This document shows positions 1 to 64,000 of a stretch of 64,000 nt of DNA, piece by piece; the first letter of the stretch is position 1; each line of letters begins with the position of its first letter. The notes beneath the pieces are model-generated. The model saw only the letters and a list, made by a program, of their open reading frames with translations, was not told the origin of the DNA and ran no database searches. Location: positions 2,170,001 through 2,234,000 of the forward strand of contig NZ_CP151792.1 in the NCBI RefSeq assembly GCF_038446525.1. Reading direction: 5' to 3'. A program made the position numbers and the translations under genes. Origin of the DNA: Methanolobus sp. ZRKC5. GTDB taxonomy: Archaea > Halobacteriota > Methanosarcinia > Methanosarcinales > Methanosarcinaceae.

Positions 1-711
1 GTCCACAATAATTCCCTTGTCGTGAATAACAATTCCGTTCGAAAATGCAATATTGAATGCTTTAAATCGATCATCTTTCTCTTTCAGCATCTTTACCATC
101 TGCTGGCGAAGAATTGTTTCACCAATAGCATCAGCTACAACCCTGAGAAGATCGATATCCTTCTTAAACCATTGCCGAACTTCTACACAATCATCAAACC
201 CTATAAAACCCCAAAGAGATGACCCACAGAAAATTGGCAGGATCATGGTCGAAAGAATACTCTGCTCTGCCAAAATCATTCTATCTTGATCATCGAGCTC
301 CGATGTAGCATGTGCATAATGCTGTCTTGACTGTAAAGTAGGAAGAAGTGTTGTCAATCCGTGACTATAAGGTAGATGTTTCAGAACAGGGTTATCTATT
401 TGCGGCATGATTCCTTCAGTAACGACTTCACATATCTGTGACATGCAAATACCCAATCTATTGTCTTCTTCGTTTTGAAAAATATACGACCTGCTATTCC
501 CCATAGCATGATGCATTATCTCCAGAAGCTCGGGGAAAATTGCATCTATGTTCGTGGACTCAAGTAAAATACGCATACATTGTATTGTCGTTAGCTCATA
601 CTCTTCCCTTCTTATTTTAGCACACTGATGATCGGTGGTATTGTGACTAATACTCCCCAATGCAACATGATTCCCAACTTCACCACAAATCGGGTAATTT
701 CTTTGTAGCAT
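1..711 (-). CDS. GAF (then PAS?) domain sensor protein, C-terminal part outside window
   Basis: An open frame of 237 codons on the minus strand runs off the left edge, so the C-terminus is missing. The visible protein begins MLQRNYPICGEVGNH, has a short helical region, then a typical GAF domain (about residues 40-200, with ILPIFCGSSLWGFIGFDD followed by a helix ending AIGETILRQQM), then DDRFKAFNIAFSNGIVIHDKG, which looks like the start of a PAS domain. This is the layout of a cytoplasmic archaeal sensor or histidine kinase. The frame stays open upstream to a stop at 778-780, so a TTG at 753 is an alternative start; neither start has a clear ribosome binding site. A TATA-like TTTAAA lies near 789-794. 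The gene is co-directional with the chemotaxis genes but separated by 237 bp. The output domain cannot be seen. Confidence 0.7.
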   Translation of the reverse strand, partial: MLQRNYPICGEVGNHVALGSISHNTTDHQCAKIRREEYELTTIQCMRILLESTNIDAIFPELLEIMHHAMGNSRSYIFQNEEDNRLGICMSQICEVVTEGIMPQIDNPVLKHLPYSHGLTTLLPTLQSRQHYAHATSELDDQDRMILAEQSILSTMILPIFCGSSLWGFIGFDDCVEVRQWFKKDIDLLRVVADAIGETILRQQMVKMLKEKDDRFKAFNIAFSNGIVIHDKGIIVD

Positions 712-948
712 ATTTATCAACTCATTTTGAATAAGTAAATATGTAAATAGCAAATGATTTTTTGAACAATTTCGATGTCATACCAAGTTTAAATACTAAA
801 AAAAAGGCTCTGTAGAAATCTTCAATATCGGATACTAATTCAATGAAATATACTATGGGATGCGTTATTCAACATTGAAATCTAATCTCAGTTTCAATCT
901 ACACATGTTGATTTTGATAAGTCTTCGACATCGTCACAAAAAATAAGA

Positions 949-1461
949 TTATGCAGGAACTGATCCCGCATTTTCTAAATGACTAATTTGTACTTTTTGT
1001 TCTTCAGTGAATACTTTATTAATGTCAAGCAATATTAACAATCTTTCATCGAGTTTGCCAACACCATCTATGTATTTTTCACTAATCATTGATGTGATTA
1101 TTTCCGGTGCAGGTTCGATGTTCGCAGTAGAAATCCTCAACACTTCAGTCACAGCATCTACTACTATCCCGGTGACGATATCTCCAATTTCTACAACTAC
1201 TACACGAGATTGATTATTGATTTCTTCATGTGAAAGATTGAATCTGGTTGCAAGATTAATTACCGGAAGTACATTACTTCGGAGATTTATGATACCTTCT
1301 ACATAATCAGGTGCCCGAGGGATTTTGATAATATTTGGTATTCGAATAATTTCCTTGACATTTGATATAGGTATACCATATTCTTCTTTTGAAAGTTGAC
1401 AAATAACAAGTTGAAGCAGCTCTCCTGTAGAGCTGCCGCCATTTATTGTTGATTCTGACAT
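949..1461 (-). CDS. cheW: Chemotaxis coupling protein CheW
   Basis: A 170-residue protein matching the CheW family in length and pattern: LQLVICQLSKEEYGIPISNVKEIIRIPNI at the N-terminus, YVEGIINLRSNVLPVINLATRFNL in the middle, and a second beta-barrel half with VGKLDERLLILLDINKVF. CheW links chemoreceptors to the kinase CheA in the cytoplasm. The gene lies 17 bp downstream of the large chemoreceptor gene on the same strand, so the two almost certainly form one operon and act together. No CheA, CheY or archaellum gene is in the window. The last residues (QISHLENAGSVPA) are less conserved. Confidence 0.93.
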   Translation of the reverse strand: MSESTINGGSSTGELLQLVICQLSKEEYGIPISNVKEIIRIPNIIKIPRAPDYVEGIINLRSNVLPVINLATRFNLSHEEINNQSRVVVVEIGDIVTGIVVDAVTEVLRISTANIEPAPEIITSMISEKYIDGVGKLDERLLILLDINKVFTEEQKVQISHLENAGSVPA

Positions 1462-1478
1462 TTAGAAACCTCATTCAA

Positions 1479-4400
1479 TTATACAAGTAATTTATTCAAA
1501 TCACCGAAATAAACATCCTCGTTTTCATTACCCTGCTTTCTTTTTATGTCATTTCCTCCTTCTTGATCAAGTTTGAATTTAACAACTACAGATTGCATAT
1601 CGGCTGCAACACGCGATAATTCTTGCGAAGACGTTGCAAGCTCCTGCATTGCTGCGGTCTGTTCTTCCACTGTTGCTGAAGCCTCCTGAGTTCCTGCTGC
1701 CGATTGCTCGGAGATTGAAGATACTTCTTCGACAGATGAAGTAACCTCTTCAATGGAAGCTGACTGCTCTTCAGCTGCCGCAGCAATATCCTGGACCATT
1801 TTCACAACCTCACTATTAGCTTCTACAACTTTATTGATTGAATCGACTGCTTCTTCCAAGGATTTAGCACCAATTGCAACATCTCCTGTAGCTTGATCCA
1901 TGGAGGTAACTGCGTTATTCGTGCCTGCCTGCATTGTATGTATGAGTCCAGCAATCTGTTTAGCAGCATTGCCAGAATCCTCTGCAAGCTTTCTCACCTC
2001 ATCTGCAACGACTGCAAATCCACGTCCGTGTTCACCTGCACGGGCAGCTTCAATTGCTGCATTCAGTGCAAGAAGGTTGGTCTGGTCTGCAATGTTTGTA
2101 ATCAGATTCACAATTTCACCAATCTGACTAGATTTTTCAGCCAAGTCATTAATATGTTGAGCAGAATCACCAGCTGCATTTTTTATATTATCCATTTTAA
2201 GCGTAAGATCCTGAGTAACATCACTCAAGTCTCGAACAACATCATTGGAATTGATTGCGTTTTCTGCAGTTTTTTGTGAATTGGTTGCAACTTCCTGGAC
2301 CGACAGTGTCATATCAATCATTGCTTTTGAAACCTCTTCCGTCTTGGAAGATTGCATCTGGGCACCTTTAGCGATCTCATTTATAGTAGTAGTTATCTGG
2401 TCAGCCGATGATGTTATTTCTTCAGATGAAACTGACATCTCCTCTGCAGTCGCAGCAATATTATCTGCATCATTGCGAACAATTGAAACGATTTCATTCA
2501 AAGAATAGCGACAGTTCTCTATACCATCAGTAAGCTCTTTGAACTCACCAACACCTTCAATCTCCACATGACGAGTTAAGTCGTTGTTAGAGAGGGAGGA
2601 AAGTACTGCATTTGAATCGGCAATCATTGCCTGTAGTTCTTGACCAAAATTATCAAGAACATTTGAAAGTTTCTTAAAATCACCACGTGTTTCAAAGTTA
2701 ACTCTGGTATCAAGATGTCCTGAAGCATAAGCTTCAATTATTCTTGATGCTTCTTCAATAGGTGTTACAATAGCATCAAGACAACCATTAATGCCTTCAA
2801 CTATCCTTCTGAAATCACCAGCATGCTTATTGGCATCTGCTCTTGTGTCAAGTTTCCCATCTATACCAGCTTGGGCGAGTGATAAAGAATCATCAACAAG
2901 CGAATTTACTGCATCAATACATTGATTCAGGTTGTTCTTGATTTCGTTGAAATCACCCTTGTATTCATCATTTATCTTTTCAGGAACATCACCTTTGGAG
3001 ATGCGATCAATGTATTCGGCAGCGACATTTAAAGGTCCTATAACTGCATCAAGACAACCATTAACGCCTTCAACTATCCTTCTGAAATCACCAGCATGCT
3101 TATTGGCATCTGCTCTTGTGTCAAGTTTCCCATCTATACCAGCTTGGGCGAGTGATAAAGAATCATCAACAAGCGAATTTACTGCATCAATACATTGATT
3201 CAGGTTGTTCTTGATTTCGTTGAAATCACCCTTGTATTCATCATTTATCTTTTCAGGAACATCACCTTTGGAGATGCGATCAATGTATTCGGCAGCGACA
3301 TTTAAAGGTCCTATAACTGCATCAAGACAACCATTAACGCCTTCAACTATCCTTCTGAAATCACCAGCATGCTTATTGGCATCTGCTCTTGTGTCAAGTT
3401 TCCCATCTATACCAGCTTGGGCGAGTGATAAAGAATCATCAACAAGCGAATTTACTGCATCAATACATTGATTCAGGTTGTTCTTGATTTCGTTGAAATC
3501 ACCCTTGTATTCATCATTTATCTTTTCAGGAACATCACCTTTGGAGATGCGATCAATGTATTCGGCAGCGACATTTAAAGGTCCTATAACTGCATCAAGA
3601 CAACCATTAACGCCTTCAACTATCCTTCTGAAATCACCAGCATGCTTATTGGCATCTGCTCTTGTGTCAAGTTTCCCATCTATACCAGCTTGGGCGAGTG
3701 ATAAAGAATCATCAACAAGCGAATTTACTGCATCAATACATTGATTCAGGTTGTTCTTGATTTCGTTGAAATCACCCTTGTATTCATCATTTATCTTTTC
3801 AGGAACATCACCTTTGGAGATGCGATCAATGTATTCGGCAGCGACATTTAAAGGTCCTATAACTGCATCAAGACAACCATTAACGCCTTCAACTATCCTT
3901 CTGAAATCACCAGCATGCTTATTGGCATCTGCTCTTGTGTCAAGTTTCCCATCTATACCAGCTTGGGCGAGTGATAAAGAATCATCAACAAGCGAATTTA
4001 CTGCATCAATACATTGATTCAGGTTGTTCTTGATCTCGTTGAAATCACCCTTGTATTCATCATTTATCTTTTCAGGAACATCACCTTTGGAGATGCGATC
4101 AATGTATTCGGCAGCGACATTTAAAGGTCCTATAACTGCATCAAGTGTATTGTTGATGCCGCCGGTTATCTGACTCCAACCTCCTTCAAATTTAGATGTA
4201 TCACTGCGACTATCAAGTTTCCCATTTATGGCTGCAGAAGTTAGTTTGGCAGTTTCATCTAATAAATCATGCACAACATCAATACATTGATTAATATTTA
4301 TTTTTACTTTACTAAATTCCCCGTTATAGTCATCAGTTATTTTTTCTAAATTCCTTCCATGTGCTACATCATCAACGAATTGTACAGTTACATTGAGCGG

Positions 4401-4733
4401 GGTAACGACAGCATCAAGTAGTTCATTGATTTTCTGAACAAGTTCTTGATCATCACCTGTGAAATTTTCAGGATTTACACGGCTATCAAGTTTGCCATCT
4501 ATTATCTTTTGTGTTAGGTTGAGTAATTCTGTGTTTATCACAGAACCTTTTAACTCATTTTCTGTATCTGCAAAAATATGATCCAACATCGCATTTATAG
4601 CAGTTACAACTTCTTTATTTGTTCCTGTGAACTTGCTACTTACTCTGGAGCTAATACTTCCATTTTTAACAGCATTAGCTACGTTAATTATCTCTTCTTT
4701 CAATTTGTTATTACAACTAAACAAACCATTCAT
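1479..4733 (-). CDS. Soluble poly-HAMP methyl-accepting chemotaxis protein
   Basis: A 1084-residue chemoreceptor with no transmembrane segment and no recognisable ligand domain. The first two thirds (about residues 20-720) is a chain of roughly 16 HAMP-like units. Five copies of a 91-residue di-HAMP module (one half with [18 protein letters not shown], the other with [19 protein letters not shown]) are almost identical. The C-terminal third is a standard MCP signalling domain: the hairpin tip [21 protein letters not shown] contacts CheW and CheA, and the flanking Glu/Gln-rich helices are likely methylation sites. Poly-HAMP chains in soluble receptors such as Aer2 relay signals between states; what this protein senses is unknown. 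Start: an ATG with GTGAT eight bases upstream; an AT-rich TATA-like stretch lies at about 4791-4801. cheW follows immediately. Confidence 0.93.
2773..4137 (-). repeat. Five tandem 273-bp repeats inside the chemoreceptor gene
   Basis: The pattern gcatcaagacaacc recurs at 2773, 3046, 3319, 3592 and 3865, exactly 273 bp apart, and the sixth boundary at 4138 begins the non-repeated part. The units are in frame (91 codons) and differ by only a few bases: the 3'-most unit encodes VEGI instead of VEGV, and one copy has gatctcgtt for gatttcgtt. Near-identity at DNA level, including synonymous sites, points to recent expansion or gene conversion. Copy number could be wrong if the assembly was from short reads. 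Confidence 0.95.
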
Positions 4734-5140
4734 TTTATCACTTCTTTATTATTTAGCAATGTATAATCAAATAAACAATACATAGCCACAAATATATATA
4801 CATATCTAATTATTTTTTTGAAGTAGATATTAATTTTTGTTTGACTGCAAAAATAAAAAAACATGTTACAATATAAAACGAAGTTAAAAGATAATATGAA
4901 GTGAAAATACAAACAAAAAGTAATTTATTCTATAAGAATGACATAAAAAAGGTGGCTCTGTAGAAAACCTATTGAAATTAGCATTTGTTGATTCAAGTTG
5001 ACAAATTATGTCAGTAATAATCAGTACATTTTTATTAATTATGTATTATTGTTTGCCCCATAATTCAGAGGATTTCTACAAAACCTAAAAAATCCAGATT
5101 TCAAAACAATAGTGTAGTACTAGAAGATAGGAGTGGTTAA
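4734..5140. other. Intergenic region between chemoreceptor and regulator
   Basis: AT-rich region holding the chemoreceptor promoter (minus strand) and the promoter of the plus-strand regulator. The only other structure seen is the small inverted-repeat element at 4954-5085. The 60-codon minus frame at 4730-4912 has no protein-like composition and is not called. Confidence 0.6.
4954..5085. mobile_element. Possible small inverted-repeat element (MITE-like relic)
   Basis: The stretch starts with ggctctgtagaaaacc (4954-4969) and ends with ggatttctacaaaacc (5070-5085); the second is the reverse complement of the first at 13 of 16 positions. The 132-bp interior codes for nothing evident. No convincing target duplication is seen. 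Similar single ends occur at 806-820 (ggctctgtagaaatc) and 5929-5949 (ctttgtagaaatcctcaata), so this is probably a family of IS-derived terminal repeats scattered around the chemotaxis locus. It is unrelated to the IS66-type ends elsewhere in the window. Confidence 0.45.
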
Positions 5141-5935
5141 TTGCATTTAATTTTGTATGAGGTAGTATGCTTTTCGAAAAGAAGAAGAGATTTGCTTTTA
5201 CTTCTTAATGAAGGGGAAAAAGATATTGATGAAATAAAGAGAGTTATGGCTGTAACTTCAACTTCAATTTTACCGCAAATTAAAATAATGAAAAAAGCCG
5301 GGCTTATAGATCAGCAAGCCGACAAACATTACGTTTTATCAAAGATAGGTACATTAGTTGTTGCAAAGTTAAAATATTTGTGCGATATATGCTCTCTATT
5401 TGATACTGATACACAATACTGGATGAAACATGATTTAAGCTTAATTCCGGAAGAGTTACTTTATAACATTGGCGAAATTTGTGAATGTAGTATACTTCAA
5501 TCAAATCCAATAAGTCCTTTTGAGCCATGTGAGGAATGCATAGATTGTCTAAATAAATCAAAAGTTATAAATTCGGTACTGATGTTTGTTCACCCTACTT
5601 ATCCATCTATTTTCGCAAAACATGCACAAAATGGGAGGGAAATCACTTTAATAGTTGGCGAGCAGGTTTTTGATTTCTATAAAAAGAATTATAAAGAGGA
5701 ATTTGATGCCTTGATCGACGGAAAGAATTCACGTCTTTTTTTAGTCAAAGAAAACAGTAAACCGTTTTTATTTATTAATACTGATGCCTTTATGTCACTA
5801 AGCCTGCCAGATGAGGGTGGAGTTTATGATCTTAAACCGATTTGCAGTTATAGCCCAAGATCATTAAAATGGGGTGAAGATCTGTTTAATCATTATCTGC
5901 AAATATATGATCTGGAATCCATTTTGACTTTGTAG
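5141..5935 (+). CDS. Winged-helix transcriptional regulator, methanogen DUF1724-type
   Basis: A 264-residue protein with an N-terminal ArsR-like winged helix (KRRRDLLLLLNEGEKDIDEIKRVM ending about residue 75) and a C-terminal domain of the kind found in many methanogen regulators (SLPDEGGVYDLKPICSYSPRSLKWGEDLFNHY). Such proteins are abundant in Methanosarcina and several control methylotrophy or stress genes; the target here is unknown. The start is a TTG at 5141 with GGAGTGG five bases upstream, which decides it over internal ATGs. Oddly, the stop codon lies within a copy of the ctttgtagaaatcctcaata repeat, so the last few residues (ESILTL) may derive from an inserted element. Confidence 0.85.
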   Translation: MHLILYEVVCFSKRRRDLLLLLNEGEKDIDEIKRVMAVTSTSILPQIKIMKKAGLIDQQADKHYVLSKIGTLVVAKLKYLCDICSLFDTDTQYWMKHDLSLIPEELLYNIGEICECSILQSNPISPFEPCEECIDCLNKSKVINSVLMFVHPTYPSIFAKHAQNGREITLIVGEQVFDFYKKNYKEEFDALIDGKNSRLFLVKENSKPFLFINTDAFMSLSLPDEGGVYDLKPICSYSPRSLKWGEDLFNHYLQIYDLESILTL

Positions 5936-5967
5936 AAATCCTCAATATTCAGGCGGCAATAAAAGTC

Positions 5968-6161
5968 GTAACTATTCAGCCTGATAAAAACACTATCAAT
6001 AGCAATCTTGACAAAAAGTTGAGACCTACATTTTATTAGGATCATTAATTTTGATTGTTGCCATTGATTGCTTTTTTGATTCTTAGGTTGTTAGTGAGCA
6101 AACATCTCCGTTTTGATTAAATCAGTATCAATAGGCTAATTGTGGTAGGCTGAATAGTTAC
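5968..6161. mobile_element. IS66-related MITE, copy 1 (194 bp)
   Basis: Non-coding element bounded by GTAACTATTCAGCCTGA and its inverted copy ending at 6161. The same 15-bp ends (GTAACTATTCAGCCT) bound the two IS66 elements of this window. The interior closely matches the MITE at 47932-48126 but not the IS66 interior. The flanking octamers (taaaagtc and gagaattc) differ, so no target duplication remains, suggesting a deletion or recombination after insertion. It truncates the integrase remnant on its right. Confidence 0.85.
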
Positions 6162-6311
6162 GAGAATTCTTGCATCAGACAGGCCTTCAGCGTATAATAC
6201 GTTCACGAATGAAAAAATAGTATCCTTGTTTTTCTGTGAGTAAGTTGCTTCAATTATTCTCTTTTCAGCAGCTGCAATATCCTTTTTATAATTATATAGT
6301 CCCATACTCAA
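6162..6311 (-). pseudogene. Truncated tyrosine recombinase (integrase) N-terminus
   Basis: About 50 codons on the minus strand encode MGLYNYKKDIAAAEKRIIEA followed by SQKNKDTIFSFVNVLYAEGLSDARI, which resembles the N-terminal SAM-like domain of archaeal XerA/phage-type integrases (pattern SEKNKELIL..F...GLS..RI). At 6161 the frame runs into the MITE and the catalytic domain is missing. It sits 72 bp from the 3' end of tRNA-Ser, the usual place for an integrase of a tRNA-inserted element, so this is probably the relic of such an element. The start could be 6311 or 6305. Family assignment rests on a short stretch. Confidence 0.55.
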
Positions 6312-6383
6312 TACTTCCTCATTTTCGCATATATTTCAAAGGTATGCTTAGTGAAAGTATTAGGCGTAGAACTGTATTTTTTA

Positions 6384-6497
6384 CGCCGAGGTTGGGATTT
6401 GAACCCAAGCACTCCTCCCGGAGAAACCGGTCTCGAGCCGGTCGCGTATGGACTCCGCAGCTATTGCTGACGGATTAGTCCGCTCTGCCACCTCGGC
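6384..6497 (-). tRNA. tRNA-Ser(CGA) with an apparent D-arm intron
   Basis: The 7-bp acceptor stem is GCCGAGG/CCTCGGC, discriminator G at 6384, no encoded CCA. The T arm (TTGGG/CCCAA around TTCAAAT), a long variable arm (CTCC/GGAG) and the anticodon stem ACCGG/CCGGT with loop CTCGAGA give a class II tRNA; anticodon CGA is at 6433-6435, so serine. The gene is 114 nt, about 28 nt too long. The extra bases fall between the D loop and the 3' D-stem strand. Removing 6446-6473 leaves an 86-nt tRNA with a perfect GCA/TGC D stem. The insertion folds with exon 1: GGACT pairs with AGTCC, leaving 3-nt bulges AAT and ATA, as in a bulge-helix-bulge splice site. The tRNA call is firm; intron boundaries are inferred. 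Confidence 0.9.
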
Positions 6498-6553
6498 ACA
6501 TGGCACTTTGAGCTTGAAGGTCTTAATCTCTTAAAAAGGTAACGAGGTAATGT

Positions 6554-7774
6554 TTAGAAGTCAAAGAGGGAACTCTGATTCTTCTTTTGGGTGGCAGGCT
6601 CTTCCTCCTTTATGTTCTGTGGAATTTCTATATGGCCGTACTGGCCACCGCCACCGGGGTGGATTATCAGTTTCTTTTCTCTGAAGGCAAGTATTGCATT
6701 TGCCACACGTTTATCCAGAAAATCCATTTCGCTGACCTCTGCTTTCAGGAGAACATTCAATTCATTATCATATCTTTCCATCAGTCCGTTCCAGGCAGTC
6801 TGCACTCCTTTGGTGTTTATGCTTGCATGTCCAATGGCTGTCATTATTATCTCCGAAAGGGGCATCAGGTGTACATAAGGTGGTCTGTGTGGTGGATGCT
6901 TTGGTTCATCGAAATTCGCAAGCTCATTTACCCTGTCTTTAACACCTTTTTTGACCAGACCATTGCATTTGGTGCATTTCCAGTTGCTTGCCAGACATTC
7001 TTCAAAGCTGTAATGTGTAAAGCATTTGATGCATGCGGATTCATTGTACTTTCCTTCCTGGGGGTAGAATCCTGCATTATAAGTCACTCCATATCCATCT
7101 TCTCTCATTATCGCTTTTTGCAGTCCTTCAAAGGAAACTTCAGGGACATTGATCTGGTTGAATTCCCGTGCAAGTTTGTTGGACCAGGGGGAGTGTGCAT
7201 CTGAGTTTGAAAGGAAAGTCAGCCTGTGAAGCTCTTCTATTTTGTCCGCATAGTCGCTGTCTGCACTCAAGCCAAGTTCAAGAAATGAAATGTAGTCTGT
7301 CATATCGCCATAGCAGCTTTCGAGTGAATCGTGGTAAGCATACAATGCGGTCCATGGTGTGAATGCATGGCAGGGACCTATCATTGCATTTATGTCCTTT
7401 GCTATCTCGGCAATATCGTGTCCATTTAGCCTGACCGTGGGTCTTCCGTCAGCCATAAGGTTGCAGTGTTTGCTTAATCGCTCGGCAAGCTCTTCAGCTT
7501 TTGATATAGATGGTAAAATTAGTAAATGGTGTACACGACTGTTGTCTTCCACTTCAGTAGTGATTATAAAATTAGTTTTTCCGATGGTTATAGTCTCATC
7601 ATCAATTGCTGCTTTTTTGATTTCTTTTAACCATTCGGGATGTGTGCAGTCCCCGGTTGCAACCAAGTCTACACCTTTTTTCGCCGCTTCTTCCGCCATT
7701 ACTGGCAGTTCCATTTTATTCGAACAAGCCATCGAATATTTGGAATGAAGGTGAAGGTCAGCATTAATTAACAT
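6554..7774 (-). CDS. endoQ: Endonuclease Q (EndoQ), PHP-type DNA repair nuclease
   Basis: A 406-residue protein. Residues 1-240 form a PHP phosphoesterase domain (NADLHLHSKYSMACS, VATGDCTHPEW, GPCHAFTPW, LSNSDAHSPWS), with metal-binding His/Asp residues visible. A zinc-finger region (about 257-282, CIKC...CTKC) and a helix-hairpin-helix-like tail follow. EndoQ cleaves DNA 5' of deaminated bases (uracil, hypoxanthine) and abasic sites in Thermococcales and some methanogens. The last residues, QSSLFDF, resemble a PCNA-interacting peptide, consistent with the reported PCNA partnership. It is the last gene of the priS-led minus-strand cluster, 6 bp after the PAC2-family gene. Confidence 0.88.
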   Translation of the reverse strand: MLINADLHLHSKYSMACSNKMELPVMAEEAAKKGVDLVATGDCTHPEWLKEIKKAAIDDETITIGKTNFIITTEVEDNSRVHHLLILPSISKAEELAERLSKHCNLMADGRPTVRLNGHDIAEIAKDINAMIGPCHAFTPWTALYAYHDSLESCYGDMTDYISFLELGLSADSDYADKIEELHRLTFLSNSDAHSPWSNKLAREFNQINVPEVSFEGLQKAIMREDGYGVTYNAGFYPQEGKYNESACIKCFTHYSFEECLASNWKCTKCNGLVKKGVKDRVNELANFDEPKHPPHRPPYVHLMPLSEIIMTAIGHASINTKGVQTAWNGLMERYDNELNVLLKAEVSEMDFLDKRVANAILAFREKKLIIHPGGGGQYGHIEIPQNIKEEEPATQKKNQSSLFDF

Positions 7775-7780
7775 TTTATT

Positions 7781-8557
7781 TTAGCCAATATATCTGAGGT
7801 CCTCATCATTGACAGTACTCATTTCCGGCATTCCTTTCTGTTGCTGTTCTACTTCCTTAAGCCTTGCAACGATCTTTTCCATTTCCTTGGCACGCTCTTC
7901 AAGAGGTCCCACGTCAATGTTGAGCTCGAATATCTTGCAGATGACCTTTAGTAGTGACTGTGCACTTTTCGGATCAACAAGATAACCGGAAGTGAGCCCC
8001 ATAAGGCATGCTGCATCTATCTTTTCTAATTTGCTCATGCCAAGCAAAAGTCCGGAAGCACCAACAATTCCTCCACCCGGCTCGTTTTCCTTGAAATTCA
8101 CTCCGTACTCCTTGAGTTCTTCGATCATTTCCGGGTTGTTTACTGCACCGAGTACCTCCTCAGAATAGGTCAGTTGTCCGGTGGGGAATCCTCCAAGTGT
8201 GTATATTCTCTGTACTCCGAACTCACGGGCAATGTCAAGGTAAAGTGTACAGAGCTTGTAATGTCCTTCTGTGGAAGAACTCTGGTGATCCCCTATAAGT
8301 GCAAGAATGTCATGCTTTTCTGTTTTGCATACATACATCTCATTATTGACCAAGTGGGTCTCACTGTTCTCATCAACAAGAACCTGAGGTGGAAAATGCT
8401 GGGAATAGATTTCCAGTATCTTTTCTGCGTTGAGTTCTTCTACCAGGTGCTCCGCAACAAGTTTACCAACATGGCCGACTCCGGGAAGTCCTACGATAAA
8501 TACCGGATTATTTAGCTGAACGTCTTCTTTGATACGAATTACTTCAATTTCCTGCAT
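7781..8557 (-). CDS. PAC2-family protein (proteasome assembly chaperone type)
   Basis: A 258-residue PAC2-family protein: NNPVFIVGLPGVGHVGKLVAEHL near the N-terminus, LIGDHQSS, then YTLGGFPTGQL and a Gly-rich GGGIVGASGLLLGMSKLEKIDAAC. Archaeal members include PbaB, a chaperone-like protein linked to proteasome assembly, but the exact role of this subgroup is not established. A coiled-coil tail (about residues 215-245) follows. The ATG at 8557 overlaps the 3' end of nop10 by 19 bp, so the genes are translationally coupled. This position next to nop10 and aIF2alpha recurs in many Euryarchaeota. Confidence 0.88.
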   Translation of the reverse strand: MQEIEVIRIKEDVQLNNPVFIVGLPGVGHVGKLVAEHLVEELNAEKILEIYSQHFPPQVLVDENSETHLVNNEMYVCKTEKHDILALIGDHQSSSTEGHYKLCTLYLDIAREFGVQRIYTLGGFPTGQLTYSEEVLGAVNNPEMIEELKEYGVNFKENEPGGGIVGASGLLLGMSKLEKIDAACLMGLTSGYLVDPKSAQSLLKVICKIFELNIDVGPLEERAKEMEKIVARLKEVEQQQKGMPEMSTVNDEDLRYIG

Positions 8558-8718
8558 AGATCTCCCTCTTTTCTCGCTAATCTACGATATTTGCCATAAG
8601 GATCTTTTGGGGAAAATCTTGCAGGTTGTGGCCTAACAGCTTTCAAACCACATGTAGGGCAAATAGTTTCAAGGGTATATCTGCCACATTTCTGACATCT
8701 GAAGATTTTTTGTCCCAA
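8539..8718 (-). CDS. nop10: H/ACA RNP component Nop10
   Basis: A 59-residue protein: MGQKIFRCQKCGRYTLETIC then PTCGLKAVRPQPARFSPKDP and YGKYRRLARKEGDLCRKLK. It has the two CxxC pairs of the zinc ribbon and the PPARFSPxDxYxxYR-type motif typical of Nop10, which with Cbf5, Gar1 and L7Ae forms the H/ACA pseudouridylation complex. The start is a TTG at 8718 with GTGAG about eight bases upstream. It lies 7 bp downstream of aIF2alpha and overlaps the PAC2 gene, as expected for this conserved cluster. Confidence 0.95.
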   Translation of the reverse strand: MGQKIFRCQKCGRYTLETICPTCGLKAVRPQPARFSPKDPYGKYRRLARKEGDLCRKLK

Positions 8719-8725
8719 AGGTATC

Positions 8726-9523
8726 TCACGCCTTTACAGTATTATTGTGTCTGTGGAATTCGCCTTTTCCACCAAGCTTTTCAATAGTGCTGATGGCTGC
8801 TGTTGCAGACTTCTTCAATACTGCTTCTGCTTTCTTATAGTCAGGAGCTATCACTTTTATGCGATATCTTGGAGCACCTGTATAACTGATCTCAACTCTG
8901 ACTTCTTCTTCATCGTTCTCATTTCCAGCATCTAGTGCTTGCTTAATGATTTCGATTCCATCAGGGAGATAGCAATTGAGGTCTACAAATCCTGCAATGT
9001 CTACAAAAGGCAATTTGATGTTATTCTGAGCGACAGTGACAATGCTTGTAACAAGCTTCTTCTCCATCTTTACTTCGTTAAAAGCATCCTCTGCATTGAT
9101 GGCTACTTCTTCAAATACGGAGTAAAGGCTGCCAAAGCTTTCCAGTAATTTGAGCTTTAATGTATCCATCTCATCTTCACTGGTACCAGTCTCTTCTGCA
9201 ACGAACTGAAGCCATTTGAATGCCTTCTGCTCGTTCTTCCAGTCCTGTATCTTTGCACGCTTCTGATGCTCGTTGACATCCTTTAGGGATAGGTCTATGT
9301 GACGGCGTGAAGAATCTACATTAAGTACTTTACATACTATTTTCTGTCCTTCACGTACGTAGTCTCTTACATATTTGACCCATCCGGCCTTGATCTCCGA
9401 TATGTGGATAAATCCTTCCTTTCCACCGAATTCTTCAAGGGAAGTGTATGCACCAAAATCCGTAACGTTTGTTACTGCGCAAACTACAAAATCCCCGCTT
9501 TCGGGCCAAATGTTCTCATCCAT
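8726..9523 (-). CDS. Translation initiation factor aIF2 subunit alpha
   Basis: A 265-residue protein of the normal length for aIF2alpha. Residues 8-85 form an S1 RNA-binding domain (SGDFVVCAVTNVTDFGAYTS, GFIHISEI, DSSRRHIDLSLKDV). A helical middle domain and the C-terminal alpha-beta domain that binds aIF2gamma follow (VEISYTGAPRYRIKVIAPDYKKAE). The factor helps deliver initiator Met-tRNA to the ribosome. It sits between S27e and nop10 in an order conserved in Euryarchaeota. Confidence 0.97.
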   Translation of the reverse strand: MDENIWPESGDFVVCAVTNVTDFGAYTSLEEFGGKEGFIHISEIKAGWVKYVRDYVREGQKIVCKVLNVDSSRRHIDLSLKDVNEHQKRAKIQDWKNEQKAFKWLQFVAEETGTSEDEMDTLKLKLLESFGSLYSVFEEVAINAEDAFNEVKMEKKLVTSIVTVAQNNIKLPFVDIAGFVDLNCYLPDGIEIIKQALDAGNENDEEEVRVEISYTGAPRYRIKVIAPDYKKAEAVLKKSATAAISTIEKLGGKGEFHRHNNTVKA

Positions 9524-9539
9524 TATAAATCACTTTTTT

Positions 9540-9722
<183 letters not shown>

Positions 9723-10001
9723 TCACTCCGAAAAATCGAATTTCTTTGCTCTGAAACATGGCCTCTGATGTGCTTTATTGCATTCTGAGCATCTGTATCT
9801 GAGCCATACTCTCTTTGTTGGTTTGTCTCCACCAGGCACCTTTGAGAATTTACCACTGTTTCCAATTCCAGTCTGGCGTTTCTTCTGTCTCTCGATGTGC
9901 GTCAATGATGATGCTTTTCCCTTCTTTACTCTTTCTGCGACATGCTCTGTGTGCTTTTTGCAGGAAGGGCAATGTGTTCTGAATCTCTTTGGAATCTTCA
10001 T
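9723..10001 (-). CDS. rpl44e: Large ribosomal subunit protein eL44 (L44e)
   Basis: A 92-residue basic protein starting [20 protein letters not shown], with two zinc-binding Cys pairs (CPSC near the start, CSEC near residue 75) and the conserved [15 protein letters not shown] segment. It is part of the 50S subunit near the E site. The ATG at 10001 is chosen over the in-frame GTG at 10010 because AAGGTGA overlaps that GTG and sits at normal Shine-Dalgarno distance from the ATG. Start of the conserved L44e-S27e-aIF2alpha-Nop10 string. Confidence 0.96.
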
Positions 10002-10030
10002 TATCTTCACCTTGATAAGTTAGATATTTT

Positions 10031-10729
10031 TTATATGATAATTTGTGCCACATTACGTTTTATCAGCCCTTTTACATTCAGGGCAGGTAACACGATAACG
10101 TCTTCGGCATGTAATGTGTAATTGCGATTATCCATAGCCTTGAAAGTAGGCAGGTCCTCCAGTATTCGCACAACAACGAATTCCTTATTTATATTACTTT
10201 TGCCTATTCCCTCTTTATTGCTTCGGTCATTCTTTGGAATTGTAGCGACCAGCTGGCCATCATCATGCAGGTCAGTTTGCACCTCTTCCATTTCCTGTGA
10301 ATTGATATTATCTCTTTCTGAGCTTGTCTTCACTCTGCTTTTGATTGCCTGAGGGTCGAGTATTGGTTCGATCAGTTCCTTACGTGATGTATTGATGGCT
10401 GTAAGCACAGCATCGTATACTTTTCTCTCTTCAGGAAGCAACTTGCTCATATCCTGGGACGGGGATTTGCTGGAAAATGCATTTGTTGTGGCACTGGTTA
10501 TTATTTTCCTGATGCGGCGGATAAATATAACTTCTATATCTGTGATCGCACTCTGTAATTCAGTGTCAAGCATCTTTGACTCAACGGAACGTGTATTGTT
10601 TACATTGTGTATTTCTTCTTCAAGTTCCTTCACGTACTTTTCCACGTCCGGGAAAAAGCTCGGGTGCAGTGACTTAAGTGCTGAACTGCTTTCTTCCCTG
10701 AGCACGTTTTTGAGTTCAGTGTGATCCAT
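10031..10729 (-). CDS. GINS complex subunit (archaeal Gins51/15 type)
   Basis: About 232 residues starting MDHTELKNVLREESSSALKS. The helical A-domain (residues 1-110) has the ESKMLDTELQSAITDIEVIFIRRIRKI pattern of GINS proteins; a long polar linker (about 110-170) leads to a small beta B-domain (FVVVRILEDLPTFKAMD, then HAEDVIVLPALNVKGLIKRN). GINS activates the MCM helicase with Cdc45/GAN. The frame extends upstream to 10798, but the ATG at 10729 fits the family and gives a 14-bp overlap with priS. The pairing priS-GINS is common in archaea and joins primase and helicase factors in one operon. Confidence 0.87.
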   Translation of the reverse strand: MDHTELKNVLREESSSALKSLHPSFFPDVEKYVKELEEEIHNVNNTRSVESKMLDTELQSAITDIEVIFIRRIRKIITSATTNAFSSKSPSQDMSKLLPEERKVYDAVLTAINTSRKELIEPILDPQAIKSRVKTSSERDNINSQEMEEVQTDLHDDGQLVATIPKNDRSNKEGIGKSNINKEFVVVRILEDLPTFKAMDNRNYTLHAEDVIVLPALNVKGLIKRNVAQIII

Positions 10730-11891
10730 GTTCCGCAACACCTCTACACATAAGATATACTGCGGCATATTCAGGTACTTCCTGTATGCCTTCCTCAACC
10801 ATGAGGTCCTTTCCTTTCATTTGCACAGCAAACGGTTTAATCACTTTTATTTTTACCGACTTGTCGCTGAATACAACAGCATCATTTAATGGCTCGAATT
10901 CTTCAAGTTCCTCTATCTTAAGAGCTGTGACCTTCATCCCGGATTTTCCGTGCAGTGAACCTGGAAGGCGTATAAGACGCTTAATGTCTGCGGTGACTGG
11001 CTCATCAACACATGCGGCCATCTGGAAAACCCCCTGCTTCACAATCGTTTCCAGAATTTCTTTCTTGATTCCTCCAAGTGCATCCATCTTGCCTTTTCGA
11101 AGTGACATCACTCGCGATTCATCCTGGAATATCTCTACAAGATTCTCTGCGGTCTTTTTCCCAATGCCTTTGAATCCTGTCAGTATCTTAATAGCATTCT
11201 CATCTTTGGCCAGGGATGAAAGATATGATATAAGGTATCGGTTGATCCTTCCTCCCCATCCTCCTTCTTCTTCTGAAGGAAGCACTGCCATTTTAGCAGA
11301 TTCAGTCCCGGCATCCCCTGTAATCTCTCTTTTGGAGAATATCCTTTCCAGGTTGAGGCCCTTGGAGCTGACATAATCAACAATTTCTCTTCTTTCTGGA
11401 CTTCCCAGTGAAAGCACAGATTCTTCGCTGATGTGGAAGTGGTATCCTCTTCCTCCGGAAAACACTGCATGTACTTCATTTTCGCTGAATCCAAAATCTC
11501 CCATGAGGAACTCAAGGAGTTTCAATGTTTCTCTCTTTCCTTTTTCAAGCATGTCAGCATATGAGTTTATGTCCCCGGGCAGGTGGTCTGAGTCAATATC
11601 GAATATAAGATCTGCTTTTTGCCAGTTCTTCTCTTTCATCTTTGGGGCACCAGGATATTCGTAGTATGCCACGGAATAGTATGCATGTGCAGGACCTATG
11701 CCTCTGAGGTAATCATGCAGCTCACCCTCTGATCCAAAGGCACGGTGTCTTTTCATGAAAGTATCCTGACCGCTGGTAAACTCGATAAATCCCCATTCAC
11801 GGGATGTAAACTCAGGTGGCAGTCTTATTTCTGCCTGGGAATAGTAATTCTGGAATGCAGATACTAAAAATCGTCTTGTACTCTCATTCAT
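10716..11891 (-). CDS. priS: DNA primase small (catalytic) subunit PriS
   Basis: A 391-residue archaeo-eukaryotic primase. The catalytic acid motif is DLIFDIDSDHLPGD (about residues 89-102), followed by FSGGRGYHFHI with the conserved nucleotide-binding His, and RLPGSLHGKSGMKVT near residue 315. With PriL it makes the RNA primers for replication. It heads the minus-strand cluster; the intergenic space to the divergent RqcH gene is about 100 bp and holds both promoters. The purine-rich GAGGAG is 19 bases from the ATG, too far for a good site, so transcription may start close to the gene. Confidence 0.97.
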   Translation of the reverse strand: MNESTRRFLVSAFQNYYSQAEIRLPPEFTSREWGFIEFTSGQDTFMKRHRAFGSEGELHDYLRGIGPAHAYYSVAYYEYPGAPKMKEKNWQKADLIFDIDSDHLPGDINSYADMLEKGKRETLKLLEFLMGDFGFSENEVHAVFSGGRGYHFHISEESVLSLGSPERREIVDYVSSKGLNLERIFSKREITGDAGTESAKMAVLPSEEEGGWGGRINRYLISYLSSLAKDENAIKILTGFKGIGKKTAENLVEIFQDESRVMSLRKGKMDALGGIKKEILETIVKQGVFQMAACVDEPVTADIKRLIRLPGSLHGKSGMKVTALKIEELEEFEPLNDAVVFSDKSVKIKVIKPFAVQMKGKDLMVEEGIQEVPEYAAVYLMCRGVAEHGSH

Positions 11892-11989
11892 CTAATGCCT
11901 GTGTCTCCTCGCTGAGAATCATGGTTTGCTATTAAATCTATTTAATGCGTCATAAACCTTATAGTCACCATCTACGTAATAGTTCCCGC

Positions 11990-13984
11990 ATGAAGAAGGA
12001 AATGACAAGTGCTGATGTGGCTACTCTTGCACTTGAGCTTAGCTCTGGTGAGACATCTATTGTAGATGCAAAAATAGCCAAAATATACCAGCCGGCGGCT
12101 GATGAGATAAGGATTAACCTTTTTATTTACAATAAAGGCAGGGACAATCTTGTAATAGAGGCAGGAAAGCGTATCCATATGAGCCAGCACCTGCGCCCCA
12201 GTCCAAAGCTTCCCCAGTCATTCCCTATGATGCTCAGGAAGCACATAATGGCCGGACGTATCACGTTTGTCAAACAGTATGATTTTGACAGGATAATGGA
12301 GATTGGTGTTGTACGTGGTGGTGTGGATACCATACTTGTTGTTGAACTATTTTCTCCCGGGAACATCGTTCTTCTGGATTCAGAAAGAAAGATCATTTTG
12401 CCAATGAAACCTGTGACCTTCAAGGGAAGGAGGATACGCAGCGGTGAGGTGTACCAGTATCCAGAAGCTCAGATAAGCCCTGTGGATGCCGGAGTTGAGG
12501 ATCTTGAAACAGCATTCTCCCAATCTGATGCAGATGTTGTAAGGACCATTGCCACAAGATTTAATCTGGGTGGTGTTCTTGCTGAAGAGGTATGTGCAAG
12601 GTCCGGTATCAACAAGGCTGAAGTTGCAAAGGATATAGGTTCGGATGGCATTAAGGCTATCATTTCTGCATTAAAGGATATGTTCTCTCCTCTTTTGTCC
12701 GGAACTTTGAATCCGTGCCTGGTCAAAAAAGAAGTTAAAGGAGAATTGCAGGCATTTGATGTTCTTCCTTTTGAACTGGATATTTACAGGGATTATGAAA
12801 AAGAGTTTTTCCCCACATTTAATGCTGCACTTGATGCGTTCTTTGGGAAAATGTCTGCAGAATCCGTGCAGGAGCAGGTAACTGCGGTAAAAAAGGAAAA
12901 AGTTGATATTTATGCACGCAGACTCCAGAAACAACAGGATGCTATCAAGAAATTCGGCAAGGATTCTGATAAGCAGACCCAGATAGCAGAAAAGGTCTAT
13001 GCTTATTATGTCGAAATAGAAGAGGTTGTAGGTATTCTGAAGCAAGCTCGTGCAAATGGTTATTCATGGGCTGATATCAAGTCCATACTCAAAAAAGCAA
13101 AGGATACGGTGCCGGCTTCAAAATGGATCTCGAATATCGACTCTGCAGCTGGAAACATCGTCCTTGATCTTGATGGTATAAATGCCACGATCGATCTTAA
13201 ACTGACCGTTCCGCAGAATGCCCAGGTCTACTATGATAGGGCCAAGAAGCTCACCAGGAAAAGAGAGGGAGCCTTAAAAGCAATAGAGGATACAAAACTC
13301 GCAATGCAAAAAAGAGAAAAGAAAGTATCCAATAGACGGAAGGTCAACACAAAGAAATACTGGTATGAGCGTTTCAGGTGGTTCATGTCCTCGGATGGTT
13401 TCCTTGTGATTGCCGGCAGGGATGCAGATAGTAATGAGGAGATTGTAAAGAAGTACATGGAAAAGAGGGACCTCGTGTTCCATACACAGGTTCCGGGTGC
13501 TCCTATTACAGTTATCAAGACACAAGGTGAAGATGTGCCGGAGCAAACTTTGAATGAAACTGCACAGTTTGTGGTGTCATATTCGAGTGTATGGAAATCC
13601 GGTCAGTTCAGTGGTGATTGCTACTGGGTAAAACCTGAACAGGTGTCAAAAACACCGGAATCCGGTGAGTATCTTAAGAAAGGTTCGTTCGTTATTCGCG
13701 GTGAGCGGAATTATTTCCGGGACATACAGGTGGGTGCCGCTGTAGCACTTCAGCTTAAAGGCAATACCAGGGTTATAGGCGGCCCGTTGTCCGCTGTTAG
13801 TAAGCATGGAGAACATATCGTTGAAGTTGTTCAGGGTAAGTTCAATCAGAATGATGTAGCGAAAAAGATATACAAAATATACGTTGATAAATTGAAAGAA
13901 ACCAATTTTGTAAAGCAAATAGCTTCTCCTGATAAGATCGCAAAGATGCTTCCTCCCGGAGAATCTGATATCAAGGGTCGCTGA
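11990..13984 (+). CDS. rqcH: RqcH/NEMF-type ribosome quality control factor (NFACT family)
   Basis: A 664-residue protein from the ATG at 11990 (MKKEMTSADVATLALELSSG). N-terminal NFACT-N domain (to about residue 270), central coiled coils (about 290-400), NFACT-R domain (KYWYERFRWFMSSDGFLVIAGRDADSNE) and a C-terminal segment. NEMF/Rqc2/RqcH bind 50S subunits with stalled peptidyl-tRNA and, in bacteria, direct alanine tailing. There is no Shine-Dalgarno sequence, but CTTATAG lies about 30 bases upstream, so the transcript may be leaderless. The in-frame start at 11945 is less likely. Pelota follows after 70 bp on the same strand: two rescue pathways in one transcription unit. Confidence 0.9.
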   Translation: MKKEMTSADVATLALELSSGETSIVDAKIAKIYQPAADEIRINLFIYNKGRDNLVIEAGKRIHMSQHLRPSPKLPQSFPMMLRKHIMAGRITFVKQYDFDRIMEIGVVRGGVDTILVVELFSPGNIVLLDSERKIILPMKPVTFKGRRIRSGEVYQYPEAQISPVDAGVEDLETAFSQSDADVVRTIATRFNLGGVLAEEVCARSGINKAEVAKDIGSDGIKAIISALKDMFSPLLSGTLNPCLVKKEVKGELQAFDVLPFELDIYRDYEKEFFPTFNAALDAFFGKMSAESVQEQVTAVKKEKVDIYARRLQKQQDAIKKFGKDSDKQTQIAEKVYAYYVEIEEVVGILKQARANGYSWADIKSILKKAKDTVPASKWISNIDSAAGNIVLDLDGINATIDLKLTVPQNAQVYYDRAKKLTRKREGALKAIEDTKLAMQKREKKVSNRRKVNTKKYWYERFRWFMSSDGFLVIAGRDADSNEEIVKKYMEKRDLVFHTQVPGAPITVIKTQGEDVPEQTLNETAQFVVSYSSVWKSGQFSGDCYWVKPEQVSKTPESGEYLKKGSFVIRGERNYFRDIQVGAAVALQLKGNTRVIGGPLSAVSKHGEHIVEVVQGKFNQNDVAKKIYKIYVDKLKETNFVKQIASPDKIAKMLPPGESDIKGR

Positions 13985-14054
13985 AGAGTTTTAGTTTCCT
14001 GGTCTTATTGTGAAATATTGCATTGATGAATGGTACTGGTCGGAGGGCATTATA

Positions 14055-15095
14055 ATGAGGGTCAAAAAAAGATTTTTAAGAGGCAGAGAAGGTGAGATCA
14101 CACTGGTTCCTGAAACATTGGATGACTTGTGGCACCTGAAGTATATTGTAGAGAAAGGGGATCTCATTTTTGCTCTGACCAAAAGGAAAGCTGATGGGGT
14201 TGCTGATAAGCTTCGGCCGGAAAAAGTGGAAAAAAAGACAGTGAGGCTTGGTGTCAGGGTTGAAGAGCTTGAGTTTCATAAGTTCTCCAACAGGCTGAGA
14301 GTACACGGTCTCATTGAGCATGGAATGGATGCAGGCCATTATCATACTTTTAATGTAGAAGAAGGTCTTGACATTTCTATTACAAAAACATGGAAAAAGG
14401 ACCAGCTTGAACGCATTGATGAAGCAGAGGCAAGTTCAAAACGTCCCAAGGTTGTAATAGTGGCTATTGAAGAAGGTGATGCGGATATTGGTCTTGTGCG
14501 GCATTATGGTATAGAGACCTATTCTCATATCAATCAGTCATCAGGAAAGGGTGAAGGTACTTTGAGGGAAGTCTTTTTCCAGGAAATTACTGGGCAGCTT
14601 ATTCACGCAGCATCGGAGTCTGAGGCAATTGTTGTTGCAGGGCCTGGATTTACAAAAGAGGATTTCATGAAATACATACTGGCAAAAGAGCCGGAACTGG
14701 CCTCAAGAGTCATTACCGAAGATATCTCTTCAATAGGCATGTCCGGTTTTCAGGAAGTTTTGAGGCGTGGGGCAGTTGACAGGATAATGGAGGAGTCGCG
14801 TATAGCCCGTGAATCTCGTCTGATGGATGAGTTGCTCAAGGAAATATCGACTGATGGTAAAGTCGCCTATGGGTTGGAAGAAGTGAAGATGGCTCTGGAT
14901 TATGGGTCGATTGCAACCCTTCTTGTTGCGGATGAAATGTTAAGGATAGAGCGTGAAAAAGGCGGCATCGACTCATTTTTAAGGAACGTTGAGAACAACC
15001 AGGGAAAAATTGTTGTCTTCAGTACAATCTTTGAGCCCGGTCAAAAGCTACTTGCACTTGGCGGCATTGCTGCACTTCTGCGTTTTAAGATCTGA
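14055..15095 (+). CDS. pelA: Pelota (mRNA surveillance / ribosome rescue factor)
   Basis: A 346-residue protein from the ATG at 14055 (MRVKKRFLRGREGEITLVPE), with GGAGGG eight bases upstream. Domain 1 has the Sm-like fold typical of Pelota (DDLWHLKYIVEKGDLIFALTKRK); the middle domain contains VVIVAIEEGDADIGLVRHYGIE and VVAGPGFTKEDF; the C-terminal eRF1-like domain has EVKMALDYGSIATLLVADEML. It resembles aRF1 but lacks the NIKS/GGQ features, as expected: with aEF1A it splits ribosomes stalled on broken mRNA. The GTG at 14010 is an unlikely start. Confidence 0.95.
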   Translation: MRVKKRFLRGREGEITLVPETLDDLWHLKYIVEKGDLIFALTKRKADGVADKLRPEKVEKKTVRLGVRVEELEFHKFSNRLRVHGLIEHGMDAGHYHTFNVEEGLDISITKTWKKDQLERIDEAEASSKRPKVVIVAIEEGDADIGLVRHYGIETYSHINQSSGKGEGTLREVFFQEITGQLIHAASESEAIVVAGPGFTKEDFMKYILAKEPELASRVITEDISSIGMSGFQEVLRRGAVDRIMEESRIARESRLMDELLKEISTDGKVAYGLEEVKMALDYGSIATLLVADEMLRIEREKGGIDSFLRNVENNQGKIVVFSTIFEPGQKLLALGGIAALLRFKI

Positions 15096-15605
15096 TCGAG
15101 TTTTAAAATTAGTTGAGTCTGGTGCCTTATTTATGCTGAATGAAGGCAAAAATATAATCCTCTCCTACTTATAAGCTTTTCGGAATGCGTGTGTGTATAT
15201 TGTACACAGCACACACAACACCTACCAACTGTGTATATATATTCACATTGTCATAATTTATTAACATCTACTAGGTTTTTTTTAGTGTTTTAACCGTAAA
15301 TAGTGCTTATTGTGTCTCTATAATATTTTTAAAGCTTTTAAAAAGCATTAAATTGATAATAAAACCGTGATTGATATTATCCTTTTTTGTAATAATCAAA
15401 AATGCTATATACTTCTATTTTAAAGTCCTTATCTGGAGGTGAAAATGGTAACACTTGATGGAGGTAGCAAGCAGTTACGATATTCATTAAACTTGATGGA
15501 AATAACTTTTCTGGCATTTTATTTTAAGGCCAGCAATAAACAATTATAACGATGTTAATATTGTTTAGTACTTATATCTTAATTATATTAGGGAAGTGAT
15601 AAACT
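15096..15605 (+). other. Long intergenic/leader region before the acetate transporter
   Basis: Holds a palindrome TGTGTA-N5-TACACA (15192-15208), a TATA-like tgtgtatatatattc (about 15230-15245), a second TATA-like gctatatactt (about 15404-15414) 30 bases before a Shine-Dalgarno-led 34-codon ORF (15445-15549), and a third TATA-like tacttatatctt (about 15570-15581) just ahead of the transporter gene. This suggests several promoters or a long regulated leader. Confidence 0.5.
15445..15549 (+). CDS. Small ORF (34 aa) with strong ribosome binding site
   Basis: ATG at 15445 preceded by GGAGGTG at a good distance, encoding MVTLDGGSKQLRYSLNLMEI then TFLAFYFKASNKQL. The last half is mildly hydrophobic. 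No family is recognised. The ribosome binding site is among the best in the window, which argues for real translation, perhaps as a leader peptide for the transporter 56 bp downstream; composition alone does not prove it. Confidence 0.4.
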   Translation: MVTLDGGSKQLRYSLNLMEITFLAFYFKASNKQL

Positions 15606-16178
15606 ATGGAAGGAGAAGTAACAATTAAAGATACAACTGCAGGAAGCCCGGCAGCAGTAGGTTTTTACGGTCTGGGATTTGCAGCTACATTCGCAGGACT
15701 TTTAAACATGGGAATGATACCAGATGCACTTATGGTCATCGCAATGGCAATAATGCTTGGTGGCTTGGCAGAAGTATTAGCAGGTATACAGTTATTTAAG
15801 AAAGGTGACACGTTTGGTGCAACAGCATTCACAATATTTGGTTTCTGGTGGCTCGGTTTTGCATACATAAACCTTGCTCCAGCCGGACTCTTCAATGCAC
15901 CAATGGCAGCAGCAAGTGCCACATCGATGGGATTCTTCACACTCGTATGGGGTATCATAGCAACTTTGCTTACAGTTGCTACATTTAAGATCGGTGTAAA
16001 GATGATAACCGTAGTCTTCGTAGTGCTTGACCTCACATTCTTCAGCCTTGCACTCGTGTTCTTCGGAATACTGCCTCTGGGAATCGCAGGATTAATAACC
16101 CTAATCACAGGTCTTGCATCACTTTACCTTGCCACTGCACTGGTCATGAATGCAGTTGGAATGAAAATGCCAATTTAA
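15606..16178 (+). CDS. GPR1/FUN34/YaaH (AceTr) family acetate transporter
   Basis: A 190-residue protein with six transmembrane helices. The family signature is present near the N-terminus (residues 13-25, SPAAVGFYGLGFA, a relative of the NPAPLGL motif), followed by AEVLAGIQLFKKGDTFGAT and FTIFGFWWLGFAYI. Homologues SatP (E. coli) and AceP (Methanosarcina mazei) move acetate or succinate with protons. In a methylotroph the role may be uptake of acetate for biosynthesis or export. SD: GGGAAGTG eight bases before the ATG. It is followed by a hairpin and T run. Confidence 0.92.
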   Translation: MEGEVTIKDTTAGSPAAVGFYGLGFAATFAGLLNMGMIPDALMVIAMAIMLGGLAEVLAGIQLFKKGDTFGATAFTIFGFWWLGFAYINLAPAGLFNAPMAAASATSMGFFTLVWGIIATLLTVATFKIGVKMITVVFVVLDLTFFSLALVFFGILPLGIAGLITLITGLASLYLATALVMNAVGMKMPI

Positions 16179-16200
16179 GTAGTTGGTATTGTAAGATCAA

Positions 16201-16236
16201 GTAAATGATCGGTATATTCTGCCGGTCTACTTTTTT
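16201..16236 (+). terminator. Probable terminator of the acetate transporter gene
   Basis: Inverted repeat GTA..GATCGG / CCGGTC..TAC with one G-T pair, followed by a run of six T. It lies 23 bp after the transporter stop codon. Confidence 0.6.
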
Positions 16237-16482
16237 ATTTATCCTTATTTAATTGCTCAACTCAAAAAGCCACAGTCGGTATGTCATATTATTCTATTTT
16301 CGTATTTTGTGTTTGAAAAAAGGCATTTAAGGCTACATGGCATCCATATTACTTTGTTATGTCTTTCACCACTATCCTGGAATAGTCCAGGTCATGGATG
16401 AAGCAGTTAGCAAGTTGATAATATTCCATGTATTTTAAGTTTAGAATAGGGACAAAGATAAAAGTAAAGACAAAATTCATTG

Positions 16483-16513
16483 GATCGGCATTCTGGCCGA
16501 TCACTTCTTTTTT
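16483..16513 (+). terminator. Second hairpin plus T run
   Basis: Perfect 7-bp stem GATCGGC-ATTCTG-GCCGATC (16483-16502) followed by a T-rich tract. It resembles the first hairpin 280 bp upstream; the interval (16237-16482) contains no gene that I can see. The IS66 element is inserted 13 bp further on. It may be a terminator whose original gene has been lost. Confidence 0.5.
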
Positions 16514-16526
16514 ATTTACATGTTTT

Positions 16527-18148
16527 GTAACTATTCAGCCTAGCTCACTTCCACCAAGCTGATTTCTTCATCCACGATCAATTCTGCAACTTTGGAACAA
16601 ATGAATTGCCATAAAATATTGCACTAATTGCATCGATAACAGATTCAGAATTCTTATTAACAGTAGACACGTATCCTCTTATACGGCAGAAATTTTTTGC
16701 ACCCTGTTCACTGCGGAAAGTACCTGATATCTTCTGCTGTACTTTCGTCATTCTGATATCTCTTTCAGCCTGATTGTTATCAAACGGAACGTTTTGGTCG
16801 TACATAAATCGCAAGATATCCTCTTTATGGCCAATAAACCTATCCAGCAAATTCTTTACCGTGGTCTGCTTCTTACGTCCTCGTTTTTTAGACCGCACAT
16901 TTGATTCCGGATCAGGAGGATTTTCATTCACTCCTAAACAAGTTATGTGATCATAATCCTCACTGAACCTTTGAATTAGCTCAGTATCTAAAAGATCATT
17001 ATCAACATGATGTTTAATGCATATCAAGAGATCACTCATTATCTTTGGCCACTGTTGATCACTGTTTTCGGAAGCTCCAGTTAACTCTCGTAATAAATGT
17101 GCATTACATAATGAATGTTGACATTCATATTTGTTGTACGGTTTCCAAAAATCATGTGTTGCAACACCAGTGTAACCTGGTAATATGCCCATAGCATCCA
17201 TTGCTTCTGAGCCCCTTTTACGATGTGCAAAATAATAGGTCAGTTTGTCTGTACCTGCCACATGAAGCCAATTACGAACTGCATTTATTCTCATTCCTGT
17301 TTCATCCAGATTGATGACAGGAGATTCTTTCAGGAGATGTTTCACTGTATTTTCAAAAGCTCCAAGCTTCTCAAAACAACTACGTTCCGTGTTCACCAAA
17401 GTAGCAGGACTTATCTTGCATCCCAAAATATCAGAGAACAACTTGGTAACACGCTGATAAGGAAGTAATTGGTAAGTGTGCAAATAAACTGCAAATGACT
17501 TAACTCGATGACCGTATTGAGTCGGCTGAGTTACACCATCTGGAAAAAGAGCTTTGTTTACATGAGAACATTTGGGACATGTTTTAATCTCGCAACGATG
17601 TTCAATGCAATTGATAGTTATAGGAGGAATGTCAAAGACCTGTCTTCTTTCATAGTCAGAGGGAACAGAAGCTAACGATCTCCCACAATTGACGCATTGA
17701 TTAACAGGATGAACAATAACTTCATCCGGATCATCATTTATTCTTAATGTAGTACCAGGATGACCGTTTTGACCACCTACATGCTTATTGGTCTTTTTTC
17801 TTTGACTTTTAAGGGTTGGTTTATTCCGTGCATAAGAATCAGTAGAAGGTGGTTTGCTACTGTTGCGACTATTCTTTTCAAGCATTTCTTCCAAATGCCT
17901 GACACGCTCTTCAAGTTGTGCAATTTGGAGAGATTGATGTTCAATTATCCCAAGTAATCGAGTTACAAGTTCTACTACTGCTTCTGGACCAGCTTCATAA
18001 ACTGCAAGTATTTCTTCGCGGTCTATACAAATCCCCTCAGATTGATAGACGTTTTTTATGATATTTTACTGAATATTTTTTAACACATAGAATGAAGCCA
18101 TAGTATATTGTTTTTTGCATCATTAAAACAGTCAGGCTGAATAGTTAC
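16527..18148 (-). mobile_element. IS66-family insertion sequence, copy 1 (1622 bp)
   Basis: Ends are the inverted repeats GTAACTATTCAGCCT (left, 16527) and AGGCTGAATAGTTAC (right, ending 18148). The target CATGTTTT is duplicated exactly on both sides (16519-16526 and 18149-18156), the 8-bp duplication typical of IS66. It carries only the TnpC-type transposase and no TnpA/TnpB genes. Nearly identical to the copy at 55719-57340. Confidence 0.97.
16578..18032 (-). CDS. IS66-family transposase (copy 1)
   Basis: DDE transposase. From the first ATG (17894) it is 438 residues: NSSKPPSTD zinc-finger-side motif, Cys/His zinc ribbon (CVNCGRSL, CEIKTCPKC), catalytic NLDETGM and TGVATHDFWKPY, and NNQAERDIRM with the catalytic Glu. 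However, about 45 further conserved residues lie upstream in frame (REEILAVYEAGPEAVVELV, then a leucine-zipper-like EHQSLQIAQLEERVRHLEE), which IS66 transposases normally have. No ATG, GTG or TTG lies at a suitable place there. The frame is open to a TAA near 18077, and GAGGGG (18033-18038) precedes ATT (18030-18032) and ATA (18024-18026). I place the start at this ATT/ATA; the exact codon is uncertain. Confidence 0.88.
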   Translation of the reverse strand: MCIDREEILAVYEAGPEAVVELVTRLLGIIEHQSLQIAQLEERVRHLEEMLEKNSRNSSKPPSTDSYARNKPTLKSQRKKTNKHVGGQNGHPGTTLRINDDPDEVIVHPVNQCVNCGRSLASVPSDYERRQVFDIPPITINCIEHRCEIKTCPKCSHVNKALFPDGVTQPTQYGHRVKSFAVYLHTYQLLPYQRVTKLFSDILGCKISPATLVNTERSCFEKLGAFENTVKHLLKESPVINLDETGMRINAVRNWLHVAGTDKLTYYFAHRKRGSEAMDAMGILPGYTGVATHDFWKPYNKYECQHSLCNAHLLRELTGASENSDQQWPKIMSDLLICIKHHVDNDLLDTELIQRFSEDYDHITCLGVNENPPDPESNVRSKKRGRKKQTTVKNLLDRFIGHKEDILRFMYDQNVPFDNNQAERDIRMTKVQQKISGTFRSEQGAKNFCRIRGYVSTVNKNSESVIDAISAIFYGNSFVPKLQN

Positions 18149-18161
18149 CATGTTTTTTAGA

Positions 18162-19034
18162 TCATTGAATGTGAATAGCTCTTTCTGCAGATTCTATATG
18201 CAACAACTCTTTCCCATCCATATATATGTGGATCACACCGCCTGATTCTGATACTGTTATGGCGATAGATACTGTATCTCTTGTAATTGCTGCAGCTGAT
18301 ACGTGGCGTCCACCAAGACCTTTTTCAACGGATATATCTCTTGCATCCACATCCAGGTATCTGCCTGCAGCCTCCACCTTTCCGTCTTCCGATATAACAA
18401 AAACACCGTCAAGTTGGGCGAATTCTTTAATGGATTCCCAGTTCATCTTATCCAGAACATCTCTATCTTCTTCACTCTGCCCTGTGTATGGATTCAGGAT
18501 CATTTGATGTGAACGCATCATAACTTCTTCAACATCGCCTACTATAAACGCTGTGCCCACCTGTTTTCCTTCTCGTCCGGTGTTGGATATGTCAAAAGCC
18601 ACTTTTAATACTGCACGCAATAATTCAGATGATATCCTTTCTTCACATTCTCTGAAAATTTTAACTATATGATTGTCAGCAAGATTATGGACTACGATGG
18701 CATATGAATCCTTATTGTCTACTATTCCTATCACAGTACCTTCTTCAATTTCTTCCATCATGAACTCAATAGCTGAAATGTTTTCCACATGTTCTGTTTT
18801 TCCGGAAGCCTGCTGGTTGATCTTATCCAAAATTACCTTTGATCGGTCTTCTTTTGTTTTACTGCTTGCCACAAGGTGGTCTATTAGTGTTTTTTGTTTG
18901 CGGCTTGCGAAATAAACAGGTATGGATGTCTCTGGTTTTTCTAAATTAATATCTCCGGATATTATAATAGCAGTAGACTTCAGTTCTTCTGCGAGCCTTA
19001 TAGCAGCGTTGACAACTACTTCTGTACTGTCCAA
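18162..19034 (-). CDS. dacZ: Diadenylate cyclase, archaeal DacZ type
   Basis: A 290-residue protein. The N-terminal half (STEVVVNAAIRLAEEL, AIIISGDINLE) is a pyruvate-kinase-C-like regulatory domain; the C-terminal half (about 150-290) is a DisA_N cyclase domain with FAQLDGVFVISEDGKVEAAG and GLGGRHVSAAAITRDT. These replace the bacterial DGA and RHR motifs by DGV and RHV. DacZ makes c-di-AMP, an essential osmotic/potassium signal in haloarchaea. The start is a TTG at 19034 with AGAGGGA five bases upstream; the longer frame to 19238 would overlap the divergent thpR gene. The gene ends 13 bp from the IS66 insertion. Confidence 0.88.
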   Translation of the reverse strand: MDSTEVVVNAAIRLAEELKSTAIIISGDINLEKPETSIPVYFASRKQKTLIDHLVASSKTKEDRSKVILDKINQQASGKTEHVENISAIEFMMEEIEEGTVIGIVDNKDSYAIVVHNLADNHIVKIFRECEERISSELLRAVLKVAFDISNTGREGKQVGTAFIVGDVEEVMMRSHQMILNPYTGQSEEDRDVLDKMNWESIKEFAQLDGVFVISEDGKVEAAGRYLDVDARDISVEKGLGGRHVSAAAITRDTVSIAITVSESGGVIHIYMDGKELLHIESAERAIHIQ

Positions 19035-19171
19035 ATTATTCCCTCTGTTTATATCAAAGATATAACTACTAAATCGTAATATATTATATATTCTTACTTT
19101 ATAAATAGAACCTGTTTGGCAGCGATATTCATTTATGTCTCCAACATAAATGGTAATTGGTGATAGGTTTG

Positions 19172-19714
19172 GTGAGAACTTTTGTTGCGGTAGATTTCCC
19201 TGAAGAGTTGCGCAATAAAATTGCTGATATCCAGTCAAAATTCGATGATTTCAAATTCAAATTTGTAGATTCACACATAGTACATATTACCATGAAATTT
19301 TTGGGCGATATTTCTGAGGATAAGATCGCAGAGATTTCAAATGCTCTTGATTTAGTAAAGTGTGAACCCTTTGAAGCACAGGTAAGGGGGGTTGGTGTAT
19401 TCCCAAAGCCAAATTTCGCCAAGGTCATATGGTTGGGTTGCAACGGGGATTTTGATAAGCTACATGAATTGGTAAACAGCTCACTTTCTTCCTTTGAGTT
19501 TGAACATAATCCTCATCTTTTCAGTGCCCACGCAACTCTTGCCAGGGTCAAGTACCTGCCAAAAAAGAAAAAAGCAGAGTTTCTGGAATTACTCGAGGAG
19601 TTGGCAGACGTAGATCTTGGGACAATGCAGGTTGATACGGTAAAACTGAAAAAAAGTACGCTGACTCCACATGGTCCCGTATATGAGACCTTGCATAAGG
19701 TCAGCCTGAAATAA
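19172..19714 (+). CDS. thpR: RNA 2',3'-cyclic phosphodiesterase (ThpR, 2H family)
   Basis: About 180 residues from the GTG at 19172 (start VRTFVAVDFPEELRNKI), with GGTGA eight bases upstream; a TTG at 19157 is an alternative. The two 2H-phosphoesterase motifs are HITMKF (about residue 39) and HATLARVK (about 118). These enzymes hydrolyse 2',3'-cyclic phosphate RNA ends and were first described as 2'-5' RNA ligases. Divergent from dacZ with 137 bp between. Confidence 0.92.
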   Translation: MRTFVAVDFPEELRNKIADIQSKFDDFKFKFVDSHIVHITMKFLGDISEDKIAEISNALDLVKCEPFEAQVRGVGVFPKPNFAKVIWLGCNGDFDKLHELVNSSLSSFEFEHNPHLFSAHATLARVKYLPKKKKAEFLELLEELADVDLGTMQVDTVKLKKSTLTPHGPVYETLHKVSLK

Positions 19715-19737
19715 GTTTTCACTTCTCTAATTATTCT

Positions 19738-20757
19738 TTAATTGTTCTCATAACTGGAAAAACCACTGGAACGTACGATTCTTTTATCCGTTGTTATGAG
19801 CAGGCACTCTATGCCGTCGAGATCTTCGACCATATTTATGCCATCTTTTTCTCCAAGAATGAAAACTGCAGTAGCAAATGCATCCGCATCCATTGCAGAA
19901 CTGGCTATAACAGTTGCACTTATGAGATTCTGTGATGTATAACCTGTTCGGGGGTCTGCTATATGGGAAACTTTTGCAGTATCATTGAAATAGCGCTCGT
20001 AGTTCCCGCTTGTAGCAACAGCCATATCTTTAATATCCATAATCGTCACTGAATCTTCGCTTTTTTCCGGATTCTGCAATCCTACTCTCCACGAACTTTC
20101 ATCCGGCTTGCTGCCAATATATCTGCCGTCACCACCGGCATTGACAAATCCTGAAATAATACCATCATCAATCAGTGATTCTATTGCCAGGTCTACGGCA
20201 TATCCCTTTGCAACTCCTCCAAGTGTGATTTTCATACCGTTGCCAAGGGTGATGTTGTTCCCGTCGATTACTATGGCCGAATAATTCACCAATATAAGTG
20301 TTTCATTGATCTCCTCAGGTGTTGGATCTTCGTAGGTTCCGCCAGGGCTGTACTTACTTGCCCACAGGTCAAGAACAGGCTGTATGGATATGTCAAAAGC
20401 TCCTTTGCTTCTTTGGGAATAGTATTTGGATCTGTCAACGACATAGGCAAGTTCAAGGTCTGCATTATTCACAAATCCTTCTTCATTAAGCATGCTTAGT
20501 TCACTATTGTTGTCGTAGTTGTTCATCACCCTGTCAACATAATACATTTTGTTAAAAGCACGTTCGATAACTTCCGAAGCATATGTTTCGTTGGAAGTTA
20601 GGATTGATATGGTAACTGTAGTGTCCATCAGGCTTCTGGTTTGCGAATAGCTTTCTTGTTCAATGGTAATATCGGTATCCTCGTCAGCGATATAATTTAT
20701 CATTAATAATACTGTGAAAATCGCTATCAGTCCAATGGCAACAGTTTTATAGTTCAT
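19738..20757 (-). CDS. apbE: FAD:protein FMN transferase (ApbE family)
   Basis: A 339-residue protein with an N-terminal membrane anchor (KTVAIGLIAIFTVLLMINYIA). The flavin transferase domain follows: SLMDTTVTISIL, YYSQRSKGAFDISIQPVLDLW, KGYAVDLAIESL, FVNAGGDGRYIG, ADPRTGYTSQNLISATVIA and the metal-binding SSAMDADAFATAVFILG. It attaches FMN to threonine in RnfG and RnfD outside the membrane. It diverges from the rnf operon across a 105-bp shared promoter region, so co-regulation is likely. Confidence 0.94.
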   Translation of the reverse strand: MNYKTVAIGLIAIFTVLLMINYIADEDTDITIEQESYSQTRSLMDTTVTISILTSNETYASEVIERAFNKMYYVDRVMNNYDNNSELSMLNEEGFVNNADLELAYVVDRSKYYSQRSKGAFDISIQPVLDLWASKYSPGGTYEDPTPEEINETLILVNYSAIVIDGNNITLGNGMKITLGGVAKGYAVDLAIESLIDDGIISGFVNAGGDGRYIGSKPDESSWRVGLQNPEKSEDSVTIMDIKDMAVATSGNYERYFNDTAKVSHIADPRTGYTSQNLISATVIASSAMDADAFATAVFILGEKDGINMVEDLDGIECLLITTDKRIVRSSGFSSYENN

Positions 20758-20862
20758 GCTGTATGAACAGAGATAATTAATATTAAACTTATGTACCGTG
20801 GAGAGAAGGAAAGCAATTTCCTTCTATTTTAGTTATTATATTCATCTGAAGGAAGTAATAGA

Positions 20863-21267
20863 ATGAGCAATCCCAGCACAGGATCAGGTACGGGAACCAG
20901 TTCAAGCAAGGACAAATATCTTGTTGTCGCCCTTCATCAGTTAATGGAAGAATACGGTTGGAGAGGTATCGAGAAGCACTTTGGTTTTGTGAAACACCAC
21001 ACAATTTATGTTAAACCAGGTTCACTTCTTGATAAAATTGAACTTAAAGCTAATGTACTTGGTAATCACATGGATGTGGACTTTTTAGGAATAACTCCTC
21101 AAAAAGGTCTTCTTGATAAAGTCTTTGACTTTAATATACGCGTAGTGCGCAAGTCGTATGAGATTAGTAAATACGTCTCAAATGACATGAAAATCACAAA
21201 TGAGCAGCTTTTGAGAAACGACATTATAGTTGTCATCAGACAGCTTGAGGAAGTTGCAGAGGATTGA
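20863..21267 (+). CDS. Uncharacterised protein at the head of the mmcA-rnf operon
   Basis: A 134-residue protein that I do not recognise. It has a Ser/Gly/Thr-rich start (SNPSTGSGTGTSSSKDK), no signal peptide or membrane segment, then a compact soluble domain (YLVVALHQLMEEYGWRGIEKHFGF to IVVIRQLEEVAED) with alternating strands and helices. GAAGGAAG precedes the ATG. It ends 13 bp before mmcA, which makes it the first gene of the operon; it may be a regulator or assembly factor for the cytochrome or Rnf, but this is position-based inference only. Confidence 0.75.
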   Translation: MSNPSTGSGTGTSSSKDKYLVVALHQLMEEYGWRGIEKHFGFVKHHTIYVKPGSLLDKIELKANVLGNHMDVDFLGITPQKGLLDKVFDFNIRVVRKSYEISKYVSNDMKITNEQLLRNDIIVVIRQLEEVAED

Positions 21268-21280
21268 GGACGAGGCAAGC

Positions 21281-22840
21281 ATGGCTAAATTAAATGTAAT
21301 TCTTATTGGAATCCTCGTAGTGATGTTCGCTGCATCCGGCGTGTATGCTTTTATTGGCTACAGCGGAAATGGGGCTATGTCTGCTCATTATATGACCGAG
21401 CAGAAATGGTCTGACAGTTCGTGCAGTGGTTGTCATGTAGGTATGTACGAGGAAGTTTCCGAATCATATCATGTTGGACAGGATTTGAAGAAATGGTCAT
21501 CGATCATGGAATATGGCGTTGCAGTTGACGGTATTGACGAAGACGCAATGTCTGTAACATACGGCCAGGTCCACCCTGGTGGCGGTTACATGGCAGACTA
21601 CGGAGTCGATATTGATTGTATGATCTGTCATGAGCAGGTTGGTGGATATGACTTTGAGGCACGTGCAGAAAGAATAGCTGCAGGTGATTTCGAGAACGCC
21701 AACGAAGCCGCAATTGAAGAATCAAGGGCGGAATTGCAGAAAGAACCACTTTATATGGCAGGCTACGTGCTTGATGTTCTGGCACCTGTTCCACTTGTAA
21801 CTGAAATACATGATGAGGTTAATGGTGCTCCAGGCAAGGCACTCTGTGGAAGCAACTGTCACACAGGTGATATCGCAACAACTGCAGTAGCATGGACACT
21901 TGAAGATTCTGCTTATTATGATGTTCACGATAATGTCGATTGCCAGGAATGCCACGAAACAGAAGAACACAAGATTGGTAGCCGTGAATACCTGTTTGCT
22001 TCGGGACCAACACATATGGAAACAGAAGCAGGTGTAAAGGACTGTGATTCATCAGGCTGTCACGAGGACATATCGCATGGCGGAATGGTTGATGCTCACC
22101 TTGATTTCCTAAGCTGTGAGTCATGCCACATCCCGTCACTTCCGGGTAGCGATGTCACAGGTACTCCTGTTATTAAAGAATTCAGCTGGGCAAATGGTGT
22201 TCGTGAAGATGTCACATATGATTCAGAGTTCACACCTACACTTGCATGGTCCGAGGGTGTTTACTACGATCTTCTGCCAATAGCACAGGAACGTGAAGAG
22301 GACTCTGTCCTAAAACCATTCAATATTATCAATGGTATCTGGTGGGATGAAGGGACTGATGTGGATGTATTCGCAGATCCTGATAATAGTTCTTTAATTG
22401 GTACTCCGATAGTTCCTGCAGATGTACTCAGTGCAGACGCAGACAACGATGGTGATGTAACTGAAGATGAGCTTCGGTCATATGATGGTGACATGGATGG
22501 TAGTCCGGATTATCCAAATGCAGTTCTCAGGCATGTGGATATGTACTATCAGGTAAGCCATAATATTGTCAGTTCCAGTGTAGGTCTTGCTGAGCCGCTT
22601 GAATGTGCAGATTGCCATGGAGCATCAGCTTCAGATACACTTCAGAATGTCCACTTCGGAGATTCTATAAAGGATTGTTCAGAATGCCATGATCTTGTAC
22701 CTGTGATCAACTGGAAATCATTGGGCTATGATAGCGATCCGGCAGAGACTAATCCACCGACAGATTTCTCCGCTAATACAATTAGTGTGACAATTCCAGG
22801 TGCAAAGCCTACTGAAGTAGAAAGGGAGCCTGCATTCTAA
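21281..22840 (+). CDS. mmcA: Multihaem cytochrome c MmcA of the Rnf complex
   Basis: A 519-residue protein with an N-terminal signal anchor (LNVILIGILVVMFAASGVYA). Eight haem-binding motifs are visible: six CxxCH (CSGCH, CMICH, CQECH, CESCH, CADCH, CSECH), one CX3CH (CGSNCH) and one CX4CH (CDSSGCH). A Ca-binding EF-hand-like loop DADNDGDVTEDE lies between the sixth and seventh motifs. In Methanosarcina acetivorans, MmcA (described as seven-haem, from memory) links Rnf to methanophenazine and extracellular acceptors. The ATG at 21281 is preceded by GAGG; an upstream frame from 21230 overlaps the previous gene and is not used. It is followed by rnfC after 12 bp. Confidence 0.95.
   Translation: MAKLNVILIGILVVMFAASGVYAFIGYSGNGAMSAHYMTEQKWSDSSCSGCHVGMYEEVSESYHVGQDLKKWSSIMEYGVAVDGIDEDAMSVTYGQVHPGGGYMADYGVDIDCMICHEQVGGYDFEARAERIAAGDFENANEAAIEESRAELQKEPLYMAGYVLDVLAPVPLVTEIHDEVNGAPGKALCGSNCHTGDIATTAVAWTLEDSAYYDVHDNVDCQECHETEEHKIGSREYLFASGPTHMETEAGVKDCDSSGCHEDISHGGMVDAHLDFLSCESCHIPSLPGSDVTGTPVIKEFSWANGVREDVTYDSEFTPTLAWSEGVYYDLLPIAQEREEDSVLKPFNIINGIWWDEGTDVDVFADPDNSSLIGTPIVPADVLSADADNDGDVTEDELRSYDGDMDGSPDYPNAVLRHVDMYYQVSHNIVSSSVGLAEPLECADCHGASASDTLQNVHFGDSIKDCSECHDLVPVINWKSLGYDSDPAETNPPTDFSANTISVTIPGAKPTEVEREPAF
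22432..22470 (+). other. EF-hand-like calcium-binding loop within MmcA
   Basis: The codons for SADADNDGDVTED and the following EL lie here; DADNDGDVTEDE fits the 12-residue EF-hand pattern D-x-D-x-D-G-x-V-x-x-x-E. It is followed by a second acidic stretch DGDMDGSPD. It sits between haem motifs 6 and 7. Confidence 0.6.
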
Positions 22841-22852
22841 GGAGCTGGTACT

Positions 22853-24202
22853 GTGGAAATCAAAACATTGGATAAATTACCCGAAAAAATAATAATTCCA
22901 CTCAGACAGCACAGGGGTGCTGTCTGTGAACCCCTTGTGAAGAAAGGCGACAGGGTTCTTATTGGACAGAAGATAGGAGATAGTGAAGAATATTACTCAT
23001 CTGCAGTTCACTCAAGCGTATGTGGTGAGGTCATTGCTATTGAAGAGGCTGCTCATCCTGATGGTAACAAGTCAATGAGCGTTATTATCCAGCCGGAAGA
23101 CAGCAATGAGACAGTTGTATTCTCTCCCAGCAAGGATCTTACACCTGAAAAACTTGCAGAACTCATAAAGGAATCAGGTATTGTGGAGCATTACGGAATG
23201 CCCACTCATACTGTCCTTAAACCAACTGGCAAGAATATCGATACAGTGCTTATAAATGCGACATCATCCGAATGGATTGGTGGTACATTTGGAACTCCCA
23301 AGGAATATGCGTCCCAGGTAATGGATGCTCTCAAGTTGCTCATGAAAGCAGCCGGTGCCAAAAAGGGAGCTATTGTATTGAGGACTGATGATAATGATTC
23401 CATTGATGCATTTGAGGGCATTGAGGTCGATAATAAAAAGCTGAGAGTTGCTCCTCTTGTAGGTGGCCGTAAGATAGGGTACTATTTCAACGAGCAGGAA
23501 TCTGACATTGTTGTCCTATCCCAGAAACGCATTTACGGGAAAAAAATCCTGAATTTCTTTACTTATAATGTAACAGGAAGGCAGGTTAACATAGGCTGTG
23601 ACCCAACAGATGTTGGAGTTGCGGTGTGTGGTATCAAGTCTGCAAAGGCTCTTTACGATGCTGTTCATGAAGGCAAGCCTTTCTATGACACCGTTGTTTC
23701 TCTTGAAGGTGTTTCAAATCACATGGAATATATTCTTGTAAAGATTGGAACCCCATTCAAGGATATTATTGAAGCCTGCGGTTTTACCGGTGATATTGGA
23801 AAGATAATTGCCAACGGTGTAAGAACTGGTGTGGCTCAGTACACTGACCAGGTCCCTGTGACAAAAGGAACCACAAGAATATCCCTGCAGAAACCTGAAG
23901 AGATCATCCGGGACGAGTCGATAGCATGCATTCATTGTGCACGTTGTGTGGATGTCTGTCCGGTTGAGCTTATTCCAAGCCGTCTTGCTGTCATGGCAGA
24001 CCAGGGTCGTTTTGATGAATGCAGGCAAATGCATATTCAGAATTGTATCGAATGTGGTGATTGTGCGGCAGTCTGCCCATCAAAAATACATATACTACAG
24101 CTTATAAGGTACTCAAAAGATGCAATAGAGATGGCCTATGAAGACTTACCTTCAAAGGAATCATCCAATCTGAAACTTGGCTGTGGCTGCGGAGGCGAGT
24201 AA
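22853..24202 (+). CDS. rnfC: Rnf complex subunit RnfC
   Basis: A 449-residue subunit. Residues 1-80 have the sandwich hybrid/biotinyl-like start (IPLRQHRGAVCEPLVKKGDRVLIGQKIGD), the middle is the Nqo1-like region, and the C-terminal part carries two 4Fe4S motifs (CIHCARCVDVCP and CIECGDCAAVCP). The tail LGCGCGGE is Cys-rich. RnfC is the peripheral electron-entry subunit; in methanogens it is expected to work with ferredoxin and MmcA rather than NADH. The start is a GTG with AAGGAG eight bases upstream. Confidence 0.96.
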   Translation: MEIKTLDKLPEKIIIPLRQHRGAVCEPLVKKGDRVLIGQKIGDSEEYYSSAVHSSVCGEVIAIEEAAHPDGNKSMSVIIQPEDSNETVVFSPSKDLTPEKLAELIKESGIVEHYGMPTHTVLKPTGKNIDTVLINATSSEWIGGTFGTPKEYASQVMDALKLLMKAAGAKKGAIVLRTDDNDSIDAFEGIEVDNKKLRVAPLVGGRKIGYYFNEQESDIVVLSQKRIYGKKILNFFTYNVTGRQVNIGCDPTDVGVAVCGIKSAKALYDAVHEGKPFYDTVVSLEGVSNHMEYILVKIGTPFKDIIEACGFTGDIGKIIANGVRTGVAQYTDQVPVTKGTTRISLQKPEEIIRDESIACIHCARCVDVCPVELIPSRLAVMADQGRFDECRQMHIQNCIECGDCAAVCPSKIHILQLIRYSKDAIEMAYEDLPSKESSNLKLGCGCGGE

Positions 24203-24204
24203 AA

Positions 24205-25221
24205 ATGACATATACGATTTCAGCTCCTCCTCATAAGAAAACAAGATTAGATTTCAAGACATTGAATATAAGTAAAATAATCGCTTTGCTTCCGTTATGT
24301 TTCGCAGCGATATACTTCTTTGGTATTCCTGCACTCGGGATCATCATTGCGTGTGTATTAGCGGCGGTAGCAACTGAATTTGGTATTCAGACAATATTCA
24401 AGCAGAAAGTAACCATTGCAGATGGACATGCAGCTCTTACGGGACTTATGCTTGCACTTCTGATTCCACCTGAAGCTCCTTTATGGATAGCAGTTGTTGG
24501 TGGTTTTTTTGCGATAACAGTTGGAAAACATGTTTTTGGAGGAATCGGCTCTTATATATTTAACCCGGTTCTTGTGGCCTGGGTGTTTATAAGAAGTGCA
24601 TGGTCCTCTGATATGATGCCTTTATCCATTCCTCATACAGGTCAATTCTCTGATCTTATACTTGAGAATGGTGCGGGTCTGATGGTGGACGTTTCTCCGA
24701 TACTGCTTGTAGGTGGTTTATACCTTATTTACAAGAGATATGTTGACTGGAGAGTTCCTTTTGCATTCTTTGTAACAATGATAGCATTACCACAAACAAT
24801 GTTATTTATTTCAGGTGTAATTGCTCTGGTTCATGAAGGTGTCCTGAATCCACTGATGTATATGTCACAGCTTTTCACTTTCCTTGATATGAGTCCTGAG
24901 TTGCCATATTCAATGATAGGGATAGTCTTTTTTGGTATACTTTTCCTTGCAACTGACACACCAACTTCTCCGGTGACCAAAAGTGGACGTGTCATATACG
25001 GCATTACATGTGGTGTGCTTGTTTTCATATACGGTTATTTCAGCAACTATGTTGACGGAGTATTATACGGCATCTTCCTTGCAAACTGTGTTGCTTCTTA
25101 CATAGAGGTCAATACCATGCCTGCATCATTCGGAACAAAGTCACTTCCAGAGAAAGTATACAGGAATGTCATGGATAAGATTCCGGCATCCCTAAAATTC
25201 GAGGTGATGAAAAATGAGTGA
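24205..25221 (+). CDS. rnfD: Rnf complex subunit RnfD
   Basis: A 338-residue membrane protein of the NqrB/RnfD family with about eight to ten helices. ATDTPTSPVTKSGRVIYGI (about residue 253) carries the threonine-containing DTPTSPVT motif where FMN is covalently attached by ApbE; GGIGSYIFNPVLVAWVF is the other family block. It starts 2 bp after rnfC and overlaps rnfG by 8 bp. Confidence 0.96.
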   Translation: MTYTISAPPHKKTRLDFKTLNISKIIALLPLCFAAIYFFGIPALGIIIACVLAAVATEFGIQTIFKQKVTIADGHAALTGLMLALLIPPEAPLWIAVVGGFFAITVGKHVFGGIGSYIFNPVLVAWVFIRSAWSSDMMPLSIPHTGQFSDLILENGAGLMVDVSPILLVGGLYLIYKRYVDWRVPFAFFVTMIALPQTMLFISGVIALVHEGVLNPLMYMSQLFTFLDMSPELPYSMIGIVFFGILFLATDTPTSPVTKSGRVIYGITCGVLVFIYGYFSNYVDGVLYGIFLANCVASYIEVNTMPASFGTKSLPEKVYRNVMDKIPASLKFEVMKNE

Positions 25222-25786
25222 GTCCAATAATGAAACAATAGTAATTGTAGGGAAAATAGTCCTTATATCGGTTGTGGCAGCTCTCTTGTTGGGTATTACT
25301 TATGTTCCTACGAGTGCACAGCTTAAGATCAATGAGGAAACTGCCCGAACAGCTATACTAGGTGAACTTATTCCGGAAGCCAACAATAACTTCGAAGCTG
25401 TTGAAGGCGATTTGGTTGATGATGATGGCAACCGTGATGTTCTTTACTATCGTGCAAAGGATTCTTCTGGTAATATCATCGGTTACGCTTTCTTCAAGCA
25501 GCAGGCAGGTGCTCAAGGCCCGCTGGTTATAGCAGGTGGTGTTGATGACTCATTTGCAACAGTTCGTGGAATGGATGTTTTGAGTCATGAAGAGACGCCT
25601 GGTCTGGGTGCAAAGATAATAGAAGATGACTTCAGGAGCCAGTTCAATGGTATTCCAGTAGCTTCACTGAGTCTTTCCAGTTCAGGTGGAGCAGTTGACT
25701 CTATTACCGGTGCAACGATATCCTCCCAGGCTGTCATAGATGCACTGAATTCCAAGATAATTGAGATAGAAGAGGCAGAGGAGTGA
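25214..25786 (+). CDS. rnfG: Rnf complex subunit RnfG
   Basis: A 190-residue protein with one N-terminal membrane helix (IVIVGKIVLISVVAALLLGI) and an external FMN-binding domain. HEETPGLGAKI and DSITGATISSQAV (about residues 157-170) form the flavinylation site; the Thr of GAT receives FMN from ApbE. It overlaps the end of rnfD. Confidence 0.96.
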   Translation: MSESNNETIVIVGKIVLISVVAALLLGITYVPTSAQLKINEETARTAILGELIPEANNNFEAVEGDLVDDDGNRDVLYYRAKDSSGNIIGYAFFKQQAGAQGPLVIAGGVDDSFATVRGMDVLSHEETPGLGAKIIEDDFRSQFNGIPVASLSLSSSGGAVDSITGATISSQAVIDALNSKIIEIEEAEE

Positions 25787-25790
25787 TATT

Positions 25791-26405
25791 ATGGACCCTT
25801 TAAGTGAATATATTCGTGGTATTACACGAGACAACCCGATTTTCGGACTTGTTCTGGGCCTCTGTCCTACGCTGGCAGTGACCACATCAGTCGAAAATGC
25901 AATCGGTATGTCCGCAGGTACTGCATTTGTGTTGATTTGTTCAAACATTTTCGTTTCAGCCCTGAGGAAACAGATTCCTTCGGCTGTAAGACTTCCAATA
26001 TTCATTATCATTATAGCGACCTTCGTGTCCATTGTAAAGATGATAATGCAGGCGTATTTCCCGCCCATGTACGCAGCGTTAGGTGTTTTCATACCGCTTA
26101 TTGTGGTAAACTGTATCATCATCGGACGTGCTGAGGCATACGCTAACAAGAATAATGTGTTCTATTCTTTCATAGATGGTCTTGGTATTTCCACAGGTTT
26201 CCTGTTGGTACTGATGCTCATCGGTGGTATAAGGGAAATTCTAGGTACGGGACAGATAGTAACATTTGACTTTACTCTGATCACCCTGCCTATCAATCCG
26301 TCAGTTACCACAATGATATTGCCTCCGGGTGCTTTCCTTACAATAGGAGCACTAATGGGAATTGTGAACTATCAAAAGGAAAAGAAGAGAGCAAAGGGTG
26401 GTTAA
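25791..26405 (+). CDS. rnfE: Rnf complex subunit RnfE
   Basis: A 204-residue integral membrane protein of the NqrDE/RnfAE family with about six helices: FGLVLGLCPTLAVTTSVENAIGM near the N-terminus and the conserved GVFIPLIVVNCIIIGRAEAYA. With RnfA it forms the membrane core and the 2Fe2S/ion pathway. Starts 4 bp after rnfG. Confidence 0.96.
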   Translation: MDPLSEYIRGITRDNPIFGLVLGLCPTLAVTTSVENAIGMSAGTAFVLICSNIFVSALRKQIPSAVRLPIFIIIIATFVSIVKMIMQAYFPPMYAALGVFIPLIVVNCIIIGRAEAYANKNNVFYSFIDGLGISTGFLLVLMLIGGIREILGTGQIVTFDFTLITLPINPSVTTMILPPGAFLTIGALMGIVNYQKEKKRAKGG

Positions 26406-26406
26406 A

Positions 26407-26994
26407 ATGGTGGAAAAAGCATTATTTGCCATCTTTATGGATGGTATCTTCATTAAGAATTTCCTGCTTATCCAGTTCCTTGGTCTTTGTTCCTTTGTGG
26501 GTGTGACCAAGGATGTCAAGAGTGCCGCAGGAATGTCAGGAGCCGTGGTCTTTGTTATGGCACTGGCGTCCACTGTATCGTATCTGATCTATACATACAT
26601 CCTTGTCCCGACAAAGATGGAATTCCTTGATCTTATCAGTTTCATTGTTGTAATAGCAGCACTTGTACAATTGGTGGAGTTTGTTGTAAGGAAGAATATT
26701 CCGTCACTTTACCGCTCACTTGGTATTTACCTGCCGCTGATAACAACCAACTGTGCAGTTTTGGGGGTAGTATTACTGAATGTTAATTCAGAATACAACT
26801 TCATGCAGAGTGTGGTATTCGGTATTTCCGCAGGTCTTGGATATACTATTGTAATGTTGATGATGGCTGCCATCAGGGAGCGTTCGACCTTTGTGAATGT
26901 CCCGTCGTCTATCAGGGGATTGCCACAGGCATTCTTTATCGCAACGATGCTTTCTATGGCTTTTGTTAACTACTTCTGGGTGATTCCTATATGA
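26407..26994 (+). CDS. rnfA: Rnf complex subunit RnfA
   Basis: A 195-residue membrane protein, paralogue of RnfE with inverted topology: FIKNFLLIQFLGLCSFVGVTK at the N-terminus and LGIYLPLITTNCAVLGVVLLN in the middle; each has the single conserved Cys that binds the intramembrane 2Fe2S centre. The ATG at 26407 directly follows the rnfE stop; an in-frame GTG at 26398 is an alternative. Overlaps rnfB by 4 bp. Confidence 0.96.
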   Translation: MVEKALFAIFMDGIFIKNFLLIQFLGLCSFVGVTKDVKSAAGMSGAVVFVMALASTVSYLIYTYILVPTKMEFLDLISFIVVIAALVQLVEFVVRKNIPSLYRSLGIYLPLITTNCAVLGVVLLNVNSEYNFMQSVVFGISAGLGYTIVMLMMAAIRERSTFVNVPSSIRGLPQAFFIATMLSMAFVNYFWVIPI

Positions 26995-27791
26995 GCGAGT
27001 TAGTTACTTTACTTGTACAGGCCACAGCCATCCTTGGTGGTCTTGGGCTTGCTGTTGGTGTTATGCTCATTGTGGCATCAAAGAAGTTCAAGGTAGAGAC
27101 CAATCCACTCGTCGATGAGATTGTGGAAGTTCTTCCCGGGGCTAATTGTGGTGCCTGTGGTTATGCAGGCTGCGCTGACTTTGCAGAACGTGTGGTAAAC
27201 GAAGGTGCTCCTATCAATGGTTGTCCTGTTGGTGGCTTTGATGTTGCCAAGGAAATAGGCGGCATACTCGGTCAGGAAGTTTCAGAAGGCGAAGAACAGT
27301 ATCCTTTTGTCAAGTGTAACGGCGGTCTTAATTGTGTTGACCGTTTCGAGTACGTGGGCTTTGAGGACTGTAAGGCTGTCATGTTGCTCTCAGATGGGGA
27401 GAAAGGCTGTAATTATGGATGTACGGGCAGGGGAACCTGCGTGCGGGCATGTCCGTTTGACGCTCTTTCTATTGGTGAAGACCGTTTGCCTCATGTGAAC
27501 AAGAACCTGTGTACCAGCTGTGGACTATGTATTGCTTCATGTCCAAATGACATTCTAGAGTTTGCCAGGGAATCTGAACAGGTTCATGTACTTTGTATGT
27601 CACACGATAAAGGCAAGGCTGTAAAAGCTTCCTGTACCGTGGGTTGCATCGGATGTAAAATATGTGAGAAGAACTGTCCGGAAGAGGCTATAACGGTAAC
27701 TAACTTCCTTGCGGTTATCGATCAGGAAAAATGTACGGCATGTGGGATATGTGTGGAAAAATGTCCACAGAATACAATTGCTATCAGGTGA
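26991..27791 (+). CDS. rnfB: Rnf complex subunit RnfB (polyferredoxin)
   Basis: A 266-residue protein: an N-terminal membrane helix, then a CxxCGxxxC-type cluster (GANCGACGYAGCADFAE), then three further 4Fe4S ferredoxin motifs (CTSCGLCIASCP, CIGCKICEKNCP, CTACGICVEKCP) plus CNYGCTGRGTCVRACP, so about six clusters may be bound. It is the ferredoxin-oxidising subunit. This long form with extra clusters is typical of methanogen Rnf. Confidence 0.96.
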   Translation: MSELVTLLVQATAILGGLGLAVGVMLIVASKKFKVETNPLVDEIVEVLPGANCGACGYAGCADFAERVVNEGAPINGCPVGGFDVAKEIGGILGQEVSEGEEQYPFVKCNGGLNCVDRFEYVGFEDCKAVMLLSDGEKGCNYGCTGRGTCVRACPFDALSIGEDRLPHVNKNLCTSCGLCIASCPNDILEFARESEQVHVLCMSHDKGKAVKASCTVGCIGCKICEKNCPEEAITVTNFLAVIDQEKCTACGICVEKCPQNTIAIR

Positions 27792-27795
27792 TCAT

Positions 27796-28128
27796 ATGAC
27801 ATATAAAACAAAGATAGGCCTGGATGAGAATATCGTAGCAGCACTTAGTTATCTGGGATTCTGGATAACAGGAATAATATTCCTGTTGATCGAGCCGGAA
27901 AACAAATTCGTCAGGTTCCATGCAATGCAGTCACTGCTTATATTCCTCCCACTTTCATTATTGATATTCATAGTGGGATGGATTCCATATGTTGGCTGGA
28001 TAATTGCAGATTTCCTTGGATTCGGTGCACTCTTTTTGATATTGATATTTGTAATAATCGCATACAGGGGTATTTTGTTAAAGGTTCCTGTTGTGGGTAG
28101 CTACGCTTACAAACTGATCAATCAGTGA
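27796..28128 (+). CDS. DUF4870-like membrane protein, last gene of the rnf operon
   Basis: A 110-residue protein from the ATG at 27796 (MTYKTKIGLDENIVAALSYL) with three membrane helices and the NKFVRFHAMQSLL motif of DUF4870/Tic20-like proteins. It starts 4 bp after rnfB. M. acetivorans has a membrane protein of unknown function in the same place (MA0665, from memory), so it is probably a bona fide Rnf-linked gene. Function unknown. Confidence 0.85.
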   Translation: MTYKTKIGLDENIVAALSYLGFWITGIIFLLIEPENKFVRFHAMQSLLIFLPLSLLIFIVGWIPYVGWIIADFLGFGALFLILIFVIIAYRGILLKVPVVGSYAYKLINQ

Positions 28129-28132
28129 GTTA

Positions 28133-28176
28133 ATACAGGAAATGCCTTATCTGGCATTAAATCCTGTATCTTTTTT
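28133..28176 (+). terminator. Terminator of the mmcA-rnf operon
   Basis: Long hairpin: arms ATACAGGA..AATGCC (28133-28146) and GGCATT..TCCTGTAT (28153-28169), followed by a T run. It lies 5 bp after the last gene of the operon. Confidence 0.8.
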
Positions 28177-28248
28177 ATTTACGAAAACTTAAAAAACTAC
28201 ATCTTCCTATTATTGCAGGAATGTACATTTTTATGCGGAGGGTTTGAA

Positions 28249-29211
28249 ATTAAAGAAGAGATATGGATTGAAAAGTATAGGCCCTTTAAGCTCGATGACG
28301 TGGTCGGTCAGAAAGAGGCAATAGAAAGGCTCAAATCGTACGTAAAAACGAGGAACCTTCCACATCTTCTTTTCTCAGGTCCTCCGGGAGTTGGAAAGAC
28401 GGCAACTTCAGTATCTATTGCACGCGAGCTTTTTGGAGATTCATGGCGTGAGAATTTCACAGAACTCAATGCTTCCGATGAACGAGGGATTGATGTTGTC
28501 AGGACAAAGATTAAGAATTTTGCAAAAACAACACCAATTGGAGGTGCAGATTTCAAAGTCATTTTCCTCGATGAAGCTGATGCCCTGACATCAGATGCCC
28601 AGTCAGCTCTGCGGCGTACCATGGAACGCTACACCAATAACTGTCGTTTCATTCTTTCATGCAATTATTCATCCAAGATAATCGAACCGATCCAGTCAAG
28701 ATGCGCTGTTTACAGGTTCCGTCCTCTCTCTGATGATGCTGTTGCTGAACGTGTCCGTTTTGTGGCACAGAACGAAGGTCTGGATATCGCCGACGATGGT
28801 GTGGATGCCATCACGTACATTGCTCAGGGTGATATGAGAAAAGCGATAAATGCCCTTCAGGCTGCAGCTCTTGTTGAAGATACCATTCATAAGGATGCAA
28901 TATACAAGATCACCGCAACAGCTAGGCCTGAGCAGGTACGTGAACTTATTGCAACCGCTCTGGAAGGTAATTTTAGTGTTGCCAGGAAACACCTTGATGT
29001 TCTTCTGCTTGAGCAGGGTCTTTCAGGTGAGGACGTGGTCGGACAGATATACAGAGCTATGTTTGAGATAGAGATTCCTGAAAAAAGAATGGTTGAACTT
29101 ATAGATGTTATAGGTGAGATCGATTTCCGGCTAACAGAAGGGGCAAATGAGAGAATACAGCTTGAATCCCTGCTGGCACACTTTGCACTATCTGGAAAGG
29201 AATATCAGTGA
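28249..29211 (+). CDS. rfcS: Replication factor C small subunit
   Basis: About 320 residues of an AAA+ clamp loader. Walker [14 protein letters not shown], Walker [21 protein letters not shown], arginine-finger region [15 protein letters not shown] and a helical collar at the C-terminus. It loads PCNA with RfcL. The conserved N-terminus is [20 protein letters not shown]. The only canonical start upstream is a TTG at 28213 without a ribosome binding site, giving an odd extension ([10 protein letters not shown]). A strong GGAGGG (28237-28242) instead lies six bases before an ATT (28249-28251), which would be a non-canonical start. I list the ATT as the better-supported choice, with 28213 as the alternative. 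Confidence 0.95.
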
Positions 29212-29711
29212 GTCTTGAAGCACTGGTACTGGAGTTGCTTTCTTCGGTACCCCACTGGTTTGCAACGGTTATAATCGGTGCCCTGCCTGTATTTGAGTTA
29301 AGGGGAGCCATACCTATTGCTTTGGGTATATATGGTATGAATCCGGTTGCTGCTTACTTTTTTGCAGTGCTGGGTAATATGGTGCCTGTGGTCCCGTTGC
29401 TTCTTTATCTTGATCCGGTTTCGAACTACCTCAGGAGATATACAATATTTGATGAATTTTTCTCATGGCTATTTGGAAGAACTCAGCGTAACCACTCGGA
29501 AAGATTTGAAAAATATGGTACTCTTGCACTGACAATATTTGTGGCAATCCCGCTACCTGTTACAGGTGCATGGACTGGATGCGCGGCAGCCTTTGTTTTC
29601 GGAATCAAATTCAGGCATGCATTACTTGCAATACTTGCAGGTGTACTTATAGCCGGTATTATAGTCAGTGTTGTTGCCTTGACCGGAATAAGCCTTTTAA
29701 GTCTCATATGA
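29208..29711 (+). CDS. COG2426-family membrane protein (small multidrug export-like)
   Basis: A 167-residue membrane protein with about four helices and the family signature [20 protein letters not shown], then [26 protein letters not shown]. Members are annotated as small multidrug export proteins, but transport has not been firmly shown. GTG start overlapping the rfcS stop by 4 bp, implying co-translation. Confidence 0.85.
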
Positions 29712-29756
29712 TGCTTTTTATGATCATAGAAATGTAAAGAAAAAAGTAAATGGGTA

Positions 29757-29969
29757 TTATCTACCCAGCATTTCTTTTGCGAGCTTGATATCCTCGGCTT
29801 TTACAGTTTTTCTGCCAGCATGTTCAGCAAGCTTGATAGCTTCTCTGGATATTTCAAGTCCAAATTCTTCCAGGATCTCAGTAAGTTCCATTCCTGCTGA
29901 TTCACTTACTCTTTGTGCTCCTGCATTTCTTATAACTCTCTCAATAGGTGCAAATGGTATTATTGTCAT
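29757..29969 (-). CDS. Archaeal histone
   Basis: A 70-residue histone fold: MTIIPFAPIERVIRNAGAQR, then ESAGMELTEILEEFGLEISR and AGRKTVKAEDIKLAKEML. All three helices and the RKT/DI contacts of HMf-type histones are present, without tails. It would wrap DNA as dimers or longer hypernucleosomes. The ATG at 29969 fits the family length; the frame is open upstream to 30023 but that extension is not histone-like. Monocistronic. Confidence 0.95.
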   Translation of the reverse strand: MTIIPFAPIERVIRNAGAQRVSESAGMELTEILEEFGLEISREAIKLAEHAGRKTVKAEDIKLAKEMLGR

Positions 29970-30125
29970 AAATATCCTCTTATATGTCTTATATTTTAAA
30001 TTTAATTCAATTACACCAGTCAATTAGCAAAATAAACTATAAATAGTTTATTAATGAATTTTTAATATGGAATCAATCTGATTTATCTTATCAGAGTTAT
30101 TTTACCTGCTTGCTGACTATTACAA

Positions 30126-30560
30126 TTATTTCTTTTTCATCTTTTTTGCAAGGTCCTTTCCAAGCCTCATACACTCTGTGAGATCTTTTTCATTTGGTAC
30201 ATATTGAATTCTTAGTACCGGATCTATAACGTTCACTCCTGCTTTTCTTAGTTTCTCAGCTATTTGTACGGGAGCTTCTCCGCTCCATCCGTAAGAACCA
30301 AATGCAGCACCAATCTTTCCATCGATACCTGTCTCTATGATCTTGTCTATGAATTTGGCAATTGGGTCCAGCATTGTATAATAGAACGTTGACGAACCAA
30401 TGCAAACGGCATCATATTCGTTTATGTCTGCAGGATCCCATTCATAGAAGTTATCGATGTCTACATCCACATGTTTTTCACGTGCACCTTTTGCAATGGC
30501 TTCAGCCATCATTTTTGTGCTTCCCTGTGTGCTAAGGTATACGATTGCAAGTTTTGGCAT
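30126..30560 (-). CDS. Flavodoxin-family protein
   Basis: A 144-residue single-domain flavodoxin. FMN phosphate loop LSTQGSTKMMAEAIAKG (residues 9-25), second loop GSSTFYYTML and third region GSYGWSGEAP match the domain found at the C-terminus of FprA-type flavodiiron proteins, here standing alone. It probably carries electrons to an unidentified partner. The gene is monocistronic. Confidence 0.88.
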   Translation of the reverse strand: MPKLAIVYLSTQGSTKMMAEAIAKGAREKHVDVDIDNFYEWDPADINEYDAVCIGSSTFYYTMLDPIAKFIDKIIETGIDGKIGAAFGSYGWSGEAPVQIAEKLRKAGVNVIDPVLRIQYVPNEKDLTECMRLGKDLAKKMKKK

Positions 30561-30765
30561 TTTTCCATACTCCCCATTTATTTGAATTCAGGCATAATTT
30601 CGGCTCTTAAAAGCTTCTAACATCATCCCTTTTAAACTATGCTGTTTGATTATTCTTAAACATTTCCAGTATTTGATGACAAACTCCAATGCCTTTGTGA
30701 TAAGGTTATCTTTATTGCCAATCAGGAAATAGAATATTAATTACTTTGAACAATGGAGACTCCAG

Positions 30766-32073
30766 ATGGACGAGAAAATTGCGCCACACATAGACGAATT
30801 AACAATGGCGCTTGGAAATATAAGCAAAGAGGAGATTAGCAAGGAACTGGAAAAACTCCTTAAATATCGTGTTCCTCTTGATGAAGCGAAAAGAATCCTG
30901 AAAACCAAATATTTATCTGTTTCTTCCAACTCTGTAAAAGTAAAAGATCTTTCTCCTGGGTTGAATGGAATTGAGATCGCGGGCCGTATTCTTGATATTA
31001 TTGAAAAAACAGTGTCTATACAGGGGGAGCAGAAAACAATATTTTCAGGAACCCTGGGTGATGGAACTGGTATTTGTTCTTTTACATGTTGGGATAATAT
31101 GTCTCTACGGTCCGGGGATACTATTATGATCCGGAATGCATACACCCGGCTATGGAATAACCGTCCGGAGCTGTATTTTGGAAAGAGGTCTGCAATCACA
31201 CATTTGCAGGATAGTGAGCTCCCTGATATTGAGCAGATATCCCATTCCAATCTCAAGAAACTTGGTGAAATAGTTCCTGCAGATGTGCTTGCAAGTTCTG
31301 TGGTTCTCATCGTTGAGATGTATCACAGGGAAATAATGCTAAAAGGTCAGGAAGTGACTGTTGTAGAAGGCGTCATTGCAGATGACAGTGCAAAGCTTCC
31401 ATTTACAGCTTGGGTTTCGCTGGGAACATTTGATATCGGTGACTATATTCGTTTCGAAGGTGCTGCTGTAAGGATATTCAGAGGTTTGCCATCCATCAAT
31501 TTCAATGAGAATACTTCTATTGAACTGGTGAAGTCTGCAGAAGATCTGTCCTTTACAATGGAATCAGTAAATCAAGCCAATTCGCCCGTGGCTATTCAAC
31601 AGATCCTTGAAAAAGAAGGTATTTTCGATGTAACTGTCAGTGGCAATCTAATTTCTATCAGGCCCGGTTCTGGTCTTATCGAAAGATGTCCTGTATGCAA
31701 TCGTGTTACGCAAAAATCGGTCTGTCGTTCCCATGGTGAAGTGGAATGCCTGATGGATATGCGTATTAAGGCAATTCTTGATGATGGTACGGGAGCTGTT
31801 CATTTGATGCTTAACCGTGAACTCTCTGAGGCAATTTATGGAAAAAGTATGCCTGATGTGGAAAATATGGCTCAGGGTTCAATTTCCAATGATGCCGTAT
31901 TCACAGATATGAGAAACGTATTAACCGGTAAATATGTCACAGCACGGGGCAATTCTTCAAAGAACGAATTTGGAGTGTCGCTTGTGGCTAAATCGGTCTG
32001 GGCTCATGAGAATGACCTTCAGGAACGTGTAGATCAACTTATGGAAAAGATTGGCAGTGGATGTGATGAGTAA
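30766..32073 (+). CDS. Replication protein A, zinc-finger type (RPA paralogue 1)
   Basis: A 435-residue single-strand DNA-binding protein: N-terminal helical segment (1-60), then two or three OB folds (GIEIAGRILDIIEKT near 66; VTVVEGVIADDSAKLPFTAW near 200; VTVSGNLISIRPGSGLIERC near 290) and a zinc finger CPVCNRVTQKSVCRSHG (about 306-322) in the last OB fold. It resembles Methanosarcina RPA2/RPA3 and Haloferax Rpa. GGAG lies seven bases before the ATG. Its stop overlaps the start of the partner gene (TAATG). A second RPA operon lies at 37085-38581. Confidence 0.9.
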   Translation: MDEKIAPHIDELTMALGNISKEEISKELEKLLKYRVPLDEAKRILKTKYLSVSSNSVKVKDLSPGLNGIEIAGRILDIIEKTVSIQGEQKTIFSGTLGDGTGICSFTCWDNMSLRSGDTIMIRNAYTRLWNNRPELYFGKRSAITHLQDSELPDIEQISHSNLKKLGEIVPADVLASSVVLIVEMYHREIMLKGQEVTVVEGVIADDSAKLPFTAWVSLGTFDIGDYIRFEGAAVRIFRGLPSINFNENTSIELVKSAEDLSFTMESVNQANSPVAIQQILEKEGIFDVTVSGNLISIRPGSGLIERCPVCNRVTQKSVCRSHGEVECLMDMRIKAILDDGTGAVHLMLNRELSEAIYGKSMPDVENMAQGSISNDAVFTDMRNVLTGKYVTARGNSSKNEFGVSLVAKSVWAHENDLQERVDQLMEKIGSGCDE

Positions 32074-32951
32074 TGGTTGAGCGAGAAGTGGCACACAGGA
32101 TGTTTGCCAAGGAATTCAATGATTCCCGTTTTAATTTGTATTCTAATTCTTCTTCATCTGGAAATCAGGATATTTATTCTCCTAATTTTATCATAAGTCC
32201 CACAGGACTGAAAGTGAACAGAATCTTTATGGTGGGTGTGGTCACAGAAGTGGATAGGCTATCAGACCAAGCCGGTAGTGAAAAAGAGTTATGGAGGGCA
32301 CGTATCTCTGACCCGACCGGTGCTTTTACAGTCTACGCAGGTAGTTACCAGCCTGAAGCTTCATTCTTCCTTTCAAATGTAAACGTGCCTTCGTATGTAA
32401 TGGTTCTTGGCAAGGTTCGTTCATATGAGCCAGGAGATGGCTCTGTTTATGTTTCCTTGCGACCGGAGGAGATTAATTATGTAGATGAGTCAGTGCGTGA
32501 CAGGTGGATAGTAGATACTGCAGAAATGACTCTTGACCGTCTGGATGCGTTTGATAGATTTTTCTCTTCAGGTACTGATAATGAAAAAATTACTGACAGG
32601 ATGTCTGTATGTAATATTCCGCAGACACTTGCAAGTGGAATGTGCCTTTCACTGGATTATTATCACAAGGATAAGGAATACTATAACTCCTTAAAAAGTG
32701 TTGTCAAACAAGCCCTGTGCACCATTAGTAAGTCATCTGCTCAGCAGGATGTGGAACCTGATTATGAGCATATTATCCAGTCTGTCCTTGAAAGTATTGA
32801 TGATGGAAGTGGTTTTGAATATTTCAACTACATTGGGAAAGCAGTTTCTCAAGGTGTCCCTGAGCGAATTGCCGATTCAACATTGAAATCTTTGTTATCA
32901 AAGGGGCATATATATGAACCAAAGGCGGGCTTTTTCAAAGTTATACATTAA
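32073..32951 (+). CDS. RPA-associated protein (COG3390 type), paralogue 1
   Basis: A 292-residue protein beginning VEREVAHRMFAKEFNDSRFN, with an OB fold (NRIFMVGVVTEVDRL, WRARISDPTGAFTVYAGSYQP, VMVLGKVRSYEP, VSLRPEEINYVD) and a longer C-terminal winged-helix-like part (SVLESIDDGSGFEYF). In Haloferax, the equivalent rpap genes are co-transcribed with rpa and their products bind RPA. The ATG overlaps the RPA stop by one base. The partner at 38015 lacks the C-terminal 100 residues. Confidence 0.9.
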   Translation: MVEREVAHRMFAKEFNDSRFNLYSNSSSSGNQDIYSPNFIISPTGLKVNRIFMVGVVTEVDRLSDQAGSEKELWRARISDPTGAFTVYAGSYQPEASFFLSNVNVPSYVMVLGKVRSYEPGDGSVYVSLRPEEINYVDESVRDRWIVDTAEMTLDRLDAFDRFFSSGTDNEKITDRMSVCNIPQTLASGMCLSLDYYHKDKEYYNSLKSVVKQALCTISKSSAQQDVEPDYEHIIQSVLESIDDGSGFEYFNYIGKAVSQGVPERIADSTLKSLLSKGHIYEPKAGFFKVIH

Positions 32952-33070
32952 ATATGTTGATTTAGTTTCTAATGTGTTTTTGTATGCGACATACTTAAAT
33001 ATGCAAAAATATTAGACCTGATAAGTAATTCAATACATTAACTGCACATTTTATCAAAGAAGGTTAATTC

Positions 33071-33658
33071 ATGGAACATGATGAGATAATAGAAAATGTA
33101 AAAAACAGTATCATCAATATGAAGGGTGTAGGAAATACACTTCTCCTTAATGAAGATGATCGGGAAATTATCAGGGAGCTTGAGAAAAAAGCTGATGAGA
33201 TGACTCTGATGGGACTTGGCCGGGGTGACAATAAAGGTGTAAAGACCGTTTTGAAGAATGACGTTATTTTTGCTTTTACCACAAGTATGGATTTCAACTG
33301 GCCCGAAGGTCCAAATGTCATCCTAATGCACAATGACTGTGTTGTAGGTCAAGACCTCGATGATGAGGCAAAACTTGAGGAAATGAAAACCTGCACAGAT
33401 AAACTTGTTATTGGTAACATTGTTATATATGACACAAGTGTACTCAAGAAAATGGATGGTAAGAAAGATCCGTTAATTGTTGTATTGCCACCTAAGCCAT
33501 GTGAAGAAGTAGAGTGTGTGGATGAGGTTTGTAATGCAGTGCTCGCTTCCCCTTCTCCTCCAAGTGATGAGTACCTCAAGGAGAAGATGGGACTCGACAA
33601 TCTTCACGGAACAGGTACTTTTTTACTGGGATTCGATTTTGATTGTTCCTGTAAGTGA
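33071..33658 (+). CDS. Conserved hypothetical protein with Cys-rich C-terminal half
   Basis: A 195-residue soluble protein that I do not recognise. N-terminal alpha-beta region (NSIINMKGVGNTLLLNEDDR) and then strands with FAFTTSMDFNWPEGPNVILM and NIVIYDTSVLKKMDG. The C-terminal half has CEEVECVDEVC and ends DCSCK, which could bind metal. GAAGG lies upstream of the ATG. It stands alone between the RPA operon and the aldolase gene. It may be a methanogen-specific family. Confidence 0.75.
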   Translation: MEHDEIIENVKNSIINMKGVGNTLLLNEDDREIIRELEKKADEMTLMGLGRGDNKGVKTVLKNDVIFAFTTSMDFNWPEGPNVILMHNDCVVGQDLDDEAKLEEMKTCTDKLVIGNIVIYDTSVLKKMDGKKDPLIVVLPPKPCEEVECVDEVCNAVLASPSPPSDEYLKEKMGLDNLHGTGTFLLGFDFDCSCK

Positions 33659-33843
33659 TGATCTATCTGGTGTTTGTTCTTGCAAGCACCTGATTTCTTA
33701 TTTTTAATCTATTCAAGTCTGCCTTTTGCTTCTGATTCTTATTGATCTTTAATCAACAATACATTATTTTTTGACTTTCGGTTAACCTGTCAGATAACTG
33801 TGAATTCAATTAAAATCAAAAAAGATAAGTGAAATTAAAAAAG

Positions 33844-33875
33844 AAAAGGTGCATGGTTAAACCAATGCACCTTTT
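33844..33875 (-). terminator. Terminator of the aldolase gene
   Basis: Perfect 11-bp inverted repeat aaaaggtgcat / atgcacctttt with a self-complementary loop; on the minus strand a T-rich tract follows. It starts 10 bp after the aldolase stop codon. Confidence 0.8.
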
Positions 33876-33884
33876 AAATGCAAA

Positions 33885-34808
33885 TTATTCGCCTTTGTAT
33901 ATCTTGAATGCATCTTCAACAGAAGCATTCTCAATAGTGATGGCATAGATGGCGTTACATAGCCTGAGAGCTTCGTCGAGTGGTCTCTGGTGTATATTCC
34001 TTCCTGTTGCGTTACCCTCTGCACCACTAACGTGAATCTGTGTATGGAGTTTCTTAAGGAAGTCTTGTGGGTCATCACTGGACCCACCTGCGCAAACAAC
34101 CTTTGTTCTTCCTGCTGCAAGGACTGCTTCTTTGAATGCTTCTTCTGTTTTCATTCCTTCAGCGTTTGGATAGTTTACCTTCACAAAGTCTGCATTAAGG
34201 CATGCTCCAACACCTGTAGCACCTGCAATGAGGTGTGGGTCCTTTTCATTTTGTACGGCTTCTCCTCTTGGATATATCCAGAGTACTGTTATCATTCCGT
34301 ACTTGTGTGCCTCATATATCATTTGTGCAGCCTGTTGGAACATATCGGCTTCATAGGCACTTCCAAGGTATAGGGTATATCCTATTCCCATTATCTTAAG
34401 ACCGCTATTATCGCGGAACTGGGCCACCTGCTCCATATCATACCACTGATTACTGAATGGGTCGTCTTGCTTTGTTTTCACAAGGTGGGATTTGGAGTTG
34501 ACTTTAACAAGATATGGTACATCAGAGTAATCCATTCCGTACCTGGCAATCAGGCCCATCTGTGTAGCAAAGACTCCGATATTTGAGTTTGCAGCTATTC
34601 TGAAAAGGTGCTCAGGGTCATTGTCGTCTGAGGGTATACCTTCTCCAAAAAAGTCATCATTAAGATGTTCGACTTTCTGATCACCTGCAAAAAGCATCAA
34701 TCTGCCAGTGTTTCGGGTAATCTCCATGTAATTCTTAATGTATGTCTCACGTGCTTCATGCGGCACATCTAATGGAACTTTTACGTCTTCTTCTTTTATT
34801 AAGACCAT
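33885..34808 (-). CDS. Class I fructose-bisphosphate aldolase-like enzyme (DeoC/LacD type)
   Basis: A 307-residue TIM-barrel protein from ATG 34808 (MVLIKEEDVKVPLDVPHEAR). Motifs: LMLFAGDQKVEHLND, ITVLWIYPRGEAVQ, ADFVKVNYPNAEG (Schiff-base Lys) and KVVCAGGSSDDPQDFL. It is COG1830-like and could be the gluconeogenic aldolase; the same superfamily includes the ADH synthase used for aromatic amino acids, but the sequence is closer to Methanosarcina fructose-bisphosphate aldolases. GAGTGA precedes the ATG and overlaps an in-frame GTG (34817). FBPase is encoded 14 kb away. Confidence 0.82.
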   Translation of the reverse strand: MVLIKEEDVKVPLDVPHEARETYIKNYMEITRNTGRLMLFAGDQKVEHLNDDFFGEGIPSDDNDPEHLFRIAANSNIGVFATQMGLIARYGMDYSDVPYLVKVNSKSHLVKTKQDDPFSNQWYDMEQVAQFRDNSGLKIMGIGYTLYLGSAYEADMFQQAAQMIYEAHKYGMITVLWIYPRGEAVQNEKDPHLIAGATGVGACLNADFVKVNYPNAEGMKTEEAFKEAVLAAGRTKVVCAGGSSDDPQDFLKKLHTQIHVSGAEGNATGRNIHQRPLDEALRLCNAIYAITIENASVEDAFKIYKGE

Positions 34809-35110
34809 TTTAATCACTCGAGTTCAAAATATTATTCAATAAGCGTTTTGTTTCTTATCTACCCTTAATCATGTTTTTCTATTTTAACTATTGTATAACT
34901 GTGGGGGACGTTTAAAGATATACCAAATACTTTTTGACAAATACCCTTTTATTTATGGCAGACTAGTACAGTACTGCTATCTATTACGAGGATTAGATTC
35001 ATTCCTCGTACTAAGTATTATATATTTATAGTCTCATGGAATAATTAAAATACATAGTGCATATATTAAAATCACATAAGTGGTATTTTGCATATTCAAG
35101 GAGCTTAGTT
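34809..35110. other. Divergent promoter region, aldolase / antiporter
   Basis: AT-rich. Contains an 8-bp inverted repeat TACGAGGA-N10-TCCTCGTA (34985-35010), directly followed by TATA-like ttatatatttatag (about 35018-35031). It could be an operator or a 5' hairpin for the antiporter gene; no gene is seen. Confidence 0.5.
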
Positions 35111-36946
35111 GTGGAGTCGATACATCTTCTGGAAATTGTAGTTTCTGTGCTTTTTATGAGCATGATTGCCCAGACACTTAGCAAACACTTTAAAGTGCCT
35201 GTTATTATGTTCCTTCTACTGGAAGGAATACTTGTTGGACCTGAAGTGCTGAATTTTATAGATCCGCATATGTTCGGTGATGGGCTTACTGCCATTGTAT
35301 CCTTATCAGTTGCAGTGATTGTTTTTGATGGTGGTCTTCATATTGATGTGAAGAGTATCAGGCCTATACAGAGGACTGCTCTGAAACTCACAACAATTGG
35401 TGTACTGATTACCTTTGCTGGTGCGACACTTGTAACATATCTTCTGTTAGCTGTTCCCTTTAAACTGGCAGCACTTTTCGGAGCTCTGGTAGCTGCAACC
35501 GGTCCTACGGTGATCACACCACTTGTACGAAACATACATGTGAATCACAAAGTTAGTAAGATTCTTGAAATAGAGGGTGTTTTTAATGACGCAGCCAGCG
35601 TCATCCTTGCAGCATTTATGTTCGAATGGATAGTTTCGCAGCTAACTGGATTCAGTGCTGTTCTTTTCATTCTCCAGAGGCTTGTTATAGGTATTGTCAT
35701 AGGTATGGCCAGTGGTCATATCCTGAAACGTTTTCTTTCAAGCGATTCCCTTGTGACTGATCAGACTGCCAGACTGTTTACTTTAACGATGGTAATAACC
35801 ACTTATGTTGTGTCTGAGTTACTAGGCAATGAGTCTGGTATTCTTGCCGTTGCAGTTTTCGGAATCTTTACTGGTACCTCCAGTATTCCTCACAAGCAGG
35901 CTCTAAAAGAGTTCAAATCAGATCTTGTGATGCTAATGCTGTCTATAATTTTTATACTTCTTGCAGCCATGCTCAAATTCGAGGATATTATAGGTATTGG
36001 GCTAAACGGGATTATAGTTGTCCTGTTATTGATCGTTTTGGTACGTCCTCTGGCTGTATTTGGTTCAACAGCAAACTCTCGTCTTAGAAGGAATGAGAAA
36101 TTATTTATTTCATTCATTGGTCCAAGGGGTGTTGTACCAGCATCCATTGCAACCTATTTTGCCATTAAACTGGATTCTTTCAATATACTGGGTGGTCAGA
36201 TGCTGGTTGGACTGGTATTTCTGACCGTTATCATTACAGTCATAACAACCGGCACTTTAGCAAGAAGAGTAGCCAATCTTTTAGGAGTTATACCAATGGA
36301 AATCCTTATTATCGGAGGCGGAGAGGTTGGGAAGATCCTGGCCGAGAGATTTGAAAAGCGAGGCGAGAATGTAGTTGTAGTAGACAGTTCCGGGGATAGG
36401 TGTCAACGTATGTTGAAACAGGGTATACGTGTGGTTCATGGCGATGCCGAGGATATTAATGTTCTTAAGGCGGCAGGAATAGAAAAAGCCAAGTACATAG
36501 TTGCTACCACAGATCAGGACAATACGAATCTTCTGGTATCTCAGATAGCAAAGAGTAAGTTCAACCTGAAGGATGATCAGATAGTTGCAAGGGTCAACAA
36601 TGTTGAGAACCTGCATGCATTCTGGGATCTCTCTATACGTTCAATGAGTCCTCAGATGACCACAGCTCTTGTTCTGGATAACATGGTCGGAAAACCCTCT
36701 ATGTTTTCCATGTGTGAAGTCGGAGAGGAAGGGGAGATCCTTGAGGCAAGGGTCACAAATCCCAAGGTCGCAGGCAAAGCCATAAAGGAGTTATCACTTC
36801 CTGAGGGCAGTCTGTTGCTGATGATTAGGAGAGGTGATAAGTCGCATATTGCAAATGGCAACCTTGTTCTGGAGTATGATGATCTTGTTACTGTAATTGG
36901 TGAAGATGGTGCTGCACAGGAAGTTGTAGATCTCCTTCATAAATGA
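35111..36946 (+). CDS. Cation:proton antiporter with RCK (TrkA-N/TrkA-C) domains
   Basis: About 611 residues. The first 400 form a CPA-type antiporter with some 12 helices (LLLEGILVGPEVLNF, AVIVFDGGLHIDVKSI, LVAATGPTVITPLVR, GVFNDAASVILAAF with the Asp typical of Na+/H+ exchangers). Residues 410-530 are an RCK-N Rossmann domain (LIIGGGEVGKILAERFEKRG, VVHGDAEDINVLKAAGI), then RCK-C. Such proteins exchange Na+ or K+ for H+ under nucleotide, and perhaps c-di-AMP, control. GTG start at 35111 with AAGGAG seven bases upstream; the longer frame from 35057 lacks a ribosome binding site. Confidence 0.88.
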   Translation: MESIHLLEIVVSVLFMSMIAQTLSKHFKVPVIMFLLLEGILVGPEVLNFIDPHMFGDGLTAIVSLSVAVIVFDGGLHIDVKSIRPIQRTALKLTTIGVLITFAGATLVTYLLLAVPFKLAALFGALVAATGPTVITPLVRNIHVNHKVSKILEIEGVFNDAASVILAAFMFEWIVSQLTGFSAVLFILQRLVIGIVIGMASGHILKRFLSSDSLVTDQTARLFTLTMVITTYVVSELLGNESGILAVAVFGIFTGTSSIPHKQALKEFKSDLVMLMLSIIFILLAAMLKFEDIIGIGLNGIIVVLLLIVLVRPLAVFGSTANSRLRRNEKLFISFIGPRGVVPASIATYFAIKLDSFNILGGQMLVGLVFLTVIITVITTGTLARRVANLLGVIPMEILIIGGGEVGKILAERFEKRGENVVVVDSSGDRCQRMLKQGIRVVHGDAEDINVLKAAGIEKAKYIVATTDQDNTNLLVSQIAKSKFNLKDDQIVARVNNVENLHAFWDLSIRSMSPQMTTALVLDNMVGKPSMFSMCEVGEEGEILEARVTNPKVAGKAIKELSLPEGSLLLMIRRGDKSHIANGNLVLEYDDLVTVIGEDGAAQEVVDLLHK

Positions 36947-37084
36947 GTTCGATAATTCTCACACATCTTCCTTTTTTATTTATATATTACTTTCACCTTG
37001 CTCACAACTCAATTATATATGGTTGAAGCATACAGATAAATTGCCTCTCAAGAAGAACCAAACAAGAGGCTTGAGGATTTAACT

Positions 37085-38014
37085 ATGAAACAATTAGCAC
37101 AGGAAATTAGTTCCAGGTTCCATGAACTTGGAGTGGAGATCCCTATTGGGGATATTGAAGAACGCCTTGACAAAATGATAACAAAGTTCAAGGTTCCAAA
37201 GGAAGAAGCACGCAGAAGTGTTGTTAACTACTTTTTAAAATCATACAATATTAATAGGGGCGAGTTTTACACCGGCCAGACAGAATCACCCACGGTTAAT
37301 ATTTCTGACATAACGGAAGATGGAAAATGGGTCAATGTCCGGGGAAAGATTGTCCAGCTATGGGACAACACTCATGAATCAATATCTCAGGTGGGTCTTA
37401 TCGGGGATGAGACTGGAACCATCAAATTCACACTTTGGAAAAGTGCTGCAGCACCTACTGTTGAAGAAAGTAAAAGCTACATATTCAGGAACGTAGTTGT
37501 AAATGAGTGGAATGGGAAATTCCAATTGAATGTTAATAAGAGCAGTTCTATCGAGTCCCTTGATGAAGATATCGAAGTAGGGACTACTACTGTTGAGTTC
37601 AAAGGTGCCATGGTGGACATTCAGTCCGGTTCAGGCCTCATAAAAAGGTGTCCGGAGTGCAACCGTGCATTGACAAAGGGAGCCTGTATGGAGCACGGTA
37701 AGGTGGATGGCGTCTATGATCTTCGTATTAAGGCAGTTATGGATGATGGTGCTTCTATACAGGATACTATACTAAAAAGAGACCTGGTCGAAGAGATTAC
37801 TGATATGACGCTTGAAAATGCAATTGCCCTTGCAGCAGATGCCCTTGATCAGGGAGTTGTCCTTGAGCAAATGAAAAATTTACTTGTGGGCAAATACTAC
37901 ATTGTAAGCGGATCCAAAATCGAAAGATATCTTCTTGCAGAGTCCATTACTCCTGTGTTCTCACTGGAGCAGTCTGAATTGGATGAATTAATAGCTGCAG
38001 CAGAGGTGATCTGA
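37085..38014 (+). CDS. Replication protein A, zinc-finger type (RPA paralogue 2)
   Basis: A 309-residue protein: helical N-terminus (1-60), OB fold (GKWVNVRGKIVQLWDNTHES, GTIKFTLWKS), and a C-terminal OB fold holding the zinc finger CPECNRALTKGACMEHG (about 189-205). Shorter than the paralogue at 30766, with one OB fold fewer. It binds single-stranded DNA in replication or repair. GAGG precedes the ATG. The next gene starts one base after the stop. Confidence 0.92.
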   Translation: MKQLAQEISSRFHELGVEIPIGDIEERLDKMITKFKVPKEEARRSVVNYFLKSYNINRGEFYTGQTESPTVNISDITEDGKWVNVRGKIVQLWDNTHESISQVGLIGDETGTIKFTLWKSAAAPTVEESKSYIFRNVVVNEWNGKFQLNVNKSSSIESLDEDIEVGTTTVEFKGAMVDIQSGSGLIKRCPECNRALTKGACMEHGKVDGVYDLRIKAVMDDGASIQDTILKRDLVEEITDMTLENAIALAADALDQGVVLEQMKNLLVGKYYIVSGSKIERYLLAESITPVFSLEQSELDELIAAAEVI

Positions 38015-38581
38015 ATGGTTGGTTATACAAGGGAAGTTGCCAGAAGGATATTTGCTCAGGAGTTCAGGGAGTCCAATCTAAGTTTCAAGGATGGGGATGA
38101 TCAATATGCTCCACAGTATCTTCTGACGCCAACCGGTGCGAAGGTCAATCGTATATTCATTATCGGTACATTAATTGAGAAAGAAGATATTGGTGCGGAT
38201 TCTGAATATTGGCGTGGTCGGGTTACAGATCCAACTGGCTCTTTTCTGATATATGCAGGACAATACCAGCCCGAAGCTGCTCAGGTACTTGCCGAATGTG
38301 AGACTCCTGCATTTGTTGCTGTGGTCGGCAAGCCAAGTACTTATACTACAGGTGAGGGTGATGTACTTACTTCTGTTCGTCCTGAGTCACTCTATATCGT
38401 GGATGGCCAGACTCGTGATATGTGGGTATTAGAAACGGCAAAATGTACTCTTGATAGACTCAGTACTCTCGATGGTACATCTGCCAATGCACAGCGGGCA
38501 AAAGAATATTATAATCCTGACACCGGGCATTATTCTTCAATGGTTGCCCAGGCGCTGCACTCCTTAAAAGAAAGTTATTGA
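38015..38581 (+). CDS. RPA-associated protein (COG3390 type), paralogue 2
   Basis: A 188-residue OB-fold protein (TREVARRIFAQEFRES, KVNRIFIIGTLIEKED, WRGRVTDPTGSFLIYAGQYQP, SVRPESLYIVDGQTRD) paired with the RPA just upstream. It lacks the extra C-terminal domain of the paralogue at 32073. A GC-poor hairpin (ggggc/gccc) and T run follow at about 38592-38619. Confidence 0.9.
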   Translation: MVGYTREVARRIFAQEFRESNLSFKDGDDQYAPQYLLTPTGAKVNRIFIIGTLIEKEDIGADSEYWRGRVTDPTGSFLIYAGQYQPEAAQVLAECETPAFVAVVGKPSTYTTGEGDVLTSVRPESLYIVDGQTRDMWVLETAKCTLDRLSTLDGTSANAQRAKEYYNPDTGHYSSMVAQALHSLKESY

Positions 38582-38674
38582 TGCCATTTTTGGGGCATAT
38601 TTTTGCCCTTTTCTTTTTTGCCTGACCAAAAGTACCATATGTGACCCGAGCGTTGTAAATTCTGTGGGTGTTAC

Positions 38675-38908
38675 ATGAAAACTTATCTGTTACTCTGGTT
38701 TAACAGCAACGGTTCAATGCCCTCTGAAGTGAACAGGAGTCTTATGTCCCTTGGGTTCAAACAAGTTCAGGGGAATTATGACTATGTTTATGACTGGGGC
38801 AACAATGTAGATCTGGATGAGATTCTTTTATTCACTGATAAGGTCCAGATGACATTGAAAGGTACGGGCGTGATGTTTAAAACAGAAACCGTAAACGGTC
38901 AGAATTAG
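38675..38908 (+). CDS. Small conserved hypothetical protein (77 aa)
   Basis: MKTYLLLWFNSNGSMPSEVN, then GFKQVQGNYDYVYDWGNNVD and ILLFTDKVQMTLKGTGVMFK. Mixed alpha-beta, like small ferredoxin-fold proteins found in methanogens; function unknown. GTGGGTG lies ahead of the ATG. It converges with the phosphodiesterase gene, 5 bp apart. Confidence 0.75.
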   Translation: MKTYLLLWFNSNGSMPSEVNRSLMSLGFKQVQGNYDYVYDWGNNVDLDEILLFTDKVQMTLKGTGVMFKTETVNGQN

Positions 38909-38913
38909 CTGGA

Positions 38914-39447
38914 TTACTTGCTTTCCTCGCCAAGTTTGCGGGAAAAGTCAATATATCCACAGGATTGACCTGTTATTGGTATGATCTTTGTTTCTATTGA
39001 GCCATTTTTAATTTGCAGTTCGACTGCACATGGGTCAGACATCCTCGGTTTTGTGGGTGATCCCGGGCAAATAATGAGGACATCACTTTTTTCAATAATT
39101 GGTCTGTGAAGGTGTCCGAACACAAGAACATCTACTCCCATTTCAAGAGCCATGTATCTTGTTGCAGTGTAATCAACAATAGAAAGTGCAGCTTCATGAA
39201 TTACTCCTATCTTAATTCCTTCCACTTCAAAGACCAGTTTTTCCGGCAGGAGTTCTTTTACGGAAGGTTCATCAGAATTTCCGTGCACTGCTTTAAGTTT
39301 CCCTGTAGCATTGAGTGCTTTGAAAAAAGCTAATGAATCAAAATCGCCGGCATGGACTATCATATTATACTGGTCGAAAACGTCAGATAGATAAGCAGGA
39401 ATACTTTCTGTTTCCAAATGCGTGTCCGATACCAGTATCATTTTCAT
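38914..39447 (-). CDS. YfcE/MJ0936-type metallophosphoesterase
   Basis: A 177-residue calcineurin-fold phosphoesterase with all metal motifs: LVSDTHLE, HAGDFDS, VHGNSDEP, GVIHEA, VFGHLHRP and NPGS-like CPGSPTKPR. Relatives hydrolyse bis-pNPP and sometimes 2',3'-cAMP; the physiological substrate is unknown. It follows the regulator gene at 39466 on the same strand with an 18-bp gap. Confidence 0.92.
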   Translation of the reverse strand: MKMILVSDTHLETESIPAYLSDVFDQYNMIVHAGDFDSLAFFKALNATGKLKAVHGNSDEPSVKELLPEKLVFEVEGIKIGVIHEAALSIVDYTATRYMALEMGVDVLVFGHLHRPIIEKSDVLIICPGSPTKPRMSDPCAVELQIKNGSIETKIIPITGQSCGYIDFSRKLGEESK

Positions 39448-39465
39448 ATGATCATCTTCATCCGG

Positions 39466-40254
39466 TCATTGTATACTAAGGTCAACAAGTTCGTATTCAA
39501 GATCTTCAGCTTCAAGCCTGCTCAGGATGGTTGGCACTTCTTCATCAATAGCAAGTACAAGTGAAGAAATGCCGTGATATGCGGCTTCAATTACTGACTC
39601 CTTTGCCCCGAACATTACGTGTGGTTCAAGGCCAATTCTTCTCAGGGATATAAGTGACTCAACCCCCACTGTTGCAATATATGATTTGGATTTAGCAAGG
39701 GATCTTAAACGTTCTACATCAACATTATGTGATCCGCCCCGCTCAACTCTTGGTATTTTGCAAATTGTAATGCTTGCATTCTCAAGATCAATAAGGCCCA
39801 TGAGGTCGGTAACACCCACATCATCCCCTTTCTTTGCACTTGAAATTGTTGTTCCGGTTGCGTTAGTCACACCCGTTGTACTTACATAAAGTAAACCATT
39901 ATCCATTTTGAGGTAGACCTCTTTTCCTTTTTCAAGGTCTTCCTCGGCAATTGCAGTCCAGGTAGATACATGGCTTATTATATCGCTCATTACGTAGCGT
40001 GCATATCTCTTCATGTCTGCGGCATTTTCAAGTACCCATTCAACACCTACTTTTGTAATTCTGTAGCGAACTCTCCCTTCAGAATAGACCAGACCTTCTG
40101 CGACAAGTTCTTTGATGTATTCAGATACTGCCTGGGGTGTAACTCCTATTTTTTCAGCAATTTCCTTTTGTCTTACATTAGGCTGATGCGCAGCTACTTC
40201 TATTAGTATCTGGAATTTGGTTATGCCGCTTTTGCTATGAAGAAGTTCTATCAT
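39466..40254 (-). CDS. Winged-helix transcriptional regulator (MarR-like, DUF7839-type tail)
   Basis: A 262-residue protein. Residues 10-75 are a winged helix (KFQILIEVAAHQPNVRQKEIAEKIGVTPQ-type start, then YIKELVAEGLVYSEGRVRYRIT). A larger C-terminal domain (KMDNGLLYVSTTGVTNATGT, IVDLMGLIDLENASITICK-like) resembles Methanosarcina MarR-like proteins of unknown ligand. It overlaps the ArsR-like gene by 4 bp, and the phosphoesterase follows. Confidence 0.82.
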   Translation of the reverse strand: MIELLHSKSGITKFQILIEVAAHQPNVRQKEIAEKIGVTPQAVSEYIKELVAEGLVYSEGRVRYRITKVGVEWVLENAADMKRYARYVMSDIISHVSTWTAIAEEDLEKGKEVYLKMDNGLLYVSTTGVTNATGTTISSAKKGDDVGVTDLMGLIDLENASITICKIPRVERGGSHNVDVERLRSLAKSKSYIATVGVESLISLRRIGLEPHVMFGAKESVIEAAYHGISSLVLAIDEEVPTILSRLEAEDLEYELVDLSIQ

Positions 40255-40766
40255 TCTGCTTCTCCGCCCAGAAGTACCTTGAGTCTTTGTCCCATAACTG
40301 TGAGTTTATCAGACCTGCGGGCAACCGCACGAATGTATAACGGACTCTTGGTCAATGCTCTTGTAAGACTGCTCATAGAATCGTTTCCCTGTTCAACTAG
40401 CTTCTCAAGTTCTTCAATAGCATCCTTCACTTCTTCATAAGGCATAAAAGTGAGCATAATAATGTCACTCATGTCTTCGAAAGAGCATTGGAAATTTGTC
40501 TGGACTTTAGAATAGGATGCGCGGTATTCCTTTTCAGGGGTCTTACCAGGTTCCGGCATATGCCACTGGCTTTCTATCAAACCACTTTTTTTGAGAATAT
40601 TGATGCTTTTAGTAACATCACTACCTAAAAGCTCTTCAAGTTCTTCCTTTGTCATCCATAGGCTCAGAAGTGAATCAAATACTTTTTTGTGTCTCTGGGA
40701 TCCAAAAACCTGAAGCAGAGGTACGAGTTCGGAGGGGTCATTAATAATTCTTGTTCGTTTACTCAT
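40251..40766 (-). CDS. ArsR-like regulator
   Basis: A 171-residue protein with an N-terminal winged helix (VPLLQVFGSQRHKKVFDSLL, WMTKEELEELLGSDVTKSIN, LKKSGLIESQW) and a helical C-terminal part (EDMSDIIMLTFMPYEEVKDA). First gene of a three-gene minus-strand unit with the MarR-like regulator and the phosphoesterase. Target unknown. Confidence 0.78.
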   Translation of the reverse strand: MSKRTRIINDPSELVPLLQVFGSQRHKKVFDSLLSLWMTKEELEELLGSDVTKSINILKKSGLIESQWHMPEPGKTPEKEYRASYSKVQTNFQCSFEDMSDIIMLTFMPYEEVKDAIEELEKLVEQGNDSMSSLTRALTKSPLYIRAVARRSDKLTVMGQRLKVLLGGEAE

Positions 40767-41329
40767 TTGATTACCTCGTCTATGTCAACGGATCTGGTAT
40801 TAATAGCCACATTTGAACTTCTTCCCTTGTTCATGTGAGTAGTCACTGACTACCTATTGTCTATTTTAGTACCTATTATATTGAGGTTTAATTTAATAAA
40901 TGTGTTGTGATTTCATAAAGTTTCGAAATAGATTTCAGCCTTTCTTTCTAGTTGAAAGAAGGAAGTTTATGTGACTGGTCCTTAATGTTCTCATGCAACG
41001 CATAGGTTATAATTGGAAGTGCTATGGTAGCACCTACAAATACCTGGATTTCTTGCTTTTTTTGCAATTTTGCCTCAGGAAACAGCTTTATCTAAATTAC
41101 ATCCTGAAATACGCTCATATGTTCATCCCATGCTAACGGGGGACACATTTTTATTTACCAGATTAATATCATGATAAGCCATTAGTGGTATAGTTTCCAT
41201 CAGACTATGAGGGACTGTAATAACGTCATTATTGCTTTTAAATCTACCTGTATATACTGCGTTTCTTAATTTTCTTTGAAAAGTACCGCTAAATATATCA
41301 GGTTTGTTATCAATTATGGTGCAGTTAAT
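40767..41329. other. Intergenic region with regulatory repeats and one small gene
   Basis: Upstream of the ArsR-like gene lies a palindrome GTAGTC-ACT-GACTAC (about 40838-40852), a likely operator for one of the regulators. The small gene at 40948-41067 follows. From 41068 to 41329 only AT-rich promoter-like sequence is seen. Confidence 0.5.
40948..41067 (-). CDS. Small predicted membrane protein (39 aa)
   Basis: A TTG start at 41067 with GAGG five bases upstream opens a frame encoding MQKKQEIQVFVGATIALPII followed by TYALHENIKDQSHKLPSFN. Residues 7-24 are hydrophobic and could form one helix, flanked by charged ends. No family is recognised. It fills an otherwise empty gap and has a ribosome binding site, which favours a real gene, but coding cannot be proven by eye. 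Confidence 0.45.
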   Translation of the reverse strand: MQKKQEIQVFVGATIALPIITYALHENIKDQSHKLPSFN

Positions 41330-41941
41330 ATGTCTGATACTATTTATCTCCTCATCAACGAAATTCTTAAGGGCAGACAGCTTTCTATCAGTGGTGTTAC
41401 ACGTGAACTGAAAGACAGGGGAATGGATGAGCACCGTCTCGTAATGACTGGCTACCTGCGGGCTCTGAAGGACCTCAATATATTAAATGAAGTTGAGATT
41501 CCTCCTTCCAAGGTTTATAGCATCGTGGAAACCGAGCAAAGTGACAATGAGGATATATATTCTCTCATTGCCGAGCATATAAAACATGTTGAACCTTTTT
41601 TGATGATTCCTGTTGCAGCCTATGTTTTATCAAGAACACTTGACAGGCCTGTATTTAAGGAAGAGTTCATCAGAATGGGCTTGAGTGCAAAGAGCCTGAA
41701 TGATTATCTTGCTTCAGTAAACTGTGCTGTCAGTCCGACGGACAAAAATCCAAAGGAATATGCTGCCGGTATCACAAAAATTAAAATTCCTGTAGGAGAG
41801 CCTGCTTATGAAGTTAAAACTGTGACTGCAGATATCGTAAAGAATTCCAATTGCATACTTTTCAAAATATTAAGGAGTTCTGTTGATCTGGGTGGCCTTA
41901 TTCCTAAAACAAAATCCACTTCCATTACGGATTTTGGATAA
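41330..41941 (+). CDS. Uncharacterised protein with winged-helix N-terminus
   Basis: A 203-residue protein from ATG 41330 (MSDTIYLLINEILKGRQLSI). The first 70 residues look like a winged helix (SGVTRELKDRGMDEHRLVMTG, LRALKDLNILNEVEIPP). The rest is helical then beta, ending IPKTKSTSITDFG. Resembles methanogen proteins of unknown function. The longer frame from 41276 lacks a ribosome binding site. Confidence 0.72.
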   Translation: MSDTIYLLINEILKGRQLSISGVTRELKDRGMDEHRLVMTGYLRALKDLNILNEVEIPPSKVYSIVETEQSDNEDIYSLIAEHIKHVEPFLMIPVAAYVLSRTLDRPVFKEEFIRMGLSAKSLNDYLASVNCAVSPTDKNPKEYAAGITKIKIPVGEPAYEVKTVTADIVKNSNCILFKILRSSVDLGGLIPKTKSTSITDFG

Positions 41942-42013
41942 GCTATTTTCTTTGATGCTTAATAGTAAATAATAAATTGGTTCATAAAATAGGTTGAAAA
42001 GGTTTTGTTTTTT

Positions 42014-42804
42014 ATGAATACTATAAAAGCAGCCTGTATCCAGATGGATATCCTCCATTGCGAAAAAGAAGCAAACATTTCAAAAGCTCTTTTCATGGCA
42101 CGAGAAGCTAAGGCAAAAGGCGCTGATATTCTGATATTTCCTGAAGTGTTTTCAACAGGCTTTTGTTATGAGGATGTGGATAATTCTGCAGAGCCAGAGA
42201 ATGGTGAAACTGTGCGAAAAATGTGTGATTTCTCAAGAGAAAATCAATGCGTCCTTATTTTTTCCTTAATAGAAAAAAAAAAGTTGAAAATGGTTTTAAT
42301 TATTATAATCTAGGTTTGTGCATTGAAGATGGGGAAATCGCAGGAACATATCGTAAAACACATCCTTTCAAAAGTGAAAAACAGTATTTTTCATCAGGAA
42401 GTGAGATTCATCCCGTCAGACTGCTTAAACGGGAAATTACAGTTGGTCTTCAGATATGCTATGAACTACGATTTCCTGAAGTTGCCAGGAAACTTGTTCT
42501 TGAAGGCTCTGACATCCTTGTTACCATTGCCGAGTTTCCTTCACCGCGAGGGCATATATGGCGGTCACTTGCAATAGCCCGCGCAATTGAGAACCAGATA
42601 CCTCATATTGCATGTAACAGGGTAGGGGATGGCCCATCATCCTCTTTTTTCGGAGGTTCCATAATAGTCGACGCTCTGGGTGAGGTCAAAGCAGAATCAG
42701 GTGATGTGGAGTCTGTGATTTTACACCCCATTGAATTTGAAAAAACTCAGAAAATAAGGGACATGATTCCTGTACTGAAGGACCGTCGTCCAGATCTTTA
42801 TTGA
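42014..42804 (+). CDS. Carbon-nitrogen hydrolase (nitrilase/omega-amidase type), split by a frameshift
   Basis: Two overlapping frames together encode a full-length nitrilase-family protein (about 263 residues). The first half (to 42283) has AACIQMDIL and catalytic Glu in ILIFPEVFSTGF; the second has the catalytic Lys in AGTYRKTHPFKSEKQYF and Cys in GLQICYELRFPEVAR, then RAIENQIPHIACNRVG. The frames meet at a run of ten A (42274-42283). A -1 slip there, on A AAA AAG, fuses SLIEKKK to VENGFNYYNLGLC exactly as family alignment demands; one extra A would do the same. So this is a sequencing error, a recent frameshift, or recoding. Substrate unknown. Confidence 0.85.
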
Positions 42805-42812
42805 GGTACTAA

Positions 42813-44462
42813 TTAGCTGTTCTCAATTTTTGCTTTTTTCAGGAGCACATTGAATTTAGTTCCTTTTCCATCCGGTCCATCCTCAATTCCCACGCTTCCT
42901 TCATGCAGTTCTATTATACGCTTGACTATGGCAAGTCCAAGACCTGAACCTTTCACATTTACTTTGTGTGCTCTTTTGAACCTGTCAAAGATGTGGGGCT
43001 TATCTTTATTGGATATTCCCTCACCTTCATCTGTTATGGATACTTTCCATGCATTTTCAAGATCTTCAATATTTATTGTGATTGTACTTCCTGAAGGACT
43101 GTATTTTATGGAATTCCCGATAAGGTTTGAAAAAACATCTTCTATAGTTGTATTAACATCTGCCGGATACTCATCTGCCGGATTGAAAATCACTTTCATA
43201 GCCTTATCATCTATCTTTGGTTTGAGATTATCTATTATTTCTTCAATGATCTCTTTCAAATCCATGGTTTCAAAATCGAGCTCATCCATATTCTCGAGTT
43301 TGGCTAGATTTGCAGCATTCTCAATAAGATCTATAAGTTTCTTGTTATTTCTTTCAATTGCCTTTAGTGCGTCTTCTTTCTGACTCTCGTTCTCTTCTTC
43401 TATGAGGTACTCAACATACCCTTTAATGACAGTGGCAGGGTTTATGAGGTCGTGTCTGAGTATGTCTGTAAAGAGATCTTTGAGTTCGTTTGAGTGTTTC
43501 AGTTCAAGGGAATATTGTTTCAATTTTTCCTCTGCTACTTTCCTCTCTCTTATCTCTACTTCAAGTTCCCTGTTCTTTGAATTTAGTTCTGAGGTTTTCT
43601 GGTCCACTTTGTTACGCAGGGTCAGGCTCAATATTACAAATAATAAAAGTAATCCACCACCAAAACCAACAGATAATTTAAGCCATGAAGGACTTTCCCA
43701 TGTGTTCAGGTCCAGGTCGCTTGTTTCCGATGAAGCATAGTATATAATTCCGTCTTCAATTACCATCTGGCGAATATTTTCGTCTATTATCCTGGCAATT
43801 TCATTATCTGAATTATTAGTCAATGCAAAAACCATGTCAGTAGGGGATATGACGAAAGGTATTTTTTCCACAGTATACTGTGCTTCATGTTCTTTTGAAT
43901 AGGATTTTGCGATTATCCCTGCATCAGCTTTTCTACTCTGAACCAGTTCAAAGACTTCCACGTAATCATCGGCCATTACAAATGTGTAGCTGATGTTTGA
44001 ATTTCTCGGGCTGGCATTGAAATTTTCATAAAAAAGATCATCCTGGTAGGCTATTTTTCTTCCATTAAGGTCACTCATGGAACTAATACCTGAACCGTTA
44101 TACGCGTAGACAATTCCCCCGTCTGTGAACGCTGCTTCAGTTGTCAATATGTATCGTTCATCCATTTCAGGTGTGTAGGGGATAGCAGGCAGAATGTTTA
44201 TGCTACCGTTATCCAGTCGTTCAAAGGACTGTTCCAGTGTACCAGGGACAAATTCCAGTTCCCATCCTTCCTTCGAAGCGATGATTTCCAGTATTTCAAT
44301 ATACAGGCCTTCGGCTGTTCCGTCCTTATTTAGAGAAACAAATGGGTCATTCTGATAAACCCCTACTTTTATTTCATCCATCAATGAATTCGCAGATACA
44401 CCGGAAATCAGTAACGAACTTAATATTGCAGTAATAATAAGGACTTCAAGAGTTTTGTTTAT
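42813..44462 (-). CDS. Sensor histidine kinase with periplasmic solute-binding domain
   Basis: About 549 residues. Signal peptide (NKTLEVLIITAILSSLLISG), SBP_bac_3-like sensor domain (DEIKVGVYQNDPFVSLNKDG, to about 245), membrane helix (LKLSVGFGGGLLLLFVILSL), coiled coil, HisKA with phospho-acceptor in LRHDLINPATVI, and HATPase with NLIGNSIKYS, DEGEGIS and GSGLGLAIVK. It senses an amino-acid-like ligand outside the cell; no regulator gene is adjacent. The signal peptide is in frame upstream of the first TTG/ATG (44384/44381), and no ATG, GTG or TTG exists between it and the stop at 44496-44498. ATA at 44460-44462, eight bases after AGGA, would give MNKTLEV; I take this as the probable start. 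Confidence 0.85.
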   Translation of the reverse strand: MNKTLEVLIITAILSSLLISGVSANSLMDEIKVGVYQNDPFVSLNKDGTAEGLYIEILEIIASKEGWELEFVPGTLEQSFERLDNGSINILPAIPYTPEMDERYILTTEAAFTDGGIVYAYNGSGISSMSDLNGRKIAYQDDLFYENFNASPRNSNISYTFVMADDYVEVFELVQSRKADAGIIAKSYSKEHEAQYTVEKIPFVISPTDMVFALTNNSDNEIARIIDENIRQMVIEDGIIYYASSETSDLDLNTWESPSWLKLSVGFGGGLLLLFVILSLTLRNKVDQKTSELNSKNRELEVEIRERKVAEEKLKQYSLELKHSNELKDLFTDILRHDLINPATVIKGYVEYLIEEENESQKEDALKAIERNNKKLIDLIENAANLAKLENMDELDFETMDLKEIIEEIIDNLKPKIDDKAMKVIFNPADEYPADVNTTIEDVFSNLIGNSIKYSPSGSTITINIEDLENAWKVSITDEGEGISNKDKPHIFDRFKRAHKVNVKGSGLGLAIVKRIIELHEGSVGIEDGPDGKGTKFNVLLKKAKIENS

Positions 44463-44640
44463 TTGTTTTGTCCTGTTTTTGCCCTGAATTATAATTCATC
44501 CATTTATTTGCCATCCAATAGTATACTATATTTATTGGCTTTAAATTTATATTTATTGATTATATTATATAATCTGGACGAGAATCTGTCAACAAAAAAA
44601 GTAAAAACTGGCTTTTGGGTGCCAACAACCATTAACTTAC

Positions 44641-47529
44641 TTATTCAAGATAGATGGCAGGTCTGAGGGGAGCTGCAAACCTTGATTTATTTTCCGGGTC
44701 ATATTCCGGTTCATCAGCCGTATAAACCTGTATCGTACAACCGATCTCATTTGAAATGCAGCCGGTGTTCTCTTGAAGGACTGTCATCTCGTCAAGGCGC
44801 ATTCCAAGCAGCATCTCGAACCTTTCAGTCTTCATGCTGGAAATATCCGGTACGAGCTTCTGGACATATTTTGGAATCTCTTTTCCATGTCTTCGGTTCT
44901 CGGGATCAGACATCAATGTCTTTATGAGCTTTCCCGGGTTGAGTTCGTCATTGTTCTTCATTTCTAGCGCCATCTTGAAAGTTTTAACTTTCCACTCAGG
45001 TGCAGTGTAAAGAGCTATCATCTTAGGTTTTATCTTTGTGACCTTGATGATCTCCTCAATATCAGAAAGCGTGCTACACATAAGTTCTTCCGCAAGTTCT
45101 GCATCATTGTCTATGAACCTCGGGCAGAATATCGGATATGCCACCTGGGATACAAAGTCACCATCACCGTGACCCATATTGGTCCATATTTCTTCGCATA
45201 TATGAGGTGTGAACGGAGCCATCAGGCGTACCCATACATCGAGCACATCGTAGAGAAGCGCTGTTCCTCCTCTTCTCTGATACCATTTCACATCGTTGTA
45301 GAGCAGGAAAAATGCATTTTGGAGCGCACTTCTTGTGCGAATGGATGTCATATCATTGTTTGTTTCTCTGACGCACTGCTGGAGCCTGCTGAGCATCCAG
45401 CGGTCAATGAGTTTGAGATCTCCCTCTATACCGGATGTTGCACCTGAATCTATTATTTCATTTGCAAGTTTGTAGAACCTTTCCACCTGCTTCCTTGAGC
45501 TTTTTACTCCGTCATCTCTCCAGTCAGCATCCTGAGTTTGTTCTGCGCTTGAAAGAATGTACATGCGTGAAACATCAGCACCATAGGTGTCAACGGCTTC
45601 TCTAAGTGTAAGTATCGGTCCCTTGGATTTGCTCATCTTCTGCCCTTCGAGGGACACAAATCCATTTACTGCAAGAGCACGTGGCCATTTGTCCTCATCA
45701 AATATCGCGACATGGTGGAACAGGAAGAACAACAGGTGATTTGGCACAAGATCTTTTCCTGAAGATCTCAAGTCCACAGGATACCAGTAGTCAAAATCAG
45801 ACTTGATGTTTGCAATGAGTGTTTCTGAAAGTCCGGTGTCAATTGCTGCTTGTTGTACGGATCCTTTGCCAAGCAGTACATAGTCAAAGAGTGCAGGAGT
45901 CAGCTGATCTACATCGATTCCCTGTGCAAAGAATTTGTTCGTGATGTAGTATGACATATAAATGGTTGAATCTCCAAGAGATTCGATAAGCCAGTTCTTA
46001 TCGAATGGAAGTCTGGTGCCAAGTCCTTTTTTCCTGGCGCATGCCTTGTCTTTAAGCCAGTCTACCTTGTTGTTGAACTCAACTCTTATTTCCTCTGGGA
46101 TGATGTCCATTCCCTTAATACATTTGTAGACCTTGTCTTTCCACTGCGGGTTAGAATAATTGAGGAACCATTGTCCTTTGACCATATTGACAACACATGG
46201 GGTTCCACAGCGGCATACAACAGGTTCACTGAATTCATAGAACACCTCTCCTATACCTTGTTCAATAAGGTCCCTTGTAAGTATGTCCTTTATTTTGGAA
46301 ACTGCTACACCAGCGTATTTTCCGGTATTCTCTTTCAGAACACCACCATGGAACTCACGGCGGTACACCATCTTTGTGGCTTCTTCGGCCTTAGGGTCTT
46401 TCTGGTCTTTCACACCAAACTGTTCAACAGCTTCCACTGCTGGATATTCTCCAAATTCCTTGGCCTGGATAAGTGAAATGAGTTTTATGTCCCTTAGATT
46501 CTCTGTAATTCCGTATTCAGACAGGTCCTTGTCATAAAGATCTTTGAGTGCCAGGTAATCATAAGGTGCGTGCGCAGGCACACTCATAACGATACCGCTA
46601 CCATTCTCTGCTTTAACAAAAGACGCTGGCAGTGTTATGACTTCATTTCCAGAGAGTGGGTTTGTTACTTTGATCCCTATGAGGTCTTTGCCAGGTACGT
46701 TCTCTATGAACTCAATGGTCCTGTCGGTAAAGGTGAGCTTTCTGTAAGCTTCCTGGCTTACGACCCATATCTCTTCACGTTCATCTTTTGTGACCTTAAG
46801 TTTTGCATGTTCTATGTCTGGGTTCACCCAGAGGTTGGTAACGCCAAAAATAGTCTCAGGCCTGAGAGTTGCACATGGAAGTACCATTCCATCATATCTG
46901 AATTTCATCATGGTGAAGTCTACGATGGTAGCTTCCTCTCCGTGAAGTATGTCATGATCCTCTACAGGATTATCATCATTAGGGCACCATTTTACAGGAT
47001 GTGCACCTTTTACGATCATTCCTTTTTCATGAAGGAGATTGAATTGCCATTCGATGAATTTCTTGTAAGTTTCATCGGTGGTTGTGAACTTGCGTCTCCA
47101 GTCAATTGAATAACCAATTGAACGCATTGCTTTTTCCGCTTCCACACTGAAATACTCCACTATTTTTTCAGGAGTTGTGAGGTTTTCCAGTATGTCATCA
47201 GGTATCCTGTGAAGACGGGAATAGACATCCATTGTCTGTGGATCCTTGTTTGCAATAAGTTCTGCAAGTCCTACAATAGGTGTTCCTGTAACGTGGAATC
47301 CCATTGGGTAGAGTACATTATATCCAAGCATTCTCTTGTGCCTGGCTATGACATCTCCGATGGTGAATGTTCTTGTGTGTCCGGCGTGTAAATTGCCGTT
47401 CAAGTATGGGTAAGGGATGGTTATAAAGTATTTTTCCCTTTCATCAGGTTCAGGCTCGAATATCCTGCTTTCATTCCAACGGCTTTGCCATTTGTTCTCT
47501 ATTTTCTGTGCATTATATTCTTCTTGCAT
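44641..47529 (-). CDS. leuS: Leucyl-tRNA synthetase
   Basis: A 962-residue class I synthetase from ATG 47529 (MQEEYNAQKIENKWQSRWNE) with AAGGTG six bases upstream; the in-frame GTG at 47538 overlaps that site. HIGH-type motif PYLNGNLHAGHTRTFTIGD, editing domain with TLRPETIFGVTNLWVNPD, KMSKS motif SLEGQKMSKSKGPILTL, and an anticodon-binding and C-terminal archaeal extension (YTADEPEYDPENKSRF). Length and order are those of archaeal LeuRS. Confidence 0.98.
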   Translation of the reverse strand: MQEEYNAQKIENKWQSRWNESRIFEPEPDEREKYFITIPYPYLNGNLHAGHTRTFTIGDVIARHKRMLGYNVLYPMGFHVTGTPIVGLAELIANKDPQTMDVYSRLHRIPDDILENLTTPEKIVEYFSVEAEKAMRSIGYSIDWRRKFTTTDETYKKFIEWQFNLLHEKGMIVKGAHPVKWCPNDDNPVEDHDILHGEEATIVDFTMMKFRYDGMVLPCATLRPETIFGVTNLWVNPDIEHAKLKVTKDEREEIWVVSQEAYRKLTFTDRTIEFIENVPGKDLIGIKVTNPLSGNEVITLPASFVKAENGSGIVMSVPAHAPYDYLALKDLYDKDLSEYGITENLRDIKLISLIQAKEFGEYPAVEAVEQFGVKDQKDPKAEEATKMVYRREFHGGVLKENTGKYAGVAVSKIKDILTRDLIEQGIGEVFYEFSEPVVCRCGTPCVVNMVKGQWFLNYSNPQWKDKVYKCIKGMDIIPEEIRVEFNNKVDWLKDKACARKKGLGTRLPFDKNWLIESLGDSTIYMSYYITNKFFAQGIDVDQLTPALFDYVLLGKGSVQQAAIDTGLSETLIANIKSDFDYWYPVDLRSSGKDLVPNHLLFFLFHHVAIFDEDKWPRALAVNGFVSLEGQKMSKSKGPILTLREAVDTYGADVSRMYILSSAEQTQDADWRDDGVKSSRKQVERFYKLANEIIDSGATSGIEGDLKLIDRWMLSRLQQCVRETNNDMTSIRTRSALQNAFFLLYNDVKWYQRRGGTALLYDVLDVWVRLMAPFTPHICEEIWTNMGHGDGDFVSQVAYPIFCPRFIDNDAELAEELMCSTLSDIEEIIKVTKIKPKMIALYTAPEWKVKTFKMALEMKNNDELNPGKLIKTLMSDPENRRHGKEIPKYVQKLVPDISSMKTERFEMLLGMRLDEMTVLQENTGCISNEIGCTIQVYTADEPEYDPENKSRFAAPLRPAIYLE

Positions 47530-48186
47530 TGCTCGCACCTTTTAACGCTGGACTAAATCGTCACTATCTTCCCAAAGTCTATTGGTCAAATCTGAATATT
47601 AACCTTACGTACTTTTCATGAAACAGGGCATGTAGTTTACTAAATGTCTCAAATAGCACCTGAAAACCTTCAACATCATGCGGTTTGATTCAGTTCTTTG
47701 ATTATAGTGGGTTTAATAAGTAACAACCTTAATAAAGGATACGGATTTGCCTTAGTTTCTCCGTTTCCATTTTTCTAAAAAGCGTCCTGTAATTATCTGT
47801 TGTGAGCACGATACACAGTTATATTATTATCATTGTTATTGGTTCTAGCAGGCCATTCATGACGGTTAAATGCCAATTATTCGGCAATGAAGATTAAAAT
47901 AGTGTGTAAGTAATGGGTCATTAAAATAATTAGTAACTATTCAGCCTGATAAAAACGCTATCAATAACAATCTTGACAAAAAGTTGAAACGTAAATTTCA
48001 TTAGGATCATTTATTTTGATTGTTGCTATTGATTGCTTTTTTGATTGTTAGATTATTAGTGAGTAGACATCTCTATTTCGATGAAATCAGTACCAATAGG
48101 CAAATCGTGCCAGGCTGAATAGTTACAATAATTAAACTCGAATTACTCTTGTGTCAGCCAGAAATAACACATTTTAAGAGTATGTC
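47530..48186. other. Intergenic region upstream of leuS, with MITE copy 2
   Basis: Between leuS and the small zinc-ribbon gene. Apart from the MITE (47932-48126) I see no coding stretch, RNA gene or strong hairpin. TA-rich stretches near 47730-47760 may serve promoters. Confidence 0.5.
47932..48126. mobile_element. IS66-related MITE, copy 2 (195 bp)
   Basis: Bounded by GTAACTATTCAGCCTGA and the inverted AGGCTGAATAGTTAC, the same ends as the IS66 elements, with a perfect 8-bp target duplication AATAATTA (47924-47931 and 48127-48134). The interior is about 85-90% alike to the MITE at 5968-6161 by eye and has no ORF. The intact duplication shows insertion of this unit by an IS66-type transposase. 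Confidence 0.93.
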
Positions 48187-48336
48187 TCAATCTCTTAATT
48201 TAAACTGTTTACTACAACAAGGGCATACGGTTATATCATCACAGGATGTGTCGCCACGGTCGATGATTTCCATCTCAAAACCGCATGTCTCACAGAAATA
48301 ACGCTCCCCTGGTTGCATATCATACAGTTTATGCAT
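48187..48336 (-). CDS. Small zinc-ribbon protein (49 aa)
   Basis: ATG at 48336 preceded by GGTG. Encodes MHKLYDMQPGERYFCETCGF then EMEIIDRGDTSCDDITVCPC and CSKQFKLRD: a CxxC (CETC) and a CPCC pair of a zinc ribbon. Desulforedoxin/rubredoxin-like small proteins have similar spacing, but I cannot name a family. The next small zinc-ribbon gene is 37 bp upstream. Confidence 0.7.
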   Translation of the reverse strand: MHKLYDMQPGERYFCETCGFEMEIIDRGDTSCDDITVCPCCSKQFKLRD

Positions 48337-48373
48337 TTGCACCAATCTTCCGTTTGTTCATTTTAAAGTTTTG

Positions 48374-48526
48374 TCATTCCCATCCTCTTGCCATCTTTTC
48401 ACCGCAAAAAGGACACTTCACTTCTCCTTCTCCGCAGTCATTGCAAGGAATAACAACTTCTTTGGAAAACCCACAGTTGTAGCACTTGTAGTATTTGCTT
48501 TGTTGCACATTACGTGGTTTATTCAT
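48374..48526 (-). CDS. Small zinc-ribbon protein (50 aa)
   Basis: ATG at 48526, encoding MNKPRNVQQSKYYKCYNCGF, SKEVVIPCNDCGEGEVKCPF and CGEKMARGWE. Three CxxC pairs (CYNC, CNDC, CPFC) allow one or two zinc sites. GGGGC precedes the ATG. It is in tandem with the 49-aa zinc ribbon and divergent from cgi121; role unknown, possibly nucleic-acid binding. Confidence 0.7.
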   Translation of the reverse strand: MNKPRNVQQSKYYKCYNCGFSKEVVIPCNDCGEGEVKCPFCGEKMARGWE

Positions 48527-48646
48527 ATTGCCCCATACTCCAATTTATTCTTTGGCTTATGTGTTGATAAAGTTATCCAGTTGAACAATTGAACACATCA
48601 TGCCTGACCGTTATACTTATTCTCAGGGACTCTTGTATCTTGGTAC

Positions 48647-49156
48647 ATGGAATTCAAGATGACAGGTGGATCTATCTACATAGACAATGTACCTGATTTT
48701 CTGAAGGTGCTAAGGTCTATATCTTCAAATTACAACACTATCGTCCAGGCAATGGATGGCAGCAAGATAGCAGGCGAAAAACACCTTCTTTTTTCTATCC
48801 AAAAAGCTTTGCGTGCTAAAGAGAACAATTGCTGTATGGCACATGATCTGGGAATTGAAATCATGAGGTATGCTTCGGGCAAAAAACAGATTGGTGAGGC
48901 ATTTTCCATGGGTGTTCATGAAGGACAGATGAATGTAGTATTTGTTGTACTTGGTGAAAATACAGATGTTGAATTATCTGTTCAGGAGTTAAATAATCTC
49001 ATTGAAGAAGCACCTGTGATGAAATATGCAAGTTCCAAAAGGGCTGTTTTGATTGAACAGTTTTCGATAACAGAGGAAGAAATATGGGCAGCAGGCGAAG
49101 AGATGATCCCATCCCTTGTTATGGAAAGAGTAGCTTTGGTTGATATTTTGAAATAG
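48647..49156 (+). CDS. cgi121: KEOPS complex subunit Cgi121
   Basis: A 169-residue protein with the Cgi121 pattern: GEKHLLFSIQKALRAKEN, then LGIEIMRYASGKKQIGEAFSMG and IWAAGEEMIPSLVMERVALVDIL at the C-terminus. Cgi121 binds Bud32 and the tRNA CCA end in the KEOPS complex, which makes t6A at position 37 of ANN-decoding tRNAs. No other KEOPS gene is in the window. It lies 105 bp ahead of glpX. Confidence 0.9.
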   Translation: MEFKMTGGSIYIDNVPDFLKVLRSISSNYNTIVQAMDGSKIAGEKHLLFSIQKALRAKENNCCMAHDLGIEIMRYASGKKQIGEAFSMGVHEGQMNVVFVVLGENTDVELSVQELNNLIEEAPVMKYASSKRAVLIEQFSITEEEIWAAGEEMIPSLVMERVALVDILK

Positions 49157-49261
49157 ACTGAGCATTGACATATCAACCCCGCGAAACTCTAATATAGAAA
49201 CCATTAATACATGTGTCATTAAATTTGTTATAATCAAAAAACAATTCAGGAAATGATAATT

Positions 49262-50353
49262 ATGCCTCATCCTAAAACCGCTGAAGAGATGATAAAGTGT
49301 GCGGGACCAATCGAGTGTTCCCTTTTGCCCAGGTTATTACATGTTACAGAAGCAGCAGCAATTGCAGCTTCTTACCAGATGGGCCGTGGCGATAAGAATT
49401 ATGCAGACCAGGTTTCTGTGGAATCAATGCGCAGAATGCTGAACTGTCTTGACATGAAAGGTATGATCAAGATTGGTGAAGGAGAGCGTGATGAAGCACC
49501 CATGCTTTTTATCGGTGAAGAAGTGGGAACCGGAAAAGGTGAACTGGAAGTCGATATTGCTGTGGATCCTCTTGAAGGTACCAACCTGGCAGCAAACGGA
49601 ACCCCAGGTGCCATATCTGTAATGGCCATGGCTGAAAAGGGTGGATTGTTCCACGGTCCGGACATTTATATGGATAAGATCGTAGTCGGTTCGGAAGTAG
49701 TAAAATATGAGAAAGCACATCCGGATGAAAAAATAGACCTTGATGCACCAGTGCTTCAAAATCTTCAGATAGTCGCAAAGGCCCTTAACAGAAATGTGGA
49801 TGAACTTGTGGTTGTTATCCTTGAAAGGGACAGGCACGAGGATAAAATAAAAGAGATAAGGAAAACAGGTGCCAGGGTGAATCTCATCACAGATGGCGAC
49901 CTCCTGCCTGGGGTTGCAACCGCTATTCGTGGTTCCGGCGTACATATGGTACTTGGTTCCGGTGGTTCAGGGGAAGCCGTGCTTACAGCAGCTGCTCTAA
50001 AGATACTTGGTGGCAAGATTCTTGCAAGGCTTGTTCTTCCTACTGTAGCTAATGGTGGTTCACCTGAGGATATTGCGAAGGAAAAGGCTGAAAAAATGCC
50101 AAGACTTGAGAAAATGGGTATCACAGAAGGCAATATCAATGATGTGTTGGATACTGAAAAGCTGGCACCGGGAAAGGATATTATTTTCTCTGCTACAGGT
50201 GTCACACCAGGTTTACTGCTTCGGGGTGTCAATCTTTTCGGAGACGGTGACTCAAGGGTTCACAGCATAACTATGGGTAGTTCAGGAGTTGTCAAATTTT
50301 CTGATACGATCTATATCCATGATACAGAGAAAACTCCTCTCCGATTTGTATAA
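49262..50353 (+). CDS. glpX: Class II fructose-1,6-bisphosphatase (GlpX type)
   Basis: About 363 residues from ATG 49262 (MPHPKTAEEMIKCAGPIECS); an ATG at 49253 is an alternative. Family blocks: AAIAASYQMGRGDKNYADQ, GMIKIGEGERDEAPMLFIGE and the metal site DIAVDPLEGTNLAANG, later GSGGSGEAVLTAAALKIL and IFSATGVTPG. It hydrolyses fructose-1,6-bisphosphate in gluconeogenesis. The next gene begins right at its stop. Confidence 0.93.
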   Translation: MPHPKTAEEMIKCAGPIECSLLPRLLHVTEAAAIAASYQMGRGDKNYADQVSVESMRRMLNCLDMKGMIKIGEGERDEAPMLFIGEEVGTGKGELEVDIAVDPLEGTNLAANGTPGAISVMAMAEKGGLFHGPDIYMDKIVVGSEVVKYEKAHPDEKIDLDAPVLQNLQIVAKALNRNVDELVVVILERDRHEDKIKEIRKTGARVNLITDGDLLPGVATAIRGSGVHMVLGSGGSGEAVLTAAALKILGGKILARLVLPTVANGGSPEDIAKEKAEKMPRLEKMGITEGNINDVLDTEKLAPGKDIIFSATGVTPGLLLRGVNLFGDGDSRVHSITMGSSGVVKFSDTIYIHDTEKTPLRFV

Positions 50354-50371
50354 ATGTTAGTCATCTGTAAA

Positions 50372-51649
50372 ATGAAAGTACATATCTCAACTTACGGCTG
50401 TTCTGCAAGTCAGGCATCAGCCGAGATAATGAAGGCAAGTATCAGGGATAGCGGGCATGAGCTTGTCTCTGAGAAAGATGCTGATGTAGTTGTTATCAAT
50501 ACGTGTACTGTGAAATATACAACCGAGCAGAAGATCCTCTATAAGATTCAGGAATTCGGTGAAAAAGGTATAAAGGTCATAGTTTCCGGCTGTATGCCAG
50601 AAGTTCAGCTTGATGATATCATGCATCAGAATCCTGATGCCCACATATTAGGTGTGAATTCGATATCCCGGTTAGGTCAGATGCTTGATTCCCTTAATTC
50701 GGCAAATGGCAGTGTAAAGGTTTTTCTTTCGGAACCCGAGGGTTTCCAGAGTGTTCCAAGGATGCGTTTTAATTCTAATATTCATATCTGTCAGCTGTCC
50801 CAGGGATGCAATTATGCTTGTGCATATTGTATAGTGACCATAGCACGCGGTAGCCTGCGTTCATTTGAACCGGATGAGTTAGTTGCTGATGTAAGAAAGG
50901 CTGTTGATGAGGGGTGCAGGGAGATATGGCTCACATCACAGGACAACGGCCAGTATGGAACTGACAAAGAGGTCTTGCTTCCTCAACTGCTGGATATGGT
51001 GTGCAGGATACCTGGCCAGTTCAAGATAAGGGTTGGAATGATGAACCCTTTTTCTGTGATACCAATTCTTGATGATCTGCTTGACTCTTTTGAAGATGAG
51101 AAAATATACAAATTTCTTCACCTTCCAATACAATCCGCATCAGATGATGTCCTGAAGTGCATGAATCGGTATCATTCGATATCAGAGGCCAATGTCATTA
51201 TTGATAGGTTCAGGTCACGATTTCCTGACATGACTATTTTTACGGATATTATTGTGGGTTATCCTGGTGAAAACGATGAAGATTTCAAAAAGACAGTTGA
51301 CTGGGTGAAAGAGTATAAACCGGAAAAGGTGAATATCTCCCGTTTCACTCCAAGACCGCATACCAAAGCATGGGAAATGCGAAAGCTCGATTCACGTATA
51401 ATTGTTAACAGGTCCAATGAGTTGCATGATGTTTGCGAGTCTGTTAAACTTGGAACAAGGGATTGTATGATTGGCAAAGAAGTCGATGTTTTCCTTTCAA
51501 AGCCTGCAAAACAGAAAGGCATGATGGCACGTACTGACACGTATAAACCAGTGGTCATTCCGAAATGTGCTCTTGAACCGGGAATTAACTGTCGTGTATA
51601 CATATATGATGCAACACCAGGCTATTTCCTGGGAAGGATTGTAATTTAA
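50372..51649 (+). CDS. Archaeal MtaB-type tRNA methylthiotransferase (ms2t6A)
   Basis: A 425-residue radical-SAM enzyme. N-terminal UPF0004 domain with three cluster Cys (STYGCSASQASAE, NTCTVK, VSGCMPE), radical SAM motif CNYACAYC (about residue 148), FTDIIVGYPGENDEDF, and a C-terminal TRAM domain. This is the archaeal/CDKAL1-like clade that adds a methylthio group to t6A37. The start is ambiguous: ATG 50354 sits directly after the glpX stop, ATG 50372 gives the normal N-terminus (MKVHISTYGC). Together with Cgi121, two steps of the same modification are encoded within 3 kb. Confidence 0.9.
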   Translation: MKVHISTYGCSASQASAEIMKASIRDSGHELVSEKDADVVVINTCTVKYTTEQKILYKIQEFGEKGIKVIVSGCMPEVQLDDIMHQNPDAHILGVNSISRLGQMLDSLNSANGSVKVFLSEPEGFQSVPRMRFNSNIHICQLSQGCNYACAYCIVTIARGSLRSFEPDELVADVRKAVDEGCREIWLTSQDNGQYGTDKEVLLPQLLDMVCRIPGQFKIRVGMMNPFSVIPILDDLLDSFEDEKIYKFLHLPIQSASDDVLKCMNRYHSISEANVIIDRFRSRFPDMTIFTDIIVGYPGENDEDFKKTVDWVKEYKPEKVNISRFTPRPHTKAWEMRKLDSRIIVNRSNELHDVCESVKLGTRDCMIGKEVDVFLSKPAKQKGMMARTDTYKPVVIPKCALEPGINCRVYIYDATPGYFLGRIVI

Positions 51650-51707
51650 GTTTAGGTTTAATTTTAAATTTAACCGGTATTTTAGCAGATTATAGCCTTT
51701 ATTCCGG

Positions 51708-53453
51708 TTAAGGACCTTCTTTTTGTAGTCTCTGTACTTTATCAAGTATCTTCTTATCGTATAATTTCACGATATCACTGCGGGTTATTATTCCAAGCAG
51801 TTTTGTCCTGTCTGTTTTTAAGACTACTGGAAGCCTTCCAATATCTTTTGCAGCAAGGCGCTTTAATACTGTATTCAGAGTTTCTTCCGGATATGCCACT
51901 TCAACATCCTTGCTGCATATCTCATTGATCGTCTTATTAAGTTCATCGTGGCCTACTTTGTCCCTGACATCTTTAAGCGTAACCACGCCAGATAGATTCC
52001 CGTTTGAATCAAGCACCGGAAATCCTGCGTGCCGACTTGATTGCATGAGAGATATCAATGCTCCTACTTTCTTGTTCTCCGATACTGTCTGAACGTTGTG
52101 TTTCATCGCATTTGTAACCAGCAAGGATTCCATGATGTCGACTTCCCTGCCTTTTCTGATGGTGAAGCCTCGTCTATGTAATCCTTCTGTGAATATGGAT
52201 TCGGAGTAAATAGAACTTGAAACTACATTGCTGACTACACATGCAAGCATTATTGGTAATATCATGTTATAGTCACGTGTAAGCTCAAAAAGAATGAGAA
52301 TAGATGCAAGGGGTGCCCTGCTTGTTCCTGCGAATACGGCTCCCATGCCTGCAAGAGCATATGCGCCTGATTCTGCTGTGATCGTTGGGAATATCCCATG
52401 CACAATAGAACCGTAAGCTCCACCAAGCATTGCACCGACAAAAAGTGAGGGTACGATGGAGCCACCTGATCCGCCTGATCCCATTGTAAAAGAGAATGCG
52501 ATGATTTTCAGAACAATGAGTGCCAGCATGAGTTTCAGTGCCAGTCCGTTGTTCAGGGCATCAGTTATGGCATCATATCCTACACCGAATATTTGTGGGT
52601 AGAAGAATCCTATCAGGCCTACGAACAGACCACCAATTGCAGGTTTGATAACCGGGTGTATGCTCAGTGAATCAAAGAACTTGTGTATTCCAAAAAGGGA
52701 ACGCATTAGAATTGCTGATATGATTCCGGCCAACACTCCAAGGAAAAGATAAAGGATGGATTCAAAGAAGGGATTCATAAGTTGATATGATGATACTTCT
52801 ATTGTTCTAACACCAAATATCACAGTTGATACCAGTGTTGCAAAGACTGCAGAGATAACAATGGGTATAAATGAACTCGCTTCAAGTTCACCTAATATTA
52901 CCTCAACTGCAAACACAACTCCTGCAAGAGGCGCATTGTAGGCAGCGGCAATTCCGCCAGAGGCTCCACATCCGATCAGTATTTTCACTCGGTTACCATT
53001 CATCTTGAATATCTGTGAAACCAGAGATCCTACTCCTGAACCTGCAAGAACCACGGGTGCTTCTTTTCCAACAGACCCACCGGAACCGATAGATACGATA
53101 GATGCAAGAACTTCCAAAAATGCATTTCGTGCTGACATTCTTCCGCCATGAAGGGCGGTTGCTTCAATGACCTCTTCAATGTCATAGCGCCTGGTATGTA
53201 TGAACAGGTGAACTATTATACCAACGATGAGTCCGCCAAGAGCAGGGAGGAGTATTATAAAATAGCCGTGAGATTCAGGAATTATCCCGTTAAATGAATT
53301 CTGGCTGATTTTCAGTAATCTATCATAAAAGACGATGGCAAAGCCTGTGAGAACACCTACAACAAGTGCCAGGGAATTGGATATCAGCGATTCTGTATGT
53401 AACCATTGTAGCAAATTTTGCTTTAGGTCTTTGAAAGCTGTTTTTCCATCCAA
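51708..53453 (-). CDS. ClC-type chloride channel/transporter with CBS pair
   Basis: A 581-residue membrane protein. ClC core with about 10 or more helices: SIVSIGSGGSVGKEAPVVLAG carries the gating Glu (GKEAP for GREGP), AAYNAPLAGVVFAVEVILGE, and GSGGSGGSIVPSLFVGAMLG (GxFxP-like). C-terminal CBS domains span about 455-575 (MQSSRHAGFPVLDSNGNLSG, DIGRLPVVLKTDRTKLLGII). At the position of the internal proton glutamate of ClC-ec1 (FIIEEM) this protein has FAVEVI, that is Val, as in animal channels. It may therefore be a channel or an uncoupled transporter. Weak start context. Confidence 0.93.
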   Translation of the reverse strand: MDGKTAFKDLKQNLLQWLHTESLISNSLALVVGVLTGFAIVFYDRLLKISQNSFNGIIPESHGYFIILLPALGGLIVGIIVHLFIHTRRYDIEEVIEATALHGGRMSARNAFLEVLASIVSIGSGGSVGKEAPVVLAGSGVGSLVSQIFKMNGNRVKILIGCGASGGIAAAYNAPLAGVVFAVEVILGELEASSFIPIVISAVFATLVSTVIFGVRTIEVSSYQLMNPFFESILYLFLGVLAGIISAILMRSLFGIHKFFDSLSIHPVIKPAIGGLFVGLIGFFYPQIFGVGYDAITDALNNGLALKLMLALIVLKIIAFSFTMGSGGSGGSIVPSLFVGAMLGGAYGSIVHGIFPTITAESGAYALAGMGAVFAGTSRAPLASILILFELTRDYNMILPIMLACVVSNVVSSSIYSESIFTEGLHRRGFTIRKGREVDIMESLLVTNAMKHNVQTVSENKKVGALISLMQSSRHAGFPVLDSNGNLSGVVTLKDVRDKVGHDELNKTINEICSKDVEVAYPEETLNTVLKRLAAKDIGRLPVVLKTDRTKLLGIITRSDIVKLYDKKILDKVQRLQKEGP

Positions 53454-53790
53454 GAAGTTTCATCTCTGTTACTGGCTGGCAGGTTTAACATATCCATAAT
53501 AGATATATTTTTTGAATTGCCTGTGTATATATATATTTTATATTCTGTAATTAGATTCTTTTCTGTATATATTGTAAAATAATTATCATAAATATATATA
53601 TCATTCAAAATTAAATAATTTTATATTATATTATTTCTAATAGGTAAATGTGGAGTAATGTGGGGACATCAGTGATAGCGCTGTATGTCTGCAAAAGCAA
53701 TCATTAGTAGTTGTATACAGGAGTGTATGCGGCTCAAAAAAATTGACTATATTCGGAAGCAGATAGCTGATTATTGTCAAGGGTGGGATT
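53454..53790 (+). other. Leader/promoter region of the first surface-protein gene
   Basis: Very AT-rich. The block tcaaaattaaataattttat (53605-53624) recurs at 57549 ahead of the paralogous gene, as do ggagtaatgtgggg with acatcag (about 53651-53671) and gattattgtcaagggtg (about 53770-53786). These are probably promoter and leader elements duplicated with the gene. The 76-codon frame at 53685-53915 overlaps the surface gene out of frame and is not called. Confidence 0.6.
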
Positions 53791-55656
53791 ATGCATCCTT
53801 TAGTGAAAAACAGTACACAAAACGGTATATTGAATTATATGAGGGTACTATTGTCGATTTTCATTATTCTTTCGACATTTGGCCCCATGGTACTAGCAAG
53901 TGCGGCATCAGATGAGATAGTTTCAATAAGTTCTGATAAGATAAACCCCGGTGATAATGCACATGTAATAATTTCTATAGGAAATTGTGCGAATATCACA
54001 GGTATAAATCTGACTCTAGTGTATGATCAAAGTATCATATCCCTAAATAGTATTTCAGAGAACAACAGTGTTGTATCGGGACATGTAGTAGATCATGTTG
54101 AAAATATCACTGGAATAATTGATATCCAAATGATGCAGTTGGACAATATAACAACAGTAGAAGGCATTTCGTTAATTGACATAATTTTCACAACATCTTT
54201 GAGTGGTAATTCCTCTCTGGAATTGCAAGATGTGGAATTGTTTACGGGTGATACCTCATATGCTCCAGCTACTACTATAGATGGGATGATAAATATCAAT
54301 TCAGCTCCAGTGTTTAACGCAATCGGAGATTTGAATGTTAGCGTTGGTGAACTTGTCAGTTTTAACCTTTCAGCAAACGACGTTGACGAGAATGATGACC
54401 TTACTTTTTATAATGTATCTGTACTACCGTTGGGCTCCGCTTTTTACCCGAATAATCAGAGCTTTATGTGGGAGCCTGCATCCATCGGTAATTACTCTGT
54501 GACTTTTGGAGTAACTGACAATTATCAAACAGATACAGTGACTGGAACTATTGTTGTTAATGATACTGTCGTTGTAGTAAATCATGCTCCTGAACTTGCA
54601 ACGGTTAGTGATAGATCTGTCAATGAGTCTGAAGAACTTTCATTCACTCTCACTGCTAATGATGTCGATAATGACACTCTTGTTTACAGTATGAGTGGCC
54701 TTCAAGAAGCAGCTAGTTTGAACTCAACAACCGGTGTGTTCAGCTGGACTCCTATAATCGGTGATGCCGGGACATATTTAGTGATATTCGATGTCAGTGA
54801 TGGTGAATACAATGCAAATGAGTCTGTTTCTATCACTGTAACATCAACTTCAACTTCGACTTCGTCCACCACCAGCTCTAGCAGCAGCGGTGGTGGTGGT
54901 GGCTCTTTGTCATCCGGTGAAAAGTTTGAGAACATCGACTTTAAGGATTATGTCTTGAGGTCAATTGTAAAAGACACTGAAACAGTGTTCTCTTTCTATA
55001 AGGAAAACAACAGTATTGTTTCTGTAAGCTTTACTTCAAAGCTCAATGGAGGACAGGTCAAAGCAGTAGTTGAAATGTTGAAGGACACTTCCTCACAGGT
55101 AGGTTCCAGTGCACCAGGCAATGTTTACGAGAACATGAATCTACATATCGATTCAAAGCTGGCATCGGATGCAATAAGCAATCCAAAGATCAATTTCAAG
55201 GTAGAAAAGAGCTGGATCAATGAAAATGAGATTGATCTTTCTACAATTACACTTTGCAGATATTCCGACAGCAACTGGGGTCAGTTACCAACTGAAAGAC
55301 AAGGCGAAGATGATCTTTATTTCTATTTCGCTTCAACAACTCCGGGATTCTCTCCATTTGCGATTTCAAGTGTGGAGTCAGCGGTAGTAATAAATGGGAA
55401 TATAGTTGAAGATGTTGTAGCTAGTTCTCAGGACGCTGGAGACACAGTTATGTCAACTGAAGATGCCGTTTCGAGGAAATTAACAACAGAAACCAATCAG
55501 GAGAGCAGATCATCACTTTCATTTGTATTCGTCCTGGCATTGGTTGGTTTCATGGTTATTGGTGCAGTCGGCTATAGGAACAGGGGTTACTACAATAAGG
55601 TGCGTTTGCAAGTAGGAAATCCTGACGGTAAGCGTTACAGGCGTATTAAGCAATAG
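53791..55656 (+). CDS. Surface protein: cohesin-like, cadherin/Ig-like repeats, PGF-pre-PGF domain
   Basis: A 621-residue exported protein. Signal peptide (MRVLLSIFIILSTFGPMVLASAA), cohesin-like domain (about 42-170: SDKINPGDNAHVIISIGN, LTLVYDQSIISLNS), two cadherin/Ig-like repeats (NSAPVFNAIGDLNVSVGE; NHAPELATVSDRSVNESE), a Ser/Gly linker (SSSSSGGGGG), a PGF-pre-PGF-type domain (about 380-545, ending TTPGFSPFAI), then a C-terminal membrane helix (LSFVFVLALVGFMVIGAVGY) and a basic tail (KRYRRIKQ). Likely anchored in the membrane and part of the cell surface or adhesion layer. GGGTGG precedes the ATG. Many N-x-S/T sites are available for glycosylation. Confidence 0.85.
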   Translation: MHPLVKNSTQNGILNYMRVLLSIFIILSTFGPMVLASAASDEIVSISSDKINPGDNAHVIISIGNCANITGINLTLVYDQSIISLNSISENNSVVSGHVVDHVENITGIIDIQMMQLDNITTVEGISLIDIIFTTSLSGNSSLELQDVELFTGDTSYAPATTIDGMININSAPVFNAIGDLNVSVGELVSFNLSANDVDENDDLTFYNVSVLPLGSAFYPNNQSFMWEPASIGNYSVTFGVTDNYQTDTVTGTIVVNDTVVVVNHAPELATVSDRSVNESEELSFTLTANDVDNDTLVYSMSGLQEAASLNSTTGVFSWTPIIGDAGTYLVIFDVSDGEYNANESVSITVTSTSTSTSSTTSSSSSGGGGGSLSSGEKFENIDFKDYVLRSIVKDTETVFSFYKENNSIVSVSFTSKLNGGQVKAVVEMLKDTSSQVGSSAPGNVYENMNLHIDSKLASDAISNPKINFKVEKSWINENEIDLSTITLCRYSDSNWGQLPTERQGEDDLYFYFASTTPGFSPFAISSVESAVVINGNIVEDVVASSQDAGDTVMSTEDAVSRKLTTETNQESRSSLSFVFVLALVGFMVIGAVGYRNRGYYNKVRLQVGNPDGKRYRRIKQ

Positions 55657-55718
55657 TTGGATCAAAAATGCTTACAGCAGATTACGAAGCTTTTGCTGAT
55701 CTGTTGTATTCTCTTTTT

Positions 55719-57340
55719 GTAACTATTCAGCCTAGCTCACTTCCACCAAGCTGATTTCTTCATCCACGATCAATTCTGCAACTTTGGAACAAATGAATTG
55801 CCATAAAATATTGCACTAATTGCATCGATAACAGATTCTGAATTCTTATTAACAGTAGACACGTATCCTCTTATACGGCAGAAATTTTTTGCACCCTGTT
55901 CACTGCGGAAAGTACCTGATATCTTCTGCTGTACTTTCGTCATTCTGATATCTCTTTCAGCCTGATTGTTATCAAACGGAACGTTTTGGTCGTACATAAA
56001 TCGTAAGATATCCTCTTTATGGCCAATAAACCTATCCAGCAAATTCTTTACCGTGGTCTGCTTCTTACGTCCTCGTTTTTTAGACCGCACATTTGATTCC
56101 GGATCAGGAGGATTTTCATTCACTCCTAAACAAGTTATGTGATCATAATCCTCACTGAACCTTTGAATTAGCTCAGTATCTAAAAGATCATTATCAACAT
56201 GATGTTTAATGCATATCAAGAGATCACTCATTATCTTTGGCCACTGTTGATCACTGTTTTCGGAAGCTCCAGTTAACTCTCGTAATAAATGTGCATTACA
56301 TAATGAATGTTGACATTCATATTTGTTGTACGGTTTCCAAAAATCATGTGTTGCAACACCAGTGTAACCTGGTAATATGCCCATAGCATCCATTGCTTCT
56401 GAGCCCCTTTTGCGATGTGCAAAATAATAGGTCAGTTTGTCTGTACCTGCCACATGAAGCCAATTACGAACTGCATTTATTCTCATTCCTGTTTCATCCA
56501 GATTGATGACAGGAGATTCTTTCAGGAGATGTTTCACTGTATTTTCAAAAGCTCCAAGCTTCTCAAAACAACTACGTTCCGTGTTCACCAAAGTAGCAGG
56601 ACTTATCTTGCATCCCAAAATATCAGAGAACAACTTGGTAACACGCTGATAAGGAAGTAATTGGTAAGTGTGCAAATAAACTGCAAATGACTTAACTCGA
56701 TGACCGTATTGAGTCGGCTGAGTTACACCATCTGGAAAAAGAGCTTTGTTTACATGAGAACATTTGGGACATGTTTTAATCTCGCAACGATGTTCAATGC
56801 AATTGATAGTTATAGGAGGAATGTCAAAGACCTGTCTTCTTTCATAGTCAGAGGGAACAGAAGCTAACGATCTCCCACAATTGACGCATTGATTAACAGG
56901 ATGAACAATAACTTCATCCGGATCATCATTTATTCTTAATGTAGTACCAGGATGACCGTTTTGACCACCTACATGCTTATTGGTCTTTTTTCTTTGACTT
57001 TTAACGGTTGGTTTATTCCGTGCATAAGAATCAGTAGAAGGTGGTTTGCTACTGTTGCGACTATTCTTTTCAAGCATTTCTTCCAAATGCCTGACACGCT
57101 CTTCAAGTTGTGCAATTTGGAGAGATTGATGTTCAATTATCCCAAGTAATCGAGTTACAAGTTCTACTACTGCTTCTGGACCAGCTTCATAAACTGCAAG
57201 TATTTCTTCGCGGTCTATACAAATCCCCTCAGATTGATAGACGTTTTTTATGATATTTTACTGAATATTTTTTAACACATAGAATGAAGCCATAGTATAT
57301 TGTTTTTTGCATCATTAAAACAGTCAGGCTGAATAGTTAC
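55719..57340 (-). mobile_element. IS66-family insertion sequence, copy 2 (1622 bp)
   Basis: Same ends as copy 1 (GTAACTATTCAGCCT at 55719 and its inverse ending 57340). Target duplication CTCTTTTT on both sides (55711-55718 and 57341-57348). Differs from copy 1 by about four substitutions that I could find, so one copy derives recently from the other. Inserted between two paralogous surface-protein genes. Confidence 0.97.
55770..57224 (-). CDS. IS66-family transposase (copy 2)
   Basis: Identical to copy 1 in architecture (zinc ribbon, DDE motifs NLDETGM, THDFWKPY, QAERDIR); the only amino-acid change noticed is PTVKSQRKK here against PTLKSQRKK in copy 1. First ATG is at 57086, but the conserved N-terminal 45 residues again lie upstream in frame, with GAGGGG before ATT (57222-57224) / ATA as the only start candidates. 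That both copies keep this start argues that it works. Confidence 0.88.
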   Translation of the reverse strand: MCIDREEILAVYEAGPEAVVELVTRLLGIIEHQSLQIAQLEERVRHLEEMLEKNSRNSSKPPSTDSYARNKPTVKSQRKKTNKHVGGQNGHPGTTLRINDDPDEVIVHPVNQCVNCGRSLASVPSDYERRQVFDIPPITINCIEHRCEIKTCPKCSHVNKALFPDGVTQPTQYGHRVKSFAVYLHTYQLLPYQRVTKLFSDILGCKISPATLVNTERSCFEKLGAFENTVKHLLKESPVINLDETGMRINAVRNWLHVAGTDKLTYYFAHRKRGSEAMDAMGILPGYTGVATHDFWKPYNKYECQHSLCNAHLLRELTGASENSDQQWPKIMSDLLICIKHHVDNDLLDTELIQRFSEDYDHITCLGVNENPPDPESNVRSKKRGRKKQTTVKNLLDRFIGHKEDILRFMYDQNVPFDNNQAERDIRMTKVQQKISGTFRSEQGAKNFCRIRGYVSTVNKNSESVIDAISAIFYGNSFVPKLQN

Positions 57341-57712
57341 CTCTTTTTTTATTAAGTTGTATTTGTTTTACTGATTTGTTCTACTGATATTTTCAGAGAT
57401 CTTTAAATAAAATTCATTTATCGATCAACTGTGGAAATAGGAATATTTCTCCTCCGATGACAGTATTGGATGATTAGAATGATTGCAAGCGTTCTCTGAA
57501 CAATGAGTCTATAAAGGAGCTATAATTCCCGGAGGAATTATAAATTAATCAAAATTAAATAATTTTATAACATATTGTAGTATATTGGGAAATGGAGTAA
57601 TGTGGGGGACATCAGCTATGGTACTGTATGTCCATACATGGTTGTGTGGAACTTAGATATGTTTGGCAGATAATTCAAGCTCAAATTGCAGATTATTGTC
57701 AAGGGTGAGAGT
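57341..57712 (+). other. Leader/promoter region of the second surface-protein gene
   Basis: Contains a perfect 9-bp inverted repeat TATAATTCC-CGGA-GGAATTATA (57521-57542), then the promoter-like tcaaaattaaataattttat block (57549-57568) and leader blocks shared with the gene at 53791. No gene is seen. Confidence 0.6.
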
Positions 57713-60700
57713 ATGCATCCCTTAATGAAAAACAGTACACAAAACGGTATATTGAATTATTTGAGGGTATTGTTGTCGATTTCTATTATCCTTTCGACAT
57801 TTAGCCCTATGATAATAGCAAGTGCGGCATCAGGTGAGACAGTTTTTATTAGTTCTGACAAGGTAAATCCTGGTGATGATGCACATGTAGTGATTTCTAT
57901 AGAGAATTGTGAGAATGTCACAGGCATGGATCTGACATTGGTATATAATCAGAGTATCATTGATTTGAATAATATGTCCATCAACGCGACTGTTGGATCA
58001 GGCGAGATAAAAGATACTAATACTTCTGGGACGGTTGAAATAAAGCTCAGAAAGTTGGATAATCTTACTGATGTAGGATTAGTTCCATTAATTGACCTCA
58101 CTTTCGACGCATTGAAAAGTGGTAACTCTACACTTGAGCTGCGAAATGTGGAACTTCTCGGTGGTGAAACTCCATCAATCTTGGGTGGGACGGATGATGA
58201 GTATATTCTTGTAGAGGAGACTATAGCGATAAACACTGCACCCAAATTTGGTACAATTGATAGTCAGTTCGTCAATGAATCTTCAGAACTTTCCTTCACT
58301 CTTAATGCAACTGATCCTGATGGCGATACTCTCCTTTTTGGCAAGAATGTCAGTTATGGTAACATTACAGGTGATGTTTTTACCTGGACTCCAACCACAG
58401 ATGATGTCGGTACTCATTACATCAACTTCAGTGTAAACGACAGTGCTCTTTGGGATTATCATGTCGTTATGATTACTGTTAGTGAATTAGTTGAAGAAAC
58501 TAACAACGCACCTGATTTTGGTATAATTGGTGATAAGTTCGTCAATGAATCTTCAGAACTTTCCTTCACTCTTAATGCAACTGATTTAGATGGTGATGCC
58601 CTTCTTTTTGGCAAGAATGTCAGTTATGGTAACATTACAGGTGATGTTTTTACCTGGACTCCAACCACAGATGACATCGGCACCCATTACATCAACTTCA
58701 GTGTAAACGACAGTGCTCTTTGGGATTATCATGTTGTTATGATTACTGTTAGTGAATTAGTTGAAGAAACTAACAACGCACCTGAATTTGGTATAATTGG
58801 TGATAAGTTCGTCAATGAATCTTCAGAACTTTCCTTCACTCTTAATGCAACTGATCCCGATGGCGATACTCTCCTTTTTGGCAAGAATGTCAGTTATGGT
58901 AACATCACAGGTGATGTTTTTACCTGGACTCCAACCACAGATGATGTCGGTACTCATTACATCAACTTCAGTGTAAACGACAGTGCTCTTTGGGATTATC
59001 ATGTTGTTATGATTACTGTTAGTGAATTAGTTGAAGAAACGAACAGTGCACCTGAATTTGGTATAATTAACGATCAGTCAATCAATGAATCTGAAGATTT
59101 TTCCCTCACTCTTAATGCAACTGATCCCGATGGCGATGATCTTACTTATTATATGAGTGGTCTCCCAGAGGATGCAAACTTGAACTCGGCAACAGGTGTT
59201 TTTTCCTGGAAACCTGGCTACAATGATTCTAATATCTATGATGTCATGTTCAACGTTTCTGACGGTTTTGTCAACGTTTCTGAAACCATCCGCATAACTG
59301 TAATAAATATCGACCAAGCTCCAGAATTCAGTTATTCTATTGGTAATAGGGCGGTAAATGAGGCAGAGCTCATTAATTTCACGATAAACGCTACAGACCC
59401 GGATAATGATACAGTAATTTACTCTGTTGTCGGTTTGCCTGATGAAGCCAGCCTTGATCCAGGCACCGGATATTTCAGTTGGACTCCCGATCATGATGCT
59501 TCAGGTATTTACAATGTCGAATTAATTGCCACTGCCAATGGTCTTAATGATACGGAGGCAATCACCATTACAGTCAACAATGTAAATCGTGAACCTGTTC
59601 TTGCCGATATAGGAAGCTACAATGTTCAGGAAAACAAGACTCTTGAATTCAGTCTGTCTGCTACAGATGCTGACAATGACAGCCTCAGTTATGATATGAG
59701 TTATCTTCCATTAGCAGCAACTTTGAACTCGACCACCGGTGCTTTTTCCTGGACTCCTGATTACGAATCATCAGAAACATATACAGTACAATTCACTGTT
59801 TCCGATGGCAATGATACCGCTTCACAGTATGTCCAGATCATAGTTGAGAATACTAATAGAGCTCCAGAGTTCCCTGAATTTGGAACTTTGAATGCTACAG
59901 AAGGAAGTGAACTTACCCTCGACATCAGTGCATTTGATCCGGATCATAATTCTCTCACATACTCTGCTAATGTATTATTTGGTACCATCTCCGGAAATGA
60001 GTTCATATGGACTCCTGATTATAGTGATTCAGGAACACACGATATCGAATTTACCGTAGTTGATAAATATCTTGATTATGATACCTCTATTGTTACAATA
60101 GAAGTAGGCGAGTTTAACAGGGCACCATCTATGAATCCTGTATCACCTTTTTATATCTGTGAAGTAGGTGAAGTAATTTCGTTCAACCTTGTAGCCACAG
60201 ATCCCGATGGACATTCAATCACTTACAGTGTAAGTGGATTGCCGGAAAGTGCAAATTCCAGTTTGGATATGATTACTGGTGCATTCGAATGGACTCCTAC
60301 TTATGCCGACGAAGACAAAGTCTATTATGCTGAATTCACTGCCTTTGATGGCGATAAGTATGTCAGTGTAGAAACAGTGTTCCTGGTTGGTATAAAACTA
60401 AGTTGGGATGATATTGGTCCTAAGCAAGTAAATGAAGGTGAGAATCTATCGATAGTGTTGAATGGCTCTTCCAACGATACTGAAATAACTTATTTCGCAT
60501 CAGGTTTGCCAACAGGTTCTACGTTTGACAATGTTAATGGTATCTTTAACTGGACACCTTCTTATGATCAAAGTGGAATTCATAATGCAACTTTTGGTAT
60601 GAAGGTGGGTACATCTCAAATAAAAGAAACAGTATTTATCACAGTTGTCAATGTCAACAGAGCTCCATCGTTTAATATGGATGAGTATTATGTTGTCAAC

Positions 60701-61999
60701 GAAAGTGAGAAATTGAACATTCTACTCAATGCAACTGATCCTGATATCGAGGACACGACTCTCATATTCAATTCCAATGTTTCTTTTGGTTCCATATCAG
60801 GTGATGTATTCACATGGACTCCGGGATATACTGCAAACCAAACATCAAATGGAACCTACTACATAAATTTCACAGCTACGGATGGCCAACTCAGTAATTC
60901 TACAATTGTAACTGTGCAGGTTTTCGATGTAAATGCGCCACCTGTGTTGTCTCCTATAGGCAGCCAGAGTATTGCGGAAGAAAAAGAACTTGTAACTAAT
61001 CTTGCTGCAACAGATGTAGATGGCGACGTTCTTACATTTTCAGCTTTGAATCTCCCGGAAAATGCAACATTGAACATTGCAACCGGCGTATTTAGCTGGA
61101 CACCTATAACCGGTGAAGATGGAACATCTATAATATTCAAGGTCAGTGATGGTGAATACAACGATACTGAAACAGTCACTATCACTGTAACTAAGAGTTC
61201 ATCAACAAGTTTAACAAGCTCCAGCTCCAGTGGTGGCGGCGGTGGTGGCGGCGGTTCACTGTCTTCTGGCGAAAAGTATGAGAACATCATCTTCAAGGAT
61301 TATGCCCTGAAGGCAGTTGCAAAAGACACTGAAACAGTTTTCTCCTTCTATAAGGAGAACAACAGTATTGTTTCGTTAAGCTTTACCTCAAAGCTTAACG
61401 GAGGACAGGTTAAGGCAGTAGTTGAAGTATTGATGGGCACTTCTTCGCAGGTAAGCTCCAGCGCGCCGGGTAATGTTTACGAGAATATGAATCTATATAT
61501 CGGTTCAAAGCTTGGATCTGATGCTATAGGCAATTCAAAAGTCAATTTCAAGGTAGAAAAGAGCTGGATCGATGACAATGACTTTGATACCTCTATAATT
61601 GTGCTTTACAGGTATTTCAATGATGATTGGGCTCAGTTACCAACAGAAATGACAGGAAATGATGAATATTATTACTATTTCACTTCAACAACTCCGGGAT
61701 TCTCTCCATTTGCCATCTCAGGTGCAGACGCAACAGATGAGTTCGTTGTTGAAGAGGTCGTAACCGGTTCCACAGATACAGAGGACACAGTTATGTCAAC
61801 AGAGGATGCCGGTTCGATGGAATTAACGACAGAAACAACTCAGGAGAGCAAGTCATCACTTTCATTTGTATTCGTTCTGGCATTGGTTGGAATCATGGTT
61901 ATCGGGGTATTTGGCTATAGGAACAGGGATTATTATGGTAAGTTGCGTATGCAACTGGGAAATCCCGATGGTAAGCGTTACAGGCGTGTTAAGAAATAG
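57713..61999 (+). CDS. Giant surface protein with 11 cadherin/Ig-like repeats and PGF-pre-PGF domain
   Basis: About 1428 residues from ATG 57713 (MHPLMKNSTQNGILNYLRVL; GGGTGAGA just upstream). Signal peptide, cohesin-like domain (about 40-165), then about 11 repeats of roughly 90 residues with the pattern NxAPxF...VNE..ELSFTLNATDPDGD...FTWTP...GTHYINFSVND. Repeats 1-3 are almost identical at DNA level. Ser/Gly linker (SSSSSGGGGGGGGS), PGF-pre-PGF-type domain, C-terminal membrane helix (SFVFVLALVGIMVIGVFGY) and basic tail. Such Asp-rich repeats usually bind Ca and mediate adhesion. Both ends are closely alike to the protein at 53791, so the two arose by duplication and repeat expansion. Confidence 0.85.
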   Translation: MHPLMKNSTQNGILNYLRVLLSISIILSTFSPMIIASAASGETVFISSDKVNPGDDAHVVISIENCENVTGMDLTLVYNQSIIDLNNMSINATVGSGEIKDTNTSGTVEIKLRKLDNLTDVGLVPLIDLTFDALKSGNSTLELRNVELLGGETPSILGGTDDEYILVEETIAINTAPKFGTIDSQFVNESSELSFTLNATDPDGDTLLFGKNVSYGNITGDVFTWTPTTDDVGTHYINFSVNDSALWDYHVVMITVSELVEETNNAPDFGIIGDKFVNESSELSFTLNATDLDGDALLFGKNVSYGNITGDVFTWTPTTDDIGTHYINFSVNDSALWDYHVVMITVSELVEETNNAPEFGIIGDKFVNESSELSFTLNATDPDGDTLLFGKNVSYGNITGDVFTWTPTTDDVGTHYINFSVNDSALWDYHVVMITVSELVEETNSAPEFGIINDQSINESEDFSLTLNATDPDGDDLTYYMSGLPEDANLNSATGVFSWKPGYNDSNIYDVMFNVSDGFVNVSETIRITVINIDQAPEFSYSIGNRAVNEAELINFTINATDPDNDTVIYSVVGLPDEASLDPGTGYFSWTPDHDASGIYNVELIATANGLNDTEAITITVNNVNREPVLADIGSYNVQENKTLEFSLSATDADNDSLSYDMSYLPLAATLNSTTGAFSWTPDYESSETYTVQFTVSDGNDTASQYVQIIVENTNRAPEFPEFGTLNATEGSELTLDISAFDPDHNSLTYSANVLFGTISGNEFIWTPDYSDSGTHDIEFTVVDKYLDYDTSIVTIEVGEFNRAPSMNPVSPFYICEVGEVISFNLVATDPDGHSITYSVSGLPESANSSLDMITGAFEWTPTYADEDKVYYAEFTAFDGDKYVSVETVFLVGIKLSWDDIGPKQVNEGENLSIVLNGSSNDTEITYFASGLPTGSTFDNVNGIFNWTPSYDQSGIHNATFGMKVGTSQIKETVFITVVNVNRAPSFNMDEYYVVNESEKLNILLNATDPDIEDTTLIFNSNVSFGSISGDVFTWTPGYTANQTSNGTYYINFTATDGQLSNSTIVTVQVFDVNAPPVLSPIGSQSIAEEKELVTNLAATDVDGDVLTFSALNLPENATLNIATGVFSWTPITGEDGTSIIFKVSDGEYNDTETVTITVTKSSSTSLTSSSSSGGGGGGGGSLSSGEKYENIIFKDYALKAVAKDTETVFSFYKENNSIVSLSFTSKLNGGQVKAVVEVLMGTSSQVSSSAPGNVYENMNLYIGSKLGSDAIGNSKVNFKVEKSWIDDNDFDTSIIVLYRYFNDDWAQLPTEMTGNDEYYYYFTSTTPGFSPFAISGADATDEFVVEEVVTGSTDTEDTVMSTEDAGSMELTTETTQESKSSLSFVFVLALVGIMVIGVFGYRNRDYYGKLRMQLGNPDGKRYRRVKK
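58231..59040 (+). repeat. Three tandem 270-bp repeats in the giant surface-protein gene
   Basis: Units start at 58231, 58501 and 58771 (pattern aacaacgcacctga.tttggt), exactly 270 bp (90 codons) apart and more than 90% alike; a fourth, diverged unit starts at 59041. Each encodes one cadherin/Ig-like repeat. Recent expansion is likely, and copy number may vary between strains. Confidence 0.93.
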
Positions 62000-62175
62000 A
62001 CTATGAAGAAAGATTGCAGCAGATTGCAAAAGTCGTTGAGTAATCTGTTGTATGCTTTATTTAGTTTGGCAATCATCCATTAAATTTGTCTAGTTATATA
62101 ATTTGATGTATATGTTCAAATAAGTTTATTAAATCGTAAACTCAAAATAGAGCCGACTATGGAGGGGATTACATC

Positions 62176-64000
62176 ATTAGTCCTATAAAAGAAAAATTTG
62201 CCTGTTTAGTTGTAAATGGGAAAAAGCATGAACGTTCTGGGAATTCCTCAACTTTTGTATGGCTACCAGTTATTCTTATCCTTTTAACAATTTCACAAAT
62301 CGTGATTGTTTCGGCGACTAATAGTACTCCCGTTTTAGAGGTCATAGGCGACCGAACGGTCGATGAGGGCAGTTTATTATCCTTCACTTTGTCTGCAAGT
62401 GATTCAAATAATGATTCTCTGGTATTCTCCTCCTCCGGATTGCCGAATGGTTCAAATTTGAATGGAACCACGGGGTTATTTGAATGGCTCCCAAGCTATG
62501 AACAATCAGGCATCTATCTAATACAGTTTGTAGTTTCTGATGGTGGGAACATTGATTCTGAATATATAACGATAACCGTGAACAATGTCAATCGGTTACC
62601 TTTATTTTCTCCGATTTCTGATACTGCAATAAGTGAAAAAGCTCAGGCAACGTTGATACTTGAAGCATCTGATTCGGACAGTGATATTCTTGTTTTCTCA
62701 AAGGATGTGTCATTTGGAAATCTTCAGGGTAATGTTTTTACCTGGATGCCGGGTTACGATGACCAGGGTGAACATACTATTATCTTCACTGCAAATGATG
62801 GTTTTTCCTCAGTAACACAAACTTCAAGGATAAACGTTTCAAATGTAAACAGGGAGCCGGTGTTATACTCAATTGGTGACACTTCTGTTCCTCAGAATGC
62901 ACCTGTTACTATACAATTGAATGGCTATGATCCTGATGGTGACACTCTTAATTATTCTATCGTAGGTATCTTACCCGAGGGTGCATCTCTGGATGCAAAT
63001 ACTGGCCTTTTCCAATGGCCAAATGCTGAAACTCTAGGTTTTTCTTTCCTGCAGTTTAGTGTCGATGATGGTTTCGCTTCAAAAACAAGGACTGCGAAGA
63101 TCATAGTTGGCGATTCCAATTCCCCACCTGTCATAAACACTATAGATCCCCAGTTAATTGATGAAAATTCAGAGCTTTCATTTGAGATATCAGCTTCTGA
63201 TCCTGATGCTGACAAACTGAGTTTTTCCTATCCGGACAATCTTCCACCAGGATCTATCTTAACAATAACAAAGTCTTCAGTTCAATTTACGTGGACTCCT
63301 TCATATGAGCAGGCTGGTAATTACAAAATAGAATTCGGGGTTTCAGACAGTAGTACGTATGGCTATTCAGCATATGAAGTAGTAGACATTGTGGTTTTGG
63401 ATGTAAATCAAGCTCCTGTCATTGATTTAGTGAATGATTATACACTCAGTGAAAAAAATGTCCTTAATATTGATTTGAGTGCAAATGATCCTGATAATGA
63501 TGATTTTACATTCTCAACGAACAGTAGCTTTGGAACTGTAAGAGGCAATATGTTTACCTGGACCCCAGGTTATTCTGATGCTGGGGTGCATGATATATGG
63601 TTCACAGTATCTGATGGTAGCTTGAGCAATAGTACAAAATCAACTATTATCGTCAATGATGCCAATATGCCTCCAAAAATAAATTATGTAAGTCCGTTGG
63701 AGGTTTCTGAAAATGAAACGCTAACATTTTCCTTATCAGTCTATGATGAAGATCTAAATGATACTTTTACCTACGCTGCAATCGATTCTCCTTCAGGTGC
63801 TAACTTCAATAGTTCAACAGCTACTTTCGAGTGGACTCCTTCCAGTACTCAGCTGGGCAAATATTCTGTGGGTTTCTATGTGAACGATGGTGCTCTAGAT
63901 GATTATGAAACAATTTCAATAACCGTAGTCGAACCTTCTTTACCAGTCATTCCTACAAGTTCCAGCTCAGGAGGCGGTGGCAGTGGAGGCGGTGGTTCGA
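62176..64000 (+). CDS. Third cadherin/Ig-repeat surface protein, 3' end outside window
   Basis: An uninterrupted frame runs from a stop near 62137 to the window end. It encodes SPIKEKFACLVVNGKKHERS, a membrane-type segment (FVWLPVILILLTISQIVIVS), and six repeats (PVLEVIGDRTVDEGS; NRLPLFSPISDTAIS; NREPVLYSIGDTSVP; NSPPVINTIDPQLID; NQAPVIDLVNDYTLS; NMPPKINYVSPLEVS), then a Ser/Gly linker SSSSGGGGSGGGGS as in the other two proteins; the PGF-pre-PGF domain should follow outside. No ATG, GTG or TTG precedes the signal segment. GGAGGGG (62161-62167) lies eight bases before ATT (62176-62178), which I take as the start; ATC at 62173 is also possible. No cohesin-like domain is seen. Confidence 0.8.
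   Translation, partial: MSPIKEKFACLVVNGKKHERSGNSSTFVWLPVILILLTISQIVIVSATNSTPVLEVIGDRTVDEGSLLSFTLSASDSNNDSLVFSSSGLPNGSNLNGTTGLFEWLPSYEQSGIYLIQFVVSDGGNIDSEYITITVNNVNRLPLFSPISDTAISEKAQATLILEASDSDSDILVFSKDVSFGNLQGNVFTWMPGYDDQGEHTIIFTANDGFSSVTQTSRINVSNVNREPVLYSIGDTSVPQNAPVTIQLNGYDPDGDTLNYSIVGILPEGASLDANTGLFQWPNAETLGFSFLQFSVDDGFASKTRTAKIIVGDSNSPPVINTIDPQLIDENSELSFEISASDPDADKLSFSYPDNLPPGSILTITKSSVQFTWTPSYEQAGNYKIEFGVSDSSTYGYSAYEVVDIVVLDVNQAPVIDLVNDYTLSEKNVLNIDLSANDPDNDDFTFSTNSSFGTVRGNMFTWTPGYSDAGVHDIWFTVSDGSLSNSTKSTIIVNDANMPPKINYVSPLEVSENETLTFSLSVYDEDLNDTFTYAAIDSPSGANFNSSTATFEWTPSSTQLGKYSVGFYVNDGALDDYETISITVVEPSLPVIPTSSSSGGGGSGGGGS

Follow-up and report, generated by a model that had tools for sequence, protein, structure and literature searches.

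A predicted noncanonical intron in the D arm of the sole tRNA-Ser(CGA) gene of a Methanolobus genome, conserved across Methanosarcinia

The D arm of the only tRNA-Ser(CGA) gene read in the genome of Methanolobus sp. ZRKC5 very probably harbors a noncanonical bulge-helix-bulge intron that is spliced by proteins to give a normal tRNA-Ser. In the mechanism we propose, GGAC of exon 1 (nucleotides 18-20a) would pair with a GUCC close to the intron's 3' end, and the resulting 4-bp central helix would have a 3-nt bulge on either side, UAA and AUA. Cleavage at UA^A and at AU^A would fall to EndA, the splicing endonuclease, here a fused two-domain enzyme of the alpha'2 type. Ligation of the exons, which in archaea is the task of RtcB, would then yield an ordinary 86-nt tRNA-Ser reading UCG. 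The case is built on gene anatomy, conservation, covariation, an exact match to intronless orthologs and the enzyme type as judged by sequence; from these we infer transcription, cutting and ligation of the pre-tRNA.

The gene lies on the minus strand of the window (the whole 64,000-nt stretch of DNA that was analysed), and the 114-nt pre-tRNA is read from 6497 to 6384. Its parts are:

6384-6497, minus strand: tRNA-Ser(CGA) gene with its intron (pre-tRNA, leader and trailer excluded), from sequence reading and homologs
6476-6497, minus strand: exon 1, 22 nt, GCCGAGGTGGCAGAGCGGACTA, nucleotides 1-21, with the 3' end GGACUA, set by the intronless orthologs L087, L090 and L094
6448-6475, minus strand: predicted intron, 28 nt, at position 21/22, which the sequence does not distinguish from 22/23, from the bulge rule and orthologs
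6384-6447, minus strand: exon 2, 64 nt, nucleotides 22-73, with the 5' end ACGCG, from intronless orthologs and ARAGORN on the spliced form
6433-6435, minus strand: anticodon CGA, from sequence reading
6529-6536, minus strand: TATA-like box TTTTAAGA, 32-39 nt upstream of the tRNA, with similar boxes at homologs

The acceptor, anticodon, long variable and T arms are all intact, and the 28 extra nucleotides sit between GGCAGAGCGGACUA and ACGCG. ARAGORN in default mode and Rfam at its gathering threshold reported no tRNA in the window, a miss that we attribute to the D-arm insertion; a lax Rfam scan gave a single partial tRNA match of 21.8 bits. Once the 28 nt were deleted in silico, ARAGORN called an 86-nt tRNA-Ser(CGA), confirming the identity and the insertion given in the preliminary description. 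The tRNA is not otherwise perfect, as had been stated there, because the D-stem pair 12-23 (window 6488-6486 versus 6445-6443) is A.C, which may be a mismatch that the tRNA tolerates or may be corrected by C-to-U editing. The A.C pair is shared by Methanolobus and the intronless orthologs of other families (L087, L090, L094), but is A-U in ANME-2 and Methanomethylovorans. TATA-like boxes were found by a crude pattern upstream of 53 of 66 homologs. An intron that masks the gene from some standard tools may lead tRNA censuses to score Ser(CGA) as absent.

A covariance search and T-arm patterns were applied to the genome, a single 3.05-Mb contig, and 54 tRNA genes were read. No second Ser(CGA) was found among these 54, and Pro(CGG) was the only expected tRNA missing from them; the set includes Ser(GCT), Ser(TGA), Ser(GGA) and Pyl. 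Introns are present in the genes for eMet, Tyr, Trp and Arg(TCG), the last being our own reading of L250, to which ARAGORN assigned another anticodon. All four are at the canonical position 37/38, and we saw no other noncanonical intron in the tRNA genes of this genome. Elsewhere in the genome, outside the window, are 3' fragments of tRNA-Glu, tRNA-Gly and tRNA-Val (two of the latter; L136, L139, L256, L257), looking like attachment-site remnants of integrated elements. The tRNA-Cys(GCA) genes have two very different sequences, one as a single copy (L015) and the other in three identical copies (L033-L035).

Comparison with relatives supports the noncanonical intron proposed in the preliminary description. 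A BLAST search of the gene against 60 relatives recovered the insertion at the orthologous site in all 26 other Methanolobus species, so that all 27 species searched carry an insertion there, and in several further genera and families of the order. In families f3 and f5 the same tRNA lacks the insertion and reads GGACTA-ACGCG across the junction (L087, L090, L094). Removing the insertion of the window by the bulge rule generates exactly this intronless junction; in silico excision therefore restores a normal tRNA, by both the tRNA-Ser(CGA) call and the ortholog junction. Together with the conserved splice residues and their compensatory substitutions, one gene per genome and the TATA-like box, this makes a noncanonical bulge-helix-bulge intron by far the best reading.

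The predicted splice motif comprises:

6478-6481, minus strand: 5' strand of the central helix, GGAC, nucleotides 18-20a, paired in 95 of 95 distinct sequences
6450-6453, minus strand: 3' strand of the central helix, GUCC, intronic; GUCC, GUCU or GUUC in 95 of 95
6475-6477, minus strand: 5' bulge UAA, predicted cut UA^A, register from the U/C/A variation at 20b
6447-6449, minus strand: 3' bulge AUA, predicted cut AU^A, from comparison with relatives
6471-6474, minus strand: 5' strand of the inner helix, UCCG, from the fold and conservation
6454-6457, minus strand: 3' strand of the inner helix, CGGA, from the fold and conservation

Conservation of the motif was assessed in 95 distinct sequences: Methanosarcinales and a GTDB-wide scan supplied 66, family f7 the other 29. 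All four central-helix pairs are kept in 95/95, with G.U variants at two of them, as are inner pairs 1-3, with compensatory change: inner pair 3 is C-G in 83 sequences, U-G in 3 and U-A in 9. The pattern used for the GTDB scan itself fixed some of the residues counted here as conserved; however, of the 43 introns that only BLAST had recovered, 41 fit it, and BLAST was also the source of the f7 set. Inner pairs 4 and 5 are kept in 66/93 (500 shuffles: mean 31, maximum 42) and 48/93 (shuffle maximum 41), exceeding every shuffle, where the shuffles take no account of kinship. The intron interior is free to vary: among Methanolobus introns of the same length, 14 of 17 interior columns are variable, versus 1 of 22 in exon 1 and 6 of 64 in exon 2. 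Lengths range from 17 to 47 nt, and the shortest (17 nt; L081, L085) is barely more than the splice motif.

The preliminary description had paired GGACT with AGTCC, leaving two 3-nt bulges. That pairing does form in the minimum-energy fold of the pre-tRNA (-51.7 kcal/mol, z -3.6), but the 5-bp helix is better read as the 4 bp GGAC:GUCC, with bulges UAA and AUA. The reason is that the first inner U-A pair never changes in the 95 sequences, whereas relatives may have U, C or A at nucleotide 20b: it is C or A in ten sequences of the Methanosarcinales side and A in most f7 sequences. The same variation bears on a shifted register of the same intron, which we consider improbable, with GACU:AGUC as the central helix, a flush outer helix GCG:CGC, and bulges AAU and CAUA; its mature tRNA would have a D loop longer by one or two nucleotides. 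A flush outer helix speaks for the shift, and GCG:CGC is present in the minimum-energy folds of many relatives. However, C or A at 20b breaks a U-A pair of the shifted helix, the 4-nt bulge is non-standard, and the product would not match the intronless orthologs; a cDNA junction GGACUAACGC would be incompatible with it.

Energy minimization alone does not settle the register. In the window sequence all four central pairs have probabilities of 0.93-0.96. The whole core is present in the minimum-energy folds of 17/65 full pre-tRNAs when unconstrained, and of 32/65 when the acceptor and anticodon stems are held. In the preferred 4-bp register no exon pair adjoins the 3-nt AUA bulge, for which reason we regard the 3' side of the motif as relaxed; the shifted register has an outer helix there with its 4-nt bulge. 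This relaxed 3' side, the A.C at 12-23 in the product and the frequent absence of the core from minimum-energy folds are the points against the intron reading.

That the insertion stays in the mature tRNA and merely enlarges its D arm is very improbable, although the inner hairpin is stable by itself and excision is deduced from sequence. G18 and G19 normally contact the T loop, and the GGAC:GUCC helix would bury both; we reject a retained extension on this ground and because orthologs without the intron exist. The conserved residues are, moreover, those of the splice motif and not of the hairpin interior. Least credible of all is a decaying pseudogene, with UCG codons served by tRNA-Ser(UGA). 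Ser(CGA) is dispensable in principle, since Methanococcales lack tRNA-CGA (PMC6000648), but the exons are near-invariant across Methanolobus and the class, and a TATA-like box and one intact gene per genome argue for function; a pseudogene beside a normal Ser(CGA) copy is excluded within the 54 tRNA genes read. We dismissed a group I or II self-splicing intron (28 nt versus a core of a few hundred nt, and no such Rfam match) and a guide RNA or other function within the intron, whose interior is unconserved.

The predicted intron is not an isolated oddity within Methanosarcinales, as the preliminary description suggested, but appears to be old and is found across Methanosarcinia. An exact pattern scan of GTDB matched 56 contigs, assigned to Methanolobus, Methanococcoides, Methanohalophilus, Methanohalobium, Methanosalsum and Methanomethylovorans, to Methanosarcinaceae or Methanosarcinales without a genus name, to HMMV ANME-3 and an ANME-2 cluster, and to Argoarchaeum, other GoM-Arc1 lineages and one Methanothrix. 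When 238 genomes of the class were searched by BLAST, 44 more intron-bearing genomes came to light, those of family f7. We read f7 as Methanotrichaceae, since L197 is labelled Methanothrix and its pre-tRNA matches G221 at 100%. Presence in Methanosarcinaceae, ANME-2, GoM-Arc1 and f7 would place the origin of the intron at or before the base of Methanosarcinia, and this distribution, read directly rather than from a tree, suggests that the intron was later lost in f3 and f5.

Methanosarcina-like genomes (G036, G032, G027, G034) contain a Ser(CGA) that has no intron and belongs to a different lineage (GCCCAGGTAGTCTAGCGGTAGGGCG...CTCGAAA); the D arm of this tRNA in G036, G032 and G034 is similar to that of the genome's own Ser(GGA). 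A pattern search of the Methanosarcina-like genomes for an ortholog of the intron-bearing Ser(CGA) gave chance matches only. The similarity of the D arms suggests that the intron-bearing gene was replaced in this group. A different, intronless Ser(CGA) in the model genus Methanosarcina would explain why the intron was apparently overlooked. The sequences L206, L215, L216 and L224 from Methanosarcina-like genomes are of this different type, three of the four with the Ser(GGA)-like D arm.

The Ser(CGA) of f7 bears an additional insertion of 31-33 nt in the T loop, at 59/60, that begins with AUGGC after GGGUUCAAA and ends with CAGGAAAA before UCCC (L269-L298, L197). Its outer helix is the T stem and is flush. 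The central pairs U-A, U-A and C-G (UUC:GAA) are kept in 29/29. At the fourth central position A.G occurs in 25 sequences, A-U in three and G.G in one. In the inner helix, pairs 1 and 2 never vary, and 27/29 sequences retain pair 3. Removal of both insertions again gave a tRNA-Ser(CGA) call by ARAGORN, and a two-intron query matched 44 f7 genomes, 43 of them at full length. We take the T-loop insertion to be a probable second noncanonical intron of the Methanotrichaceae Ser(CGA).

A separate observation concerns three genomes of ANME-2 type (G056, G040, G052), in which an extra, often truncated Ser(CGA) lies beside the normal copy (L246, L247, L248, L249). The extra copies are broken, in either the anticodon arm or the T arm, by a conserved two-hairpin insert of about 58 nt (TCGAAAATCG..CGATTTTCTTATCTTCGGC..GCCTCAG) that directly precedes a G(C/T)TCGA site. 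Within the genomes searched the insert adjoins Ser(CGA) only, and it had no match in viral contigs.

The genome's EndA is one 355-aa frame with two PF01974 domains; there is no further PF01974 match in the genome, and hence no second subunit gene was found. Nearly all relatives searched have a single EndA frame with two such domains. The best solved relative of the Methanolobus protein is the alpha'2 EndA of A. fulgidus. The FYG-LSL spacing is 9 residues here and 8 in wild-type A. fulgidus, against about 18 in 3p1y, an A. fulgidus protein bearing the crenarchaea-specific loop; wherever an EndA frame of a relative could be matched here, it shares the Methanolobus spacing. Judged by sequence, EndA is of the fused alpha'2 type and devoid of the crenarchaea-specific loop, which has been linked to broad specificity.

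Such an enzyme would not be expected to act here. According to reviews, alpha4 and alpha'2 endonucleases cleave canonical motifs only (PMC4033280, PMC4090602, PMC6379350). The alpha'2 type is classed as narrow, and efficient removal of relaxed motifs is ascribed only to (alpha-beta)2 and epsilon2, although A. fulgidus EndA handles a relaxed 37/38 motif within full-length pre-tRNA (PMC6379350). Korarchaeum is described as the sole alpha2 archaeon with noncanonical tRNA introns (PMC4033280), and euryarchaeal noncanonical cases as confined to three thermophilic methanogens (PMC3218864). A D-arm intron deeply conserved in a class where the members tested have an alpha'2 enzyme would be an exception to the published rule of enzyme and intron coevolution. 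Methanosaeta (Methanothrix) thermophila, we presume, might be one of those three thermophilic methanogens.

Tentatively, and with slightly less than even confidence, we propose that a narrow-specificity alpha'2 EndA, though devoid of the crenarchaeal loop, excises a noncanonical intron with a relaxed 3' site, that subunit type alone does not set which introns are allowed, that the tRNA body may contribute to recognition, and that one tRNA has retained the intron from roughly the time Methanosarcinia arose. The kind of intron is already known; its fixed presence in an alpha'2 clade appears unreported in the open papers searched, and GtRNAdb or tRNAscan-SE 2.0 tables may list it. The accessible portions of papers on a Methanolobus RNase Z, a tRNA-loss census and Methanocella mention no such intron.

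The canonical 37/38 introns of the same genome follow the same bulge-helix-bulge logic, and that of Arg(TCG), in our reading of L250, shares the AUA 3' bulge. They differ in their anticodon-loop site, and the outer helix of Arg(TCG) is flush with the bulge. Methanopyrus, Methanothermobacter and Korarchaeum are likewise exceptions outside Thermoproteota and Nitrososphaeria (PMC4033280, PMC3218864), but the Methanopyrus enzyme is (alpha-beta)2 and the alpha2 enzyme of Korarchaeum is said to bear the specific loop, neither of which holds for Methanolobus EndA. The noncanonical introns of Thermoproteota occur at 20/21, 22/23, 25/26, 59/60 and other positions (PMC4090602). The Methanolobus intron resembles them in its 4-bp central helix, 3-nt bulges, short length, known site (22/23) and one relaxed side. 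It differs in having a methanogen host and an alpha'2 EndA without the crenarchaea-specific loop, and, whereas Thermoproteota have many mobile introns, here a single tRNA species carries an intron fixed class-wide.
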